From: Planctomycetaceae bacterium
GTDB lineage: Bacteria > Planctomycetota > Planctomycetia > Planctomycetales > Planctomycetaceae
Length of the DNA stretch: 64,000 nucleotides
Reading direction: 5' to 3'
NCBI GenBank assembly: GCA_028284885.1
Contig: JANQQW010000006.1
Span: 1-64,000 of the forward strand
The position numbers and the translations under genes were made by a program. The notes under the pieces are model-generated. The model was not told the origin of the DNA. It was given only the letters and a program-made list of their open reading frames with translations, and made no database searches. This document shows positions 1 to 64,000 of the stretch, piece after piece (within the stretch, counting starts at the first letter, position 1; every line of letters begins with the position of its first letter).

Positions 1-705
1 ATCGGTCGTGCTCGGCGGTTCGGTGGGCGTCGTGTTCGGCGGATCGGGGCGCGCGGCGACCTCGACCGGCGGCTCGGTCGTCGGTTCGGGCGAGGTGACG
101 CCGGGCGGCGAAGACTGGCCGGGATCGACGGCCGCGAGACTCGTCGTGGTGGTCGCGAGGGCCGCGATCTCCGCGGCGGTCTCCGTCTTCATCGTCTCCA
201 GGTCGCGGAGCGCGATCGTCGAGAGCGGCCGCTTGTCGTACGGCGCCGGTTTGGCGGCCTCGATCGCTTCGAGCTGTTTCGCGAAGGCCGCCTCGAGTTC
301 ACTTCGCGCGGCCGCGTAGTCCTTCGCCGCGGCCAGCGTGACGGGGTTCGTGGGGACGTCGGTCGTGTCCTGGCCGAACGCGGCCAACTCGGCGTGGATC
401 GCCGCCTTCACGTCCGATTCCACCGTCTTCATCGACGCGGTCATGCTCGTCTTCAGCGTCTTGACGAGCTCGGTGACGTCGGAGTGGTGCCGGCCGCGGA
501 CGTCACGGATCTCCTGCTCCCAGCCCTGAATCTCGGAGACTCGCTGCTGGTGCTCGGCCAACTCCGCCTGAGACGGCCCGCCGCGGGGCGAGTTGGAATC
601 GTCACCACCGCCGCCGCAACCGACGGCGAGTGCGAGCAGGCCGCAGAAGGCGAAGTGAACCGGGACGCAAAACCGCGAAAACGAACCATCGACACGAACG
701 TGCAT
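1..705 (-). CDS. Lipoprotein, C-terminus beyond window edge
   Basis: An open frame of 235 codons runs off the left edge, so the C-terminus is missing. It starts at an ATG (703-705 on the plus strand reads CAT) with GGAGG seven bases upstream. The N-terminus has basic residues, a hydrophobic stretch and the lipobox LAVGC followed by glycines, which marks a lipoprotein attached outside the cytoplasmic membrane. The rest is alanine/glutamate-rich, probably helical or coiled-coil, ending in a Pro/Thr-rich low-complexity tail. No enzymatic domain is visible and I do not recognise the family. It lies just downstream of the protease gene on the same strand and may be co-transcribed with it. Confidence 0.75.
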   Translation of the reverse strand, partial: MHVRVDGSFSRFCVPVHFAFCGLLALAVGCGGGGDDSNSPRGGPSQAELAEHQQRVSEIQGWEQEIRDVRGRHHSDVTELVKTLKTSMTASMKTVESDVKAAIHAELAAFGQDTTDVPTNPVTLAAAKDYAAARSELEAAFAKQLEAIEAAKPAPYDKRPLSTIALRDLETMKTETAAEIAALATTTTSLAAVDPGQSSPPGVTSPEPTTEPPVEVAARPDPPNTTPTEPPSTTD

Positions 706-812
706 CGGCGAACCTCCAAGAACCGGAGTGGACGCCTGCGAGCGTACACGGCCAACGGCCGCGCATCAATCCGTTGGTTCGGCCGTCGTGGTCGGGTCGG
801 GCCGCCGGTCGT

Positions 813-2774
813 TCAGTCGAACTCGTAGCCCAGGAAGAACGTGATGCGGCCGTCGTCCAGTTCGCGGATGTTCGTCACGTGGACGGGCCAGCCGCCGACG
901 AGCTTGGACTCGCTGCTGGGGGTCGTGTAGGGCGTGAACGCGTCGTTCGACTTGCTGGGGAACGGGACGAGGTCCCGGTTCGACCCCGGTCCGGCCGGCC
1001 CGGCGATCCCGTGCGACTCCTCGAGGACCGGTCGGCCGTTCACGACGCGCCACACGAGCAACCCGCTGGCCGGGAGGCTCTTGTCGAACCCCTCGCGGCG
1101 GCGGTTCTCGAGCAGCAGGTACTCGCTGCCGTCCGGCCGGACCAGCACCTTGTAGCACTCGTTCGACGATCCGATGACTGGGGCGAGAACGAGCTTCTGT
1201 TTCACGCGGGGATCGACGACGACGGGGTCGAGCCAGCCGAGTTGCTCCTTGCACCAGGCGCTGAAGTGCTGCGGCCTTCCGTAGCCGGCCTGGTTCGACA
1301 TCGCACACCAGACGCTGACCCCCTCGGAGCCCGGGCGTTCCGGCTTGGCGTACAGGTCCGGCAGGCCGATCATGTGGCCGAACTCGTGGCAGATGACGCT
1401 GATGCTCGACATCTGCCGCCCGCCTTCCTGCACGATGAAGTAGGGCCACGACTTCCGGCCCTTGCGGAACTGCGACCGGTGCGGCCAGTACAGCCCGCCC
1501 CGCGACGTGCGGAAACGGCCGCCGGCGTACAGGAAGAAGATGCCGTCGTAGCCGTCGAGGGCGTCCTCGCCGTCCCGTTCGAGCAGGAGGTCGACGGCCT
1601 CGCCGAGCAGTCGCGACTTGGGGACGTCGCTCCCGGCGTAGTCCTCGCGGTTCTTGGAGACCTCGACCCAGTCGAAGACCTTGCCGGTCAACTCGAAACG
1701 TGCGTTGGAGACCTCGTCGAAGTAGTCGCGGGCACTGCCGAACACGATCTGGCCGGTCGCGCTCACGCGGGTGTACTCGTCCTCGCTGAACAACGACCGG
1801 GTCCAGTCCTCGATCCTCACCTCGGCGTTGTGCTTCACGTCCGGGTACTCGACCGGCACGACGGCCAGGTTGTACTCGGTCCTGGGCTCACGGGGACGGG
1901 GCGTTCGACCACGCGTGGGAAGGCGGCCGAGGACGAGTGTGACCTCGTTCTCCTCCTCCTTGCGGAGGAACTTCACGAGGAGTTCGTCGCCTGGCTTCGT
2001 CCGGCCGAGGAAACGGACGAGTTGCTCGGTCGTCGTGGGGGTCTCGTCGGCGACTCCGACGATGACGTCACCGACCTCGAGTTCCGCCTCGTCGGCGGCC
2101 GAACCGTTCGTGACGGTGCGGACCAGCAGGCCCTTCGGTTCCGACGACGGGGCGACCTGAACGCCCATGAAGCCGCGCGGTGCACGGGCGGATCCGCGGG
2201 TCACCGGGCGGCTCGTGGCGGCGAACTCGACTTCGACCGTGACCGTCTCACCGTCCCTGCGATACTCGACCTCGACCGTCTCCCCGGCCGCCGTTCCGCG
2301 AATTCGCTCGCGAAGCAACTCCAACGCGGAGGCGTTCGATCCGCCGAGCGACACGAGGACGTCCCCCGGTTCGAGCCCCGCCTTCGCCGCAGGAGACGTC
2401 GACGCCACGTCCTCGACGATGACGTTCCCGTCCTCGTCGGCGGCGAGGGAGACCCCGAGGTATCCTGGTTGCCGCGGACGTTCGGACGCGACGACGGCCC
2501 CGCGGTCGATCTTCGCGGTGACGGCCTGTTCGACCGTCGCGAACCCCTCGAGCGGCTCGTACTTCGGCTTCTCCTCGACCGGCTCCGTTACCTCGGGCTG
2601 CTCCGCCTTTGGCGGCCCCGGTTCGGGCGACTCGACGTCCGGCTTCTTCTCAGGCGACTCCACCGGCTTCTCAGCCGCTGGAACCTCCGGTTTCGTCTCG
2701 TCGTCGGCCAGCGAGAACGGCCCGGCGAGAGCGAGCGGCACGGTCAGCAGAATGGTCCACACGAATCGCAGCAT
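813..2774 (-). CDS. Exported M6-type metalloprotease with two PDZ domains
   Basis: Protein of 653 residues. The open frame extends further upstream, but the ATG at 2774 is preferred: it has AAGGAG upstream and begins a good signal peptide (MLRFVWTILLTVPLALAG). A Pro/Glu-rich linker follows, then two PDZ domains at roughly residues 105-180 and 200-290 (GYLGVSLA, FMGVQVAP). The zinc site is HEFGHMIGLPD near residue 463, the HExxHxxGxxD pattern of M6 (immune inhibitor A-like) peptidases. It is therefore probably a secreted or periplasmic zinc endopeptidase, with the PDZ domains selecting substrates or regulating activity. PDZ domains in front of an M6 catalytic domain are less common than in S1 or S41 proteases. 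The substrate is unknown. Confidence 0.85.
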   Translation of the reverse strand: MLRFVWTILLTVPLALAGPFSLADDETKPEVPAAEKPVESPEKKPDVESPEPGPPKAEQPEVTEPVEEKPKYEPLEGFATVEQAVTAKIDRGAVVASERPRQPGYLGVSLAADEDGNVIVEDVASTSPAAKAGLEPGDVLVSLGGSNASALELLRERIRGTAAGETVEVEYRRDGETVTVEVEFAATSRPVTRGSARAPRGFMGVQVAPSSEPKGLLVRTVTNGSAADEAELEVGDVIVGVADETPTTTEQLVRFLGRTKPGDELLVKFLRKEEENEVTLVLGRLPTRGRTPRPREPRTEYNLAVVPVEYPDVKHNAEVRIEDWTRSLFSEDEYTRVSATGQIVFGSARDYFDEVSNARFELTGKVFDWVEVSKNREDYAGSDVPKSRLLGEAVDLLLERDGEDALDGYDGIFFLYAGGRFRTSRGGLYWPHRSQFRKGRKSWPYFIVQEGGRQMSSISVICHEFGHMIGLPDLYAKPERPGSEGVSVWCAMSNQAGYGRPQHFSAWCKEQLGWLDPVVVDPRVKQKLVLAPVIGSSNECYKVLVRPDGSEYLLLENRRREGFDKSLPASGLLVWRVVNGRPVLEESHGIAGPAGPGSNRDLVPFPSKSNDAFTPYTTPSSESKLVGGWPVHVTNIRELDDGRITFFLGYEFD

Positions 2775-3115
2775 CGACGGCTCCTTGAGAGGTTCCCCCC
2801 AGAGCGACGTTCGGCCGCGTCGGATCCAACAGGCGATCCCGCGCTTCGGCGGTCGTCGAGGACATCGGCCTTCAGGCTGGCGAGAGGGTCGTGTGGCGAG
2901 CTCCGACTCGACGGGCCGACGTCGCCCCCGGAGAGACGTCGGCGAGGATCGAAACCGAATCACGACCTCGACTCCGCGAACCGCAGACGATCGCCGTGGG
3001 AAATCTCGGCTTCTCACGGCGAGCAGCTCGAAAGAACGGGGACCATCGAGTGAAATGGGGCCCCGGCCGATTCGCGGCTGACCTTGGTCTTCAGCAGTTT
3101 CGCAACGCCCACTCC
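2775..3115. other. Intergenic region between divergent genes
   Basis: The 341 bases separate the divergent protease and transporter genes. Only the protease ribosome-binding site (AAGGAG just upstream of 2774) is evident. The transporter frame stays open back to 2891, but that stretch encodes no membrane segment and looks non-coding. I see no convincing promoter hexamers, repeats or RNA structure. Confidence 0.5.
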
Positions 3116-4309
3116 ATGCTGAACGCGGCCCTCGTCACCGTTGCCGTCGCGTTCGCCGCGTACTTGGCTCTCTCCAAACGGCTTGGAGCGTCCGAGGAGT
3201 GGCAGGCGACGGTCACCCCGCTCGCCTCGATCATGGGGAGCGGATTCCTCGTCTGCGCGCCACTGCTGGCCGGGACGGTCGGCGTCCTCGCCCTACCGTG
3301 CATGGCTCTGCTGCTGGCGCTCGCCTACGCCGTCGGCGGGGCGATCCGCTTCAACATCCGGCACTTCGAGCCGATCGAGAACGACCGCGGCCTCGCCCAG
3401 TACCTCGCCGGGCTGTCCCGCATCGTGCTCGCCGGGGCCTACTTCATCTCCGTCACCTACTACCTGCAGCTGCTTGCCGCGTTCGTACTGAACGGATTCG
3501 GTCTCGAGAGCGAGCTCCTCGCCAACGTCATCACCACCGGCCTGCTGCTCGTCATCGGCGGAATCGGCATCTGGCGGGGCCTTGGACAACTGGAAGCGGT
3601 CGAGAAGTACGCCGTCAGCCTGAACCTCGGCACGATCGCGGCCCTGCTGACGGCACTGGTCTTCCACAACGTGCGGCTGCTCGCCTCCCAACAGTGGGCG
3701 TGGCCGGCCGTCTCGTCGGCGATCGACCTCCACGACGTCCGCGTCCTCCTCGGTCTGCTGATCGTGGTCCAGGGATTCGAGACGTCCCGGTACCTTGGTG
3801 ACCAGCACCCGGCCGAGCTGCGGATCAAGACGATGCGAGCGGCACAGGGGTTGTCAACGGTCGTCTACCTCGTCTTCATCGGCCTCGCGACCGTGCTGTT
3901 CCAAGCCGGCCTGGGGTCGGACGTGACGGCCATCACCACGATGGTCCGCCCGGTTGCGACGGTGCTCCCGGTGCTCATTGCGGTCGCGGCCGTCGGTAGC
4001 CAGTTCAGCGCGGCGGTGGCCGACAACTCGGGCGCGGGAGGGCTCATCGAGGAGATCACGAACCGCCGCCTCCCCGTTCGCGCCGCCTACCTGCTGATCA
4101 CGCTGGTCACGATCGCCCTCACCTGGGAGACGAACGTGAACGCCATCATCGCATACGCGTCGCGGGCCTTCGCCCTCTACTACTTCCTGCAGTGCACCGT
4201 TGCCGCCGTCGTGGCCGTGAAGTCGTCCGGCGCCCTCCGGGCTGGTTGGTACACCGTCCTCGCGCTGACCTGCCTGCTCGTCTTCGCGGTCGGCGTGCCG
4301 TCCGGGTGA
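3116..4309 (+). CDS. Polytopic membrane protein, probable APC-type transporter
   Basis: Protein of 397 residues, almost wholly hydrophobic with about ten to twelve predicted membrane segments. The ATG at 3116 is chosen because it begins directly with the first helix (MLNAALVTVAVAFAAYLAL); the open frame upstream to 2891 is polar and unlike membrane protein. No strong Shine-Dalgarno is visible. The glycine-rich first segments (IMGSGFLVCAPLLAG) and helix lengths resemble amino-acid/polyamine/organocation (APC) superfamily transporters, but substrate-binding residues cannot be assigned. It stands alone between the divergent protease and the cold-shock gene. The family assignment is an inference from overall pattern; transporter status is fairly safe. 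Confidence 0.6.
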   Translation: MLNAALVTVAVAFAAYLALSKRLGASEEWQATVTPLASIMGSGFLVCAPLLAGTVGVLALPCMALLLALAYAVGGAIRFNIRHFEPIENDRGLAQYLAGLSRIVLAGAYFISVTYYLQLLAAFVLNGFGLESELLANVITTGLLLVIGGIGIWRGLGQLEAVEKYAVSLNLGTIAALLTALVFHNVRLLASQQWAWPAVSSAIDLHDVRVLLGLLIVVQGFETSRYLGDQHPAELRIKTMRAAQGLSTVVYLVFIGLATVLFQAGLGSDVTAITTMVRPVATVLPVLIAVAAVGSQFSAAVADNSGAGGLIEEITNRRLPVRAAYLLITLVTIALTWETNVNAIIAYASRAFALYYFLQCTVAAVVAVKSSGALRAGWYTVLALTCLLVFAVGVPSG

Positions 4310-4433
4310 CGGAGCCAGCACGTCCCTGTCGGTTCGCGTCCTGTATTGCTAAGCTCCATGGTTCACGGAGAGGCGACCGTCACGTCGATGCGCTACGGAA
4401 TCCCTCCACACTCGTCTGGAAGGACACGCAGCG

Positions 4434-4631
4434 ATGGCGGAAGGCACGATCAAGAAGCTGACGGACAAGGGTTTCGGATTCATCGACATCGGCGGTGGAC
4501 AGGACATGTTCTTCCACATGTCCAACCTCGAAGGCGTCGCGTTCGACGACCTGCAGGAAGGACAGTCGGTGACGTTCACCGAGGGTCGTGGCCCCAAGGG
4601 CCCGCGAGCCGAGAACGTCCGCCCCGCGTGA
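4434..4631 (+). CDS. Cold-shock domain protein
   Basis: Protein of 65 residues made of a single cold-shock domain, the usual length for CspA-type proteins. The two RNA-binding motifs are clear: KGFGFI (RNP1) and DMFFH (RNP2). Such proteins bind single-stranded RNA and DNA and melt secondary structure, helping translation and transcription antitermination in stress or growth transitions. The C-terminal end (RGPKGPRAENV) matches the family, except that many members have QAANV. It is monocistronic: a strong hairpin terminator follows 26 bases after the stop. Confidence 0.93.
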   Translation: MAEGTIKKLTDKGFGFIDIGGGQDMFFHMSNLEGVAFDDLQEGQSVTFTEGRGPKGPRAENVRPA

Positions 4632-4656
4632 CGCGCTGAATCGAGTTATCGGAACG

Positions 4657-4685
4657 AAGCCGGTGCCACCCTGTGGCATCGGCTT
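4657..4685 (+). terminator. Intrinsic terminator of the cold-shock gene
   Basis: Thirteen-base arms AAGCCGGTGCCAC and GTGGCATCGGCTT pair around a three-base loop with one G-T wobble, followed by TCTCGTT. This is the strongest terminator-like hairpin in the window. It shows that the downstream small gene cannot start at the GTG at 4673, which lies inside the stem. Confidence 0.8.
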
Positions 4686-4732
4686 TCTCGTTGAACCGCC
4701 CCTCCCCTTGCCCCCCACCCCTTGGAGTTCCC

Positions 4733-4906
4733 ATCGCCAAGAACCGCAACTCGGCCAACAAGCGCCAGCACGAGTCGAAGAAACGACTGAAGGCACAGGA
4801 GAAGCGTGCCAAACGACGCAAGAGGAAGGAGGGAGACGAAGGCTCGAGCGAGCCGGACGCCCCACTCTCCCTGGTCGAGCAGGCTCGTCTGGCGAACGGA
4901 GGATGA
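4733..4906 (+). CDS. Small basic Lys/Arg-rich protein, probable ATC start
   Basis: Protein of about 57 residues, extremely basic in the middle (lysine, arginine, alanine, glutamine) with an acidic, serine-containing C-terminus ending LVEQARLANGG. In this frame there is no ATG. A GTG at 4673 lies in a terminator stem and would add a proline-rich leader of non-protein character. The ATC at 4733-4735 is preceded by GGAG five bases upstream and gives MAKNRNSANKRQHESKK, so ATC is the best start, as in the rare AUU/AUC starts known for infC and pcnB. A TTG at 4691 is the alternative. Charge suggests RNA or ribosome binding; the function is unknown. Confidence 0.6.
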   Translation: MAKNRNSANKRQHESKKRLKAQEKRAKRRKRKEGDEGSSEPDAPLSLVEQARLANGG

Positions 4907-4915
4907 CATCGCCGA

Positions 4916-5041
4916 GTGCCGCCCGCGAATTCGTCTTTACGCGGGACACCCGCTGAACAGTACGGCTTCCAGATTGCGTCCCTCGTCGCGCTGGGACTCA
5001 GCTTCCTCGGCCTCGTGTCGGGCTCGCTCGGAAACGCCTGA
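4916..5041 (+). CDS. Possible small single-helix membrane protein
   Basis: A 41-codon frame from a GTG at 4916 follows the small basic gene, whose end carries GGAGG (4899-4903) about twelve bases upstream. The C-terminal half is a convincing transmembrane segment (IASLVALGLSFLGLVSGSL). The upstream half is unremarkable, and a nearby ATG at 4903 is in another frame and closes after 17 codons. It may be a genuine small membrane protein co-transcribed with the preceding gene or chance coding. No homologue is recalled. From 5042 to 5330 nothing further is recognisable before the next gene. Confidence 0.3.
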   Translation: MPPANSSLRGTPAEQYGFQIASLVALGLSFLGLVSGSLGNA

Positions 5042-5330
5042 GCCATCCGAGGCGTAGGGTGCTCAGCCGTATCCAACCGCAAAGCCGAATCACTGTACGC
5101 TTGGTTCCAGCGTTCAGTCCGCGCTCGCGGAACGCGCGACCAACGGGAACCGCGCGACGGTCCAGACCCCGAGCGAGTAGCGAACGCCCCGACGCTGCGG
5201 CCTGACGGCGACGGTGTGACCGACTTCCCGGCCCCGCGCGGCGACCCCGCCCCAAACCCGCTACGATGGGCGGCCGTCCACCACAACGTGCCGCCGCACC
5301 CTCGCGCGGCGGTAGAAGCGGAGCTTCCAA

Positions 5331-8300
5331 GTGAGTCAACCGCCGCTCGATGCCGAAGGCGATCTGAGGAAGATCGTCGGTGACGGTCGTGCTGTCATGG
5401 TGGCCGGGACCGGCATCTCGATCGGTGCCAGTCGGGATCCCGAGACTGGCGCGTCGCATCCCCAGGCTTCCTGGACCGGGTTGCTGGAGAGCGGCCTGGC
5501 GTGGCTCGAGAAGCACGACCATTTGAAGCCCAGGAAGGTCGCTGCCCTGCGGACGCTGATCGCCGAGGATGCTGAGACACACGACTTCATCTCGACGGCG
5601 CAGCACGTCGTCCGGTCGATGGGTGGAGTGGGCTCCGTGCACTACGAGCGCTGGCTGAGGGAGACGGTCGGCACAATCGAGGCGCACGACAACTCCGCAC
5701 TGGACGCACTCGAGGCCCTGCGGTTGAACGGAAACTTGCTGGCCACCACCAACTACGACGGGCTCCTGCTGGGCACAGCAGGAGTGCATCGACCAGTCAC
5801 GTGGAGGGATCCCGGCGAGTTCGTCAGGGTGGTGCGAGAGCGCGAGACCAACAAGGTTCTCTACCTCCACGGGTACTGGCGGGACCCGGAGTCGGTCATC
5901 CTCGACTGGACTTCGTACGAACAGATCGTTCGAGACACGGAGTACCGGGACGACCTCGCCTCCGTCTGGAAGACGACGACCTGGGTCTACGTCGGATGTG
6001 GAGCGAACGGTCTCAGCGATCCGGACTTCGGACTCCTCCTGGAGAGTCACGGTAGACGGGCCCGGAACGCGGACCTGTGGGACTACTGCCTCGTCCGCAG
6101 CAGTGAACGCGAGGAGTTCGAGGCGCGGTTCAAGAAGCTCGGGATCAACGTCTGTGCCGTGTCGTTCGGCGAGGAGCACTCCGATCTGCCGGCGTTCCTG
6201 CAGTCGCTGTTGCCACAGAAGGTCGAGGAGCAGACGGCTCCCGCGGTGCCGCCGGCTTCGGTGCCGAACGATCCGGACTTTGTGCCGGCCCCGCCGGACT
6301 TCTACGCGGAGCCGGACTACATCGGGTCACACCGGTTCGTGGGGCGGGTCCGCGAACTGGAGGAGTTGGACGACTGGGCCCGACCCGCCGACCCGACGAA
6401 CCTGTTGTTGTTCGAGGCGATCGGCGGCAACGGCAAGAGCATGCTGACGTGGGAGTGGACGACGAAACGAGCCACGCGGGTCCGCGACGACTGGGCCGGG
6501 CGGTTCTGGTACTCGTTCTACGAACGAGGCGCGGTCATGGCGGACTTCTGCCAACGCGCCCTCGCCTACATGACGGGCCGACCGCTGAAGGAGCTCCGCA
6601 AGAAGAGAACGGCCGAACTACGCGAGCCGCTGTTGGCGGAACTCCACGCCAATCCGTGGCTGCTGGTTCTCGACGGCCTCGAACGGGTCCTCGTCGCCTA
6701 TCACCGCATCGACGCAGCCGAGATGCGGGACGAGGACGCCGACAACCCGACCGACCAGATCGCCAACCGCGACCCGATCGATGCGATCCGCGAGGAGGAC
6801 AACGATCTCCTCCGCGCCCTCGCCGCGGCGGCGCCGTCCAAGATCCTCGTCAGTTCCCGGCTCACGCCCCGCGTGCTGCTGAACTCGTCCGGTCAGCCGG
6901 TCAACGGGGCCAAACGTTACACGCTACCCGGCCTTCGCCCGGGGGACGCCGAACAGCTGCTGCGATCCTGTGGGATCGACGGGGACAGCGAGGCGATCCA
7001 GAAGTACCTCGCGGCCAACTGTGACAATCACCCCCTCGTCATCGGCGCCCTCGCCGGGCTGATCAACAAGCCGGGCCCGACCCGCAGCGACTTCGACGCG
7101 TGGGCCTCACACCCCGACGGCGGCATGAGTCTCGACCTCGCCGATCTGAACCTCATGCAGCGTCGAAACCACATCATCGAGGCCGCCTACCGGGCCGTTT
7201 CGGCCGAGGGCCAGGAATTGCTCTCGACGTTGGCCTTCATCTCCGATGCCGTCGACTACGAGACCCTGGCAGCGTTCGACCCGCACGATCCGCCGGATGC
7301 GAGCAAGCTGGCGGTGCTTGTCGAAGAGTTGGAGGAGCGGGGCCTGCTGCAATATGACGGCCGAGAACGTCGACACGATCTCCACCCCGTTGTGCGAGCG
7401 GTGGCAGCCCGTGGGTTCGACGGTGAAGACAAGGACCGACTCGGGCAGCTCGTAGTCGACCACTTCTCATCACGTTCACACAGTCCGTACGACGAAGCCG
7501 AGTCCTTGGAGGATGTTCGGCCCGGGTTGAGCGTCGTGTCCACGCTGCTAAGGCTCGGGCACTTTCAGCAGGCCTGCGACGCGTATCGTGGGGGCCTTTC
7601 TGATGCTCTGCTTTTCAACCTCGAGGCCCATTCGGAGGTCTTGGCACTCTTGGAGCAGTTCTTCGGTGAGGGATGGGGAACGCTTCCAAGAGATGTGCAC
7701 GACGTCAGCGCGGCCTACTTGGCGAATTCCGCCGGCATCGCCTTGTCAGGTTCTGGCAACAGCGAAAGTGCTGCGCTCGCCTATGCGGCCTCGCTGAAGT
7801 TGAGAATCGACTCACAGGATTGGCATTCCACACCGACCAATCTCCACAACGTCTCAGTGGCGCTTGTGTCGTCGAATCGCCTAGCCGCTGCCCTTAGAAG
7901 TCTTGACCTAGCGCTGCAGTTGTCCGACGCGAACGGCTACCGCGAGGGAGTCTTCGTGGGCAGACTGCACTTGTTCTCGCTCCAGTCACAGGTCGGACTG
8001 GTGGACGAAGCATGGAGGTTGTGGGAGCAGTTAGATGCGATGGGCCGGGAGTGGTCCCGGAGAGTTTATCGAGCGGGATGGGCCGAGTTGGAACTCGCGG
8101 TTGCTGAGTATCGGCAGGGCAATTTTGACGAGGAGTTGTTCGACAATGCGGAACGACTTGCAGCCGATGGCAGGAGCCGATCAGTTGTACGGGGCACTTA
8201 CGGCTTCCGCGGTGATTGGTACCTAGACAACTCGCATTGGAAACAGGCTGCCAGCGGTTACTCCGAGGCCGTCCGAATGGCTAGGGAGCGGAGTCTCACG

Positions 8301-8711
8301 GACTCAGCATCCGAGACCGGTCTTGCCTTGGCGAAGTGGTATCTCGGAGAGCTGGTCGAGCCCCGGGCTGTCGCTGAACGGCTGGCGATGCTTCGCCGAC
8401 CAAGTCATCGCCGACTCGCCCGACTCTGGCTGGCGATTGGCGAAGGCGATCAGGCACGGCACCACGCGCTGGCCGCCTACAAGTGGGCATGGGCGGATGG
8501 GGAGCCGTACGTGCATCGGTTTGAGCTCACGAAGACGACGGAGTTGTTGGAGGAGATGGGGGTCCCGATTCCGGAGCTTCCGCCGTACGACCCGGCGAAA
8601 GACGAGCCGTTTCCGTGGGAGGCGGACGTGCGGGCGGCGATTGAGCGGTTGCGGGCCGAGAAGGAGGCTCGCGAGCGCGAGGAGGGGGACGCAGACGACG
8701 AGGACGAGTGA
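5331..8711 (+). CDS. SIR2-STAND NTPase-TPR protein, predicted antiphage NADase
   Basis: Protein of 1126 residues starting at GTG. Residues 1-290 are a SIR2-like domain: VAGTGIS (24-30) binds NAD, and N141 (TTNYDG) and H180 (YLHGYW) occupy the positions of the catalytic Asn and His of sirtuins and ThsA-type NADases. Residues 330-640 are a STAND-type NTPase: Walker A EAIGGNGKS with K369, Walker B LLVLDGLE with D448, a sensor-like SSRLTPR near 509, and a GLPL-like NHPLVIGALAG. The remaining 480 residues are helical repeats, probably TPR, fitting a ligand-sensing C-terminus. The order matches Avs/SIR2-STAND defence proteins, which deplete NAD+ after recognising a phage protein. It is monocistronic, and the TPR part looks less GC-rich than the rest. 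Confidence 0.85.
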   Translation: MSQPPLDAEGDLRKIVGDGRAVMVAGTGISIGASRDPETGASHPQASWTGLLESGLAWLEKHDHLKPRKVAALRTLIAEDAETHDFISTAQHVVRSMGGVGSVHYERWLRETVGTIEAHDNSALDALEALRLNGNLLATTNYDGLLLGTAGVHRPVTWRDPGEFVRVVRERETNKVLYLHGYWRDPESVILDWTSYEQIVRDTEYRDDLASVWKTTTWVYVGCGANGLSDPDFGLLLESHGRRARNADLWDYCLVRSSEREEFEARFKKLGINVCAVSFGEEHSDLPAFLQSLLPQKVEEQTAPAVPPASVPNDPDFVPAPPDFYAEPDYIGSHRFVGRVRELEELDDWARPADPTNLLLFEAIGGNGKSMLTWEWTTKRATRVRDDWAGRFWYSFYERGAVMADFCQRALAYMTGRPLKELRKKRTAELREPLLAELHANPWLLVLDGLERVLVAYHRIDAAEMRDEDADNPTDQIANRDPIDAIREEDNDLLRALAAAAPSKILVSSRLTPRVLLNSSGQPVNGAKRYTLPGLRPGDAEQLLRSCGIDGDSEAIQKYLAANCDNHPLVIGALAGLINKPGPTRSDFDAWASHPDGGMSLDLADLNLMQRRNHIIEAAYRAVSAEGQELLSTLAFISDAVDYETLAAFDPHDPPDASKLAVLVEELEERGLLQYDGRERRHDLHPVVRAVAARGFDGEDKDRLGQLVVDHFSSRSHSPYDEAESLEDVRPGLSVVSTLLRLGHFQQACDAYRGGLSDALLFNLEAHSEVLALLEQFFGEGWGTLPRDVHDVSAAYLANSAGIALSGSGNSESAALAYAASLKLRIDSQDWHSTPTNLHNVSVALVSSNRLAAALRSLDLALQLSDANGYREGVFVGRLHLFSLQSQVGLVDEAWRLWEQLDAMGREWSRRVYRAGWAELELAVAEYRQGNFDEELFDNAERLAADGRSRSVVRGTYGFRGDWYLDNSHWKQAASGYSEAVRMARERSLTDSASETGLALAKWYLGELVEPRAVAERLAMLRRPSHRRLARLWLAIGEGDQARHHALAAYKWAWADGEPYVHRFELTKTTELLEEMGVPIPELPPYDPAKDEPFPWEADVRAAIERLRAEKEAREREEGDADDEDE

Positions 8712-8740
8712 CGGACCACGGCTTGCCGCTCGGACCGAAG

Positions 8741-8796
8741 CCGTCATCGTGGGGCAACCGGATCGCTCTCTACGAAGGAGGTGAGAGCGATGACGG
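8741..8796 (+). repeat. Nested hairpin with Shine-Dalgarno-like loop
   Basis: CCGTCATCG (8741-8749) and CGCTCTC (8764-8770) pair with the single continuous arm GAGAGCGATGACGG (8783-8796), leaving a 14-base bulge on one side. The apical loop contains AAGGAGG and the ATG at 8790 lies inside the stem. This resembles a structure that could mask or present a ribosome-binding site, but no credible reading frame follows. Confidence 0.45.
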
Positions 8797-9020
8797 TTCG
8801 TGGCTGTGAGGCAGTGTACCCTGCCGGTGTTCTCGGACGCCGTGTGTCGTCGTTGGTGCCTAGCCCACCGTTCGCGAAACGGCCTTCGGCAGCAACATCT
8901 GCATCATGGCCATCATCTCGAACACCTGGTTTGCGAAGTCGAGGGTTCAGGCAGGGCGGGTACGCTGCAGCGGAACGGCCGGTTGGTGCTTCCGTGAATG
9001 CAGCTCCTCCACGAACGCCG

Positions 9021-9061
9021 AGAAGCCCGACCACCTTGCGGCGGCCGGGCTTCGGGCTTCT
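9021..9061 (-). terminator. Hairpin downstream of the S41 protease gene
   Basis: Perfect nine-base arms AGAAGCCCG (9021-9029) and CGGGCTTCT (9053-9061) flank a GC-rich 23-base loop that can form inner pairs. It lies about 47 bases beyond the stop codon of the reverse-strand protease gene and probably ends that transcript, although no T-run follows. Confidence 0.5.
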
Positions 9062-9107
9062 GTCGCGGTTCAGGGCAGAACCGCGTCTCGTTGCAGCGTC
9101 ACGGGTG

Positions 9108-10814
9108 TCACTTCTGGCAGCGGGCGGCGGCCTCGGCCATCTCGGCGACCTTCTGGCCCCGAGCCGCCTTCACGGCCGCCTCCATCTGCGGGTCGCCCGG
9201 TCGGCCGGTCCGGCCGGCGGGCACGTCGCCCTCGACCAGCACGTCCGGGGTGACCCCCTCGCCCGCCATCCGTCGCCCGTTCGGCGAGTAGAAGTAGGCG
9301 GTCGTCAGCTTCAGGTTGCCGCTCACGGTGTCCAGCGGGAAGTGCGTCTGCACGGTTCCCTTGCCGTAGGACTTCATGCCGACCACGAGGCCCCGGGCGT
9401 TGTCCTGGACGGCCGCCGCGAAAATCTCGCTGGCCGACGCCGAGTTCTCGTCGACGAGGACCACCAGCGGCATGCTCCAGGTGCGGTCGAACTTGGCCGA
9501 CTCGCGGGTGTTGTCCTGCAGGTTCCGGCCCCGGGTGGAGACGATGTCGCCACAGGGGAGGAACTTGTCGGACAGCTCGATCGCCGTCGTCAGCAGGCCG
9601 CCCGGGTTGCCCCGCACGTCCACGATCAGCGACTCCATCCCGTCGTTGTAGAGGCTCCACAGGGCCTCGTCCATTTCCTCCGAGGACTTGGCCGTGAACT
9701 TGTCCAGCCGGATGTAGCCCACCTTGTTGGCGGAGTCGACCATGCGAGACTCGCTCACACTGTGAATCTCCACCCGGGCCCGGACCAGGCCGAGGATGCC
9801 GTGCCGGCCGTCCCGGTCGATGCCGACCAGCACTCGCGACCCGGCCGGACCGGCGATGGCGTCCACCGCGACGTTGATGTTCGCCCCGGCCATCTTCTTG
9901 CCGTTGACGCTGATGATGACGTCGCCGGCCTGCAGACCACCCTTCTCCGCCGGGCCGCCGCGGAGAACTCGGTTCACCAGGATGCCCTTCTCGACCGCCT
10001 CGATCTCCACGCCGATGCCGACGACGTGGTCGTCGAGACCGTTCGCACTCTTCGAGCCGTCCTCGATCGAGGCCCCCTGCTGCGCGGCCTTCGGGATGAA
10101 GGCCGAGTACTTGTCCAGCGACTCGGTCGTCGCGTAGACGAACTCCAGGGCCACGGCCTGCGGCGGCACGCGGAGGTGGTTGTTGGCGAGGTTCATCGCA
10201 CCGTACAGCGTGTTGAGCGACTCGCTCGAGTTCCGCGGCGGGCGAGCCGCCAGGTTGTTCAGGGACTGCCGGAACCGGTAGACCTGACTCTCGTTGAGCC
10301 GCAGGTTGTAGGCGGACTGGAACTCGGTGGTGCCGACCGCGAGGCTGAGCGACCGCAGGGCGCGGTAGCTCCGCTCGGAGTACTGGGTCGGCGAGACGTG
10401 CCGGGAGTCGATCAGTCGGGTCATCTCCCGGTACAGGTTGATCGCCACGTTGGCGTTGAGGCCACGGCCGAACCGGACGACCTCCGGGTTGGCGTACCGG
10501 TAGGCGATCTTCCGCCTCATCTCGGCCGGGTCGTTGGCGTCCGGGGTCGAGCTGCGTGCGGACCGGGCGTCGGGACCACGAGTGTCGTAGTAGGGAGCCC
10601 CTTCGCCGTCGTTCGCGACGCGGACGAGGTGGTCGGTGGTCGTGGTCTCCTCGGCGAGGACGTCGACGTGGGCGTCGACGGCCGGCACGTCGTCCGCGGC
10701 GAGTGCGGTTTCGAGACCGAAGGCCCCGGCCAGTGCCGCGGCGGTGAAGCAGACCGTCCAGAGGGCGCGGAAGAAGTTGAAGCTGACGTTCGTGTTGGCG
10801 AGGTTGGCGTTCAT
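9108..10814 (-). CDS. S41-family C-terminal processing protease with PDZ domain
   Basis: Protein of 568 residues. The ATG at 10814 follows AAAAGGACAG and begins an N-terminal hydrophobic segment ending in ALAADD, so the protein is exported or anchored. After a helical N-terminal region comes a PDZ domain (GIGVEIEAVEKGILVNRV and GLQAGDVIISVNG) and then the S41 core. The nucleophile serine is in ENSASASEIFAAAV and the catalytic lysine in SYGKGTVQTHFP, the Ser/Lys dyad of CtpA/Tsp proteases. The strand GNPGG typical of the family is present. It likely degrades or matures envelope proteins. It lies 68 bases downstream of csrA on the same strand, probably in one transcript. Confidence 0.92.
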   Translation of the reverse strand: MNANLANTNVSFNFFRALWTVCFTAAALAGAFGLETALAADDVPAVDAHVDVLAEETTTTDHLVRVANDGEGAPYYDTRGPDARSARSSTPDANDPAEMRRKIAYRYANPEVVRFGRGLNANVAINLYREMTRLIDSRHVSPTQYSERSYRALRSLSLAVGTTEFQSAYNLRLNESQVYRFRQSLNNLAARPPRNSSESLNTLYGAMNLANNHLRVPPQAVALEFVYATTESLDKYSAFIPKAAQQGASIEDGSKSANGLDDHVVGIGVEIEAVEKGILVNRVLRGGPAEKGGLQAGDVIISVNGKKMAGANINVAVDAIAGPAGSRVLVGIDRDGRHGILGLVRARVEIHSVSESRMVDSANKVGYIRLDKFTAKSSEEMDEALWSLYNDGMESLIVDVRGNPGGLLTTAIELSDKFLPCGDIVSTRGRNLQDNTRESAKFDRTWSMPLVVLVDENSASASEIFAAAVQDNARGLVVGMKSYGKGTVQTHFPLDTVSGNLKLTTAYFYSPNGRRMAGEGVTPDVLVEGDVPAGRTGRPGDPQMEAAVKAARGQKVAEMAEAAARCQK

Positions 10815-10882
10815 CGAATCTGTCCTTTTCGATTTGGAGTTGGCTGCGTGTTGCAGTCCGGGGGGTTGAGTGCCGTCAGTCG

Positions 10883-11128
10883 TCAGACGGCGTGGGGGAA
10901 CTGGTCGGAGCTGGCGTAGACCGCGTGGCTTCCGCCCGTGGCGAAGTTGGCGGCGTCGCTCTTCGGCGGGCGAGGCATCTCCTCGCAGAGCTCGGCTCGC
11001 AGGACGCGGACGTCGTCCGGGGCCTGAATGCCGATCTTCACGGTCGACTTGCCGGTCTTGATGACCTTGACCACGATCTCGTCGCCGATGTGGATGCTTT
11101 CCGAACACTTGCGGGTGAGGACCAACAT
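10883..11128 (-). CDS. csrA: Carbon storage regulator CsrA
   Basis: Protein of 81 residues starting at ATG with AAGGAG seven bases upstream. The first 50 residues are a textbook CsrA fold (MLVLTRKCSESIHIGD, then VVKVIKTGKSTVKIGIQAP), including the first-strand residues L4, T5 and R6 that contact RNA. The dimer binds ANGGA motifs in mRNA leaders, often covering the ribosome-binding site. The C-terminal extension, after RAELCEE, is about 20-30 residues longer than in E. coli CsrA and carries no known motif. The next gene in the same direction is the S41 protease. Confidence 0.95.
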   Translation of the reverse strand: MLVLTRKCSESIHIGDEIVVKVIKTGKSTVKIGIQAPDDVRVLRAELCEEMPRPPKSDAANFATGGSHAVYASSDQFPHAV

Positions 11129-11217
11129 CTCGAATCTCCTTGGTTCGGGGCTTTGTGTTTCGCCCTGATGGTTTCCTGACCGCGACAGCCGCGGTTGTCT
11201 CATTGACAAAGCGGTTT

Positions 11218-11233
11218 TGCACGGGGTGTGCCA
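11218..11233 (-). promoter_or_regulatory. Sigma-54-like promoter upstream of csrA
   Basis: On the minus strand the sequence TGGCACACCCCGTGCA matches the -24/-12 pattern TGGCAC-N5-TTGCA with correct GG-to-GC spacing and one mismatch in the -12 element (GTGCA). The predicted start lies near 11206, giving csrA a leader of about 80 bases. A match of this length can arise by chance; the upstream dyads make it more credible. Confidence 0.35.
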
Positions 11234-11308
11234 AATCGTGCCGCGACTCGTCCGCGAAACATTGCATTCACCCGCAACGCACAGCCCGAAAACACTTTGC
11301 GAGAATGC

Positions 11309-11324
11309 CAGACGAACTCGTCTG
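11309..11324. promoter_or_regulatory. Perfect 16-bp palindrome upstream of csrA
   Basis: CAGACGAACTCGTCTG is an inverted repeat with seven-base arms and a two-base centre, the form expected of a dimeric regulator site. It lies about 100 bases upstream of the predicted sigma-54 start, a usual distance for an enhancer-binding protein. No regulator gene is nearby. Confidence 0.4.
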
Positions 11325-11332
11325 ACCCGCAC

Positions 11333-11358
11333 GTCCCGACCTGAGGGTCGGTTGGGAC
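11333..11358. repeat. Hairpin-forming dyad upstream of csrA
   Basis: GTCCCGACC (11333-11341) pairs with GGTCGG (11346-11351) and GGGAC (11354-11358), separated by two extra bases. It lies between the two operator-like palindromes and could be part of a small RNA or a protein-binding site. No terminator-like T-run follows on either strand. Confidence 0.3.
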
Positions 11359-11399
11359 CAATCTTGCCATCCCTGCAGTTCAATGCTTCGGAGGCGAAG

Positions 11400-11415
11400 T
11401 GTCCACACTTGGACA
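11400..11415. promoter_or_regulatory. Second palindrome upstream of csrA
   Basis: TGTCCACACTTGGACA has perfect six-base arms around a four-base spacer. It lies about 195-210 bases upstream of the predicted csrA start. Its sequence differs from the 11309 palindrome, so if both are regulatory they probably bind different proteins. From 11416 to 11742 I see nothing else that can be supported. Confidence 0.35.
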
Positions 11416-11742
11416 AGGCGGCATCGGTCGCGAGACACGACTGACAACACGCCACAACGGACCAGAAACGCTGCGAAACAGGGACATTGAACGCACCGAT
11501 TTCCCAATCCGCACAACCCGGAGCGCGCGGAGGGGCTCCACGGGCGATACAGACCCGCTGGAGGCGACATCACTGCGATACACCCTTAGAGCAGAAGATG
11601 ATCACTTCGTGGCGTAATGGGCCGTTCTCCGCGCACGAAGCCACACGGCGGTGACCGGCGAGAACTGCCGAACGCCCACTTGCGACCGCGAGCGTCGCGA
11701 TTCCGCGACGGTACGGGGTGAAGCCGTGGAAGCGGGACTTGG

Positions 11743-11770
11743 TTGCGACCCCCGACGGATCGGCTATACT
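11743..11770 (+). promoter_or_regulatory. Sigma-70 promoter for rpmB-gatCAB
   Basis: TTGCGA (11743-11748) and TATACT (11765-11770) are separated by 16 bases, a good vegetative promoter. A start near 11777 would give a leader of about 50 bases before rpmB. Confidence 0.6.
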
Positions 11771-11826
11771 CCGCGATTCCGAATTCGACCCGATACGTTT
11801 CGATCGCGATCCGCGAGGACGGACCG

Positions 11827-12090
11827 ATGGCCTACAAGTGCGATGTCTGCGGCAAGAAGCCGTCGGTGGGGAACCGCAAACAGGAGCGCGGCAAGCCGAA
11901 GTACCTCGGCGGCAACGGTCGCAAGACGACGGGCATCTCCAAACGCCTGTTCAAGCCCAACCTGCAGAAGGTGAAGGTGCAGCAGGGCGACAAGGTCGTC
12001 TCGATGCGTGTCTGCACCGCGTGCCTGCGTGCCGGGCTCGTGCAGAAGGCCGTGAAGCGGGCCGTCTTCACCGTTCCAGAGCCCGTGTAG
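11827..12090 (+). CDS. rpmB: Ribosomal protein bL28
   Basis: Protein of 87 residues beginning MAYKCDVCGKKPSVGNRK. The N-terminal CxxC pairs with a second CxxC-like motif (RVCTACLRAG), giving the zinc-binding form of L28. The central SKRLFKPNLQKVKV matches the family core. It is a component of the large ribosomal subunit. The ATG at 11827 is chosen over upstream in-frame starts because the family begins here and GAGGA lies upstream. It leads the transcript with gatC only eight bases downstream. Confidence 0.96.
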   Translation: MAYKCDVCGKKPSVGNRKQERGKPKYLGGNGRKTTGISKRLFKPNLQKVKVQQGDKVVSMRVCTACLRAGLVQKAVKRAVFTVPEPV

Positions 12091-12098
12091 GCCGAACC

Positions 12099-12404
12099 GT
12101 GATAACCCCGGACGCCGAACCGGTCATCGACGTCGGCAAGGTGGCCAAGCTCGCCCGACTGCGGCTGACGCCGGATGAAGAGGCCCTGTACGCCGAGCAG
12201 CTCGCCCGCATCCTCGGTTTCGTCGGGCAGCTCTCGGAGATCGACGTCGCCGGTCTCGAGCCGATGGCCCATGCGGTCGAGGTGACCGACGTGTTCCGGG
12301 AGGATGAACCCGGGGACTCGCTGTCGCACGAGGACGCGCTCGTCAACGCCCCGAAACAGGACGGCCGCTGCTTCGTCGTCCCCGCGATCCTCGACGGCAA
12401 GTGA
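12099..12404 (+). CDS. gatC: Asp/Glu-tRNA amidotransferase subunit C
   Basis: Protein of 101 residues starting at GTG, with the GatC pattern VAKLARLRLTPDE near the N-terminus and PMAHAVEVTDVFREDEP in the middle. GatC wraps around GatA and GatB and stabilises the complex that converts Glu-tRNA(Gln) and/or Asp-tRNA(Asn) to the amidated forms. The gene starts nine bases after rpmB and its stop (12402-12404) is two bases from the gatA start codon, so translation is tightly coupled. Confidence 0.94.
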   Translation: MITPDAEPVIDVGKVAKLARLRLTPDEEALYAEQLARILGFVGQLSEIDVAGLEPMAHAVEVTDVFREDEPGDSLSHEDALVNAPKQDGRCFVVPAILDGK

Positions 12405-12406
12405 CC

Positions 12407-13867
12407 ATGTCCGCGAGCGAGACAACGGCCGCCCTGCTCGGTCGACTCGAGAGAGGCGAGACGACCAGCACCGCGCTCACCGAGTCGTTGCTCGACCGCG
12501 TCGCCCAGCACGACGAGTCGATCGGCTCGTTCCTCACCGTCAACGGCGAGACGGCTCTCGAGACAGCCGCGGCCATCGACGCGAAGCGAGCGGCCGGCGA
12601 ACGGGTCGGGCGGCTCGCCGGGCTGCCGGTGGCGCTCAAGGACATCCTCTGCACCAAGGGGGAACCGACCACGTGCGGCAGCCGGATGCTGGAGCACTTC
12701 GTCCCGCCGTACGACGCCCACGTCGTCGAACGGCTGCGGGCTGAGGACGCCGTGCTGATCGGGCGGACGAACATGGACGAGTTCGCGATGGACTCGTCGA
12801 CCGAGAACTCGGCTTTCCAGCCGACGCGGAACCCGTGGGACACGTCGCGGTCGCCGGGCGGGTCGAGCGGCGGGTCGGCGGCGTGCGTCGCGGCCGGGTT
12901 CGCTCCGCTGTCTGTCGGGACGGACACGGGCGGTTCGATCCGGCAGCCGGCGGCCTTCTGCGGGGTCGTCGGGATGAAGCCGACGTACGGACGGGTCTCG
13001 CGGTACGGCCTGGTCGCCTTCGCGAGCTCGCTCGACCAGATCGGCCCGTTCGCCCACGACGTGCACGGAGCTGCCCTGCTCCTCGAAGCGCTCGCCGGGC
13101 CGGACGAACGTGATGCCACCTGCATCGACCGGCCGGTCCCCGAGTACACGAAGTCGCTCGACGAGCCGCTCGCCGGGCTCCGGGTCGGCATCGTGCCGGA
13201 CCACTTCGGCGAGGGGCTCGACGGCGAGGTCGACGAGGCGGTTCGCGAGGCGATCAACGTCTACGCAGAGCACGGGGCGAAGATCGTCGAGATCGACCTT
13301 CCGCACCAGAAGTACTCGGTCGCCGTCTACTACCTGATCGCCCCGTCCGAGGCGTCGAGCAACCTGGCCCGGTACGACGGCGTGCACTACGGCCGGCGGG
13401 CGGAGGAGTACACGGACCTCGTCGACATGTACGTCGCGAGCCGCAGCGAGGCGTTCGGGCCGGAGGTGAAGCGGCGAATCCTGCTCGGCACGTTCGCCCT
13501 CTCCGAGGGGTACTCGGACCAGTACTACAACACGGCCCTTCGCGTGCGGCGGCTCATCCGCCGGGACTTCGACGCCGCCTTCGAGAAGTGCGACGTGATC
13601 CTCGGCCCGACGACGCCGACACCGGCGTTCGGAATCGGGGAACTCGTCGACGACCCGCTGGCGATGTACCTCAACGACGTCTACACCATCGCCGCCAACC
13701 TCGCCGGCCTCCCGGCGATCTCGCTGCCGTGCGGCTTCACGAAGTCCGGCCTGCCAATCGGCCTACACCTGCAGGCCCCGCCCTTCGAGGAAGAAGGCCT
13801 GCTGCAGGCGGCCCGCACCTACGAACGAACAACTCATTGGCACGAACGGCGGACCGGGTTGGATTGA
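12407..13867 (+). CDS. gatA: Asp/Glu-tRNA amidotransferase subunit A
   Basis: Protein of 486 residues, the family's usual length. The amidase signature is complete: the catalytic lysine in VALKDILCTKG, the cis-serine in SPGGSSGGSAA and the nucleophile serine in GTDTGGSIRQPA. GatA hydrolyses glutamine and channels ammonia to GatB. The ATG at 12407 is preferred over the GTG at 12401, which overlaps the gatC stop. The stop codon TGA (13865-13867) coincides with the first bases of a repeat beginning TTGAACC, so the repeat abuts the very end of the gene without shortening the protein noticeably. Confidence 0.96.
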   Translation: MSASETTAALLGRLERGETTSTALTESLLDRVAQHDESIGSFLTVNGETALETAAAIDAKRAAGERVGRLAGLPVALKDILCTKGEPTTCGSRMLEHFVPPYDAHVVERLRAEDAVLIGRTNMDEFAMDSSTENSAFQPTRNPWDTSRSPGGSSGGSAACVAAGFAPLSVGTDTGGSIRQPAAFCGVVGMKPTYGRVSRYGLVAFASSLDQIGPFAHDVHGAALLLEALAGPDERDATCIDRPVPEYTKSLDEPLAGLRVGIVPDHFGEGLDGEVDEAVREAINVYAEHGAKIVEIDLPHQKYSVAVYYLIAPSEASSNLARYDGVHYGRRAEEYTDLVDMYVASRSEAFGPEVKRRILLGTFALSEGYSDQYYNTALRVRRLIRRDFDAAFEKCDVILGPTTPTPAFGIGELVDDPLAMYLNDVYTIAANLAGLPAISLPCGFTKSGLPIGLHLQAPPFEEEGLLQAARTYERTTHWHERRTGLD

Positions 13868-13892
13868 ACCACGGAGACACGGAGGCACGGAG
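13865..13892 (+). repeat. ACGGAG-type repeat, left arm at gatA end
   Basis: Starts TGAACCACGGAG and continues with further copies of the seven-base unit CACGGAG or similar. The inverted partner is at 14467-14497, and a second pair of the same family is at 57293-57322 and 57431-57460. Together the arms enclose the small gene between gatA and gatB. Confidence 0.8.
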
Positions 13893-13894
13893 CT

Positions 13895-14461
13895 TTGATT
13901 CGAGTGAGCAATGTGTCGCCGAGAGGGGAGCTGTTGGAGCACGACGAGGGCATTCCCGTGACTCCGCGCGTGATCGACAACCCGGCCGTCTTGAGGAGTT
14001 TGGTGTCACTTGGCGAGGACTACTGGCAGGACGAGTTGGGACGTGGAGCCGGGGCGTTCGAAGTCGTGAGGGATGGACTCGCCAGATTCGGCGGCGAGAA
14101 TTTGCCAGTGGGCTCCGTCGATCTGGTTCTCGAGGTGTCGAAGCTGGACGAGTTCGGCATCTGGCTGAGACTCTCGTCAGGAGACCGCGACTATCTCGCG
14201 GTCAACGAGCGGGCAACCGAAGACGTCTGGGCGTCGCTCCTATTGGACGGTGAACCAGAGCCTTGGCCGTCGTGCTTCTTTCACCCCGAAGATCGCAGTG
14301 TGATCGTGATCGAGGAGTTCTGTGCAATCGCGCGCGAACCCACATTCAATCTCCCGCAATCGCTCGTTTGGATCGAGGAAAGTGCAGCAGCCATCGACAC
14401 CGCGGGTCGCAGGATGAACAACGCCGTGCTCTCGCGAGAGAACTGGAACTACTCGCCATGA
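13895..14461 (+). CDS. Imm1-like orphan protein between gatA and gatB
   Basis: Protein of 188 residues inserted between two genes that are normally adjacent. A central stretch with alternating strands ([19 protein letters not shown]), a [11 protein letters not shown] segment and a C-terminal [13 protein letters not shown] followed by [10 protein letters not shown] resemble Imm1-type immunity proteins of contact-dependent toxins. That is a tentative reading from pattern only. No toxin is adjacent. The gene is enclosed by inverted ACGGAG repeats (13865-13892, 14467-14497), suggesting it arrived as a cassette. The ATG at 13895 has no obvious Shine-Dalgarno; later in-frame starts are possible. 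Confidence 0.6.
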
Positions 14462-14466
14462 ACCCC

Positions 14467-14497
14467 CTCCTCCGTGTCTCCGTGCCTCCGTGGTTCC
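14467..14497 (-). repeat. ACGGAG-type repeat, right arm before gatB
   Basis: The reverse complement reads GGAACCACGGAGGCACGGAG and then another copy, closely matching the left arm at 13865. It ends ten bases before the gatB ATG, exactly where a ribosome-binding site would be, and leaves gatB without a recognisable one. Confidence 0.8.
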
Positions 14498-14507
14498 CAA
14501 CAAGACC

Positions 14508-16001
14508 ATGACCTACCAGACGATCATCGGCCTCGAGGTCCACGTTCAGCTCAACACGCGGACCAAGCTGTTCTGCGGGTGCCCGAACCGGTTCAATCCG
14601 GACGAGCCCAACACGCAGACGTGCCCGGTCTGCCTGGGGTTGCCGGGGGCGCTGCCGGTGATGAACCGGAAGGCGTACCGGCTCGGCGTGCGGACGGCCC
14701 TCGCCCTCAACTGCACGATCGCCCCGTTCACCAAGTGGGACCGCAAGCAGTACTTCTACCCGGACCTGCCGAAGGCGTATCAGATCAGCCAGTTCGACCT
14801 GCCCTTCAGCTCCGACGGGTGGGTGGACGTGGTCCTGCCGGATGAGGGGGACGCGGAACCGACGCACCGGCGGGTCGGCATCATCCGGGCGCACCTCGAA
14901 GAAGACGCCGGCAAGAACGTCCACGACGAGAGCGGCCGCGGTGGGGACAGTCGAGTCGATCTGAACCGGACCGGCACGCCGCTCGTCGAGATCGTGACGC
15001 AGCCCGATCTGCGGTCGGCGGCCGAGGCGCGGACGTTCCTGCAGGAACTCCGGTTGCTGCTCCTGTACCTCGGCGTCTCCGACTGCAACATGCAGGAGGG
15101 CTCGCTGCGGTGCGACGCGAACGTCAACGTCCGCGTCCACACCGACGACGGCCACGAGATCGCCACGCCCATCGTCGAGATCAAGAACCTGAACAGCTTC
15201 TCGAGCGTCGAGCGGGCGATCGAGCACGAGGCGGAACGACAGTTCGCGGAGTTCCAAGAGACAGGCCGCAAGCTGGGCGAGGTGCCGAAGCAGACCCGCG
15301 GCTGGAACGCCGACCGGGGCGAGACGACGCCGCAGCGGGAGAAGGAGGAGGCGGCCGACTACCGCTACTTCCCCGACCCCGACCTCGTGCCGGTCACGAT
15401 CGGCGCCGAGCAGGTCGAGGCGATGCGGGCCGAGTTGCCGGAGCCCCCGGCGGCAAGGCGTGAGCGGTTTCAGGTCGATCTCACCCCCTACGACGCCGGC
15501 GTGATCGTCGACCAAGGCCGGGCGTTCGCCGACTACTACGAGGCGGTCGCCCACACCTGCGAGGACGGGAAGCTGGCGGCGAACTGGGTCACGCAGGACG
15601 TGCTGCGGGAGCTGAACGACCGCGACATCGAGATCGGCACGTTCCCGATCGACGCCGAGACGCTGGGGACGGTCCTCGCGAAGATCGCCGCGAACGAGTT
15701 GACGACGAAGAGCGGCCGCGAGGTGTTCGGCGTGCTGCTGGAGAGGGCGGGCGTATCACCAGCCGACGTCGACGACGTCGTCGAGGAACTCGGCCTCGCC
15801 GTCGTCTCGGACACCGGAGCCCTCGAAGGCGTGATCGACGCGGCGATCGCCAACCCGGCCAACGCGAAGGCGATCGCCGCCGTCCGCGAGGGAAAGCAAC
15901 AGGCCGTCGGCCCGATGATCGGCCAGATCATGAAAGAGGTGAAGGGGGCCGACGCGAAGGTCGTCCGGGCGATGCTGATCGAGCGGATCGAGAACGGTTG
16001 A
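14508..16001 (+). CDS. gatB: Asp/Glu-tRNA amidotransferase subunit B
   Basis: Protein of 497 residues with the GatB kinase-like N-terminal domain ([20 protein letters not shown], then [13 protein letters not shown]), the [12 protein letters not shown] motif and the C-terminal YqeY-like tail ([29 protein letters not shown]). It phosphorylates the misacylated tRNA's side chain and transfers ammonia from GatA. The ATG at 14508 is used; an in-frame GTG at 14490 falls in the repeat. No Shine-Dalgarno is visible, because the region is occupied by the repeat arm, which may reduce GatB translation relative to GatC and GatA. Confidence 0.95.
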
Positions 16002-16028
16002 ACCGCGCGTTCTTGGTTCCCCGCGCTC

Positions 16029-16059
16029 GTGTTCCGCCGTCTTCGTGACGGCCGAACAC
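16029..16059. terminator. Bidirectional hairpin after gatB
   Basis: GTGTTC-C-GCCGTC and GACGGC-C-GAACAC form a 12-pair stem with a single C-C mismatch and the loop TTCGT. It lies between the convergent gatB and uspA genes and could end transcription in both directions. No long T-run is present. Confidence 0.55.
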
Positions 16060-16082
16060 GGCTCGGCTCACGTGCTACGCTC

Positions 16083-16099
16083 GCGGACTTCGTGTCCGC
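16083..16099. terminator. Second hairpin between gatB and uspA
   Basis: GCGGAC and GTCCGC pair around the same TTCGT loop as the hairpin at 16029. Two tandem hairpins with identical loops between convergent genes suggest a shared bidirectional stop. Confidence 0.4.
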
Positions 16100-16111
16100 T
16101 CGCTACGCAGG

Positions 16112-16552
16112 TCACTCGGCGTCGCTGCGGCGAGTGACGAGGACGTCGCAGCCGGCGTTGCGGATGATGCGTTCGGCGACGGAGCCGAGCAGGAACCGCT
16201 TGAAGCCGCCGTAGCCGTGCGAGGGGACGACGATGAGCCCGGCCCCGACGGCCTCGGCGTACTCGCAGACCTCGTGGCCCGGGTCGCCGATCCGCACCTG
16301 GTGCTGCAGCTTCGGCAAGCCGTGCTTCGCGAGGATCTTGTCGAACTCGACCTGCACGGCGTCACGCCGTTCCTGGTCGCCGACCTCCGCGAAGACGACG
16401 CCCGGGGAGACGGCGTCCAGCGGGTAGAGGACGTGCAGCAGGTGCACGTCCTCCGGCTTGGCGGCGACGGCGAGGGCCGTCTGGACGGCGGCGACCTCCT
16501 CGCCGGAGAAGTCGACGGGCACCACGATCGGCGGGCTCGGTGGCCAACTCAT
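16112..16552 (-). CDS. Universal stress protein, UspA family
   Basis: Protein of 146 residues beginning MSWPPSPPIVVPVDFSGEE; this ATG is preferred over the GTG 18 bases upstream because GAGGAGG precedes it. The fold is a single Usp domain. The ATP-binding motif G-x2-G-x9-G-S is nearly complete (PSHGYGGFKRFLLGSV), but the first glycine is proline, so nucleotide binding may be altered. Usp proteins accumulate under starvation or oxidative stress. The gene converges on gatB and lies 48 bases downstream of the AGCS transporter gene on the same strand, perhaps co-transcribed. Confidence 0.88.
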   Translation of the reverse strand: MSWPPSPPIVVPVDFSGEEVAAVQTALAVAAKPEDVHLLHVLYPLDAVSPGVVFAEVGDQERRDAVQVEFDKILAKHGLPKLQHQVRIGDPGHEVCEYAEAVGAGLIVVPSHGYGGFKRFLLGSVAERIIRNAGCDVLVTRRSDAE

Positions 16553-16599
16553 CGGTTCCTCCTCGATCACGAAGACGACTGGCTGACGACCTCAGTCTA

Positions 16600-18363
16600 T
16601 CACGACTCGACCGCGGTTTCGCTCGTCGGCGTGTCCTTGGGTTCGAACTCGCCCGCCTTGTACTTCGCCCAGTAGACGTCGAGATCCTGCTTCACCTTGC
16701 CGGAGAGGAGGACGACGCCGAGGACGTTCGGGAACGCCATGCCGAGGATCATCAGGTCGCCGAAGTCGAGCACGTTCGTCGCCGAGACGATGGAGCCGAG
16801 GAACGTGAAGACGAGGAACACGATGCGGTAGCTGAGCGACGCGCCGTCGCCGAACAGGAAGGCCCAGCAGCGTTCGCCGTAGTAGGACCACGAGATCATG
16901 GTGGAGTAGGCGAACAGCACGACGGCCACGCCGAGCACGAACCGGAAGCCGGGCAGGACGCTGTCCATCGCCCGTGAGGTGAGGGCCGCCCCCTGGTTCT
17001 TGGCGACGAACTCGGCGTACTGGGGGTCGTTGTAGGCGTTGGTGATGACGAGCACGAGGGCCGTCATCGTGCAGATGACGACGGTGTCGATGAACGGTCC
17101 GAGCAGGGCGACCGTTCCCTCGCGGACGGGGTGGTCGGTCTTGGCGGCGGAGTGGGCGATGGCGGCCGAGCCGACGCCCGCCTCGTTGGAGAAGGCGGCT
17201 CGCTTGAACCCCTGCACGAGCACGCCGATCGCACCGCCGTAGATCGCCGCCGGGGCGAACGCCTGCGAGACGATCGTGCTGAACGCGGCTGGGATCTGCG
17301 AGGCGTTCATGACGAGGATGGCGAGCGCCGCGAGCACGTAGATTCCGCACATCGTCGGGACGATCTTCTCGGCGAACTGGGCGATGCGGCGGATGCCGCC
17401 GATGATCACGATCGCGACCATGAGCGTCATGACGAGCCCGTAGACCCAGGGGTTGCCCGTGTTGCGGTCGAGGAACGGCACGATCTCGCCGATGGCGTCG
17501 AGCGACTGGCTGACCTGGAAGGCGTTGCCGCCGGCGAACGAACCGCCGATGCAGAGGACCGCGAACACGACGGCGAGCACGGCCCCCAACGGTCCGAGGC
17601 CCATCTCCTTCAGCCCGTTCGAGAGGTAGGCCATCGGTCCGCCGAGCACGCGGCCGTCGGGCCGGACGCTGCGGTACTTCTGCCCGAGGGTGCACTCGAC
17701 GAACTTCGAGGACATGCCGAGGAAGCCGGCGAGGATCATCCAGAACGTCGCCCCGGCCCCGCCAACCGAGACCGCGATCGCGACACCGGCGATGTTCCCC
17801 AGCCCGACGGTCGCGGAGAGCGCTGCCGTGAGCGCCTGGAAGTGGCTGACCTCCCCCTCGTCCTCCGGGTTGTCGTACCGGCCGGCCGTGACGAGTACCG
17901 CGTGCTTGAAGCCGCGGACGTTGATGAAGCCCATGCGGACGGTGAAGAAGATCGCCCCGGCCACGAGCCAGAGGACGGCGGCGGGCATGGTGGCCGTCTT
18001 CCACAGCTTCTCGCCGTTCTCCCCGAGTTTCTGTTCCCCGGAGTCGTCGACGACGGGCGACCGGGCGGGTAGCGGGATGGGATAGAAGAAGACGGTGGCG
18101 ACGTAGCCGTTCACCTTCCCGAAGGCGTCGTCGATCTTCTTCTCAGCTTTGCGGAAGGCATTGGCGGGCTTGGCCGGGGGCTGCGCCTGCTCTGCGGCCG
18201 CCTCCTTCTCCGAGTCATCCGTTGCAGCGGTCTCCTCACCGGCCGCCGGCGGGTCGTCCGAAGGGGGGGCGTCGTCCGCGAGGATCATCCGCGGGGTGAG
18301 CATCGCCTGCGAGACGAGGAAGGCTGCGAGTAGCAGCAAGGGCAGCGGACGGCGGACGAACAT
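16600..18363 (-). CDS. Alanine/glycine:cation symporter, AGCS family
   Basis: Protein of 587 residues starting at an ATG with GAGGAG upstream. A signal-like hydrophobic start is followed by about 100 residues rich in Asp, Pro and Ala, an unusual N-terminal extension for this family. The AGCS core begins around residue 125, with the signature ATVGLGNIAGVAIAVSVGG and later NEAGVGSAAIAHSAAKTDH. The family imports alanine or glycine with Na+ or H+. About ten membrane helices are visible and the C-terminus is charged. The gene is divergent from sufR across 190 bases that include the TTTTT/AAAAA dyad. Confidence 0.9.
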   Translation of the reverse strand: MFVRRPLPLLLLAAFLVSQAMLTPRMILADDAPPSDDPPAAGEETAATDDSEKEAAAEQAQPPAKPANAFRKAEKKIDDAFGKVNGYVATVFFYPIPLPARSPVVDDSGEQKLGENGEKLWKTATMPAAVLWLVAGAIFFTVRMGFINVRGFKHAVLVTAGRYDNPEDEGEVSHFQALTAALSATVGLGNIAGVAIAVSVGGAGATFWMILAGFLGMSSKFVECTLGQKYRSVRPDGRVLGGPMAYLSNGLKEMGLGPLGAVLAVVFAVLCIGGSFAGGNAFQVSQSLDAIGEIVPFLDRNTGNPWVYGLVMTLMVAIVIIGGIRRIAQFAEKIVPTMCGIYVLAALAILVMNASQIPAAFSTIVSQAFAPAAIYGGAIGVLVQGFKRAAFSNEAGVGSAAIAHSAAKTDHPVREGTVALLGPFIDTVVICTMTALVLVITNAYNDPQYAEFVAKNQGAALTSRAMDSVLPGFRFVLGVAVVLFAYSTMISWSYYGERCWAFLFGDGASLSYRIVFLVFTFLGSIVSATNVLDFGDLMILGMAFPNVLGVVLLSGKVKQDLDVYWAKYKAGEFEPKDTPTSETAVES

Positions 18364-18473
18364 CGTGGGCTCCTCGATCTCGGACGGAGGGGCGAGCGGC
18401 TGATCTATACACCGGACAACGGTTTGTGACAACGCAGGAGGGTTCCGCCCGACCAAATCTCCAGCACCCGCCG

Positions 18474-18503
18474 CTTTTTACACAATATGAGGTGTGCAAA
18501 AAG
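18474..18503. promoter_or_regulatory. 30-bp dyad, candidate SufR operator
   Basis: Arms C-TTTTT-A-CACA (18474-18484) and TGTG-C-AAAAA-G (18493-18503) are mirror images around an eight-base centre, with one mismatched pair. The dyad lies 50 bases upstream of sufR and between divergent genes, the usual place for an autoregulatory operator. Its CACA/TGTG core resembles the inverted repeats bound by SufR in other bacteria. No second copy was seen before sufC or nuoB. Confidence 0.5.
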
Positions 18504-18553
18504 ACGAAAGGTCTCTACACTCCCATTGATCGAGAACCGGAGCCCATTCGGAC

Positions 18554-19186
18554 ATGACCCCGAGAGTCGACGACGCCGACCGAGAACTGCTGCTTCTCCT
18601 CCAACGCGGAGGCGGGGCCACGGTGCAGGATGCGTGCGAGACGATGGGGGTCACGGCGACTGCGGTGCGAAACCGACTGGATCGGCTGCACGCGGCCGGG
18701 TTCGTCGCGCGAGAGGCCGTGCGTGCCGGGCGGGGTCGTCCGCACTACGTCTATCGCCCGACGGAGAGCGGGTTCCGCGAACTCGGCGAGAACTACTCGG
18801 AACTGGCGTTCGTCCTGTGGGACGCGGTCTCGCGTCTCGAGGAACCGTCCGTCAAGAGCCGCGTGCTGGAACACGTGCGTCAGTCGATGGTCGCGCGGTA
18901 CGGCGGCGCGGGTGGATCGACGCTGGAGGCGCGATTCGCCGGCTTGGCCGAGTCGCTCGGCGAACACGGGTTCGACGTCGAGTTGGACAGCTCCGGCGAC
19001 CTGCCAATCCTTCGTGAGAACAGCTGTCCGTACCACGAACTCGCGTCGGCGGACGACAGCATCTGCGAGTTGGAGCGGTCCGTGTTCGAGGAGGTGCTGG
19101 GGACGACCGTCGAGCGGTCGCAGTGCTGCCTCGACGGTGACCGCTACTGTGAGTTCACACCCGTTCCCGGAACTGCGAAAGAGTGA
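18554..19186 (+). CDS. sufR: SufR-type Fe-S cluster transcriptional regulator
   Basis: Protein of 210 residues. Residues 8-70 are a winged helix (VQDACETMGVTATAVRNRLD recognition helix, then GRGRPHYVYRPT wing) as in DeoR/SufR regulators. The C-terminal half carries C158 (ENSCPYH), C171, C191, C192 and C199 (DGDRYCEF), placed like the cluster-binding cysteines of SufR. Such proteins hold an Fe-S cluster and repress the suf operon when clusters are plentiful. The gene lies 1.3 kb upstream of sufC on the same strand, and the dyad at 18474 is a natural target. The ATG at 18554 has no strong ribosome-binding site. Confidence 0.82.
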   Translation: MTPRVDDADRELLLLLQRGGGATVQDACETMGVTATAVRNRLDRLHAAGFVAREAVRAGRGRPHYVYRPTESGFRELGENYSELAFVLWDAVSRLEEPSVKSRVLEHVRQSMVARYGGAGGSTLEARFAGLAESLGEHGFDVELDSSGDLPILRENSCPYHELASADDSICELERSVFEEVLGTTVERSQCCLDGDRYCEFTPVPGTAKE

Positions 19187-19285
19187 CATGCCGCACGGGT
19201 TGCGTTCGAAGCGGAAGGGGCCGCTGATAGAGTGGGGTTGGCCGCTGGTTCGGCGGATTCCCTCACACCACGACGGATCACACCG

Positions 19286-19867
19286 ATGACCTGGATCGAA
19301 GGACGGTTCGAGGAGAACGTCATCACGACGAGCCTCGAACAGGCGATGAACTGGGCCCAGCAGTCGAGCGTCTGGCCGATGACGTTCGGCCTCGCCTGCT
19401 GTGCGATCGAGATGATGGCCACCGGTGCGAGCCGGTACGACGTGGACCGGTTCGGAGCTGGTGCCTTCCGAGCGACACCACGGCAGGCCGACCTGATGAT
19501 CGTCGCCGGTACCGTGACCTACAAGATGGCGAGCAGGGTTCGCCGGCTGTACGAGCAGATGCCCGATCCGAAGTACGTGATCGCGATGGGTGCCTGCACC
19601 GTCGGCGGCGGCCCCTACTTCAAGTACGGCTACCACGTCGTCAAGGGGGTCGATCTCGTCGTCCCGGTCGACGTGTACGTCCCCGGCTGCCCGCCACGGC
19701 CCGAGGCCCTGCTCGAGGGCATCATGCGAATCCAGGACAAGATCAAGGGCCGCAAGCTCGGCAAGCTGCCCGGAACCGCCGGCCTCGGCCAGCAGGGACA
19801 GACCCTCGCAGACGAGCTGGCCGTCCCCCACCACACCGGCTACGCCCAACCCGCCACCAACGCCTGA
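19286..19867 (+). CDS. nuoB: NADH-quinone oxidoreductase subunit B, isolated from a nuo operon
   Basis: Protein of 193 residues with the four cluster-N2 ligands: adjacent C38 and C39 ([10 protein letters not shown]), C104 (MGACTVGGG) and C135 (VPGCPPRPE). NuoB carries the last Fe-S cluster before quinone in complex I. The ATG at 19286 gives the expected N-terminus; the frame extends upstream to 19232 without similarity. No other nuo gene is in the window, so it is detached from a nuo operon. Its position between sufR and sufC may tie its expression to cluster supply, or it may belong to a second, dispersed complex. Confidence 0.9.
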
Positions 19868-19890
19868 CCGAAAGGCACGAGCGAAGCACG

Positions 19891-20433
19891 ATGTCCACCG
19901 CGAAGACTCTGATCACCGCAGAGGAGTTCATGCAGATGAGCTTCGACCACCCGGTCGAACTCGTCCGAGGGGAGATCGTGCACATGACGCCGCCGAAGAG
20001 GTCCCATGGCAGCATCGCTCTGGTCATCGGCGCGACGCTCCTGAACTGGTCCGCGAAGGCGAAACACGGTCGCCCAGTGTCCGACAGCATCGTGCGGACC
20101 GGACCGGACTCCATTCGTGGGCCTGACGTCAGCTACTTCGTGCAGCCGAAGGTCGACAGGGGTGCCCTCACCTCCGAGGGCGACGACATAGCCCCCGACC
20201 TGTGCGTCGAGGTGCTCTCGCCGTCGAACACTTGGTCGGAGATCAAGCAGAAGATCGACGAGTATCTCGGCTGCGGGGTGACCGAGGTCTGGATCGCCGA
20301 TCCGGAACTCGAGTCCGTCGAGATTCGCCGCACCGACGAGCCACCGCGGACCGTCCGCCGAGGCGAGTCGATCACCAGTGACCTGCTTCCCGGCTTCGAG
20401 GCCGCCGTCGACGAGTTCTTCGACCTGACCTGA
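19891..20433 (+). CDS. Uma2-family (DUF820) putative endonuclease
   Basis: Protein of 180 residues with the pattern of Uma2 proteins: TAEEFMQM at the start, ELVRGEIVHMTPP, then the PD-(D/E)xK-like active site in GPDVSYFV and LCVEVLSPSNTWSEIKQKIDEYL, and VWIADPELESVEIRR. The family is expanded in cyanobacteria and planctomycetes, has a restriction-endonuclease fold, and has no settled role. It sits 23 bases after nuoB and about 60 before sufC, in line with both, and looks like a later insertion in the sufR-sufC interval. Confidence 0.85.
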   Translation: MSTAKTLITAEEFMQMSFDHPVELVRGEIVHMTPPKRSHGSIALVIGATLLNWSAKAKHGRPVSDSIVRTGPDSIRGPDVSYFVQPKVDRGALTSEGDDIAPDLCVEVLSPSNTWSEIKQKIDEYLGCGVTEVWIADPELESVEIRRTDEPPRTVRRGESITSDLLPGFEAAVDEFFDLT

Positions 20434-20493
20434 TGCCACCCTCGGCTGCCAGCAGTCAGCGACCAGCCGGAACACCTACCCGTAGACCAGAAG

Positions 20494-21309
20494 ATGCCCA
20501 GCAAACTCACCATCAAAGATCTCCACGTCTCCGTCGGGGAGACGCCGATCCTCCGCGGCGTCGATCTCGAGATGAACCAAGGCGAGGTCCACGCGCTGAT
20601 GGGCCCCAACGGCAGCGGCAAGAGCACGCTCGCCTACGCCATCGCCGGGCATCCCAAGTACACCGTCGACGGCGGCAGCATCCTCCTCGACGGCGAGGAC
20701 GTGCTGGAGATGGAGCCCAGCGACCGCGCCCGGGCCGGGCTGTTCCTCGCCTTCCAGTACCCGGTCACCATCCCCGGCGTGAAGGTACACGACTTCCTCC
20801 GCCACGCCATCTCCAACGTCCGCAACCCGGACCGCAAGGAGGGCGAGGAGTTGATCTCCATGCGGGAGTTCCGCAAGGAACTGCGGGACCGCATGTCCGA
20901 GCAGCGGATCGAGCCCGAGTTCGCCCGCCGGTACCTGAACGACGGCTTCTCCGGCGGCGAGAAGAAGCGGATGGAGATCCTGCAGCTCGCCATGCTGAAG
21001 CCGAAGTTCGCCTTCCTCGACGAGACCGACTCCGGGCTGGACACTGACGCCGTCAACTTCGTCAGCGAGAGCGTTCGCCGTCTCTCCACCGAGAACGAGA
21101 TGGGCGTGCTGATCATCACGCACCACGACCGCCTGCTGCAGTACAACGTTCCGAGCATCACCCACGTCATGCTGGGCGGCCGAATCGTCGAGACGGGCGG
21201 TGCCGAGCTCGCCCAGGAACTGCACACGGCCGGCTACGAGAAGATCCGCGAACGCCACCCCGAGGCCGCCGTCGAGCAGGCCGAGCAGGAACAGGTCGCC
21301 GGCGTCTGA
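20494..21309 (+). CDS. sufC: Fe-S assembly ATPase SufC
   Basis: Protein of 271 residues with an ABC-type ATPase: Walker [11 protein letters not shown] (37-46), signature [11 protein letters not shown], and Walker [13 protein letters not shown]. The insertion [13 protein letters not shown] before the signature is typical of SufC. It drives structural change in the SufBCD scaffold that builds clusters. The C-terminal tail ([15 protein letters not shown]) is acidic and longer than in E. coli. It opens the core sufCBD run, and sufB follows after 64 bases. Confidence 0.95.
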
Positions 21310-21373
21310 GACGTCTCTGCGACCACACGACCTCTGTCAATCTCCAACTCAACCTCCTCGTGAGGAAGCAAGC

Positions 21374-22783
21374 ATGTCCACCGAGACCAAGTCCCAAGTC
21401 GACATCGGCGACTACCAGTACGGGTTCCACGATCCCGAGGACAAGTACACCTTCAAGAGCCGCAAGGGGCTCGACAAGGAGATCGTCGCCCAGATTTCCG
21501 AGATGAAGGGCGAGCCCGACTGGATGCGACAGTTCCGGCTCGACTCGCTCGAGATCTTCGAGTCCCGCCCCATGCCCAACTGGGGCGGCGACATGTCGGA
21601 GCTCGACTTCCAGGACATCTTCTACTACGTCCGCGCCTCCGACAAACAGGAGCGCGACTGGGACGACGTCCCGGACGACATCCGCAAGACCTACGACCGG
21701 CTCGGCATCCCCGAGGCGGAGAAGAAGTACCTCGCTGGCGTGAAGGCCCAGTACGAGTCCGAAGTCGTCTACGGCAGTCTGCAGGAGGATCTCGCCAAGC
21801 AAGGCGTCCTGTTCACGGACACCGACTCGGCGCTCAAGGAGCACGAGGAGATCTTCCGCGAGTACTTCGGCACGGTCATCCCGCCGGGCGACAACAAGTT
21901 CGCCGCCCTCAACTCGGCCGTCTGGTCGGGCGGTTCGTTCATCTACGTCCCCCCGGGCGTGGAGATCGAGTTCCCGCTGCAGGCCTACTTCCGCATCAAC
22001 TCCCAGAACATGGGCCAGTTCGAGCGGACGCTGATCATCGTCGACGAGGGGGCCAAGGTGCACTACGTCGAGGGCTGCACCGCCCCGACCTACACGTCGG
22101 ACAGCCTGCACTCGGCCGTCGTCGAGATCATCGTGAAGAAGCGCGGCCGCTGCCGCTACACGACCATCCAGAACTGGTCGAACAACGTCTACAACCTCGT
22201 CACCAAACGGGCGATGGCGTACGGCGACGCGCTGATGGAGTGGGTCGACGGAAACCTCGGCAGCGGGCTCACCATGAAGTACCCAGCCGTCTGGTTGATG
22301 GAGCCCGGCGCCCGCGGCGAGACGCTGTCGATCGCCTTCGCCAACACCGACCAGCACCAGGACGCCGGGGCGAAGATGGTGCACTGTGCCCCGAACACCA
22401 GCAGCCGCATCATCTCCAAGTCGATCTCCAAGGGAGGCGGCCGCAGCAGCTACCGCGGGCTGGTGAAGGTCAACAACGACGCCGACCGCTGCAAGTCGAA
22501 CGTCGTCTGCGACGCCCTCATCCTCGACCCCGACAGCCGCAGCGACACCTACCCCTACATCGAGATCGACGACGCCGACGTCGCGATCGAGCACGAGGCG
22601 ACCGTCTCGAAGATCGCCGAGGAGCAGATGTTCTACCTGATGAGCCGCGGCCTGACCGAGGCCGAGGCCTCCTCGATGATCGTCACCGGCTTCATCGAGC
22701 CGCTCGTGAAGGAGCTGCCGATGGAGTACGCCGTGGAGATGAACCGCCTCATCGAGCTGCAGATGGAGGGCAGCGTGGGATGA
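21374..22783 (+). CDS. sufB: Fe-S assembly scaffold SufB
   Basis: Protein of 469 residues, matching the family length. Landmarks include [48 protein letters not shown] (the conserved cysteine), and near the end [22 protein letters not shown]. SufB holds the nascent cluster in a complex with SufC and SufD. The ATG at 21374 follows GAGGAAG. An open frame upstream to 21200 overlaps sufC and is not used. Confidence 0.95.
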
Positions 22784-22871
22784 CGCCGAGACGCGTCCCC
22801 ACCCGAGCCGCCCACCCGTCGAACTTGTTGCAGGGGCCCGATCGACCGGGCTTCAACGGAGTCGTTCCACC

Positions 22872-24239
22872 ATGACCACCCTCGCCGCACCACCCACCGC
22901 CTTCGGACGCGAGACGTTCGACGCCTACGTCGAGCGTCTCGTCGAGCCGGCGTGGGTCACCGAACGTCGCCAGGCCGCTTTCGACAGCTACACGGAGCTG
23001 CACGGCGTCGAGCTCGACCCGGAGGAGTTCAAGCGGGTCGATCTTCGCATCCTGCGGCCCGAGAAGTTCGCTCTGCAGACCGACGCCTCGGAGTCGGCCG
23101 GGTTCGAGACCCGCATGCAGCAGGCTCGGTTCGCCGGCCACGTCGCCCACGTCGACGGCCACTGCGTCCGCAGCGAGCTCAGCGAGGAACTCGCTGCGAA
23201 AGGCGTCCTCTTCGGCGACCTCGCCACCCTGCTCCGCGAGCACGGCGACGTCCTCGAACCGCACCTCATGACCCGCGGCGTCCGACCGGAAACCGACCGC
23301 TTCTCCGCGTGGCACGCCGCCTACTTCACCGGCGGCACGGTGCTGTACGTGCCGCGCGGCGTGGTCGTGAAAGAGGCACTCCACAGCCTCATCGCCCACG
23401 CGACCGACGGAGTCGCCGACTTCTGTCACACGCTCGTCGTCCTCGAACAGGGGGCCGAGGCCGTCCTGTTGGAGGAGACGGCCTCCGCGAACGACGACCT
23501 CGCCGGGCTGCACGTCGGGGCCGTCGAGTTGCTGCTCGCACCGGAGAGCCGGCTGCGGTACGTGCAACTCCAGAACTGGAACGAGAAGTCGTTCCATTTC
23601 GCCCACCAGTCCGGCCGCGTCGAGAAGGACGCCCGGCTGCAGTGGACCGTCGGCGGCATCGGCGGCAAGCTCGCCCACGTCCACCAGAACGTCGAACTCG
23701 ACGGCCGCGGGGCCGACGCCGAGGTCAACGGCGTCACCTTCGCCATCGACAAGCAGAAGCTCTCCTACTTCACGCAGCAGACGCACCACTCGCCGGATAC
23801 CCGCAGCGACCTCCTCTACAAGGAGGTGCTCCGCGACAAGGCCCGCGTCGTCTGGCGGGGGATGATCAAGGTCGACGCGGACGCCCAGCGGACCGACGGC
23901 TTCCAGCGGTGCGACGGCCTGATCCTCAGCGACGACGCCCGGGCCGACAGCGTGCCGGGACTCGAGATCGAGGCGGACGACGTTCGCTGCACCCACGCCG
24001 CGACCGCCGGCCGGGTGGACGAGGAGGAGATCTTCTACTGCACGAGCCGCGGCCTCAGCGAGTACGAGGCGATGCACATGATCGTCGAGGGCTACTTCCA
24101 CGAGGTCTACGACCGCATCGCCCCCTCGAAACGGATTGCCGGCTGGGACGACGAGTGCGACACGCCGGGCGACCCGCTGGAGGTCGTCCGCGACACCCTC
24201 AGCGCCGCCGTCCTCGAGAAGCTCGACCTCGGCGACTGA
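22872..24239 (+). CDS. sufD: Fe-S assembly protein SufD
   Basis: Protein of 455 residues, paralogous to SufB. The beta-helix core is recognisable (GTVLYVPRGVVVKEALHS, then VLLEETASANDD) and the C-terminal SRGLSEYEAMHMIVEGYFHEV is the SufBD signature. It pairs with SufB and contributes the conserved histidine to cluster building. It begins 88 bases after sufB and is followed 38 bases later by the Rieske gene. Confidence 0.93.
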   Translation: MTTLAAPPTAFGRETFDAYVERLVEPAWVTERRQAAFDSYTELHGVELDPEEFKRVDLRILRPEKFALQTDASESAGFETRMQQARFAGHVAHVDGHCVRSELSEELAAKGVLFGDLATLLREHGDVLEPHLMTRGVRPETDRFSAWHAAYFTGGTVLYVPRGVVVKEALHSLIAHATDGVADFCHTLVVLEQGAEAVLLEETASANDDLAGLHVGAVELLLAPESRLRYVQLQNWNEKSFHFAHQSGRVEKDARLQWTVGGIGGKLAHVHQNVELDGRGADAEVNGVTFAIDKQKLSYFTQQTHHSPDTRSDLLYKEVLRDKARVVWRGMIKVDADAQRTDGFQRCDGLILSDDARADSVPGLEIEADDVRCTHAATAGRVDEEEIFYCTSRGLSEYEAMHMIVEGYFHEVYDRIAPSKRIAGWDDECDTPGDPLEVVRDTLSAAVLEKLDLGD

Positions 24240-24277
24240 CGCCCCTCTCAACTCTCAACCCTCCTCTCTCAACGACA

Positions 24278-24592
24278 ATGCCCGACTTCGAGAAGGTTGC
24301 CGATCCAGAGGAACTGGCCGACGGGACGAAGAAGTCGATCCTCGTCGACGACGTCCCTTCGCTCTTGGTCCGCGTCGGCGACGAGTACTTCGCCGTCGAG
24401 GACGTCTGCACGCACGACGGGCAACCGCTCACCGACGGCCCGGTGAGCGGGTGCGAGATCGTCTGCCCCCGCCACTCCGCCCGCTTCGACCTGAAGACCG
24501 GAGCTGCTCTCTGCATGCCGGCCACGGAGCCGCTGCCGACGTTCGAGGTCGAAACCCGCGACGACGGCGTGTACGTTCGACCGAACGACTAG
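24278..24592 (+). CDS. Rieske-type [2Fe-2S] ferredoxin
   Basis: Protein of 104 residues with cluster ligands C44-T-H46 (VEDVCTHDGQPL) and C63-P-R-H66 (IVCPRHSARFD), the canonical Rieske arrangement of NirD/BphA3-like ferredoxins. It carries one electron in the cytoplasm. It occupies the place in the suf operon where other planctomycetes and actinobacteria also carry a Rieske gene, so it is probably an electron carrier or a target of the machinery. No NirB or dioxygenase partner is in the window. Confidence 0.92.
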   Translation: MPDFEKVADPEELADGTKKSILVDDVPSLLVRVGDEYFAVEDVCTHDGQPLTDGPVSGCEIVCPRHSARFDLKTGAALCMPATEPLPTFEVETRDDGVYVRPND

Positions 24593-24611
24593 CACGTTTC
24601 CGGAGCAGCCG

Positions 24612-25598
24612 ATGGCAGACGGTCTGACCGAGCACGAAGGGGAAGTCGTCTTCCTGACCCGTGTCGTCGACGAACCGACGGACGACCAGCTCCGTCTCGT
24701 CTACGCCGACTGGCTGGAGGAAAGAGGCGACGAACGGGCCGCGTTCCTGCGCGGCGTCGTCGCGGCCGGGGCGACCATGTCGCCGCCGGACTTTCCCGGT
24801 TTCGAGGGCTTGAACTCGGAGTGGACGGAACTCGTCGGCGGGCGTCTCCTGTACGAACTCGCCGAGGCGGAGTGCCCGGAACTTCGAGCGCCGGCCCTGC
24901 GGCTCGCGCGCCCGGCCCTCCGGATCGTCCGTACCGAAACGGAGGACGACGCGATCCCGGTCGGGGCGAGCAAGATGGGCGGCGACCCGGATCTGCCCGC
25001 CGGACTCGCTTGGCCAACCGGCAAGGACTGCCCTGCCCACTACAACGAGCCGACCACCGACTTCGGCGACCTCGCCGGATTCCTGCTGCAAGTCGACCTC
25101 GACTCGATCGCCCACACCTTCGCCGGGCGGGACCTGCCTCCCACCGGGCTGCTGTCGTTCTTCTCGTTCACCGTAGCCGACAACCCGGACTACCTGGGAG
25201 TCGGGGCGTTTCACTTCCCCGACAAGTCGAACCTGGCGCGAACCGAACCGCCGGGAGAACTCGTCGACGGCAACGAGCCGCTCGAGCCGCACCACCTCGA
25301 CTTCGAGGAGTTCCTCGACGTTCCTGCCCTCGACGGCCCTTGGTCCGACGAGATGCAGGTCGATCCCGACCGTGAGTACTACGAGGACCTCGAGTCTCTC
25401 GAAGAGCGGAACGCGGACAACCTCCTCGGCTACGCCCGCGGCCAACAGGAGTGCGACCCGACTCCCGACCGCTCGTCCCGGCACTTGCTGATGATCGAGA
25501 ATGCCGCGATGTGCATGCTCTACCTGCAAATCCCGGCCGACAAGCTCGCCGCCCGCGACTTCTCCGCCATCACCCTCGACTGGGTCGACTTCGACTGA
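24612..25598 (+). CDS. TIGR02996-like plus DUF1963 protein
   Basis: Protein of 328 residues. Residues 1-50 match the planctomycete repeat-companion domain TIGR02996 (DEPTDDQLRLVYADWLEERGDE). From about residue 105 the sequence fits DUF1963/YwqG: LPAGLAWPTGKDCPA, GFLLQVDLDS, GLLSFFSF, DVPALDGPW. DUF1963 proteins are common as orphan immunity or toxin-associated proteins; their biochemical role is unsettled. It lies inside the suf transcript, 19 bases after the Rieske gene and 26 before sufT, so it should be expressed with them although nothing suggests a part in cluster assembly. Confidence 0.8.
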   Translation: MADGLTEHEGEVVFLTRVVDEPTDDQLRLVYADWLEERGDERAAFLRGVVAAGATMSPPDFPGFEGLNSEWTELVGGRLLYELAEAECPELRAPALRLARPALRIVRTETEDDAIPVGASKMGGDPDLPAGLAWPTGKDCPAHYNEPTTDFGDLAGFLLQVDLDSIAHTFAGRDLPPTGLLSFFSFTVADNPDYLGVGAFHFPDKSNLARTEPPGELVDGNEPLEPHHLDFEEFLDVPALDGPWSDEMQVDPDREYYEDLESLEERNADNLLGYARGQQECDPTPDRSSRHLLMIENAAMCMLYLQIPADKLAARDFSAITLDWVDFD

Positions 25599-25624
25599 GC
25601 CACCAAACGAACCGGAGCGAAACC

Positions 25625-26023
25625 GTGACGGACACCCCCGAGCAACTGCCCATCACCGACCAGAACGAGACGACTCCGACGGAGACGCCCGCCGACGGCA
25701 CCGAGACCTCGCCGGCCGGCAGCGACCCGTCGCACGAGCCGCTGCTGGAGGCACTCCGGCAGGTCATCGACCCGGAGCTCTTCGTCAACATCGTCGATCT
25801 CGGCCTGATCTACGGGTTGGAGAAGGCGGACAGCAAGGTGACAGTCGACATGACGCTCACCAGCCCGGCCTGCCCCGCCGGCCCGCAGCTCGTGCACCAG
25901 TCGAAGTCGGTCCTCGAACGACTCGACGACGTCGAAGAGGCCGAGATCAAGCTGGTGATGACGCCCCCCTGGTCCCCCGACCGCATGACCGACGACGCCC
26001 GCGACCAGTTGGGGATCTTCTGA
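25625..26023 (+). CDS. sufT: SufT/MIP18-family Fe-S assembly factor
   Basis: Protein of 132 residues starting at GTG with GGAG seven bases upstream. The first 40 residues are Thr/Glu/Pro-rich and poorly conserved. The rest is a DUF59/MIP18 domain: VIDPELFVNIVDLGLIYG, the conserved cysteine in TLTSPACPAGPQL, and MTPPWSPDRMTDDARDQLGI. Such proteins help mature Fe-S proteins, probably as carriers or targeting factors. It ends the suf operon; no sufS or sufU is seen, so cysteine desulfurase must lie elsewhere. Confidence 0.9.
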   Translation: MTDTPEQLPITDQNETTPTETPADGTETSPAGSDPSHEPLLEALRQVIDPELFVNIVDLGLIYGLEKADSKVTVDMTLTSPACPAGPQLVHQSKSVLERLDDVEEAEIKLVMTPPWSPDRMTDDARDQLGIF

Positions 26024-26057
26024 CCTACGACGACGAGCCCGAGTGCTCCGCGGGTGA

Positions 26058-26372
26058 TCAACCGTCCGTCGAACGCGAGTTCGGACCTTCACTCTCGCCG
26101 ATCGCTGCGAGAACCGACCGACGCACGTCGGCGGACAACTTCGGCCACGCTTCGACGACGGCCAGCAACTCCTGATCGCCCGCTTCGACTTCGTCAGCCT
26201 CTTCGTCAGTGCGGCGAAGAAGCTCTTGGACCTCGTCCCTCCGGAAGGCTCCGAGCAGCGTCGAGATACCCAGCATTACGGCGACATAACCACAAACCCG
26301 TCCGTAGGCCACGATGGTACCGCCCCCCGCCACCATCGCCGCGCCGAACACGACCTCGATCCACTTCCACAT
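26058..26372 (-). CDS. Small hypothetical membrane protein
   Basis: Protein of 104 residues beginning MWKWIEVVFGAAMVAGGGTI. The first 45 residues form two membrane segments, and the rest is an acidic, helical cytoplasmic tail. The gene has a GGGGA-like ribosome-binding site. It converges on sufT across 34 bases. I do not recognise the family; the regular helical tail supports real coding. Confidence 0.55.
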   Translation of the reverse strand: MWKWIEVVFGAAMVAGGGTIVAYGRVCGYVAVMLGISTLLGAFRRDEVQELLRRTDEEADEVEAGDQELLAVVEAWPKLSADVRRSVLAAIGESEGPNSRSTDG

Positions 26373-26524
26373 GATGTCCCCGTGGTCTCACGGCCTTCGG
26401 GCGAGCGGCCGGGTCGCGACAATAGAACGAGCGACGACTCGTTCGAGTGGGCATTCTAGGCGCCGACTGCGGGGGCTTGCGAGCGTTGCTGCCGGGTGGC
26501 CCCGAACGCGATACACCCTGTGAA

Positions 26525-27151
26525 TCAGGTCGCGTCGTCAGACCGGTCGGACGACACGTCCATCAGGTCCGCGACGGCCGCACTCTCCACATCGCCCCGC
26601 TCACAAAGCCGCTCGGCCACGCGTTCGCGGTCGGCGTCCGACTTGTTCTGGTTCAACTTGAACTTGCCGACGACCGACTCGACCACCACGCGGAACCCGA
26701 CGATCTGGTCCAGGAGGGACTGCAGCCGTTCGTCGCGCGTGTCGAGCTCCCACGGCGACTCGCGACCCGACTCGTACAGGTCCACCAGTCTGCCGAGGAC
26801 CGCTAGGCACTCGTCGTGGTCGCTGACCAGTTCGACGCGACCGTCGATCACGACCGACGTGTAGTTCCACGTCGGCACGTTGAAGTCCGACGCGTAGTCG
26901 CCCGGCGAGACGTACGCGTGCGGCCCGTTGAAGACCGCCCGAGCCGTGCAACCTGCCGACCAGTTCCGCCACTGCGGATTCGCCCGCGCAAGATGCCCCA
27001 ACAAGAAGCCACCGTCGTCGGAGAAGAACATCGGCGTGTGCGTCGTCTCGATGTCGCCGCCTGCCGCCGTGATCAGCAGTCCGAACCCGTGCCGACCCAC
27101 GAACTCCCGAGCCGCGTCCTCGGACGCACGAAACGAGGCAGGCGTGTACAC
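26525..27151 (-). CDS. paiB: PaiB-family FMN-binding regulator
   Basis: Protein of 208 residues starting at GTG. It matches the PaiB/FMN-binding split-barrel family along its length: MYTPASFRASEDAAREFV, LLGHLARANPQWRNW, AVFNGPHAYVSPGDYAS, VPTWNYTSVVIDGRVELV and the C-terminal GFRVVVESVVGKFKLNQNKS. Members bind FMN and were named for negative regulation of degradative enzymes in Bacillus, although many are probably enzymes. It is not paired with paiA. Neighbours on the strand are an unrelated nuclease-like gene and a small membrane protein. Confidence 0.9.
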   Translation of the reverse strand: MYTPASFRASEDAAREFVGRHGFGLLITAAGGDIETTHTPMFFSDDGGFLLGHLARANPQWRNWSAGCTARAVFNGPHAYVSPGDYASDFNVPTWNYTSVVIDGRVELVSDHDECLAVLGRLVDLYESGRESPWELDTRDERLQSLLDQIVGFRVVVESVVGKFKLNQNKSDADRERVAERLCERGDVESAAVADLMDVSSDRSDDAT

Positions 27152-27223
27152 GTTCGACGTCCAGAATACGAGAACTGCAGTACCGCAGAGGACTATGCGG
27201 CAGAGTGACCAATCCGTGTCGCG

Positions 27224-27760
27224 TCAGTAGCCGATCACCAGCACACCGTCGAGCGGCAGTTGTAGACGGTTGCTCGCGTACATCGTGTCGAAGAAGCGCA
27301 CGACGCGTTCAAAGTCAGGGTTGCCCCGGTAGTCGTTTCGGACGGCGATTCCCAGATACTCGACGTCCTGCATCATGCACGCTTGGAACAGGTCTTTGAG
27401 AAACTGGTTGTTCGTCACCCCTCGTCCCGCCTCGACTTCAAGGACGAAGCGATCTTTGGCGTGGAATGCGTCGGCTTCGAACGACTTCTCTGCCCTGCCA
27501 TTCAGGCCGAACAGGACCGGCACGTAGATCTTCTCCGACGCCCTCTTGCCAGTCTCCACGTCGAAACCAGCATCCAGCAAAGACGGCGCCAACTCGGCCA
27601 GGACCTCGTTGCTCTTGAGGTTGTAGTGCTGTGAGTCAATTGAGTCGTTGACCGCTTCGAACGCTGACACAACCGACACTGCGATCGGCGGGGGTGCATC
27701 CGATCTCGGGTAGTACTGCCATTGAACCACTGGAGGCTCACTGATTGGGGACGGCGTCAA
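27224..27760 (-). CDS. PD-(D/E)xK nuclease-like hypothetical protein
   Basis: Protein of up to 178 residues from a TTG at 27760; a GTG at 27730 would give 168 residues and avoid overlapping the upstream gene by 23 bases. The middle contains an alternating D-x9-ExE pattern (EADAFHAKDRFVLEVEAGRG) flanked by strands and a helix, as in restriction-endonuclease-like folds. The N-terminal SNEVLAELAPSLLDAGFDVE and the C-terminal LGIAVRNDY fit such a fold. I cannot name a family. No methylase partner is nearby, so a restriction role is unsupported. Confidence 0.55.
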   Translation of the reverse strand: MTPSPISEPPVVQWQYYPRSDAPPPIAVSVVSAFEAVNDSIDSQHYNLKSNEVLAELAPSLLDAGFDVETGKRASEKIYVPVLFGLNGRAEKSFEADAFHAKDRFVLEVEAGRGVTNNQFLKDLFQACMMQDVEYLGIAVRNDYRGNPDFERVVRFFDTMYASNRLQLPLDGVLVIGY

Positions 27761-29114
27761 CGCCTTCTACGTCCGCCACGGCCTTCGTCGCCTCGATCGT
27801 CGCGTCGATCCGGGCCTGCTGGGACGCGTCGAGGTCCGCGAACGGCTTGCCGTGGACGGTCTCCGCGAACAGCGCCCGCGTGTTCCGTTCCTCGCCGCGG
27901 AGGAGTTCGACGACGAGGTACGGCTTCTCCTCCAGCGAGTGGACACGGCACTCGACGACCGGGTTCTCTCCGGCGTCCCCCTCGGGCCGGTCGACCACGC
28001 TCGTCGCCACCACGGGCGGCCCGAACTCGGCGCCTCGTTCCTTCACCAGCCGTTGCGAGGTCACCGCGAACGTCGTCCGGCCCAGTGCGAACGACGCCCC
28101 TGGCTCGATCTCCATGACCTCGTCGCCCGACTCCTCGTCCGTGCCGGTCATCACTCCCGTGACGGCCGTCGGCAGCAGCCCGTGGTCCCAAGCAAGGTAC
28201 CGCTCGTAGCCGAAGTCGTCGAACGTCGTCCGCTGGCCCCCCTCGGGCTCGAGGTCGACGAGCAGCGCCCCGTCCCACAGCCGTGCCTCCACGGTCGTCC
28301 GTCCGTCCTCGACGACGAGCAGCTCGACCTCGAACGGCAGGTCCTCGAGGACCATCTCGTGCATGGTCTCGTCGACGACACCCTCGATCCGCCGGCCGAA
28401 GCTCCCCGGCGGGGCGTCCGCGAAGTGGTCGCTCGACTCGACGGTCAACTCCAGGTGGTCGGCATCGACGACGACGTCCCCCAGGTTCTGCAGGCGGCCG
28501 TCGAGGTAGTGGAAGTCGCGGAACGAGACCTCGCGAATCTCGCACTCGAAGCCGGTCTCGTCGTTGTAGAGCGTCAGGTTCTGAAACTGCACGAGTCCGA
28601 TGCGAACCTCCTTCAGCCCGCCGCCGTCGCCCGGTTGCCCGGCTCCCCCGTCGTCGACGCGGTCGCGGTCGGGCGGGTCGGCACCGTCGTCACCCGGCGC
28701 CACGTGCAGCCGACCGCCGCCGATGGTGAAGCGGTCGATGACGAGTCGTCCCTCGGACATCAGGTCGAGCAGTCCGTTGAACTCGAAGTCGATCTGTTCG
28801 AGCTGCTGCTCGTGACCGGCGTCGTCGGTGAAGTGAAGCTCGTCGACGTGGAACCCACTGCTGATCGAGCCGGTCAGCCCCTCCACGCGGAAGTCCGGGT
28901 CCGACTCGAGCAGCGCCTCGATCTGCCGGAGCGGGAACGACGTGTGGAACAGGACGTAGTAGCCCAGCCCCAGCCCGGCGACGACCATCAGCACGCCCCC
29001 CACGAAGATCGCGAACAGGCAGCCGAGGCAGCTCCAGCCGCTGGACTTCGGTTTGGGCGGCTGGCCGCTCGGTCCGTTCAGCGGGTCGTCGTTCGGGAAG
29101 TCGAAGTCGGCCAT
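27738..29114 (-). CDS. Membrane-anchored AsmA/TamB-like protein
   Basis: Protein of 458 residues. The ATG at 29114 follows GAAGGTG; the longer frame to 29450 has no protein-like character. A Pro-rich cytoplasmic start leads into one membrane helix (LFAIFVGGVLMVVAGLGLG), then a large exported region. Near residue 65, DFRVEGLTGSISSGFHVDEL and later GLLDLMSEGRLVIDRFTI resemble the N-terminal repeats of AsmA/TamB family proteins involved in envelope lipid or protein transport. The rest is beta-rich and unrecognised. It is the first of four same-strand genes. Confidence 0.6.
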   Translation of the reverse strand: MADFDFPNDDPLNGPSGQPPKPKSSGWSCLGCLFAIFVGGVLMVVAGLGLGYYVLFHTSFPLRQIEALLESDPDFRVEGLTGSISSGFHVDELHFTDDAGHEQQLEQIDFEFNGLLDLMSEGRLVIDRFTIGGGRLHVAPGDDGADPPDRDRVDDGGAGQPGDGGGLKEVRIGLVQFQNLTLYNDETGFECEIREVSFRDFHYLDGRLQNLGDVVVDADHLELTVESSDHFADAPPGSFGRRIEGVVDETMHEMVLEDLPFEVELLVVEDGRTTVEARLWDGALLVDLEPEGGQRTTFDDFGYERYLAWDHGLLPTAVTGVMTGTDEESGDEVMEIEPGASFALGRTTFAVTSQRLVKERGAEFGPPVVATSVVDRPEGDAGENPVVECRVHSLEEKPYLVVELLRGEERNTRALFAETVHGKPFADLDASQQARIDATIEATKAVADVEGVDAVPNQ

Positions 29115-29542
29115 CGGGACACCTTCGTGGAGTCTGTTCGTTCCAGGGGACGAAGACGCAACGGAGATCATACCGCGGCGGATCACGGAGATGCCGCCCC
29201 GCGGAGAAAGTCGCCTTCCGCGTGGACCGCCCAGCCTACGCCCACCACACTCGAAGACAACGTCGGCCCTGGTGAATCGAGCAAAGCTGGGAACCGCAAA
29301 CCGGTGCTCCGCCGCCGCACACGCGGCTCTTGACCTCGAGGGCGTCGATCGTGACCGCGAAGTCCACTTGGACGGGTACCTCGTCCCCAGTGCGGCGAGT
29401 TGTCGGATCGGTCGGTTGACGTTCGCGTGGTGCTCGTCGGCTTTCGACAATCGGCGACGTAGTCGGTATTCTCTCTCCTCCGCGACCGACCGATTTCGCG
29501 GACCGACCTGCCCACGAGTCGTTCAACACGGATGCCGTACTG
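29115..29542. other. Divergent intergenic region before fabD
   Basis: The 428 bases separate the AsmA-like gene from fabD. The only feature I can support is the promoter at 29444-29472. The first 300 bases contain no repeat or coding signal that I recognise. Confidence 0.4.
29444..29472 (+). promoter_or_regulatory. Candidate fabD promoter
   Basis: TCGACA (29444-29449) and TATTCT (29467-29472) are separated by 17 bases. This would place the start about 65 bases before the fabD ATG. The hexamers match four or five of six consensus positions, so this is plausible but not strong. Confidence 0.4.
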
Positions 29543-30451
29543 ATGCCGAAGATCGGATTCCTGTTCCCCGGCCAAGGGGCCCAGCACGTCGGCATGGGGA
29601 AGTCGGTCGTCGAGAAGGTCCCGGCCGCGAAGGCCCTGTTCGAGCAGGCGAACGACGTGCTCGGCTACGACCTGGCGAAGCTCTGCTTTCAGGGGCCGGC
29701 CGCCGAACTCGACTCGACCGTCGTCAGCCAGCCGGCGATCTTCGTGACGAGCCTCGCCGCGCTCGAGATGCTGCGGGCCGAACTACCGGACGTGGCGAAC
29801 GCAGCCGAGGTCGCCGCCGGGCTGAGCCTCGGCGAGTACACGGCCCTCGTCTTCGCCGGCGCGATGTCCTTCGAGGACGGGCTGAAGGTCGTGCAGAAGC
29901 GTGGCGAGGCGATGCAGGCCGCCGCCGACGCGACCCCCTCCGGCATGGTCAGCATCCTGCTGCTCGACCGGGAGCAGGTCGAAAAGGTCGTCGACGACGC
30001 CTCGGTGGCCGGTGAGCTGCACGTCGCCAACTACCTCTGCCCGGGGAACATCGTCGTCTCCGGGGCGAACGCCGCCTGCGAGAAGGCGGCCGAGCTCGCC
30101 GGAGAGGCAGGCGGTCGAGCCGTCCCGCTCGCCGTTGCCGGGGCGTTCCACACGAACATCATGAAGCCGGCCGACGACCAGCTCGCCGAGGCGCTCGCGG
30201 CGACGACCGTCGAGAAGCCGACGATCCCCGTCTACTCGAACGTCGATGCGGCCACCCACGACGACCCCGCCGAGATTCGCAGTCTCCTCGTCCGGCAGGT
30301 CGTCAGCCCGGTCCTCTGGGAGGACTCGCTGAACGCGATGCTCGCCGCCGGCGTCGACGAATTCTACGAGATCGGCCCCGGCAAGGTCCTCAAGGGACTG
30401 CTCAAGCGGGTGAACCGCAAGATTTCCTGCACAACGGTCAACGACTCCTGA
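29543..30451 (+). CDS. fabD: Malonyl-CoA:ACP transacylase
   Basis: Protein of 302 residues with FLFPGQGAQHVGMG at the start, the nucleophile serine in GLSLGEYTAL and the catalytic histidine in VAGAFHTNIMKPA. It loads malonyl groups onto acyl carrier protein for fatty-acid synthesis. Family length is normal. It is separated from plsX and rpmF, 7 kb away, although these genes often cluster, and it converges on alaS with a shared hairpin. Confidence 0.95.
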   Translation: MPKIGFLFPGQGAQHVGMGKSVVEKVPAAKALFEQANDVLGYDLAKLCFQGPAAELDSTVVSQPAIFVTSLAALEMLRAELPDVANAAEVAAGLSLGEYTALVFAGAMSFEDGLKVVQKRGEAMQAAADATPSGMVSILLLDREQVEKVVDDASVAGELHVANYLCPGNIVVSGANAACEKAAELAGEAGGRAVPLAVAGAFHTNIMKPADDQLAEALAATTVEKPTIPVYSNVDAATHDDPAEIRSLLVRQVVSPVLWEDSLNAMLAAGVDEFYEIGPGKVLKGLLKRVNRKISCTTVNDS

Positions 30452-30464
30452 GCACGGGGCACGA

Positions 30465-30482
30465 CGTGCGAGCTCTCGCACG
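30465..30482. terminator. Bidirectional hairpin between fabD and alaS
   Basis: CGTGCGAG and CTCGCACG pair around a two-base centre in the 49-base gap between the convergent genes. It can act on both strands. There is no T-run, so Rho or another factor may be needed. Confidence 0.5.
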
Positions 30483-30500
30483 CCCGAGTCGTGCGTCACG

Positions 30501-33139
<2,639 letters not shown>

Positions 33140-33143
<4 letters not shown>

Positions 33144-34684
33144 CGTGGTTCCAGAGGTCCGATCTCGAACTCGTCCCCGCCGAGCAGGCGGAGCACGGCC
33201 GTTCCGTCGACGTTGCCGGTGATGCGGGCGAACTCGGCCGGCGTGGAGACCGGCTGCCCGTTGACGTGTGTGACGAACGCCCCCTCGCGGAGCTCCCCCT
33301 CGCCCTGCCGGGGCGTCGCCTTCGTCTCGGGGGCGACGGCGACCAGCAGCACGGCGTCGTGGAAGACGTACGGCTTGCCGAAGTGCCGACGGCGGGCGGT
33401 CGGGAAGTCGACGCGGAGGCCACGCCAGTCGGGGTGCCGCGTGGACGGCGCGACGATGTCCGTCTCGTTCTCGACCGGCCACTTGCCCAGCCGGATGCGA
33501 ACGGTCAGCCGCCGACGTTCGTGGGGCCGGTAGACGTCGAACTCGACCTCGGTTCCCGGGGCGAAGCGACCGACTTCGCGGATGAGGTCCTGCTTGTCGT
33601 ACAGGGTGGCCGGCCTTGTCCGCGGCTCGAGCCCGCGCACGGAGAGCACGACGTCGTTCGGGTACAGGCCGCCGGCGTTCGTCAGCCCGCGGTTCGCCGG
33701 CGAGTTGGGGAAGACGCGGCCGACGCGGGCCGCCGTGGGCTGCGTGACGTTGCCGGGCAGACTCGCCGATTCCTCCTGCCGGAAGTCGAGCGGCTCGACG
33801 CCGAGGAAGCCGTACTCCACCTCGAACCCGCGGAGCAGGTCGCGGACGATGCGGTGGGTGGTCGCGTCCATCGGCACGGCGTATCCGGCCGACTTCTCGT
33901 ACCCCTCGAGCGCGGCGAGCGACGTCGTCAGTCCGGCGAAACGGCCCTCGAGGTCGAACATCGGTCCGCCGCTGGAGCCCAGGTTCAGGCGGCCGTCGAC
34001 GTGGAGCAGGGTGCCGAAGTGGTGAATCGTCTCGCGTCGCCGGGTCTCCTCGTCGAGCGGGGGCCCCGCGGGTGTCGGGCGGCGGCCGCGATTCGAGATC
34101 ATCCCCAACGAGACCGACGGCGACCCGTCCCGTGCGATCGCGTAAGGATTGCCGAACGCGACGACGAACCGCCCCTTCTCCAGGTCGACCGGCTCGTCCA
34201 GCACGACCGCCGGGAGGTTCCGCGGCACGCGTGTGGCCGGGTCCAGCTCCAGAATGGCGAGGTCGCTGCGGGGGTCGGCCGCGAAGATGCGGACCGGCAC
34301 CTGGTGCCGCGTGGCGAGTCGGGCGACGAGACGGTACTCCCCCTCCTCGTCCTCCGTCGGTCCGCCGCGGACGACGTGGTGGTTCGTCAGCACGTACGCC
34401 GGCGACTGCGGGGTGGCTCGCAGCAGCACGCCGGTCCCGAAGTCGTTCGGGACGAAGTCCTGTTGCGGGAGGTCGGACGGCCGAATGGGGAACGGGTCGA
34501 ACGGGTCCGCGACGGCGATCCCGGTCTCGCGGCGAATGCGGGCGATCGCAACCACCGCCCCGGCCCGCGCCCTGGTGATCTCGACGACCGCCTTCTCGAA
34601 CGTCCCCGCCGGCTGCGCGAACGCCAGTCGCCCGGCCAGCGGCAGGAGCAAGACGATCGCAGGCAACAGCGTGCGGACGGACAT
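33140..34684 (-). CDS. Exported HtrA-like serine protease with PDZ domains
   Basis: Protein of 514 residues with a signal peptide ([18 protein letters not shown]). The trypsin-like triad is intact: histidine in [12 protein letters not shown], aspartate in [11 protein letters not shown] and serine in [12 protein letters not shown]. Downstream are one clear and one divergent PDZ-like domain ([10 protein letters not shown], and [21 protein letters not shown]). It should act as a periplasmic protease or chaperone of the DegP type. The last codons overlap alaS, an odd pairing of envelope quality control with an aminoacyl-tRNA synthetase. Confidence 0.88.
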
Positions 34685-34768
34685 GGGACATCCGGGTTGA
34701 AGGCGAGATCGGCCCCCGAGTTTATCGATCCCATCCCGGACGCGCAACCACGGCGGTTGGTTCACAGC

Positions 34769-34794
34769 AAGGTCCCCTCTTCCCCGCGGGGGAG
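34769..34794. repeat. CCCCTCT/GGGGAGAG dyad repeat, degenerate copy
   Basis: GGTCCCCTCTTCCCCGC is followed by GGGGGAGAG, giving nine-base arms with one wobble. A fuller copy is at 46071-46110. It lies just upstream of the protease gene start, in the 130-base gap after the small hypothetical gene at 34813. Confidence 0.5.
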
Positions 34795-34812
34795 AGCGAG
34801 CCAGCGCGACTC

Positions 34813-35112
34813 TCACACGTCGATCATCGGCTCGCCGGGGCCGCGTTCCCAGGGGGCGTCGACCGTCTCCCGCCACGCCTCCCAGTCGATCGGCAGGTCG
34901 GCGACGCCGGCGATCGTCGGATCGAGGTCGTACACCTCACCCAGCCCGACGACCCGAGCGTCCGGCATCTTCACGTCGTCCCCGGTGAGGAACTGCCACG
35001 TCCCGTCGCTGTCGTGGCTGACGAGCAGAATCGGCAACCCGTCTTCGAGAATCGACTTGAGCGAGAGACACGCGAAGTCGCGTGGATCGGAGAAAGGCCA
35101 GTCGTCGGACAC
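34813..35112 (-). CDS. Hypothetical protein with ILLVSHDSDGTWQFL motif
   Basis: Protein of about 99 residues from a GTG at 35112 (TTGGA eight bases upstream); the open frame to 35256 carries low-complexity, non-protein sequence. The motifs ILEDGLPILLVSHDSDGTWQFL and DLDPTIAGVADLPIDWEAWRE look like a conserved small protein family, and I recall similar planctomycete proteins, but no function. It follows the SMI1 gene by 61 bases on the same strand, as part of a small run downstream of recA. Confidence 0.55.
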   Translation of the reverse strand: MSDDWPFSDPRDFACLSLKSILEDGLPILLVSHDSDGTWQFLTGDDVKMPDARVVGLGEVYDLDPTIAGVADLPIDWEAWRETVDAPWERGPGEPMIDV

Positions 35113-35173
35113 GCGTTGATCCAAGTACGAACACGGGGGTGGGGTGGCTCCGGTGCAATGTCGTGTGGCCTGG

Positions 35174-35725
35174 CTAGACAGACACGGCCAACTGGTACGT
35201 ACCGTCATCGAGCTTCCGAACGAGTTCGTTGAACCACTCGACGACGTTGTCGGCAATCAGGGTTGTGACCGCACCTTCGTGCCACCAGTCGACGACTTGT
35301 TCGAGACTCCCCGCGGGTTGAGGGGCAAAGTCAACAAACATGCCGTCTCCGCAACCGTTGTCGGTGAACGGAAGCCAACTCTCGTGCCAGCAGATCGACT
35401 TGACCTCAAACGGCGGCTTCCAGTCTGGGCCACAGTAGGGTTCCTGTGGGCCGTCGCTGTAACGAGCACGCTGCCGTTTGAGGTGCTTGATTCCGTCTTC
35501 CAGCGAGAGGACTACATGCTCGCCGTTGCCGATCTCGAACGGAAAGAAGTAGACGCCGCCTGTTCCGTCATGGATGCGAAAGAACTCTCGCAGGTCGGGT
35601 GACAACGGGTGGCCGAGCTCATTCTGTGCTGCGTCGAGCTGTGGTTCGCCGGCGCCTGACGGCAACTCCACGCCGACGGGCAGATGCTCCTCGAAGAGCC
35701 GCCAGCATTCAGAGATGGAGTGCAT
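35174..35725 (-). CDS. SMI1/KNR4 (SUKH) family protein
   Basis: Protein of 183 residues with the SUKH pattern: PQLDAAQNELGHPLSPDLREFFRIHDG near the start, GVYFFPFEI, WLPFTDNGCGDGMFVDFAP in the centre, and EWFNELVRKLDDG at the end. These proteins are best known as immunity proteins for nuclease toxins, and orphan copies are frequent in planctomycetes. No toxin is nearby. The gene starts 45 bases after recA in the same direction, so it may be read from the recA promoter. Confidence 0.85.
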   Translation of the reverse strand: MHSISECWRLFEEHLPVGVELPSGAGEPQLDAAQNELGHPLSPDLREFFRIHDGTGGVYFFPFEIGNGEHVVLSLEDGIKHLKRQRARYSDGPQEPYCGPDWKPPFEVKSICWHESWLPFTDNGCGDGMFVDFAPQPAGSLEQVVDWWHEGAVTTLIADNVVEWFNELVRKLDDGTYQLAVSV

Positions 35726-35770
35726 GCGTTTGCCCCGCGACGACGAGCAGTCCGACGAGCAACGTCGTCT

Positions 35771-36859
<1,089 letters not shown>

Positions 36860-36973
36860 CGATCCGTTCTCCGAATGCGTGTCGATCACGGGCTGCTCCT
36901 CGGGGCTCGAACGTGCGAGCCGGCCCAGCGGGATTGTGGGGAATGGCTGCTTCCGAGCCAACCGTCCCCGACT

Positions 36974-37001
36974 ATTGTCAAATGTTCAGTTGTGTTGTCA
37001 A
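36974..37001 (-). promoter_or_regulatory. recA promoter
   Basis: On the minus strand TTGACA (36996-37001) and GACAAT (36974-36979) are separated by 16 bases. The segment includes TGAACATTTGACA, which is only half similar to a Gram-positive LexA box. The -35 element overlaps the end of the upstream small gene. Confidence 0.55.
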
Positions 37002-37306
37002 GCCCACCAAGACGGGAAACTCGCGGCTTCCCGAAGACTCGCCTCGGGCGGTCGAGCTGGGTCTGCGGTCGAGGGGCGTGAGTTGGAAGGACCGAGTTCG
37101 TCGAGTTCCGCGATCGTACGCTCCCCCTCGCGGAGCTCGCGGCACTCCCACCACCGACCCAGCCAGTGTTCGGAGAGGTCGAAGGCCTGCCAGCGACAAC
37201 ACTCGGCCGTGCACCACGTCTGGCAGTGCTGGAACAAATCCGAGAGTCGCGTCCGGAGCTTCACCTGGTGGCGGTCGTTCCGGTCGAACTGACGCACACC
37301 TCTCAT
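36998..37306 (-). CDS. Small cysteine-rich protein
   Basis: Protein of 102 residues starting at an ATG with GGAAGG upstream. A compact cysteine cluster (HCQTWCTAECC, C28/C32/C36/C37) followed by AFDLSEHWLGRWWECRELREGE suggests a metal-binding fold. It resembles, from memory, a planctomycete-restricted uncharacterised family, but I cannot name it with confidence. The gene lies between plsX and recA and its stop codon overlaps the recA -35 element, so the two must share DNA. Confidence 0.6.
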   Translation of the reverse strand: MRGVRQFDRNDRHQVKLRTRLSDLFQHCQTWCTAECCRWQAFDLSEHWLGRWWECRELREGERTIAELDELGPSNSRPSTADPARPPEASLREAASFPSWWA

Positions 37307-37351
37307 CGGTACGACCTTCCGACGTCGGACGGACGGCCGAACCGTCCCCGG

Positions 37352-38365
37352 TCACTCGGTGGCCGCGGCAGCCGTCGCGGCGGCGAGTTCCTCGGTGATC
37401 AACGCGTTGATCCGTCGGTCCTTGCACTGGGTGGCGAGGCGAAGGGCGTTGCCGATGCTGCGGTGGTCGCTCGAACCGTGGCAGATCAGGCAGACGCCGT
37501 CGATACCGAGCAGCAGCGCTCCGCCGGTCTCGGAGTACTCGTAGTTGCGGGCGAGGTCCTTGAGGGCCGAGCCGACCTCCGCCTGCTGTTGGGGCATCGC
37601 CTGCATCATGTGGCCGGCGACCGCTTTCATCATGAACGAGGCGAAGCCCTCGCTGACCTTCAGCACGACGTTGCCGACGAAGCCCTCGCAGACGACGACG
37701 TCCGCCTCTCCTTGGTACAGCCCACGGCCCTCGACGTTTCCGAGGTAGCGGTCCTTCACGTGGCTCTCGGCGAGCAGGGCGTGCGATTCGCGGTAGAGTT
37801 CGTTCCCCTTCCCCTCCTCGCTGCCGATGTTCATCAGGCCGATGCGGGGGTCCTCGATGCCGAGCATCTCGCGGGCGTAGACGTTGCCCATGACGGCGTA
37901 CTGCAGCAGGTGCTCCGGTCGGGCGGCCGGGTTGGCGCCGACGTCGAGCAGGACCGACTTCCCCTTCGCGGTCGGCAGGGCGACGGCGATGCCGGGCCGC
38001 TTCACCCCCTTGAGGAACAGCCGCGTCCGCAGGCCGGCGGCGACGACCGCGCCGGTGTTGCCAGCCGAGACGACGGCGTCCGCCTCCTGGGTAGCCATCA
38101 GTTTCCAGCAGACGGCGATCGAGCAGTTCGGCTTGGCCCGGAGTGCCTGCGTCGGCTTCTCCTCCATGCCGACGAACCCCTCGGCCGGCACGACCGTCAG
38201 CCGTCCCTCCGGGACGTCACGCTCGGCGAGCAGCGACTCGAGCACGTCCTGCTCGCCGACGAGCAGCACCTCGAGTTGCTCGTCCCGCTCGAGGGCGGCC
38301 AGCGCACCGTCGACGTTGGGGACCGGCGCGTCGTCCCCGCCCATCGCATCGAGGGCGATACGCAC
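37352..38365 (-). CDS. plsX: Phosphate acyltransferase PlsX
   Basis: Protein of 337 residues starting at GTG. It opens IALDAMGGDDAP and shows SAGNTGAVVAAGL, LLDVGANPAARPEHL and CEGFVGNVVLKVSEG, the family landmarks. PlsX makes acyl-phosphate from acyl-ACP for phospholipid synthesis. It begins six bases after rpmF, the widespread rpmF-plsX pairing, so the two are one transcript. Confidence 0.96.
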   Translation of the reverse strand: MRIALDAMGGDDAPVPNVDGALAALERDEQLEVLLVGEQDVLESLLAERDVPEGRLTVVPAEGFVGMEEKPTQALRAKPNCSIAVCWKLMATQEADAVVSAGNTGAVVAAGLRTRLFLKGVKRPGIAVALPTAKGKSVLLDVGANPAARPEHLLQYAVMGNVYAREMLGIEDPRIGLMNIGSEEGKGNELYRESHALLAESHVKDRYLGNVEGRGLYQGEADVVVCEGFVGNVVLKVSEGFASFMMKAVAGHMMQAMPQQQAEVGSALKDLARNYEYSETGGALLLGIDGVCLICHGSSDHRSIGNALRLATQCKDRRINALITEELAAATAAAATE

Positions 38366-38371
38366 GGCGGA

Positions 38372-38554
38372 CTAGTCCTCGGTCTCGACGAGGGTGCGGC
38401 CCATGTAGTAGCCGCAGTTCGAACAGACGGCGTGCGACGGCGTCGGGGCACCGCACTGCGGACAGTAGGACACCTCGGGCGTCTTCTTCCGCATGTTGGC
38501 GGCACGCCGGGTCCGGCTCCGCGTCTTGGACTGGCGTCGCTTGGGAACGGCCAT
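38372..38554 (-). CDS. rpmF: Ribosomal protein bL32
   Basis: Protein of 60 residues beginning MAVPKRRQSKTRSRTRRA with the zinc-ribbon cysteines in YCPQCGAPTPSHAVCSNCGYY, the C+ form of L32. The ATG at 38554 is preferred; the longer open frame upstream is not ribosomal sequence. The 300 bases between here and the divergent gene at 38855 hold no feature that I can identify. Confidence 0.95.
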   Translation of the reverse strand: MAVPKRRQSKTRSRTRRAANMRKKTPEVSYCPQCGAPTPSHAVCSNCGYYMGRTLVETED

Positions 38555-38854
38555 GACGTCTTCTCGATCTCTGTCTTCGTTGAACGCAGCGGTCGCACCC
38601 TGCGACCCCGCGGAACCTTCCGTCAAGACGTGCCCGGAGTCCACGATGCAACGCGGAACCCAGCCGAAGCACACGGCCGAGAGCACGCTCTCCGACCCGC
38701 CCGACCGACCTCCCCGAGCCGGGCTCAAGGCAAGCGAGCATCGTACGGCAGGTCCGATTTTGGTGTCAAGGAAGGGGGGAACGGCTCGAGGACTGGTCGC
38801 AGGGCAAGCTGCCGGCAACAATACATCGGTACCTGCCACCGTTCCCGCAAACCA

Positions 38855-39304
38855 ATGACTCTACGCGACTTCACCGGTTCCATCGGTCTGCTCCGCACGG
38901 CGATCGACGATCGTGAGCACTACTGGGTGCGGCGGGACTGTTCTGGGCGGTATGCCCTGCCGATGGGGCAGCAGTTGGAGGGGGAGTCGTTCCGCGAGAC
39001 GGCGGAGCGGGAGATCGGGTGGACGTTCGGGCTCGAGCGGGGGCGGGAGTTCATCGTCTCCAGCGTGCCCCGGCTGCACTACGGCACGTCGCTCACGGAC
39101 GACGCGGGCGAGAAGTTCGAGTACGGCATCGAGTTCTTCGTGGCGGACACCTACGGCCGCCGCGTGCGGAAGGCCCTCGAAGCGGACGAGCGGAACGTGC
39201 TCGTCGACGCCGCAACGCTGCTGGACGGCGGCCTCGCCGACGGCCGTCTCGACGAGGAACAGCGCCGCCTGCTGGTCGCCTCCGACCCCCTCTCCCGCGG
39301 CTGA
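38855..39304 (+). CDS. Nudix-fold protein lacking catalytic glutamates
   Basis: Protein of 149 residues. The Nudix box can be aligned as [23 protein letters not shown]: glycine, the first glutamate and RE are kept, but the two metal-binding glutamates of the REUxEExGU core are W and T. Catalysis of nucleoside-diphosphate hydrolysis is therefore unlikely, and it may bind a ligand or RNA instead. The rest shows the usual strand order ([25 protein letters not shown]). The neighbour DUF2256 gene follows by 10 bases, so the two are probably expressed together. Confidence 0.7.
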
Positions 39305-39314
39305 GCCGGACCCG

Positions 39315-39452
39315 ATGCGGAAGCCACTGCCGACGAAGACGTGCGCCGCCTGCGGCCGGCCGTTCACCTGGCGGAAGAAGTGGGCACGGGTGTGGGAGGA
39401 GGTCCGCTACTGCAGCGAACGCTGCCGACGCCGCGGGGAGGCCGACCGCTAG
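39315..39452 (+). CDS. DUF2256 small zinc-ribbon protein
   Basis: Protein of 45 residues: [20 protein letters not shown], then [15 protein letters not shown]. The two CxxC pairs fit a zinc ribbon, and the motif PFTWRKKW is the family signature of DUF2256. Function is unknown; in other genomes the gene is often near DNA photolyase-like or oxidoreductase genes. It begins 10 bases after the Nudix-fold gene. Confidence 0.88.
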
Positions 39453-39494
39453 CTCCGTCGAGTCGCCGCCGCTGGCGACGCACGACGCGGTCCC

Positions 39495-40277
39495 TCAGCG
39501 GTAGTCGGGGTTGGGGAAGTCGTACCGGCAGCCTGCGTCCCACTCGCTGCGCTGGTTGCCGTGCGCGGGGAGGCCGCCGGCGTCCTTCAGCAAGCGGGCG
39601 AGGTGCATCAGGTTCCACCTCATGAAGGTGGTGTTGCGGTTGGTGAAGTCGTTCTCGGGGCCGCCGGATCCCTCGTCGAGGTAGGACGGCCCGGGACCGG
39701 CCTCGCCCAGCCAGGCGGCGTCGGCCTGCGGCGGGATCACGTACCCCAGGTGCTGCAGCGAGTAGAGGACGTTCATCGCACAGTGCTTCGCCCCGTCCTC
39801 GTTGCCCGTGACGAGGCAGCCGCCCACCCGCCCGTAGTACGCGTACTGCCCGTGCTCGTTCAGCAGGTGCGAGTTGCCGTACAACCGCTCCACGACCTTC
39901 GTGCAGACCGACGTCTTCTCGCCGAGCCAGATGGAGGTCCCCAGCACGAGGATGTCGGCCGCCATCACCTTCTCGTGAATCCGCGGCCAGTCGTCCCGGT
40001 CCCAGCCGTGCTCGGTCATGTCCGGGTAGACGCCGTTGGGGATCTCGAAGTCGACCGGCCGCAGCACCTCCACGGCCACGCCGTTCTTCTCGAGGATCGC
40101 CTTCGAGAGGTCGACCAGCCCCTGCGTGTGCGACAACTCCGGGGACTTCTTCAGCGTGCAGTTGAGGAACAGGGCCTTCAGGTCCGAGAAGTCCCAGGTA
40201 CTCTCCGAGCACATCCGCTCCTGTCGTTCGTCAAGCACGTCGGCCTCCATCTTGGTGAACGGGTTCAGAACACGCAT
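39495..40277 (-). CDS. Flavodoxin-like NAD(P)H-dependent oxidoreductase
   Basis: Protein of 260 residues. The N-terminal strand-loop (LKALFLNCTLKKSPELSHTQ) is the phosphate-binding loop of flavodoxin-like reductases, followed by ILVLGTSIWLGEKTSVCTK and YYGRVGGCLVTGNEDGAKH, which bind FMN. Members are quinone or iron-sulfur flavoprotein-like reductases. The 30 residues before the first strand are extra. It converges with the DUF2256 gene. The physiological substrate is unknown. Confidence 0.8.
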   Translation of the reverse strand: MRVLNPFTKMEADVLDERQERMCSESTWDFSDLKALFLNCTLKKSPELSHTQGLVDLSKAILEKNGVAVEVLRPVDFEIPNGVYPDMTEHGWDRDDWPRIHEKVMAADILVLGTSIWLGEKTSVCTKVVERLYGNSHLLNEHGQYAYYGRVGGCLVTGNEDGAKHCAMNVLYSLQHLGYVIPPQADAAWLGEAGPGPSYLDEGSGGPENDFTNRNTTFMRWNLMHLARLLKDAGGLPAHGNQRSEWDAGCRYDFPNPDYR

Positions 40278-40423
40278 CGTCGGCGACGACGGCTCGCAAC
40301 ACCGTAGCCGATCTCACACTCGCGGAAATCTCGCAGCGTCTAGTCGACGTTCTTGACCGGACCACAAACATTCCAGCGTGCACACCGAGTCATGAACCAA
40401 ACACGAACGACGAGGAGAGTGAG

Positions 40424-40630
40424 ATGAGCAGCGAAGCGACGACGACGTGGCCGGAACTGGCCGTTGGACTGTACGACGCCCTGACCGGCCGGAACGCCGA
40501 GATCACCTACGACTTCGAGAACATGGAGGTCGCCATCCCCAGCCACGCCGGGGCCGACGCCCAGCACGCGGCCTGGCGGCTGAACGGCAGCCTCAGCATC
40601 CGCACGCGTGACACCAGCGGGCAGGCCTGA
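40424..40630 (+). CDS. Small hypothetical protein, first of an overlapping pair
   Basis: Protein of 68 residues starting at an ATG preceded by AGGAGAGTGAG. It has the features of a real small protein (LAVGLYDALTGRNAEITYDFENMEVAIPS) but no recognisable domain. Its stop TGA overlaps the next ATG by one base, so both are translated together. No function can be proposed. Confidence 0.6.
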   Translation: MSSEATTTWPELAVGLYDALTGRNAEITYDFENMEVAIPSHAGADAQHAAWRLNGSLSIRTRDTSGQA

Positions 40631-40932
40631 TGATCGCCGCATTCGAGGGCCGTCTCCTCGCCGAGCACGGCGACGAGACGGTCCTGTTGACCGGAGCCGG
40701 CGACGAACTCCGGATCGCCTACGACGCCCCGCCGAGCCGAGTGCTGACGCGCTTGCTCGCGTGGCGTCGCTGGCGACGGCACGCAGAGACGTTCCGCGAG
40801 CGGCTCCCAAACGTCCGCGTCTTCGTCCGCGGCCACGAAGTCGCCGCCGTCCGCGAAGGGCAGTTCCGCACCCGTTGGGCCTCCGCGTTGTGGGCCCTCT
40901 CAGGCCGCCGTGGCTCGTCGGGCTTGGAGTGA
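40630..40932 (+). CDS. Small hypothetical protein, second of the pair
   Basis: Protein of 100 residues. The N-terminal half (FEGRLLAEHGDETVLLTGAG) is beta-rich and the C-terminal half is very basic, rich in Arg and Trp (LAWRRWRRHAETFRERLPNV), perhaps a nucleic-acid or membrane contact. It is translationally coupled to the preceding gene. No family is recognised. Confidence 0.5.
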   Translation: MIAAFEGRLLAEHGDETVLLTGAGDELRIAYDAPPSRVLTRLLAWRRWRRHAETFRERLPNVRVFVRGHEVAAVREGQFRTRWASALWALSGRRGSSGLE

Positions 40933-40958
40933 CTCACGCCGGTCTCACGGGCTGACGT

Positions 40959-41726
40959 TCACGCAGCCGGCTCGCCGTCACCGAGTGCCGCGACCGCCGA
41001 CTGCATCGTCTCGGCGACAGTCGTCCAGCCGGCCCGGCGGTTCGGCAGGTGGTCGAAGTGGTGCGACTCTCCGAAGTCGAGCCGCACGCGGCCGGGTCGC
41101 GGCAGTCGGCTGTCCGGCGGCCACGCTTCGAGTGCCCCGCGGATGAAGCACGGGACGACCGGCACGTCGGTCCCGGCGACCAGCATCCCCAGGCCCGGTT
41201 TGAAGTCGGTCATCTCGCCGTCCCGCGAACGCGTTCCCTCGGGGAACAGGACGTATCCCGCCGGCCGCTCGACGAGCCGAGCCCGCAGCGTGGCGAGCGT
41301 CCGGTGACCGATCTGGCTCCGCCGCACCGGCAGCGCGTTGAGGAACAGGGCCGAGAACGCCGAACGGCCCTTCGACTCGAAGAAGACGTCCTCCGCGGCG
41401 AGCGGGCTGACGACGTCCCGCAGCCGGACCGGCAGCACCGACGACAGCAGCAGCGCGTCGAGGTGACTGGTGTGGTTCGCCACCACGACGAACGGCGGCT
41501 CCCTCGGCAGGAACTCGCGACCGTGCACCTCGAGCCCGAACCCGAGCTTCAGAGCGCCCTTCAGACAGGACCGCCAGACCAGCCGGCACGAACTCGCGAC
41601 GAGGCCGTCCTCCCGTTCGACCGCCCGCCAGCGTTCCGACGGCGGCAACGCCAGGTCGGCCGCCGGCTTCAGCTCCCACGAGTCACCCGTGGCGTCGGTG
41701 GTCGAAGTCGGATCGGGCTCGGCCAT
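40959..41726 (-). CDS. plsC: 1-acyl-glycerol-3-phosphate acyltransferase
   Basis: Protein of 255 residues with the acyltransferase motifs NHTSHLDALLL (H-x4-D), LPVRRSQIG, and FPEGTRSRDGEM. It acylates lysophosphatidic acid to phosphatidic acid at the membrane. The ATG at 41726 shares one base with the stop codon of cdsA, which makes the product's direct consumer, so the operon follows the pathway backwards. The first 40 residues are Ser/Thr-rich and not conserved. Confidence 0.92.
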   Translation of the reverse strand: MAEPDPTSTTDATGDSWELKPAADLALPPSERWRAVEREDGLVASSCRLVWRSCLKGALKLGFGLEVHGREFLPREPPFVVVANHTSHLDALLLSSVLPVRLRDVVSPLAAEDVFFESKGRSAFSALFLNALPVRRSQIGHRTLATLRARLVERPAGYVLFPEGTRSRDGEMTDFKPGLGMLVAGTDVPVVPCFIRGALEAWPPDSRLPRPGRVRLDFGESHHFDHLPNRRAGWTTVAETMQSAVAALGDGEPAA

Positions 41727-42736
41727 CACCCGCCTCCCGTCAACACGCGGACCGGTTGGTCGCCGCCGAGCGGCCCGAGGTACAGGGCGAGGTAGTGGTA
41801 CACGGCCGGCGGCACGAGCACGAGGCTGTCGAAGCGGTCGAGCAGGCCGCCGTGCCCGGGGATCAAGCGGCCGACGTCCTTCACGCCGACGTCCCGCTTG
41901 ATCGACGAGAGCACGAGATCCCCCAGCTGACCCAGACCGCTGACGACGAGGCCCAGCGTGAGCAGCCGGCCCCAGTGGTCGAGCGGCGACCCCGCGAACA
42001 CGAACCGACCGACGCCCGCGACGAACGCCGTCGTGAGCACCAAAGCCCCGACCGCTCCGGCGTACGTCTTGCCGGGGCTCGTGTTCGGCAGCCACTTCGG
42101 CCCGCCGACCAGCTTGCCGCACAGGTAGGCGAACACGTCGTTCAGCGAGACGGCCACCAGCAGCAGCAACAGAATCGGACGGTAGTTCGGGGCGGCGGCG
42201 ATCTGGCCGAGGTAGCCGAGCGAGAAACAGCAGAGCAGGAAGCCGAACAGGCCGAGGGCCGTTCGCTGCACGAACCCGCTCGGCCGGTCCGTCCCGATGG
42301 TCCCGGCCACGACGAGGGCCACGCCGAGCGGGCCGCAGGCGAGGTACAGCCGGCTGTAGTTGTCGAGCGACGCGAAGGCGAGGGCGAGCGTCGAGAGAAC
42401 GACGAGCCACGAGATCCGCTGCTCGCGGAACAAGCCGGTCGTGCGGGCGAACTCCCGGTAGCAGGCGAGTCCGAGCACGAGGGCCAGCAGGATCGTCCAG
42501 AACGCCCCCGCGAGGATCGGCCCGACGAGCAGCACCGTGATGACACACCACGACCCCCACCGCTGCACCAGTTCCTCTCGCGTCTCCTCGGACAGCTTGC
42601 CGCTGCGAGCGAGCAGGCCGATGGCGACCCCCGCGACCGCGAGCACTCCGCCGATCGCCGAGACGAGCCCGACCGTTGCCGGGTCGTCGAAGGCGGTCTG
42701 CCAGCCGAACCAGCGTGTCCACGTGACGGCGTCCAT
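41726..42736 (-). CDS. cdsA: Phosphatidate cytidylyltransferase
   Basis: Protein of 336 residues, with about eight membrane helices. The family signature is near the C-terminus: QLGDLVLSSIKRDVGVKD followed by GRLIPGHGGLLDRFDS. It converts phosphatidic acid and CTP to CDP-diacylglycerol. Start and stop overlap the neighbours by one base each, so the four phospholipid genes are a coupled operon. Confidence 0.95.
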   Translation of the reverse strand: MDAVTWTRWFGWQTAFDDPATVGLVSAIGGVLAVAGVAIGLLARSGKLSEETREELVQRWGSWCVITVLLVGPILAGAFWTILLALVLGLACYREFARTTGLFREQRISWLVVLSTLALAFASLDNYSRLYLACGPLGVALVVAGTIGTDRPSGFVQRTALGLFGFLLCCFSLGYLGQIAAAPNYRPILLLLLVAVSLNDVFAYLCGKLVGGPKWLPNTSPGKTYAGAVGALVLTTAFVAGVGRFVFAGSPLDHWGRLLTLGLVVSGLGQLGDLVLSSIKRDVGVKDVGRLIPGHGGLLDRFDSLVLVPPAVYHYLALYLGPLGGDQPVRVLTGGG

Positions 42737-43434
42737 CAGGCGGACTCCTCACTTGCCGCGTCGGCCGACTGCAGCGACGTCACGATCCGTCGCAACCGCA
42801 GCACGGCGGTCAACGCGGTTCCGGCCACCACCACGACGAGGGCTATCGCCATCGTGCCCGGCCGACTCGGGAGCCAGTCCGTCTCGAGCGGAAGCGTCGG
42901 GAGGAACGCGGCCACCAGCGACGCCGCAGCCACTACCGCCATCCGCTGCTGCTTCGCCATCGGCCCGCCGAACTGCTGCCCTGCCCCGGCGTTCACGCCA
43001 ACCGACCGGACGTACGCGACCAACAACGCCAGCATCGCCGCGACGAAGCCGAGCGTCGGCGAGCCGCCGAGCGCGTAACCCGCACCGACGAGCGTGGCGA
43101 CGTCCGAGACGCGGTCCGGGAGTTCGTTGAACACCTCGCCCAGGCTGCTCGTCCGACCGGAGTCGATCGCCACCATGCCGTCCAGCATGTTGCACAGCAG
43201 CCGCGTCCCGATGCAGACCGGAGCGAGCAGGAAGCCGACGACGGCGAACCCGGGGAGAACGGTCACGGCGAGCGAGACGCCACCGGCGACACCCGCCAGC
43301 ATCCCGAACGTCGAGATGCCGTTCGGCGAGACGCCGCGGTCGGCCAGGAACCGGGACAGCCGCTGGAAGACCGGCAGCCCGCGGGCCGCGATCGGCCGGC
43401 GGTTCTCCTCGATCGACGAGGGGTTCGCGTTCAC
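42736..43434 (-). CDS. CDP-alcohol phosphatidyltransferase with altered acidic motif
   Basis: Protein of 232 residues, about six helices. The CDP-alcohol motif D1xxD2Gx2ARx8Gx3D3x3D4 reads NMLDGMVAIDSGRTSSLGEV followed by FNELPD: D1 and D3 are Asn and the Arg is Ile, while D2, both Gly and D4 are kept. The altered pattern seems shared by a subfamily of bacterial proteins, so it is not necessarily inactive. The substrate alcohol is unknown. It lies between cdsA, which makes its substrate, and an EamA/SMR-like gene. Confidence 0.8.
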   Translation of the reverse strand: MNANPSSIEENRRPIAARGLPVFQRLSRFLADRGVSPNGISTFGMLAGVAGGVSLAVTVLPGFAVVGFLLAPVCIGTRLLCNMLDGMVAIDSGRTSSLGEVFNELPDRVSDVATLVGAGYALGGSPTLGFVAAMLALLVAYVRSVGVNAGAGQQFGGPMAKQQRMAVVAAASLVAAFLPTLPLETDWLPSRPGTMAIALVVVVAGTALTAVLRLRRIVTSLQSADAASEESA

Positions 43435-43784
43435 GACTTCACTCCCATCAAGGCGATGCCGACCAGCAGCATCAGCATCCCGGCGACGTTCACCGGGCGG
43501 ATCGACTCGCCGAACCAGTGGGCCCCGATCAGCGACGACCAGACGAACGTCGTCGCGTAGACCGGGTAGAGGACGGCGGGGCTTCCACCCCGCTTGAACG
43601 CCGCCACGAACAACACCATGACGGCCACGTAACAGGCCACGCCGCCAAGAAGCATCGGCTCGACGAGGTAGGCGACGACGCCGCCCGTCGCCCGGTCCGC
43701 CCCGGCCTTGTACAGGAACTGGCCGACCGCCCCGAGGAACGAGGCCGCCAGGAACATCAGGATCGTCGCCCAGGGTGTGCTCAT
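43431..43784 (-). CDS. Small EamA/SMR-like four-helix membrane protein
   Basis: Protein of 117 residues made of four membrane helices (ILMFLAASFLGAVGQFLYKA, CYVAVMVLFVAAFK, LYPVYATTFVWSSLIGAHWF, GMLMLLVGIALMGVKS). The pattern fits half of an EamA transporter or an SMR/ArnE-like protein. The stop overlaps the next gene by ATGA. Because it heads a phospholipid operon, it may move a lipid-linked group, but that is inference. Confidence 0.7.
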   Translation of the reverse strand: MSTPWATILMFLAASFLGAVGQFLYKAGADRATGGVVAYLVEPMLLGGVACYVAVMVLFVAAFKRGGSPAVLYPVYATTFVWSSLIGAHWFGESIRPVNVAGMLMLLVGIALMGVKS

Positions 43785-43995
43785 CGCCGGCCTCCTTCGC
43801 GTTTCGACCGAGACCCGTGGACGCAGGCCCGGCCGGGATGTCACGCCCCGATCACCCGGAAAGCCGAGATTCCCCGCCCTGGAATCCGGAGAAGTGTGGG
43901 GATTCGCACGAGAGTCGGCCGAGCCGCACCCTACTATTCGACACGTTCGGCTTGGGCTAACCTTCAGCCGAAGGCCCGGCGGGAGAGCGGCGGCG

Positions 43996-46059
43996 GTGAA
44001 CGATCGCGTGCACGACGAACGGCAGCAGGAGACCAAGTCTTCGGACACCGCTCCGCCGGGCACGGTCTGGGACGGCACGGTGGAGATGTCGTCCCCCGTC
44101 CCCACGCTGCCGGACTTCGAGATCACGGCGGAACTCGGCCGCGGGGCGATGGGGGTCGTCTACGAGGCGTTGCAGATCCGGCTGAACCGCCGCGTCGCGG
44201 TCAAGATGATCGCCCCCACGCTCGACGCCGGACACCGTGGCCGCTTTCGGACCGAGGCCGAGGCGGTCGCCCAACTGCAGCACCCCAACATCGTGCAGGT
44301 CTTCGACTGCGGCGAGCACGACGGACGTCCGTTCCTCGTCCTCGAACTGGTCGAGGGCCACGGGCTCGACCACGCGGTCGCCAACGGCCCGCTGCCGCCC
44401 CGCCAGGCGGCCGAGACCGTCGTCAAGCTCGCCCGGGCGATGCAGCTTGCCCACGACAAGGGGATCGTGCACCGCGACCTGAAGCCGTCGAACGTGCTCG
44501 TCGACGCGAAGGGCGAGCCGAAGGTGACCGACTTCGGCCTCGCCAAGCAGCTCGCCGCGGACTCCGGACAGACGCAGGCCGGGCAGATCATGGGGACGCC
44601 CAGCTACATGTCGCCCGAGCAGGCGGCCGGTCGGAACGCGGAGGTCGGCCCGCTCGCCGACGTCTACTCCCTCGGGGCCATCCTGTACGACCTGCTGACC
44701 GGGCTCCCGCCGTTCGACGGCGAGACCGTCGTCGAGACGCTCGACCGCGTTCGCCACCGCAGTCCCCAGCCGCCCCGGCAGCTCGAGCCGAGAGTGCACC
44801 GCGACCTCGAGACCATCTGCCTCCGCTGTCTGGAGAAGGAGCCCCGCAGCCGGTACGGCTCGGCCGCCGCCCTCGCCGACGACCTCGAACGGTTCCTGAA
44901 CGGCGAGGCGATCCACGCCCGACCGATCTCCCGAGTCGAGTCGGTCGTCCGCTACGTCCGTCGTCGGCCGCGGGACTTCGCGCTGGCGTTCGCCGCGGTG
45001 CTCGCCGTCGTCCTCGGCGTGGCGGCGGCGGTCCGTTCGACGTGGAACGACGAGCAGGTTCGTGAGCGGATCGCCGAGCAGGCCCGCGAACTCGACGTGA
45101 ACCGCCCGGTCCTCGTGAAGTCGCCGCTCGGCCTGCCCGTCGTCGCGGTCCCGGCCGACAACCCGCTGACCGCCGGCAAGGTCGCCCTCGGCCGGCTCCT
45201 CTACTTCGACACGCGGCTCTCCGTCAACGGAACCGTCTCCTGTGCCACCTGCCACGAGCCGGTCAAGGGCTGGGCCGACGGCCTCCCGCTCTCCGAAGGG
45301 GTCGGCGGACAGCTGGCCGCCCGCAACGCCCCCACGGTCGTCAACGCCTCGCAGCATCCCCGGCTGTTCTGGGACGGCCGGGCCGACAAGCTCGAGACGC
45401 AGACGCTCGGACCGCTCCTCAACCCCAAGGAGATGGGCATGACGCCCGGCCGGGTCGTCGAGGTGCTCGGCGGGATCGACGGCTACCGCACACGGTTCGA
45501 CGAGGTCTTCGAGGACGGACTCACGTTCGAGAACGTCGGCCGCGCCATCGCCGCCTACGAACGAACGCTCGTCGCCGGGGACTCGCCGTTCGACCGGTTC
45601 ACTGCGGGAGAGTCCGGCGCCCTCTCCCCGGCCGCCGAGCGGGGCCGCCGGCTGTTCTTCGGCAAGGCCCACTGCTCCGCCTGCCACGTCGGGCCGAACC
45701 TGACCGACCAGGCGTTCCACAACGTCGGCGTCGGCGTCGACGAGCAGGGCGTGCCCCGCGACGAGGGCCGCCGCAGCGAGGGCCGCCTCGACGGCGACCA
45801 CGGCGCCTTCCGCACGCCCCCCCTACGCGACCTCCACCGCACCGCCCCGTACATGCACGACGGCAGCCTCGCCACACTCGCCGAGGTCGTCGAGCACTAC
45901 GACCGCGGCGGAACGCCGAACGCGTGGCTCGACGAGGAGATCTTCCCCCTCGACCTGACCGACGACGAGAAACGCGACCTCGTCGCCTTCCTCCGCGAAG
46001 GCCTCGCCAGCGGCACCTATCCGTTCGACAAGGTCGAGGCGGACGAGTTCCCAGAGTAA
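43996..46059 (+). CDS. Ser/Thr kinase fused to di-haem cytochrome c peroxidase
   Basis: Protein of 687 residues from a GTG with GGAGAG upstream. Residues 40-310 are a Hanks kinase: P-loop GRGAMGVVYEA, K70 in VAVK, HRDLKPSN with D161, DFG at 179-181 and GTPSYMSPEQ. A basic stretch leads to one membrane helix (about 328-346). Residues 365-670 are a MauG/CcpA-type di-haem peroxidase: CATCH at 416-420, CSACH at 560-564, and APYMHDGS with Met620, a likely haem ligand. The kinase would be cytoplasmic and the haem domain outside, so periplasmic peroxide or redox state could control phosphorylation. No frame break is visible at the junction. It is divergent from the phospholipid operon. Confidence 0.9.
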   Translation: MNDRVHDERQQETKSSDTAPPGTVWDGTVEMSSPVPTLPDFEITAELGRGAMGVVYEALQIRLNRRVAVKMIAPTLDAGHRGRFRTEAEAVAQLQHPNIVQVFDCGEHDGRPFLVLELVEGHGLDHAVANGPLPPRQAAETVVKLARAMQLAHDKGIVHRDLKPSNVLVDAKGEPKVTDFGLAKQLAADSGQTQAGQIMGTPSYMSPEQAAGRNAEVGPLADVYSLGAILYDLLTGLPPFDGETVVETLDRVRHRSPQPPRQLEPRVHRDLETICLRCLEKEPRSRYGSAAALADDLERFLNGEAIHARPISRVESVVRYVRRRPRDFALAFAAVLAVVLGVAAAVRSTWNDEQVRERIAEQARELDVNRPVLVKSPLGLPVVAVPADNPLTAGKVALGRLLYFDTRLSVNGTVSCATCHEPVKGWADGLPLSEGVGGQLAARNAPTVVNASQHPRLFWDGRADKLETQTLGPLLNPKEMGMTPGRVVEVLGGIDGYRTRFDEVFEDGLTFENVGRAIAAYERTLVAGDSPFDRFTAGESGALSPAAERGRRLFFGKAHCSACHVGPNLTDQAFHNVGVGVDEQGVPRDEGRRSEGRLDGDHGAFRTPPLRDLHRTAPYMHDGSLATLAEVVEHYDRGGTPNAWLDEEIFPLDLTDDEKRDLVAFLREGLASGTYPFDKVEADEFPE

Positions 46060-46070
46060 CGCCACCTCCG

Positions 46071-46110
46071 GTCCCCTCTCCCCCAGGGGAGAGGGCTAGG
46101 GAGAGGGGCC
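46071..46110. repeat. CCCTCTCCCC/GGGGAGAGGG dyad repeat
   Basis: CCCTCTCCCC (46074-46083) and GGGGAGAGGG (46086-46095) are perfect arms around CA, with a trailing GGGAGAGGGG. It occupies the gap between convergent genes and can act as a hairpin terminator. A degenerate relative is at 34769-34794. Confidence 0.65.
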
Positions 46111-46145
46111 GCAGGCTCGCCACGCCCCCAACGCCGAACGACACC

Positions 46146-46739
46146 TCACCCCGGCTTCCGGGGCCACTGGTTCGCGCGAACGTTCTCGGCGGCCAGCCGG
46201 GCCGTATCCTCGACCCGTTTCTCCCGCGTCGCGGCCCGCTTCGCGTTGACGATCCACTCCAGGATGCCCCGCTCGGCCGACCGCGGGAACGCCTCGAACT
46301 TCTCCCGCGAACCCGGATGCCGGTCGAACGCGGCTGCGAGGTCGTCGGGGATCTCGAGGTTCTCGACGGCGTCCAGCCGGGACCACGACCCGTCCGCCTT
46401 TGCCGCCTCGATCTTCGCGAGACCCGCCGGCTGCATCAGGCCGGCCTTCGTCATCCGTTCGACCCGTTCCTTGTTCGGCCGCGACCACCCGCTGCCCGGC
46501 TTCCGCGGTGCGAACCACAGCAGCGACCTCTCCGCGTCGAGCTTCTTCGGCACGCTGTCGATCCAGCCGAAGCAGATCGCCTCCTCGACGGCCTCGTCGT
46601 ACTCCACTCGCGGCCGGCCGGTCGCCTTCTTGAAGGTCACCAGCCACACGCCCTCGTCGCGGCCGTGGTTCGCCTCCAGCCACGCCCGCCACTCGGCCCG
46701 CGACAGCGGATGCACGGCGTTCTCGGGCAGATTGCTCAC
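46146..46739 (-). CDS. YdeI/OmpD-associated family protein
   Basis: Protein of 197 residues starting at GTG. The family signature is clear: SRAEWRAWLEANHGRDEGVW, EEAICFGWIDSVPKKLD, WFAPRKPGSGWSRPNKERV, and the C-terminal GILEWIVNAKRAATREKRVE. YdeI relatives were linked to resistance to cationic peptides and lysozyme in Salmonella; the biochemical activity is unknown. It starts four bases after the transglutaminase stop codon and should be co-translated with it. Confidence 0.9.
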   Translation of the reverse strand: MSNLPENAVHPLSRAEWRAWLEANHGRDEGVWLVTFKKATGRPRVEYDEAVEEAICFGWIDSVPKKLDAERSLLWFAPRKPGSGWSRPNKERVERMTKAGLMQPAGLAKIEAAKADGSWSRLDAVENLEIPDDLAAAFDRHPGSREKFEAFPRSAERGILEWIVNAKRAATREKRVEDTARLAAENVRANQWPRKPG

Positions 46740-46743
46740 TCGG

Positions 46744-47670
46744 TCACTCCGCCGGCTTCGCCGCGACGATCACCCGTTCCGACCGCAACGTGACCGGGGC
46801 CCCCACCGCTCGCACGCCCTGGGGCACGTAGTGAACCCGGCGGCGGGTGAACGGGTCCGTGAACGCGTCCGCCTTCTGCAGAATGGGATTCGCCTGCTTG
46901 ACGGTCCCGAGTGGGCTCCGGCTCGCCAGATCGACCGGCACCCAGTGCGGCTTGCCCTCGCCGTCGACCAACAGGAACTCGGCGTACGCGTGGTCCTCGA
47001 TCCAGACCGTGCGGGCCGGAATGTCAGCCGCGCGGCAGAGGGAGACGAACACGGCCGTCATGTCGTCGCAGTCGCCCGTCTTCTTGGCGAGGCACGCCTT
47101 CGTGCCGCGGTACGTCGGGTCGTACACGTACTTCACGTTCTCGCGAATCCAGGCCGCGAACCGCGTCGCCTTCCGCCCGGCCGTGTCCCCCTCCTCGACG
47201 AGCGACTCCGAGAGCTGCCGCACCCGCCGATCGCGTGGCTCGATCCCCGGTGCCGTCGCCAGATGCCGCCGCAACTCCCGCCCCGGTTTCGCGACCGTCT
47301 CCAACTCCTCGATCGGCAGCTTCGATTCGACGACCGACCGCACGATCCGGTACGTCCGCGTCACGGTCACCCGTCCGCCGGCCGGAATCCGCGGCACGGC
47401 GACCTCCATCCACTTCGCCACCCCCGGCTCACTTCGCTCCACCACCCGCACCCCCGCCGGCGCGGCGGAATCGACGAGCTCCACCTGCTGCGACGGCCAC
47501 TCCGCCAACACCGGCCCCGCCGCCGTCACGTTCGCGACCGCCCCGTTTGCCGCCGTGATCTCGAGCACGCAGACGACGTCCAGCGTCCCCACGGGCCGAT
47601 ACTCGAACGGCTCGTCGGCGCGAGCTTGCGACCCGACGACGGTCAGCAAAAGAACCAACCACGATCGCAT
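46744..47670 (-). CDS. Exported transglutaminase-like protein
   Basis: Protein of 308 residues with a signal peptide (MRSWLVLLLTVVGSQARA). The Cys-His-Asp triad of the transglutaminase-like fold is present: GDCDDMTAVFVSL, then DHAYAEFLLVD, then WVPVDLASRSPLG. A beta-rich N-terminal half precedes it. Such exported domains usually act as proteases or peptide-modifying enzymes. It lies upstream of the YdeI-like gene on the same strand. Confidence 0.85.
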   Translation of the reverse strand: MRSWLVLLLTVVGSQARADEPFEYRPVGTLDVVCVLEITAANGAVANVTAAGPVLAEWPSQQVELVDSAAPAGVRVVERSEPGVAKWMEVAVPRIPAGGRVTVTRTYRIVRSVVESKLPIEELETVAKPGRELRRHLATAPGIEPRDRRVRQLSESLVEEGDTAGRKATRFAAWIRENVKYVYDPTYRGTKACLAKKTGDCDDMTAVFVSLCRAADIPARTVWIEDHAYAEFLLVDGEGKPHWVPVDLASRSPLGTVKQANPILQKADAFTDPFTRRRVHYVPQGVRAVGAPVTLRSERVIVAAKPAE

Positions 47671-47902
47671 CGAGTATCTCCCGGTCAGACGCTCCACCAA
47701 TACGTCCTGCACGCCGTTGGCCTTTGCCGCCCGACCTACGATCGATCGCGACGGGCGACCAAGCCTTTACTGTAGCGGATGCGATGCTCGTACCGGTCCT
47801 ACGGCCTACCGTTCCGCCCTGCCCCCGCGTTGCCGCTACGCAACACCTCGATCCGCGGAGTATCCTCAAGCGACCGATTCCCCGCGAACCCCGTAGACGC
47901 TC

Positions 47903-48931
47903 ATGGCCCGCGAACGACTTCGAGGCATCTTCACGCCGAATCTCGTCCCCTGTCGGGGGGACGGGTTGATCGACGAGCACGAGCTGCGGCGGTACGTCGA
48001 CTGGCTGATCGAGCGGGGCGTGCACGGGCTCTACCCGAACGGTTCGACGGGTGAGTTCACCCGCTTCACGCCGGAGGAGCGGCGGCGGATCGTGGAGATC
48101 ATCGCCGACCAGACGGCCGGCCGCGTCCCCATTCTCGCCGGGGCGGCCGAGGCGAACGTCCGCGAGACGCTCTCCGCCTGCGAGTACTACGCCGGGCTCG
48201 GCTGCCGGGCCGTCGCCATCGTCGCCCCCTTCTACTACAAGCTCGGGCCGGAGGCGGTCTACGCGTACTTCAAGGAGATCGGCCGGAACACGCCGATCGA
48301 CGTCACGCTGTACAACATCCCGATGTTCGCCTCGCCGATCGACGTCGCCACCATCCAACGGCTGGCCGACGAGTTCCCGCGAATCGTCGCCATCAAGGAC
48401 TCCTCCGGCGACCTGCCGCACATGATCCGGATGATCCAGGCCGTCCGCCCGAACCGGCCGGACTTCTCGTTCCTGACCGGCTGGGACGCGGCCTTGATGC
48501 CGATGCTGCTCGTCGGCTGCGACGGCGGCACGAACGCCTCGAGCGGCGTGGTCCCCGAGCTGACCCGCCGCCTCTACGAACTGACGACGGCCGGCCAACT
48601 CGACGAGGCCCGCCAGTTGCAGTACGACCTCGTCACCCTGTTCGACGCGATGCTCTACACGGCCGAGTTCCCCGAGGGCTTCCGAGCGGCCGCCAACCTC
48701 CGCGGCTTCGACCTCGGCGTCAGCCGGCAGCCGATGTCCGAGAACCAGAAGACCGACCTCGGCACCCTCAGCCGCACGCTGCAGTGCCTGCTCGCCGGCC
48801 ACGGCTTCACGGACCAACCGGTCGGCGGCTGCCCCGTCGGCGAGTCGGTCGAAGCGGGCGTCGACCTCGCCGAGGTGCGCCGCATCGCCAGCGAAGTCGT
48901 GACGGAGCTGAAACGCAGCGGGATGCTGTGA
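47903..48931 (+). CDS. DapA/NanA-family aldolase
   Basis: Protein of 342 residues, about 40 longer at the C-terminus than DapA. The TIM-barrel landmarks are [15 protein letters not shown], the catalytic tyrosine region [11 protein letters not shown], and the Schiff-base lysine in VAIKDSSGD. Members are dihydrodipicolinate synthases, N-acetylneuraminate lyases or sugar-acid aldolases; the residues do not settle which. The sequence [11 protein letters not shown] suggests a sugar-acid or pyruvate aldolase rather than DapA. It is monocistronic. Confidence 0.85.
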
Positions 48932-48943
48932 GACGGTGACCGG

Positions 48944-49708
48944 TCACACCCGTTCCAGCGGGAACACGTTCACGTGGACGCCCTCGCTGAAGAGCACGTG
49001 GTCCGGGGGGCGGCCCGCGACGTCGATGCCGGCGGCGGGGACGAGAGTGTCCTCGATCGACTCGGAGGTCGCCTGCTTGAGTGGGTATGGCACGTGGTGC
49101 ACGCGGCCGCGGATGAGGTGGCCGCGGGGGTGCTTCGTGTAGAGCACGTACCGCTCGCCGAGGAAGTGCTCCAGCGTACCGGGTTCCGCCGTACCGGGGC
49201 CGCCGGGGCCGTCCTGTTCGATCGGGTCGCCGATCGTCACCTCGACCCGACCGCCGACGCCGGTGTTCTCGGGCCAGTGACGGGACGACTCGTACCGGAT
49301 GCGGTCGTTCTCGCGGGTCAGCTTCATCGAGGCGAACTGGTAGTTGAGGTGCCAGAAGTTGCGGGCGACCCACACGGCCAACCGGTTCGCCGCCTCCAGG
49401 CTGAAGAACCACACGCCCGGCTCGCGGCCCTCGTGATGGACGTAGGTCCGCACGTTCGTCTCGGCGAAGTTCGAGACGCCGGGTACCGACGGCGACCACC
49501 ACGGCCGCACCCCCTCCATCCGGAACGGTACGAGGGCCACCCAGGCCGACCCGTCACACTCGTCGACCGTCAGCTCGCCCGGAATCAACGGCCGCAACAC
49601 GTCGGCCGGCACCCGCCAGTGCAGGAACGAGAGTTCCAACCACCGCTGGGAACCCGCCGCCCGCCCGGCGGGCCGCTGCGTCGGTGTGATGCGATCGATC
49701 TCGGACAC
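48944..49708 (-). CDS. DUF2071 (YqjF-like) protein
   Basis: Protein of 254 residues that follows the DUF2071 pattern: WLELSFLHWRVPADVLRPLIP, DGSAWVALVPFRMEGVRP, NVRTYVHHEGREPGVWFFSL, and HHVPYPLKQA near the end. Function is unknown; the fold is related to acetoacetate decarboxylase. It converges on the DapA-family gene by 12 bases. The EmrE-like gene lies upstream in the same direction. Confidence 0.9.
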   Translation of the reverse strand: MSEIDRITPTQRPAGRAAGSQRWLELSFLHWRVPADVLRPLIPGELTVDECDGSAWVALVPFRMEGVRPWWSPSVPGVSNFAETNVRTYVHHEGREPGVWFFSLEAANRLAVWVARNFWHLNYQFASMKLTRENDRIRYESSRHWPENTGVGGRVEVTIGDPIEQDGPGGPGTAEPGTLEHFLGERYVLYTKHPRGHLIRGRVHHVPYPLKQATSESIEDTLVPAAGIDVAGRPPDHVLFSEGVHVNVFPLERV

Positions 49709-49789
49709 GTCGTTCTCCCAAGTGCCTGCCGTCCGGAGACCAACCGCAGAGCGCTCGCGATCACAACCGTTGCGGCCAGCGAACGGGAC

Positions 49790-50146
49790 TCAATCGGCCT
49801 CGGCTTCGATGGCCGGTTTCTCCGCGGACTCCTCAGAGACCTTCAGCCCGACGACGCCGGCGATGATCAGGGCGACGCAGACGAGCTTGGTCACGGTCAG
49901 CGAGTCGCCTAGGAACACGATGCCGATCATCACGACGAGAGCCGTGCCCGCCCCGGCCCAGACCGCGTAGGCCGTGCCGAGGTCGATCTTCTCCACGGCC
50001 AACGTCAGCAGGACGAACGCAACCGCGTAGAAGACGAACAGCAGGATCGACGGCACGGGCTTGGTGAACCCGTCCGAGAACTTCATGCAGGTCGTGCCGA
50101 CCACCTCGCACACGATGGCCGCCGCCAGCAATACCCAGTGCTTCAT
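49790..50146 (-). CDS. SMR-family multidrug efflux protein
   Basis: Protein of 118 residues with four helices. The ATG at 50146 gives MKHWVLLAAAIVCEVVGTTC with the essential membrane glutamate of EmrE, and AYAVWAGAGTALVVMIGI carries the conserved tryptophan. SMR proteins export cationic drugs or guanidinium by proton exchange. A Glu-rich tail ends the protein. It starts 34 bases after gdhA on the same strand, but sharing a promoter is uncertain. Confidence 0.92.
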   Translation of the reverse strand: MKHWVLLAAAIVCEVVGTTCMKFSDGFTKPVPSILLFVFYAVAFVLLTLAVEKIDLGTAYAVWAGAGTALVVMIGIVFLGDSLTVTKLVCVALIIAGVVGLKVSEESAEKPAIEAEAD

Positions 50147-50180
50147 CGGGGTGCCCCTGCTCGCCAAGTGCGACGCTGCC

Positions 50181-51533
<1,353 letters not shown>

Positions 51534-51641
51534 CGGTCGCTCCGCGGGAAGTCGAGGGGGATTCCAACGCGGCACGATACCGCAGAACGGCGTGCACCGC
51601 ACCGGTCGGCTCTCGGTGATTCCCACTTCGTCGCGACCAGG

Positions 51642-52940
51642 TCAGGGCGCCTTGGCCTCGTCGCCCAGCGTGGTCGACCGCCACGTCAGCCACGACTGCC
51701 CGGTGCTCGGATCGACGAGGTGAATCCGCCGTTCGGGGGACTCCGAAGTGGGAAGCAGGCGACTCGACGAGGACGTGACCACGACGAGGTACTTCCCGAC
51801 GCTCTCGACTCGCGTGCTCGAGACGCCCGGCATGTTGCCGAGCGGTGCCGAGACGATCGGCCCGTCGAGGTCGATCGTCCGGATCTCCCGGCCCTTCTCG
51901 TCCATCTGCTTCAACCGCGGCGCGCCCTTGTGCGGCACCTCGATGCCGTACAGGCAGTCCTCCTCCGCGGAGTAGGCGAGCTGATTCGTGCCGACCTTCT
52001 GAGCGAGGGGCGACCACGTCTTCTGCGCGACGTCGAAGGCGTACAGGCCCTTCCGACTCGACGAGTGCACGACGAGCCGGTTTCGCTTCGTGTCGAAGGC
52101 GAGGTCGCTCGGCCACGAAATCTCCGCCAGCTTCGTCGCCTCGCCGAGCAGGGACGTCGTCGTTCTCCCGTCGAGATCGATCTCGACGACGTCGTGCCCC
52201 GCAATGCCGTACGTCGTGCCCGCCCCCTCGACGACACGACCGACCCGCTCCGGCAGGCTCGTCTTCGTGTCGAGCTTCGGCCCGAACAGGGACATCTCGA
52301 CCATCGACACCGAGCGGCCTCGCGGCTGCTCGCTCGTCTCGAACAGCTCCGTCACGACGGAGAGTTCTCGGGCGGCCTCCGGGACGTCCTCGCGGCTCGA
52401 CACGAACGGATAGGCCGCGGACAACCGGTCGTCCTTCTCGACGTCGTCGACGACGAACCGGTCGGCGACCGGGGGCCTGTAGCTGGACTGGAAGCTGGCG
52501 AGACGGTCCGTGCGGACGAACGTCGTCACGCGGGAGACGAAGGCCTGAAACGGGGGGAGACGGCGGTCCGGTTTGATCACGTAGCCCGGGTACGGCTTCT
52601 GCTTCCCCCGCCACGCCTCCACGATCGTCACCCCCTCCGGCACGGCGACCTCCTGCGGTTCGTAGCCGCTGGCGACGACGCGTTGCAGCTTCGTGCCGGG
52701 GGAGGCCGTGACGCTCCAGGCCGCCGTCTCGTACGCCCCCACGAACAGCACGACCGTCTTGCCCGGTCGGTCGACGTAGACGTCGGCGAACCCGGTCTCC
52801 TTCTCGCCCTCGTAGACGCAGACCGCGTGAACCTCGACCTTTTCGGTCGCCTCGACCGGCACGACCTCCGTCGAGGGAGCGCCCAGGAACGGGCCGGTGA
52901 CGACCGCGGACAGAACGGCGAGAGCGGCGGTGCTCGACAT
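51642..52940 (-). CDS. Exported beta-propeller-like hypothetical protein
   Basis: Protein of 432 residues with a signal peptide (MSSTAALAVLSAVVTGPFLG). The first 150 residues are beta-rich with a peptidase-regulatory-like strand pattern (VYVDRPGKTVVLFVGAYETA). From about residue 230, repeated strands (PSDLAFDTKRNRLVVHSSS, GLYAFDVAQKTWSP) look like the blades of a beta-propeller. No catalytic motif is seen. The gene is 79 bases downstream of the NhaC-like gene on the same strand. Confidence 0.6.
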   Translation of the reverse strand: MSSTAALAVLSAVVTGPFLGAPSTEVVPVEATEKVEVHAVCVYEGEKETGFADVYVDRPGKTVVLFVGAYETAAWSVTASPGTKLQRVVASGYEPQEVAVPEGVTIVEAWRGKQKPYPGYVIKPDRRLPPFQAFVSRVTTFVRTDRLASFQSSYRPPVADRFVVDDVEKDDRLSAAYPFVSSREDVPEAARELSVVTELFETSEQPRGRSVSMVEMSLFGPKLDTKTSLPERVGRVVEGAGTTYGIAGHDVVEIDLDGRTTTSLLGEATKLAEISWPSDLAFDTKRNRLVVHSSSRKGLYAFDVAQKTWSPLAQKVGTNQLAYSAEEDCLYGIEVPHKGAPRLKQMDEKGREIRTIDLDGPIVSAPLGNMPGVSSTRVESVGKYLVVVTSSSSRLLPTSESPERRIHLVDPSTGQSWLTWRSTTLGDEAKAP

Positions 52941-53019
52941 GGGAAGCTCCTTGGGAGGGCCGGCGAAACGATTCGATCGTACAGGGTGCGAGGGAACCGA
53001 CCAACGACCGAGTCGTCGG

Positions 53020-54996
53020 TCAACCGGTCGTCGGCTTCCGTCCCGCGAACCGCACGACGGCCACGACCGACGCCAGACCCACGACGAGCCCGATCCACGG
53101 GGAGACGCCGACCGCGAGCGGCAGCGACCCGGTCAGCACGGCGACAGCGGCGACCACGAGGGCGTACGGCATCTGCGTGCCGACGTGCTCGAGGTGCTCG
53201 CACCCGGCGGACGCGGAGGAGAGGACCGTCGTGTCGGAGATCGGCGAGCAGTGGTCGCCGAAGATCGACCCGGCCAGCACGGCCCCGACCGTGCCGAGCA
53301 GGATCGGGTCGTACGGATCGACCGAAGGCGAGTCGCCGAGCAGCAGGTCGTGGACGTACGGGACGAAGAGCGGGATCAACAGCCCCATCGTCGCCCAGGA
53401 CGTGCCGGTCGCGAACGAGACGGCCGCCGCCAGCAGGAAGGCAAGCATCGGCATCCACGCCGCCGAGACCCAGCCGGTCGTCGTCTCGACGAGGAAGCCG
53501 GCCGTGTTCAGGTTCTCGGGAGCACAAACGGCGGCGAGCGCCCACGCCAGCACGAGGACGAGGACGGCGGGCAGCATCTGCTTCACACCGTCGACCCACG
53601 CGTCGGTCGCCTTCGCCAGCGAGCTCGCACGCGTGACGACGGCCGAGCCGATCGCGACAACCGAGGCGGCGAACGACGCGTACAGCAGCACGACGTACGA
53701 GTCCGCGTTCGACAGCACGCTTCCGAGCGTCACCGCCTCGGCCGGACGCCCGGCGTCGATCGCCTCCGCATTCGCGGCGGCCAGCGACGACCAACCGGTC
53801 CACCACAGACCGAACGCGATGCCCCCCAGCAGCAAGCCCAGCGGCAGCAACGCGTTGACGAGCCGCGGTCGCTCCGGCACGTCGACGTCCTCGACCGGCA
53901 CCGCCGCCGGCTCGGCCGCTTCCACGAGGGCTCGGTTCTCGGCGAGCCGCATCGGGCCGAAGTCGCGGCCGGTCGCTGCGTTCGCGAAGACGAAGGCGAG
54001 CAGCAGAATGGGGTAGAAGCGGTACGGCAGCGTGGCGAGGAACGTGCCGTACGCGTCGGCCTCCAGCCCCAGGTCCGAGTACGCCTCGGCGATCAGGCCG
54101 ACCTCGAACCCGACCCACGTCGAGACGACCGCGAGCCCGGCGATCGGGGCGGCGGTCGCATCGACGAGAAAGGCGAGCTTCGCCCGCGAGATCCGTTGGC
54201 CGTCGGTGACGGGCCGCATCGTCGTGCCGACGAGCAGCGTGTTCGCGTAGTCGTCGAAGAAGACAACGAGCCCGAGGAGAGCCGTGCCGAGTTGCGTTCG
54301 CTCGCGGGTCTTCAGCAACGGCCGGGCGGTCGCGACGAGGGCGTGCGTCCCGCCGCTCTCGAACATCACGGCGACCATGCTGCCGAGGAACGTGGTGAAG
54401 AGGATGACGTGCATGTGCGAGTAGGCTCCGCCGTCGGGATCGACGATCGCCTGCAGCACGAAGTCCGAGAGGGCCATGCCGAGGGCCTCGACCGGGTGCC
54501 CGAGCGTGAGCACGAGCGTGCCCGACAACACGCCGACGAAGAGCGCGACGAGCACCTGCCGTAGGGCGACCGCGAGCGCGATCGCGACCAACGGCGGCAG
54601 CAGTGCGAGCCAACCGGCGAGGACCGCGACCGGCTTCCGTGTCCGGACGCCCTCCAACTCGACCTCGACTCCGCTCGCCTTGCGGTGGACGACGAAGACC
54701 TTCCTGCCGGCGGCCGCGTCGGTCTGCAGCGTCAGTCGGCCGGCGACGAACGCCGCGGGTTCGACGACGGCGCCCTGCTCGACGAGCACGACCCCGTGAA
54801 TCGTCGGCGTCCCGGCGAACGAGCCGACGACGTTCCCTTCGTCGTCGACCGCAGAGATCTCCACCTTCGCAACCGGCACACCCTGCAACGCGACCCGCGG
54901 TGCCTCGATGCGGAAGGCAACGGGAACGTCGTCGGCGTCGACGGGGGAGGCCGCGAGAGCCGCGAGGCAGACGATGGCAGTCGTCGGTCGGAACAT
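53020..54996 (-). CDS. NhaC-type Na+/H+ antiporter with exported N-terminal domain
   Basis: Protein of 658 residues. A signal peptide (MFRPTTAIVCLAALAASPVDA) and about 100 beta-rich residues precede the antiporter, an addition not usual in NhaC. The membrane part has about 12-14 helices with VVFFDDYANTLLVGTTMRP and the hallmark GSIFGDHCSPISDTTVLSSA. The enzyme exchanges Na+ or an organic anion for protons. The N-terminal domain should lie outside and could sense ions or bind another envelope component. Confidence 0.88.
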   Translation of the reverse strand: MFRPTTAIVCLAALAASPVDADDVPVAFRIEAPRVALQGVPVAKVEISAVDDEGNVVGSFAGTPTIHGVVLVEQGAVVEPAAFVAGRLTLQTDAAAGRKVFVVHRKASGVEVELEGVRTRKPVAVLAGWLALLPPLVAIALAVALRQVLVALFVGVLSGTLVLTLGHPVEALGMALSDFVLQAIVDPDGGAYSHMHVILFTTFLGSMVAVMFESGGTHALVATARPLLKTRERTQLGTALLGLVVFFDDYANTLLVGTTMRPVTDGQRISRAKLAFLVDATAAPIAGLAVVSTWVGFEVGLIAEAYSDLGLEADAYGTFLATLPYRFYPILLLAFVFANAATGRDFGPMRLAENRALVEAAEPAAVPVEDVDVPERPRLVNALLPLGLLLGGIAFGLWWTGWSSLAAANAEAIDAGRPAEAVTLGSVLSNADSYVVLLYASFAASVVAIGSAVVTRASSLAKATDAWVDGVKQMLPAVLVLVLAWALAAVCAPENLNTAGFLVETTTGWVSAAWMPMLAFLLAAAVSFATGTSWATMGLLIPLFVPYVHDLLLGDSPSVDPYDPILLGTVGAVLAGSIFGDHCSPISDTTVLSSASAGCEHLEHVGTQMPYALVVAAVAVLTGSLPLAVGVSPWIGLVVGLASVVAVVRFAGRKPTTG

Positions 54997-55034
54997 GACC
55001 GAGGCATCTTACGGCCACGACCGACTGGACGCAG

Positions 55035-56099
55035 CTACGCGAGCGGCCAGCGGACCGAGAACGTCGTTCGACCGGGCTCGGACTCGACGTCGATCGTCCC
55101 GCCGTGCAGCCGGACGATTCGCCACGCCTTCGAGAGCCCGAACCCGAGCCCCCGCCCCGCCTGCCGAGCGGAGAAGAAGGGGTCGAAGAGGTGCCGGCGG
55201 TCGAGGTCGGTGAGCCCCGGGCCGTCGTCGGCGATCGTCACGAGGGCGTGCGCGCGTCCGTAGGACGGACTTCCAGTCCGTCCGTCCGCAGTGCGCACGG
55301 CGACCGTCCCGGACTCCCCGACGGCGTGCAGCGAGTTTCGCAGCAGCTCGCCGACGACGATCGCGAACTGCGACTCGTCGGCCCGCAGAATCAGTTCGTC
55401 GGGGCCCTCGACCGACCACTTCACGCCCTCCGGGGCGTCCTCACCGAACGTCTCGCAGACCCGACGGATCACGGCGGCCCCGTCGACGTCGGCCAGTTGC
55501 GGTTCCGGCGGCCGGCCGAAGAGCATCGCGTCGCCGATCATGTCGCGGACGCGGTGGGCCTGGCCGCCGATGACCTCCAGCGACCGGCGTCGCTCCGGGT
55601 CGGTCTCCCCCTTCAGCAGCAGCTGCACACGGCCGTTGATCGTCGCGAGCGGATTGTTGATCTCGTGCCCCGCCCCCGCCGCGAACTCGGCCATCGACTC
55701 CAGCTTCCCGGCGAGCGCTTCGTTCTGCAGGCGGTCGAGGTGAAGTGCTTGGCCGATCAGTCGCTCCGACATCGCTTCCCAGACGGACACCGAGTCGTCG
55801 CATCCTCCGCCATGCATGATGACTCGGGCCAACGGTTCGCCAACCGGCTGTAGCACGCGACTCCAATCCGCATCGCCACGCGGAAGGGCGTCGAGTTCCG
55901 TCGAAGTCGGCAGATCCCGAGTCTCGGATCCGGAAGCGGCGGCATCGGACCAGCCGGTGACCAACCGCGTCCGCTCGATCGACAGACACTCGATCTCGAC
56001 ACGATCGGCGACCACCGCGATCCGCCACTTCGCCGCCACCCCTTCGAGTAGCGACTCGAGCGATTCAATCGGCAGGAGGTCGAGCCAGTCTTCGTTCAC
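55035..56099 (-). CDS. Histidine kinase with in-frame repeat insertion
   Basis: Protein of 354 residues with no membrane helix, so cytoplasmic. The input part (1-130) is unrecognised. H145 lies in GAGHEINNPLATINGRVQLL, the N box at ELLRNSLHAV (N255), and the G boxes at ADDGPGL and GRGLGFGLS. Residues 273-281 (GRTGSPSYG) are encoded by an intergenic-type dyad repeat at 55258-55283 inserted between two strands of the ATPase domain, and the frame is maintained. It follows the HTH-receiver gene on the same strand, but a terminator lies between them. Confidence 0.88.
   Translation of the reverse strand: MNEDWLDLLPIESLESLLEGVAAKWRIAVVADRVEIECLSIERTRLVTGWSDAAASGSETRDLPTSTELDALPRGDADWSRVLQPVGEPLARVIMHGGGCDDSVSVWEAMSERLIGQALHLDRLQNEALAGKLESMAEFAAGAGHEINNPLATINGRVQLLLKGETDPERRRSLEVIGGQAHRVRDMIGDAMLFGRPPEPQLADVDGAAVIRRVCETFGEDAPEGVKWSVEGPDELILRADESQFAIVVGELLRNSLHAVGESGTVAVRTADGRTGSPSYGRAHALVTIADDGPGLTDLDRRHLFDPFFSARQAGRGLGFGLSKAWRIVRLHGGTIDVESEPGRTTFSVRWPLA
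55258..55283 (+). repeat. GTAGG-type dyad repeat inside the histidine kinase
   Basis: The plus strand reads CCGTAGGACGGAC, then TTCCA, then GTCCGTCC; the arms GGACGGAC and GTCCGTCC are perfect. The same family is at 62336-62364 (inverted) and 63304-63327. In the other two places it is intergenic, so this copy has entered coding sequence. Confidence 0.8.
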
Positions 56100-56120
56100 G
56101 CTGCCGTTCCGGCGGTGGGC

Positions 56121-56176
56121 CCGCGAATGGCGCGAATCCTCGCGAATGCCCTCTCCTCATTCGCACCGATTCGCGT
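56121..56176. repeat. GCGAAT tandem and inverted repeat
   Basis: CGCGAATGG, CGCGAATCC and CGCGAATGCC occur in tandem, followed by ATTCGCACCGATTCGCG in inverted orientation after a short spacer. It could fold into a long hairpin. It lies between the histidine kinase gene and the terminator at 56213. Confidence 0.7.
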
Positions 56177-56212
56177 GACTCGTGAGCCACCCTCTCGTCA
56201 GGTCAATCAAAG

Positions 56213-56241
56213 AAGCCCGGCATCTTGAGGATGCCGGGCTT
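56213..56241. terminator. Bidirectional terminator after the HTH-receiver gene
   Basis: AAGCCCGGCATC and GATGCCGGGCTT form a perfect 12-base stem with the loop TTGAG. On the minus strand it lies 27 bases after the stop of the HTH-receiver gene and separates it from the histidine kinase. A short A/T-rich tail follows on both sides. Confidence 0.8.
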
Positions 56242-56267
56242 GGTTCGTTCTCACTCGACCCCGTAGG

Positions 56268-56846
56268 TCAGACGGTCGTGGTCTGCATGTCGAGCAGGCT
56301 GCAGACGCGATCGACGAGGGCCTCGACCTCGAACGGCTTCTGGACGAAGTCGTTCGCCCCGGCCGCCTTCAGGTCGTCGATCTTGTCCGCCTCGACCATG
56401 CCGGAGATGCAGACGATCTTCACGTCCTCCAGCGAGGAGTCGGCTCGGACGCGTTGGCAGACCTCCTTGCCGTTGATGTCCGGGAGCATCACGTCCAGGA
56501 CGAGGACGTCCGGGCGGTACTCCTTAACCATCATACCGGCGTCGAAGCCGTTGTTCGCGGTGCGGACCTCGAAGCGGCCGTCGGCCTCGAGCACGTCGCG
56601 GATCAGTTCGACCAGTTCCTCGTCGTCGTCGACCACGAGGGCCTTCCGCTTGCCGCTCTCGAGGGCATCCGTCGGGATGCCGTTCTCCTTCATGAACTTG
56701 TAGAGCACGTCCCGGGGGATGCGGCGGAAGCGGCTGCCGGGGACGCGGAAGCCCTTGAGCTGGCCGGAGTCGAAGCAGCGGATGATCGTCTGCTGACTCA
56801 CCTTGCAGATTTTGGCGGCCTCGCCGGTGGTGAAGACGGTTTTCAT
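56268..56846 (-). CDS. MerR/excisionase-type HTH fused to a receiver domain
   Basis: Protein of 192 residues. Residues 3-55 are an HTH_17/excisionase-like domain (TTGEAAKICKVSQQTIIRCF recognition helix, then RVPGSRFRRIPRDVLYKFM). Residues 68-190 are a response-regulator receiver: acidic pocket VVDDDEE, phosphorylation Asp in VLVLDVMLPD, and Lys in DFVQKPFE. The DNA-binding domain precedes the receiver, the reverse of OmpR/NarL order. An upstream ATG at 56858 is in frame, but the ribosome-binding site does not fit it. The histidine kinase downstream is a likely partner. Confidence 0.85.
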   Translation of the reverse strand: MKTVFTTGEAAKICKVSQQTIIRCFDSGQLKGFRVPGSRFRRIPRDVLYKFMKENGIPTDALESGKRKALVVDDDEELVELIRDVLEADGRFEVRTANNGFDAGMMVKEYRPDVLVLDVMLPDINGKEVCQRVRADSSLEDVKIVCISGMVEADKIDDLKAAGANDFVQKPFEVEALVDRVCSLLDMQTTTV

Positions 56847-57141
56847 GTCGGCTTGCATCCTTCCAAGTCGGTCCGCTCCGTTGCGGACGGGGTCCCGTGT
56901 GACGGTGGACGGACCGGAGCGGAACGTCCTGGCGTGCACGGACGAAACGGCTCGACGGCAGAGCGGGCCACCGTGATCCCGAGCGAGCTTCGTCACGATC
57001 CTTGTGACGGCCATTCCTTCTAGCAGCAACGTCCTCCGCGGAGATCGGACGCGACCTCAACGAGCGGGGCCCTCGTCGCCCAGAACACCCAGCCTCCGGA
57101 ATGCCGGGACGACGAAATTGCCTCCGTTCTCAACGGTGCCG

Positions 57142-57169
57142 ATTGTATCCAGTCTGTGAAATCGGTCAA
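57142..57169 (-). promoter_or_regulatory. Promoter for the HTH-receiver gene
   Basis: On the minus strand TTGACC (57164-57169) and TACAAT (57142-57147) are separated by 16 bases. The predicted start near 57135 leaves a leader of about 290 bases before the ATG at 56846. That leader contains no coding sequence that I can defend, so it may be regulatory. Confidence 0.55.
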
Positions 57170-57291
57170 CGGGGCTTTGTCCGACCAGCAATTCCAGTCG
57201 TCAGGGTCCCCGCACTTCCCAACGTCGGGCGCATCCCTCGCAAATTCATGGAGATGCGCGAGCCGGGCAATCCGGGGCGACACGGCGGCCG

Positions 57292-57461
57292 GGTTGAACC
57301 ACAGAGGCACGGAGACCCGGAGCGAGGCAACCGGTTGGAGAGAACCGCGGATGGACGCGGATCAATGCGGATGTTCTGAGCCGTGGGACGCTGGTTGGAG
57401 CTTCCTTCGTGTCCTTTGTGGTTCGAACACCTCCGTGTCTCTGCGTCTCTGTGGTTCAATC
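57292..57461. repeat. Composite repeat element downstream of mnmG
   Basis: The element begins TTGAACCACAGAGGCACGGAG (shortened here) at 57293 and ends with the inverted copy CTCTGTGGTTCAATC at 57461. Inside is a second motif, AACCGCGGATGGACGCGGAT, and a short CCTTTGTGGTTCG. The arms are the same family as the pair around the gene at 13895. The two nested motifs suggest one mobile module about 170 bases long. Confidence 0.7.
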
Positions 57462-57487
57462 ACGAACCGACGAAGCGGGCGCCTTGG

Positions 57488-59374
57488 TTACGTCGCGAGT
57501 CGGGACGGCTCGCGGAGTTGGATCATCAGGACGGCGATGTCGGCCGGCGTGATCCCGCTGATGCGGCCGGCCTGGCCGAGGTTGGCCGGCCGGATCGACG
57601 TCAGCTTCTCACGGGCCTCGCGACGCAGTTGCGGGACGGCGGCGAAGTCGAACGTCTCGGGGATTCGGACGCCCTCCACCTTGCCCTGCTTCTCGATCTC
57701 GGCGAACTGCCGACGGATGTAGCCGGCGTACTTCGTCTCGATCTGGACCTGCTCGGCCGCCCGGGCCGAGACGTCGAGCGCCGCGACCTCCGGGTGCCGA
57801 TCGCGGAGCGTCTCCCAAGTGATCTCCGGCCGCCGCAGCCACTCTTCGAGAGTCGCCCCTTCGTGTCGAACGGACCGGACAAAGGCCGTCGCTCGCTCGA
57901 CGTCGGCCTCGTGTCGTTCGAGTTGCCGGAAGCGTTCGTCGTCGACGAGTCCGAGCTGGCGGCCGAGGCGGGTCAGCCGGCGGTCGGCGTTGTCGTGCCG
58001 CAGCAGCAGCCGGAACTCGGCGCGGCTCGTGAACATGCGGTAGGGCTCGTCGACCCCCTTCGTGACGAGGTCGTCGATCAGCACGCCGAGGTACGCCTGC
58101 GAGCGGTCGAGCACGAACGGGTCGCGGCCAGCGAGCTTGAGGGCCGCGTTCACCCCGGCGACCAGCCCCTGCCCGGCCGCCTCCTCGTAGCCAGTGGTCC
58201 CGTTGATCTGCCCGGCGAAGTAGAGGCCGTCGATCCGCTTCGTCTCCAGCGTCGGCCGCAGTTGCGTCGGAGGGGCGAAGTCGTACTCGACCGCGTACCC
58301 GTACCGCATGATCTCGGCCTGTTCGAGTCCGGGGATCGCGTGGATCATGGCGTCCTGCACGTCCCGCGGCAGGCTCGTCGAGATGCCGTTGCAGTAGACC
58401 TCGAGCGTGTTCCGGCCCTCGGGTTCGAGGTAGATCAGGTGCGAGTCCTTGTCGGCGAAGCGGACGACCTTGTCCTCGATCGACGGGCAGTACCGCGGCC
58501 CGGTCGACTCGATCTGCCCGCAGTACATCGGGGCCCGGTGCAGGTTCGCCCGGATGAGCTCGTGCACCCGGTCGTTCGTCGCCGTGACGTGGCAGTCGAG
58601 TTGCGGGGCCGTGATGGCAGCCGTCGTGAACGAGAAGGGCTGCGGCTCTTCGTCGCCCGGCTGCGGCTCGAGCTGTGCGTAGTCGATCGTCCGCCCGTTC
58701 AACCGGGCCGGAGTGCCGGTCTTGAACCGTTCGAGCTCGAAGCCGAGTTCGCGGAGCGAGTCGGACAGCGTGCCGGTCGTCCCCTCTCCGGCGCGACCAC
58801 CGGCCGACTTCGCCTCGCCGGTGTGCATCACGGCTTGGAGGAAGGTACCGGTGGTGATGACGACGGCGGGAGCACGGTATTCCGCGTCGCCGCGCACCCG
58901 CACGCCGACGATTGCGGATTGGGGATTTCGGATTTCGGATTCTCCGCGGTCGGACGGTGCTTCATTCCGCAATTCGCAATCCGCAATCCGCAATCCCTCC
59001 ACCACCTCCTGCCGCAGCGAGAGATTCGCCTGCGCCTCGACGACGTGCTTCATGCGGAACTGATAGGCCTTCTTGTCGGCCTGGGCCCGCGGGCTGTGCA
59101 TGGCCGGGCCCTTGCTGCGGTTCAGCATGCGGAACTGGATCGCCGTCTCGTCGATGCACTTCCCCATCTCGCCGCCGAGGGCGTCGATCTCGCGGACGAT
59201 CTGCCCCTTGGCGACGCCGCCGATGGCCGGGTTGCAGCTCATCGCGCCGACGGTGTCGCAGCTCATCGTCAGCAGGGCCGTCTTCGCCCCCATGCGAGCC
59301 GCGGCGAGGGCCGCCTCGATCCCGGCGTGCCCCGCCCCGACAACGATCACGTCGAATTCGTAGATGCTCGTCAT
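57488..59374 (-). CDS. mnmG: tRNA uridine-modification enzyme MnmG with in-frame repeat
   Basis: Protein of 628 residues. The FAD-binding start is [20 protein letters not shown], the conserved [18 protein letters not shown] is present, and the C-terminal domain ends in [20 protein letters not shown]. With MnmE it makes cmnm5U at the tRNA wobble position. Residues 127-155 ([10 protein letters not shown] to IRNPQSAI) are encoded by a dyad repeat at 58910-58996 and lie between [11 protein letters not shown] and [14 protein letters not shown], where normal MnmG has a short hairpin. The reading frame is intact, so the enzyme is probably active. Confidence 0.93.
58910..58996. repeat. GATTGCGGATT-type repeat inside mnmG
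   Basis: Tandem units GATTGCGGATT, GGGGATTTCGGATT and TTTCGGATT on one side are mirrored by CAATTCGCAATCCGCAATCC on the other. The 87 bases can fold into a long imperfect hairpin and have no stop in the mnmG frame. No second copy is in the window, but the pattern (IADCxLRIAD, IRNPQSAI when translated) is one I associate with intergenic repeats in planctomycetes. Confidence 0.75.
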
Positions 59375-59544
59375 GACCTCGATTCCCGTGTTCCGCGTTG
59401 AGCCCGAGTCTGAGAGATACGGCCGCCGGCCTCAATGTTCGCGGTGCGGTGTCCGACCGACCGCGATTCGGTGTCGTGGTTGCGGTTCGACGTCGGTCTG
59501 CCGAAGATTCGGTCTCGCTTCCGACGCCGACCCGAGAACCGATC

Positions 59545-60510
59545 GTGGAACTGCCCCCCGAAGAGTCCAACGCCCCCCTCAACGATGCCGCCGCCGCCGT
59601 GCTGCGGCACGTCGATCCCGGCTTCCTGAGAGTCTCCTGTGACGAGGACGCCCCCGGTCGGCTGTGGGACTGCGGCGTCGACGCGCCGGGCGGGACGACG
59701 GCCGGGCTGCTGCTCGCCGACGTCTGCACGGCCGGCCTCGCCGAGACGAGCCTCGCCCCCGGAACGCTCGGCGGCACGGCGTGGCCGCAGGTCGTCGTGC
59801 GAACGGACCACGCCGTCGAGGCGTGCCTCCTGAGCCAGTACGCCGGATGGTCGATCAGCGTGGACGGCTACTTCGGCATGGGCAGCGGCCCCATGCGGGC
59901 GGCGGCGGCGGTCGAGGAACTGTTCGGCGACCTCGCGTACCGCGAATCGGCTCACGAGGTCGTCGGCGTCGTCGAGAGCGGCGAGAAGCCGGGCCGCCAC
60001 ATCTACGAGTACCTCGCCGAGAAGTGCGGCGTGCCGATCGAGTACGTCACGCTCTGCGTCGCCCCGACCGCCTCGCAGGCGGGGAACGTGCAGGTCGTCG
60101 CCCGCGCGGTCGAGACGGCCATGCACAAGCTGCACGAGCTGAAGTTCGACGTCCGCCGCGTCGTCTCCGGCTTCGGAACGGCCCCGCTGCCGCCCGTGGC
60201 GAAGGACGACCTCGCCGGCATCGGCCGCACGAACGACGCCATCCTGTACGGCGGAACCGTCCACCTCTGGGCGACCGGCGACGACGACACGTTGGCCGAC
60301 GTGGTGAAGAAGGTCCCCTCGTCCGCGAGCGAGGCCCATGGCCGACCGTTCCTCGAGATCTTCGAGTCCGCCGGCTGCGACTTCTACGCCATCGACCCCC
60401 ACCTCTTCAGCCCGGCCGTCATCGTCCTGCACAACCTTGAGACCGGCGTCGTCCACCGGGCCGGGGCGCTCGCGGAGGACGTCGTGCTGGCTTCGTTCGG
60501 ACTCGGTTGA
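59545..60510 (+). CDS. mch: Methenyltetrahydromethanopterin cyclohydrolase
   Basis: Protein of 321 residues starting at GTG, the family's usual size. Recognisable regions are DCGVDAPGGTTAGLLLADVC, GYFGMGSGPMRAAAAVEELF, LCVAPTASQAGNVQVVARAVE, and GRTNDAILYGGTVHLWA. It interconverts methenyl- and formyl-H4MPT in C1 oxidation. H4MPT enzymes are unusual in bacteria but typical of planctomycetes and methylotrophs. The gene is divergent from mnmG, and an ATP-grasp gene lies 900 bases further on. Confidence 0.94.
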   Translation: MELPPEESNAPLNDAAAAVLRHVDPGFLRVSCDEDAPGRLWDCGVDAPGGTTAGLLLADVCTAGLAETSLAPGTLGGTAWPQVVVRTDHAVEACLLSQYAGWSISVDGYFGMGSGPMRAAAAVEELFGDLAYRESAHEVVGVVESGEKPGRHIYEYLAEKCGVPIEYVTLCVAPTASQAGNVQVVARAVETAMHKLHELKFDVRRVVSGFGTAPLPPVAKDDLAGIGRTNDAILYGGTVHLWATGDDDTLADVVKKVPSSASEAHGRPFLEIFESAGCDFYAIDPHLFSPAVIVLHNLETGVVHRAGALAEDVVLASFGLG

Positions 60511-60513
60511 CCC

Positions 60514-61263
60514 TCAGTATTGCGGTGGCTGATCCGATTGGAACGAACGAGGGAGCTTGGCACGCGCCCACTCCATGAAGACGTATGGAAACGTTCCGTT
60601 CGTCGCCCCGCGAAGACTGAACGGAGTCTCCGACTCGTCCGGATCGTCGACGACGCCCTGCCCCGCCTCCAGTTCGTCCGCGACGTCCTCCAGGAAGTGC
60701 GCCCAACTCGTCGCCAGCACGGGTCGCTGCGGCTCGATGCCGAAGGGAATCACCTGCCCGACGACCCCGTGCGGACCTGGGTCCAAGTCGATCCCGACGT
60801 AGTTCCCGCCCGCGTCGTAGTGGAGCGGTACCCATCCGGGGCCGTTCCCGGCTCGGCGGACGGCCCCAGGCGGAAGGAACTCCCAGAACTCGTTCCCCGC
60901 GTCCTCCTCGTCGGGCCAGTCTTGTGGGTACCGGTTCTCGTAGCACCCGAGGACGTCCATGTCCCCGTCGTTCAGCGGCAGGAGACGAAGTCCGAAGAGG
61001 ACGCCATAGCCGTAGAGTTCCACGTCTTCCTCGAAGTCGTAGTCCTCCTGCCCGTCGTGGATCAAGTACGACGCACGCACGTCCGCGGGAAGCGGTTGCC
61101 CGATCGCCTCCTCCACGCTCTCCAGGTCGGCCTCGTCGGCCGGCGGACGCAACGAACCGTACGCCAGGGTGAGATGCTCCTCGAGCCAGGCATCGATCCG
61201 CTCCCACGACTTCGCGACCGGTGCCGCCGTGCGCGCCTCCGGGCGAGCGATGAGTGTCAGCAT
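60514..61263 (-). CDS. SMI1/KNR4 family protein between mch and the ATP-grasp gene
   Basis: Protein of 249 residues. The N-terminal region WERIDAWLEEHL and then EEAIGQPLPADVRASYLIHDGQ, a central YGYGVLFGLRLLPL and the VPLHYDAGGNYVGIDLDPGP core fit the SMI1/KNR4 domain. It is transcribed against mch and ends four bases from the mch stop. Its start is divergent from the ATP-grasp gene. No toxin partner is present, so it is another orphan immunity-type protein. Confidence 0.85.
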   Translation of the reverse strand: MLTLIARPEARTAAPVAKSWERIDAWLEEHLTLAYGSLRPPADEADLESVEEAIGQPLPADVRASYLIHDGQEDYDFEEDVELYGYGVLFGLRLLPLNDGDMDVLGCYENRYPQDWPDEEDAGNEFWEFLPPGAVRRAGNGPGWVPLHYDAGGNYVGIDLDPGPHGVVGQVIPFGIEPQRPVLATSWAHFLEDVADELEAGQGVVDDPDESETPFSLRGATNGTFPYVFMEWARAKLPRSFQSDQPPQY

Positions 61264-61423
61264 GTGATGGTCCTCGAACCGATGCCACGGACGCCGGAAC
61301 GAGAGTACGAACCTGGAGCGACGGTCTCCAGTCGCGCCGCCGAAAGAACGCTCGATTGCTGCCTCCGGACCATGGCATCCTCTAGTCTCTCTCCGCGTTT
61401 CCGTTTCTCCACGGTTCCACCCG

Positions 61424-62299
61424 ATGCACATCGGCGTCCTTGCGAACGAGAACAGCTGGTACCTCGCCGACCTGACCCGGGCCGCCGCGGAGGTCGGGCA
61501 TCGCGTCACGCGGGTATCGTTCACGGAACTCACGGCATCGGCCACGAACGACGATGTGTCGTTTCGCAGTGGTGAGACCGACCTCGCGGCGCTCGATGCC
61601 GTGGTCGTCCGCACGATGTCGGTCGGCTCGCTGGAGCAGGTCGTGTTCCGGATGGACGTGCTCGCCCGGCTCGAGGCGGCCGGGGTGACAGTGCTGAACC
61701 CGCCGAAGGCGATCGAGTGTGCGGTCGACAAGTACCTCACGACGGCCCGGCTGCGGGCGGCGGGGCTACCCGTGCCGGAGACGTTCGTCTGCGAGAACAG
61801 CGAGGCCGCGCTCGCGGCGTTCGAGTCGCTCGGCGGGGACGTCGTCGTGAAGCCGCTGTTCGGGGCGGAAGGTCGCGGCATCTGCCGGGTCAGCGACCCC
61901 GACCTCGCATTCCGCACGTTCCGCACACTGGAACGAACGCAGTCGGTCCTCTACCTGCAACGGTTCGTCGACCACGAGGGGGCCGACGTGCGGGTGCTCG
62001 TGCTCGACGGCGAGGTCCTCGGCGGCATGCGGCGGTCGAACGCCCTCGACTTCCGCACGAACGTCTCGCGGCAGGCGAAGACGGCGTCACACGAACCAAC
62101 CGACACGGAACGAGACTTCGCCCTCCGCGCCGCCGGTGCGACCGGGTCGCGTTTCGCGGGCGTCGATCTGCTGTACGATCGGGCGGGCGGCTGCCATGTC
62201 GTCGAGGTCAACGCCGTCCCCGGCTGGCAGGCGTTCGCCCGGACGACCGGAATCGACGTCGCGGTGCGGGTCCTGCGGTCGCTGGAATCGAAGGTGTAG
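61424..62299 (+). CDS. RimK-like ATP-grasp ligase, possible H4MPT-pathway enzyme
   Basis: Protein of 291 residues. It starts HIGVLANENSWYLADLTRAA; the ATP-grasp core shows NPPKAIECAVDKYLTTARLR, VVVKPLFGAEGRGICR, and the metal-binding VVEVNAVPGWQAF. RimK/MptN ligases add glutamate to a protein or cofactor. Because homologues sit beside mch in methylotroph H4MPT clusters, a role in completing the methanopterin side chain is likely. Only the intervening SMI1 gene separates the two. Confidence 0.85.
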   Translation: MHIGVLANENSWYLADLTRAAAEVGHRVTRVSFTELTASATNDDVSFRSGETDLAALDAVVVRTMSVGSLEQVVFRMDVLARLEAAGVTVLNPPKAIECAVDKYLTTARLRAAGLPVPETFVCENSEAALAAFESLGGDVVVKPLFGAEGRGICRVSDPDLAFRTFRTLERTQSVLYLQRFVDHEGADVRVLVLDGEVLGGMRRSNALDFRTNVSRQAKTASHEPTDTERDFALRAAGATGSRFAGVDLLYDRAGGCHVVEVNAVPGWQAFARTTGIDVAVRVLRSLESKV

Positions 62300-62335
62300 A
62301 GCCGATACCTGCCCGAGCGGCGAAGACTTCGAAGT

Positions 62336-62364
62336 GTCCGACGGATTGGAAATCCGTCCTACGG
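62336..62364 (-). repeat. GTAGG-type dyad repeat, inverted copy
   Basis: The plus strand reads GTCCGACGGATTGGAAATCC then GTCCTACGG; arms ACGGATT and AATCCGT are perfect around GGA. It ends about ten bases before the next gene's GTG, and its final CCTACGGGAG supplies the GGAG that serves as ribosome-binding site. Confidence 0.75.
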
Positions 62365-62374
62365 GAGAACCGAC

Positions 62375-63298
62375 GTGAACCAGTCCGAACTGATTTCCGC
62401 GTGTGCGGAGCACCTTCCCGCCGTCGTCCGTTGGGCGGGTGGCATCGCGAAGGTTCTGCGGCGATTCGACGTCGCGGTCGAGGGGAAGACGTCCGGGAGT
62501 TCGAACACGGACGCCCTCACGCTCGCCGACCTCAGCCTGCAGGAACTGCTGGTCGCGGCACTGCGGGACACGTCGCCCGTGTTCCAACAGTGCCGGATCG
62601 AGGCCGAGGAGCAGACGGGCGACCTCGACCGCTTCGCCGACGAGAGCGAGTACGTGATCTCCATCGACCCGATCGACGGGACGAAGCAGTTCCGCGACCG
62701 CAGCGGCGACGGCTGGGCCGTGATGGTCCACGTCCGCACCCTCACCGACGTCGTCTACTCGCTGGTCTACGTCCCCGAGACCGGCGACCACGGGACGTGG
62801 CTGGAGGTGAACGGCGACCGTGTCCTCTGCGGCGAAGACGACCCGACCCGCCCGGCCCGTGAGGTCCTCGACGCACTCACGCCGATCACGAACGACACCC
62901 GGCCCGACTCGACGAGGTTCTACGTCATCGGCTTCCAGGACCGGGACCCGGAGGTCGCCAACACGATCCTGCCGACGGTCGACGTCGCCGGCCACACGGC
63001 CGAGCAGACGCCCGGCAGCATCTACCCGCTGCTGGCAACCGGCGCGTTCGGCGGCTCGTTGATCCACACGCCGAACGTCTACGACTACCCGGTCGCCCTG
63101 CACGTCGCCCGCGCCCTCGGCGGGGAGTCGGTCTGGGTGCACGACGGCCAACCGGTCCACTTCCGCGAGCACTGGATGGACGACCGAGCCGACATGCTCC
63201 GCCTCCCCGGCATCGTCGCGACCGCGACCGACCGCGACTTGCTGCCGAAGCTGTGCGAGTTGGCGAAGGACTGGGACCGGCAGCGGTACGCGGACTGA
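62375..63298 (+). CDS. Inositol-phosphatase-family (CysQ-like) enzyme
   Basis: Protein of 307 residues from a GTG with GGAG eight bases upstream. The metal-dependent motif is DPIDGTKQF in VISIDPIDGTKQFRD, with EAEEQTGD supplying further ligands and NVYDYPVALHVARALGGESV matching the second motif (WD-x-A region altered to YD). The family includes inositol monophosphatase and 3'-phosphoadenosine phosphatase (CysQ/SAL1); the substrate cannot be fixed. It lies downstream of the ATP-grasp gene. Confidence 0.85.
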   Translation: MNQSELISACAEHLPAVVRWAGGIAKVLRRFDVAVEGKTSGSSNTDALTLADLSLQELLVAALRDTSPVFQQCRIEAEEQTGDLDRFADESEYVISIDPIDGTKQFRDRSGDGWAVMVHVRTLTDVVYSLVYVPETGDHGTWLEVNGDRVLCGEDDPTRPAREVLDALTPITNDTRPDSTRFYVIGFQDRDPEVANTILPTVDVAGHTAEQTPGSIYPLLATGAFGGSLIHTPNVYDYPVALHVARALGGESVWVHDGQPVHFREHWMDDRADMLRLPGIVATATDRDLLPKLCELAKDWDRQRYAD

Positions 63299-63303
63299 CC
63301 TTC

Positions 63304-63376
63304 CCGTAGGTCGGGCCCCTGCCCGACGAAAGCCGGCAGCGTGCGTCGAACGCCGATGCGTCAGGCGGGAGCCTGA
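63304..63376 (+). repeat. GTAGG-type repeat with second dyad
   Basis: CCGTAGGTCGGGC, CCCT and GCCCGAC form the first hairpin (63304-63327), and TCAGGC, GGGA and GCCTGA the second (63361-63376). It is a variant of the repeats at 55258 and 62336, and lies in the gap after the inositol-phosphatase-family gene. Confidence 0.7.
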
Positions 63377-63404
63377 CCTCCGGAAACTACGGAAACTGAC
63401 GGCC

Positions 63405-63617
63405 GTGAACGTCGATCGACTGACCTACTCGCTCGTCCTCCAGGTCCCGTGCTTCCGTGGGGAGGAGCGGGTCGAGATCGACACGACGACCTGCGGAATC
63501 GCCGCGGACTGGCACGAGGAGCACGGCACGGCGTGGGAGGAAACGCACGTCGAACACTGGCTCGACGAACCCAACCCCTACGAGACCCCGGCCGACTTCC
63601 TCCGCAGCCGCACGTGA
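63405..63617 (+). CDS. Small acidic hypothetical protein
   Basis: Protein of 70 residues starting at GTG (MNVDRLTYSLVLQVPCFRGEE), acidic, with two cysteines and no recognised domain. The start follows a weak ribosome-binding site. It lies between a repeat and the edge lipoprotein, which is convergent. Codon pattern looks ordinary for the region, but the gene is short enough to be doubtful. Confidence 0.45.
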   Translation: MNVDRLTYSLVLQVPCFRGEERVEIDTTTCGIAADWHEEHGTAWEETHVEHWLDEPNPYETPADFLRSRT

Positions 63618-63631
63618 AAGCGTCGCGGTTG

Positions 63632-64000
63632 CTACGAAGCCGACACGTCGAACGTGAACTCGTTGTCCCCCTCCTCGACCTTGGCCTGCAGCGGGGTTTG
63701 GCGTTCGTCCATGTAGGTGCCGGGGATGCCGAGGTCGCTGCGGACGGGGGTCGGGTCGGACCCGGCCGCCTGCGGCTGCGGCGTGAGGAAGACGCGGTAC
63801 TCGCCCACGCGGAGCGGGCTCGGCAGTTCGAAGGTGCGGTCCTCGCCGACGTTCGCCACGCCGGACTGGCCGGTCGAGGGGTCGATGAAGACGATCTGGG
63901 CGGGGACCGGCAGCGGCGACTCACCGAGGCCGATCGTGCCTCGCACGGTGCCGGTGGGGTTCGAGTCGCCGCCGCAGCCGACGGCGATCAGCAGGACGAG
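63632..64000 (-). CDS. Lipoprotein cut by the right edge
   Basis: The open frame enters from the right with LVLLIAVGCGGDSN, a lipobox with the cysteine after G, so the gene encodes a lipoprotein whose first residues lie beyond the window. The remaining 104 residues (GTIGLGESPLPVPAQIVFID and VGEYRVFLTPQP) fit the transthyretin-like small lipoproteins common in planctomycetes. No enzymatic role is suggested. Confidence 0.7.
   Translation of the reverse strand, partial: LVLLIAVGCGGDSNPTGTVRGTIGLGESPLPVPAQIVFIDPSTGQSGVANVGEDRTFELPSPLRVGEYRVFLTPQPQAAGSDPTPVRSDLGIPGTYMDERQTPLQAKVEEGDNEFTFDVSAS

Follow-up and report, generated by a model that had tools for sequence, protein, structure and literature searches.

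Ser/Thr kinases number tens to hundreds in planctomycetes and, to our knowledge, almost none of them has a known input. In a 64,000-nt stretch of DNA from a Planctomycetaceae bacterium (positions 1 to 64,000 of contig JANQQW010000006.1, assembly GCA_028284885.1; hereafter the window), one open reading frame appeared to join a kinase of this kind to a di-haem peroxidase across a single membrane helix. Is the fusion real, to which class of haem enzymes does its outer half belong, and what might such an enzyme do for a kinase?

Structure of the fusion gene

The features of the gene are listed in Table 1. The frame is unbroken from the GTG codon at 43996 to the stop codon at 46057-46059, and an SD-like GGGAGAG at 43981-43987 lies 8 nt before the GTG. 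The exact start of the gene is uncertain, and the N-terminal tail is not conserved among relatives. The upstream neighbour is divergent and the downstream neighbour (46146-46739, minus strand) is convergent, which indicates that the fusion gene is monocistronic. No conserved operon partner was common to the four fusion loci described below, and no peroxide-stress partner was seen in the gene context of any of the four fusion genomes.

As shown by Pfam searches, hydropathy and intact motifs, the initial annotation was right in describing an open frame with a complete Hanks kinase, one transmembrane helix and two CxxCH sites. It had also taken the frame for a single gene and not a chimera of two. 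Because the window genome is a draft in 399 contigs, a chimera produced by assembly or gene calling had to be weighed. The GC content at the third codon position was 0.93 in the kinase, 0.88 in the transmembrane segment and 0.94 in the peroxidase, uniform over the junction and without a frame switch, and the same domain order was found in three other genera, one of them represented by a single-contig genome (G013). A chimera or misassembly is ruled out by this recurrence and by the uniform codon bias, and we regard its probability as negligible. The fusion of kinase and di-haem domain is real and not a local assembly error.

Table 1. Features of the kinase-peroxidase fusion locus (positions in the window).
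Feature	Position	Strand	Evidence or remark
Gap of 211 bp to divergent neighbour	43785..43995	.	Neighbour starts at 43784, minus strand
Kinase-TM-di-haem peroxidase fusion gene, 687 aa	43996..46059	+	Frame, SD-like site, Pfam, recurrence in G013, G083 and G002
Hanks-type Ser/Thr kinase domain, residues 42-294	44119..44877	+	Pfam PF00069 Pkinase, E 2.4e-52
Single transmembrane (TM) helix, residues 325-349	44968..45042	+	Kyte-Doolittle maximum 2.74 at 328; AlphaFold2 helix 325-349
Short outer linker helix between membrane and peroxidase domain, residues 352-365	45049..45090	+	AlphaFold2, low to moderate confidence
CCP_MauG domain, peroxidatic haem half, residues 395-539	45178..45612	+	Pfam PF03150, E 7.2e-55
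First c-haem site CATCH, residues 416-420	45241..45255	+	Cys, Cys and His invariant in 62/62 aligned relatives
Val436, position of classical bCcp distal His	45301..45303	+	Aligned to His of 2c1u and 1nml
Trp459, equivalent of inter-haem Trp (MauG Trp93)	45370..45372	+	FWDGRA motif aligned to bCcps
Second cytochrome c half (Cytochrom_C), residues 547-667	45634..45996	+	Pfam PF00034, E 7.7e-06
Second c-haem site CSACH, residues 560-564	45673..45687	+	Cys, Cys and His invariant in 62/62 relatives
Met620, in conserved PYMHDG motif	45853..45855	+	15 residues before ligand position; Phe in solved bCcps
Tyr635, predicted distal ligand of second haem	45898..45900	+	MauG Tyr294 / MbnH Tyr position; Met in bCcps

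Kinase domain and membrane topology

The catalytic motifs of a Hanks-type receptor kinase are all complete, namely the Gly loop (GRGAMG), the Lys of VAVK, HRDLKPSN, DFG and SPEQ with its APE-like Glu. The nearest solved fold is M. tuberculosis PknB, with a TM-score, taken by target, of up to 0.91. The domain is a PknB-like Ser/Thr kinase. Kinase fold and topology are shared with the PASTA kinases (PknB, Stk1), whereas the outer domain is unrelated to theirs. No PASTA domain was found in the fusion protein by Pfam search, and the protein scored 299 bits, below the 450-bit cut-off of the PASTA-kinase equivalog.

Only one hydrophobic segment, at about residues 325-349, is present in the whole protein. 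It is preceded by the basic stretch RYVRRRPR, so the positive-inside rule predicts a cytoplasmic kinase. Since c-haems are attached outside the cytoplasmic membrane, the peroxidase half is expected in the periplasm.

Ligand residues of the di-haem domain

The match to PF03150 together with two c-haem sites places the outer half in the CCP_MauG superfamily. The initial annotation had called it MauG/CcpA-type, with Met620 as a haem ligand. To classify the domain we used 62 aligned relatives drawn from several phyla and the solved structures; the ligands were assigned by alignment alone, the structure models being haem-free. Trp occupied the position of Trp459 in 61 of the 62 relatives, and His the position of Val436 in only one. 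Tyr was found at position 635 in 59 of the 60 relatives having a residue there. Tyr635 lines up with the Tyr of MbnH (6e1c), and a gap-free alignment pairs it with residue 294 of wild-type MauG chains; the alignment to 3orv, a MauG Y294H mutant chain, ends before the ligand residue. The PYMHDG motif aligns with PYFH of bCcps, and it is Tyr635 that falls on the bCcp Met position. Met620 as a ligand is ruled out by this alignment to solved structures.

According to published work, bCcps are Met-His ligated and MauG is Tyr-His ligated (PMC6405878). Classical bCcps (CcpA) share with the fusion the fold and the catalytic Gln, Glu and Trp, but they carry Met on the second (electron-transfer) haem where the fusion has Tyr635, and, where it has Val436, a distal His that blocks the first haem at rest. 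With MauG and MbnH the fusion has in common the di-haem fold, the Tyr aligned as distal ligand of the second haem (Tyr294 in MauG), the lack of a distal His on the first and the inter-haem Trp. It differs from both in being joined to a kinase and in its scores, which lie below the curated equivalog cut-offs of TTQ_mauG (244 vs 443.85 bits) and MbnH (217 vs 362.85 bits). The MauG surface residue Trp199, which we take to sit two residues before the second CxxCH, is not kept either: Ala558 stands in this place, a position taken by Ala/Gly. The catalytic peroxidase residues Gln469, Glu479 and Trp459 are conserved in all four fusions.

The modelled haem domain was closest to bCcps, several of them in mixed-valence (activated) forms, and to MbnH, and a sequence profile ranked bCcps highest among PDB structures. 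The likeness to MauG thus stems from the ligand residues rather than from similarity of the whole domain. Judged by these residues, the domain is MauG/MbnH-like and not CcpA-type, so that the first part of the initial assignment is retained and the second is dropped. The first (peroxidatic) haem is probably open at rest, as predicted for the subfamily as a whole, and from the distal-ligand pattern the resting enzyme would not need reductive activation.

Distribution and history of the fusion

We asked whether the order kinase-peroxidase recurs in other planctomycetes, and it does. The full architecture was present in 4 of 170 genomes of the family and in 4 of its 58 genera, one genome per genus. 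Besides the window genome, the carriers are G013 and the uncultured Planctomycetaceae A_MB81_1 (G083, CALSLT010000014.1), both with the same domain order, and G002, whose copy is cut at a contig end and lacks the kinase N lobe. These copies are about 52-54% identical to the window protein. The order is therefore neither confined to the window genome nor broken at the junction. Searches of the class (398 genomes) and the phylum (392 genomes) detected no further fusion at E <= 1e-120, a threshold within reach of an ordinary two-domain match. Two other families, sampled with 48 more genomes that partly overlap the earlier ones, also had none. Phyla beyond Planctomycetota were covered only by a pattern scan, among the matches listed. 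Most genomes of the family have the stand-alone enzyme only, and the fusion is rare. In the loci examined, which had short flanks, no kinase gene was seen next to a separate peroxidase gene.

The four fusion kinase domains form one clade (SH-aLRT 91) in trees of 95 and of 102 rows, in favour of a common origin. The fusion peroxidase domains are not part of the large clade formed by the stand-alone enzymes of the family; three of them group together (97/70) and that of G002 is placed elsewhere. A tree holding all four together was borderline (AU p 0.045), with long branches. The simplest reading is one old fusion followed by loss, and it is possible that the peroxidase domain of G002 was replaced later.

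Identity among the four fusions was 51-63% in the kinase and 51-59% in the peroxidase, but 7-36% in the TM helix and linker. Both catalytic halves have been kept while the segment between them drifted, which suggests two functional parts held together. The poorly conserved linker would also suit a simple tether, in which the kinase lends its membrane anchor to the peroxidase and neither activity affects the other. In planctomycete kinases of this type the C-terminal part is readily exchanged, with WD40, TPR and cytochromes among those found on the relatives compared here (see also PMC11032199). A mere anchor would let its catalytic residues decay, however, and those of the kinase are fully kept in every fusion that covers them. 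We consider a simple tether quite unlikely.

Neighbouring genes and other peroxidases

MauG and MbnH act on partner proteins, and the neighbourhood of the peroxidase genes is of interest in this respect. A secreted beta-propeller gene lies beside the stand-alone relatives in 22 of the 35 family loci with room to show one (L007-L041; e.g. L014, L024 and L032), and the fusion of G083 also adjoins a propeller gene. Stand-alone peroxidase and secreted propeller are possibly an enzyme-substrate or enzyme-partner pair. The other close peroxidase of the window genome (L039:8190-10133, contig 371 of G000) consists of a CCP_MauG domain joined to an SMP-30 (SGL) propeller; it is apparently secreted and is followed by an NHL-like propeller gene. 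Two adjacent CCP_MauG-like genes stand in tandem on the contig of a Bacteroidetes MAG (L114:4691-6858).

The propeller neighbours recall the action of MauG and MbnH on partners, which makes a second explanation a real rival: the haem domain may be a working enzyme that oxidises a partner protein outside, with the kinase reporting or controlling this maturation step. The Tyr ligand and the open haem agree with such a role, as does the peroxidase-SMP-30 fusion in the window genome, and MauG-like genes are known to neighbour an enzyme for which a protein-derived cofactor has been proposed (PMC5739008). Yet no propeller gene adjoins the fusion of the window genome, of G013 or of G002 (in G002 the fusion is at a contig end), the Trp199 that MauG uses for long-range oxidation is replaced, and the scores are well below both curated cut-offs. 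On balance we think a working enzyme of this kind unlikely.

Related kinases with c-haem modules

In the tree, the closest kinases have WD40, TPR or other C-terminal regions. A kinase close to that of the fusion (L066, 187-2070) bears two PSCyt1 mono-haem domains, and a class-wide search found this kinase-TM-double PSCyt1 arrangement in at least 12 genomes, one with a single haem site seen, and partial-length matches in several more. These proteins (L066:187-2070 and L174-L185; family f3) share with the fusion the kinase lineage (one starred set of 21 rows), the layout and two CxxCH motifs after the TM helix. They differ from it in having two mono-haem domains without the peroxidase fold, a separate kinase clade, and full-length cases in family f3 and not in the family of the window. 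Two further kinases (L093:7566-9587 and L149:1099-3078) have a C-terminal Tll0287-like (sCache_heme) domain with one CxxCH. A published account describes the Tll0287-like family as c-haem Cache sensors and reports NO-sensor properties for those fused to signalling modules (PMC12889525).

Related kinases thus carry haem modules that are not peroxidases, and the haem pair of the fusion might likewise respond to NO or to how reduced the periplasmic cytochrome pool is, without turning over peroxide catalytically in the cell. All four fusions keep Gln469, Glu479 and Trp459, however, which a sensor of redox state alone could do without, and we hold this explanation to be improbable.

The planctomycete kinase survey reports 105 accessory domain groups in 307 architectures, and its main text describes single-span kinases with periplasmic WD40, TPR, sulfatase-modifying and DUF1080 domains (PMC11032199). 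The order of parts is that of the fusion, i.e. cytoplasmic kinase, basic juxtamembrane stretch, one TM helix and periplasmic C-terminal domain, whereas the outer part of the fusion is a complete di-haem enzyme. The contrast that the initial annotation drew between kinases known with PASTA or WD40 sensors and one with an outer enzyme of this type went too far, given the sulfatase-modifying factor and DUF1080 domains described there and the haem-bearing C-terminal domains that recur on related kinases. The fusion is a variant of a known modular planctomycete kinase architecture and does not amount to a new type of system. Among the domains named in the main text of the survey there is no cytochrome, peroxidase or haem domain; its supplementary tables might list such cases. 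No paper naming both CCP_MauG and Pkinase, and no relevant paper pairing PSCyt1 or a planctomycete cytochrome with a protein kinase, was found in a search of the main texts of openly readable papers. Within the literature searched, the kinase and CCP_MauG fusion looks undescribed. The recurrence of three c-haem modules (CCP_MauG, double PSCyt1 and Tll0287-like) on related kinases suggests a general theme.

Proposed function and significance

The function that we infer for the fusion with the best support is sensing of peroxide or redox state across the membrane. In the model, the open first haem would be the site of reaction with H2O2 or another oxidant, and the haem pair would thereby reach a high-valent state. 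A change in structure or dimer packing would then be relayed by the linker and TM helix, and kinase autophosphorylation would rise or fall, as PASTA kinases respond to outer ligands. We counted for the model the two intact halves, the recurrence in four genera, the single kinase clade, the distal-ligand pattern, the match of the structure model to bCcps and MbnH, and the haem modules on related kinases. Against it stand the rarity of the fusion, the lack of a peroxide-stress partner near any of the four genes, and a full enzymatic machinery that exceeds the needs of a sensor. That the MauG/MbnH-like domain serves as an outer sensor of peroxide or redox state and controls the kinase through the TM helix is, in our judgement from the sequences, about evenly poised between right and wrong.

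A broader form of the sensor model is offered only tentatively. Here a Tyr-ligated di-haem enzyme capable of a bis-Fe(IV) state would be the outer sensor of a receptor kinase, peroxide chemistry outside would set phosphorylation inside, and the fusion would belong, as one branch, to a larger and undescribed group of planctomycete Ser/Thr kinases linked to c-haem modules (CCP_MauG, double PSCyt1 and Tll0287-like).

A haem-enzyme outer domain with defined chemistry is a directly testable kinase input (H2O2, NO or redox poise), for which the stand-alone enzyme in the same genomes provides a control. If the sensor model is true, the fusion would connect peroxide chemistry outside the cytoplasm to protein phosphorylation in a single component, and would give a MauG/MbnH-type centre a role in signalling and not in biosynthesis or detoxification.
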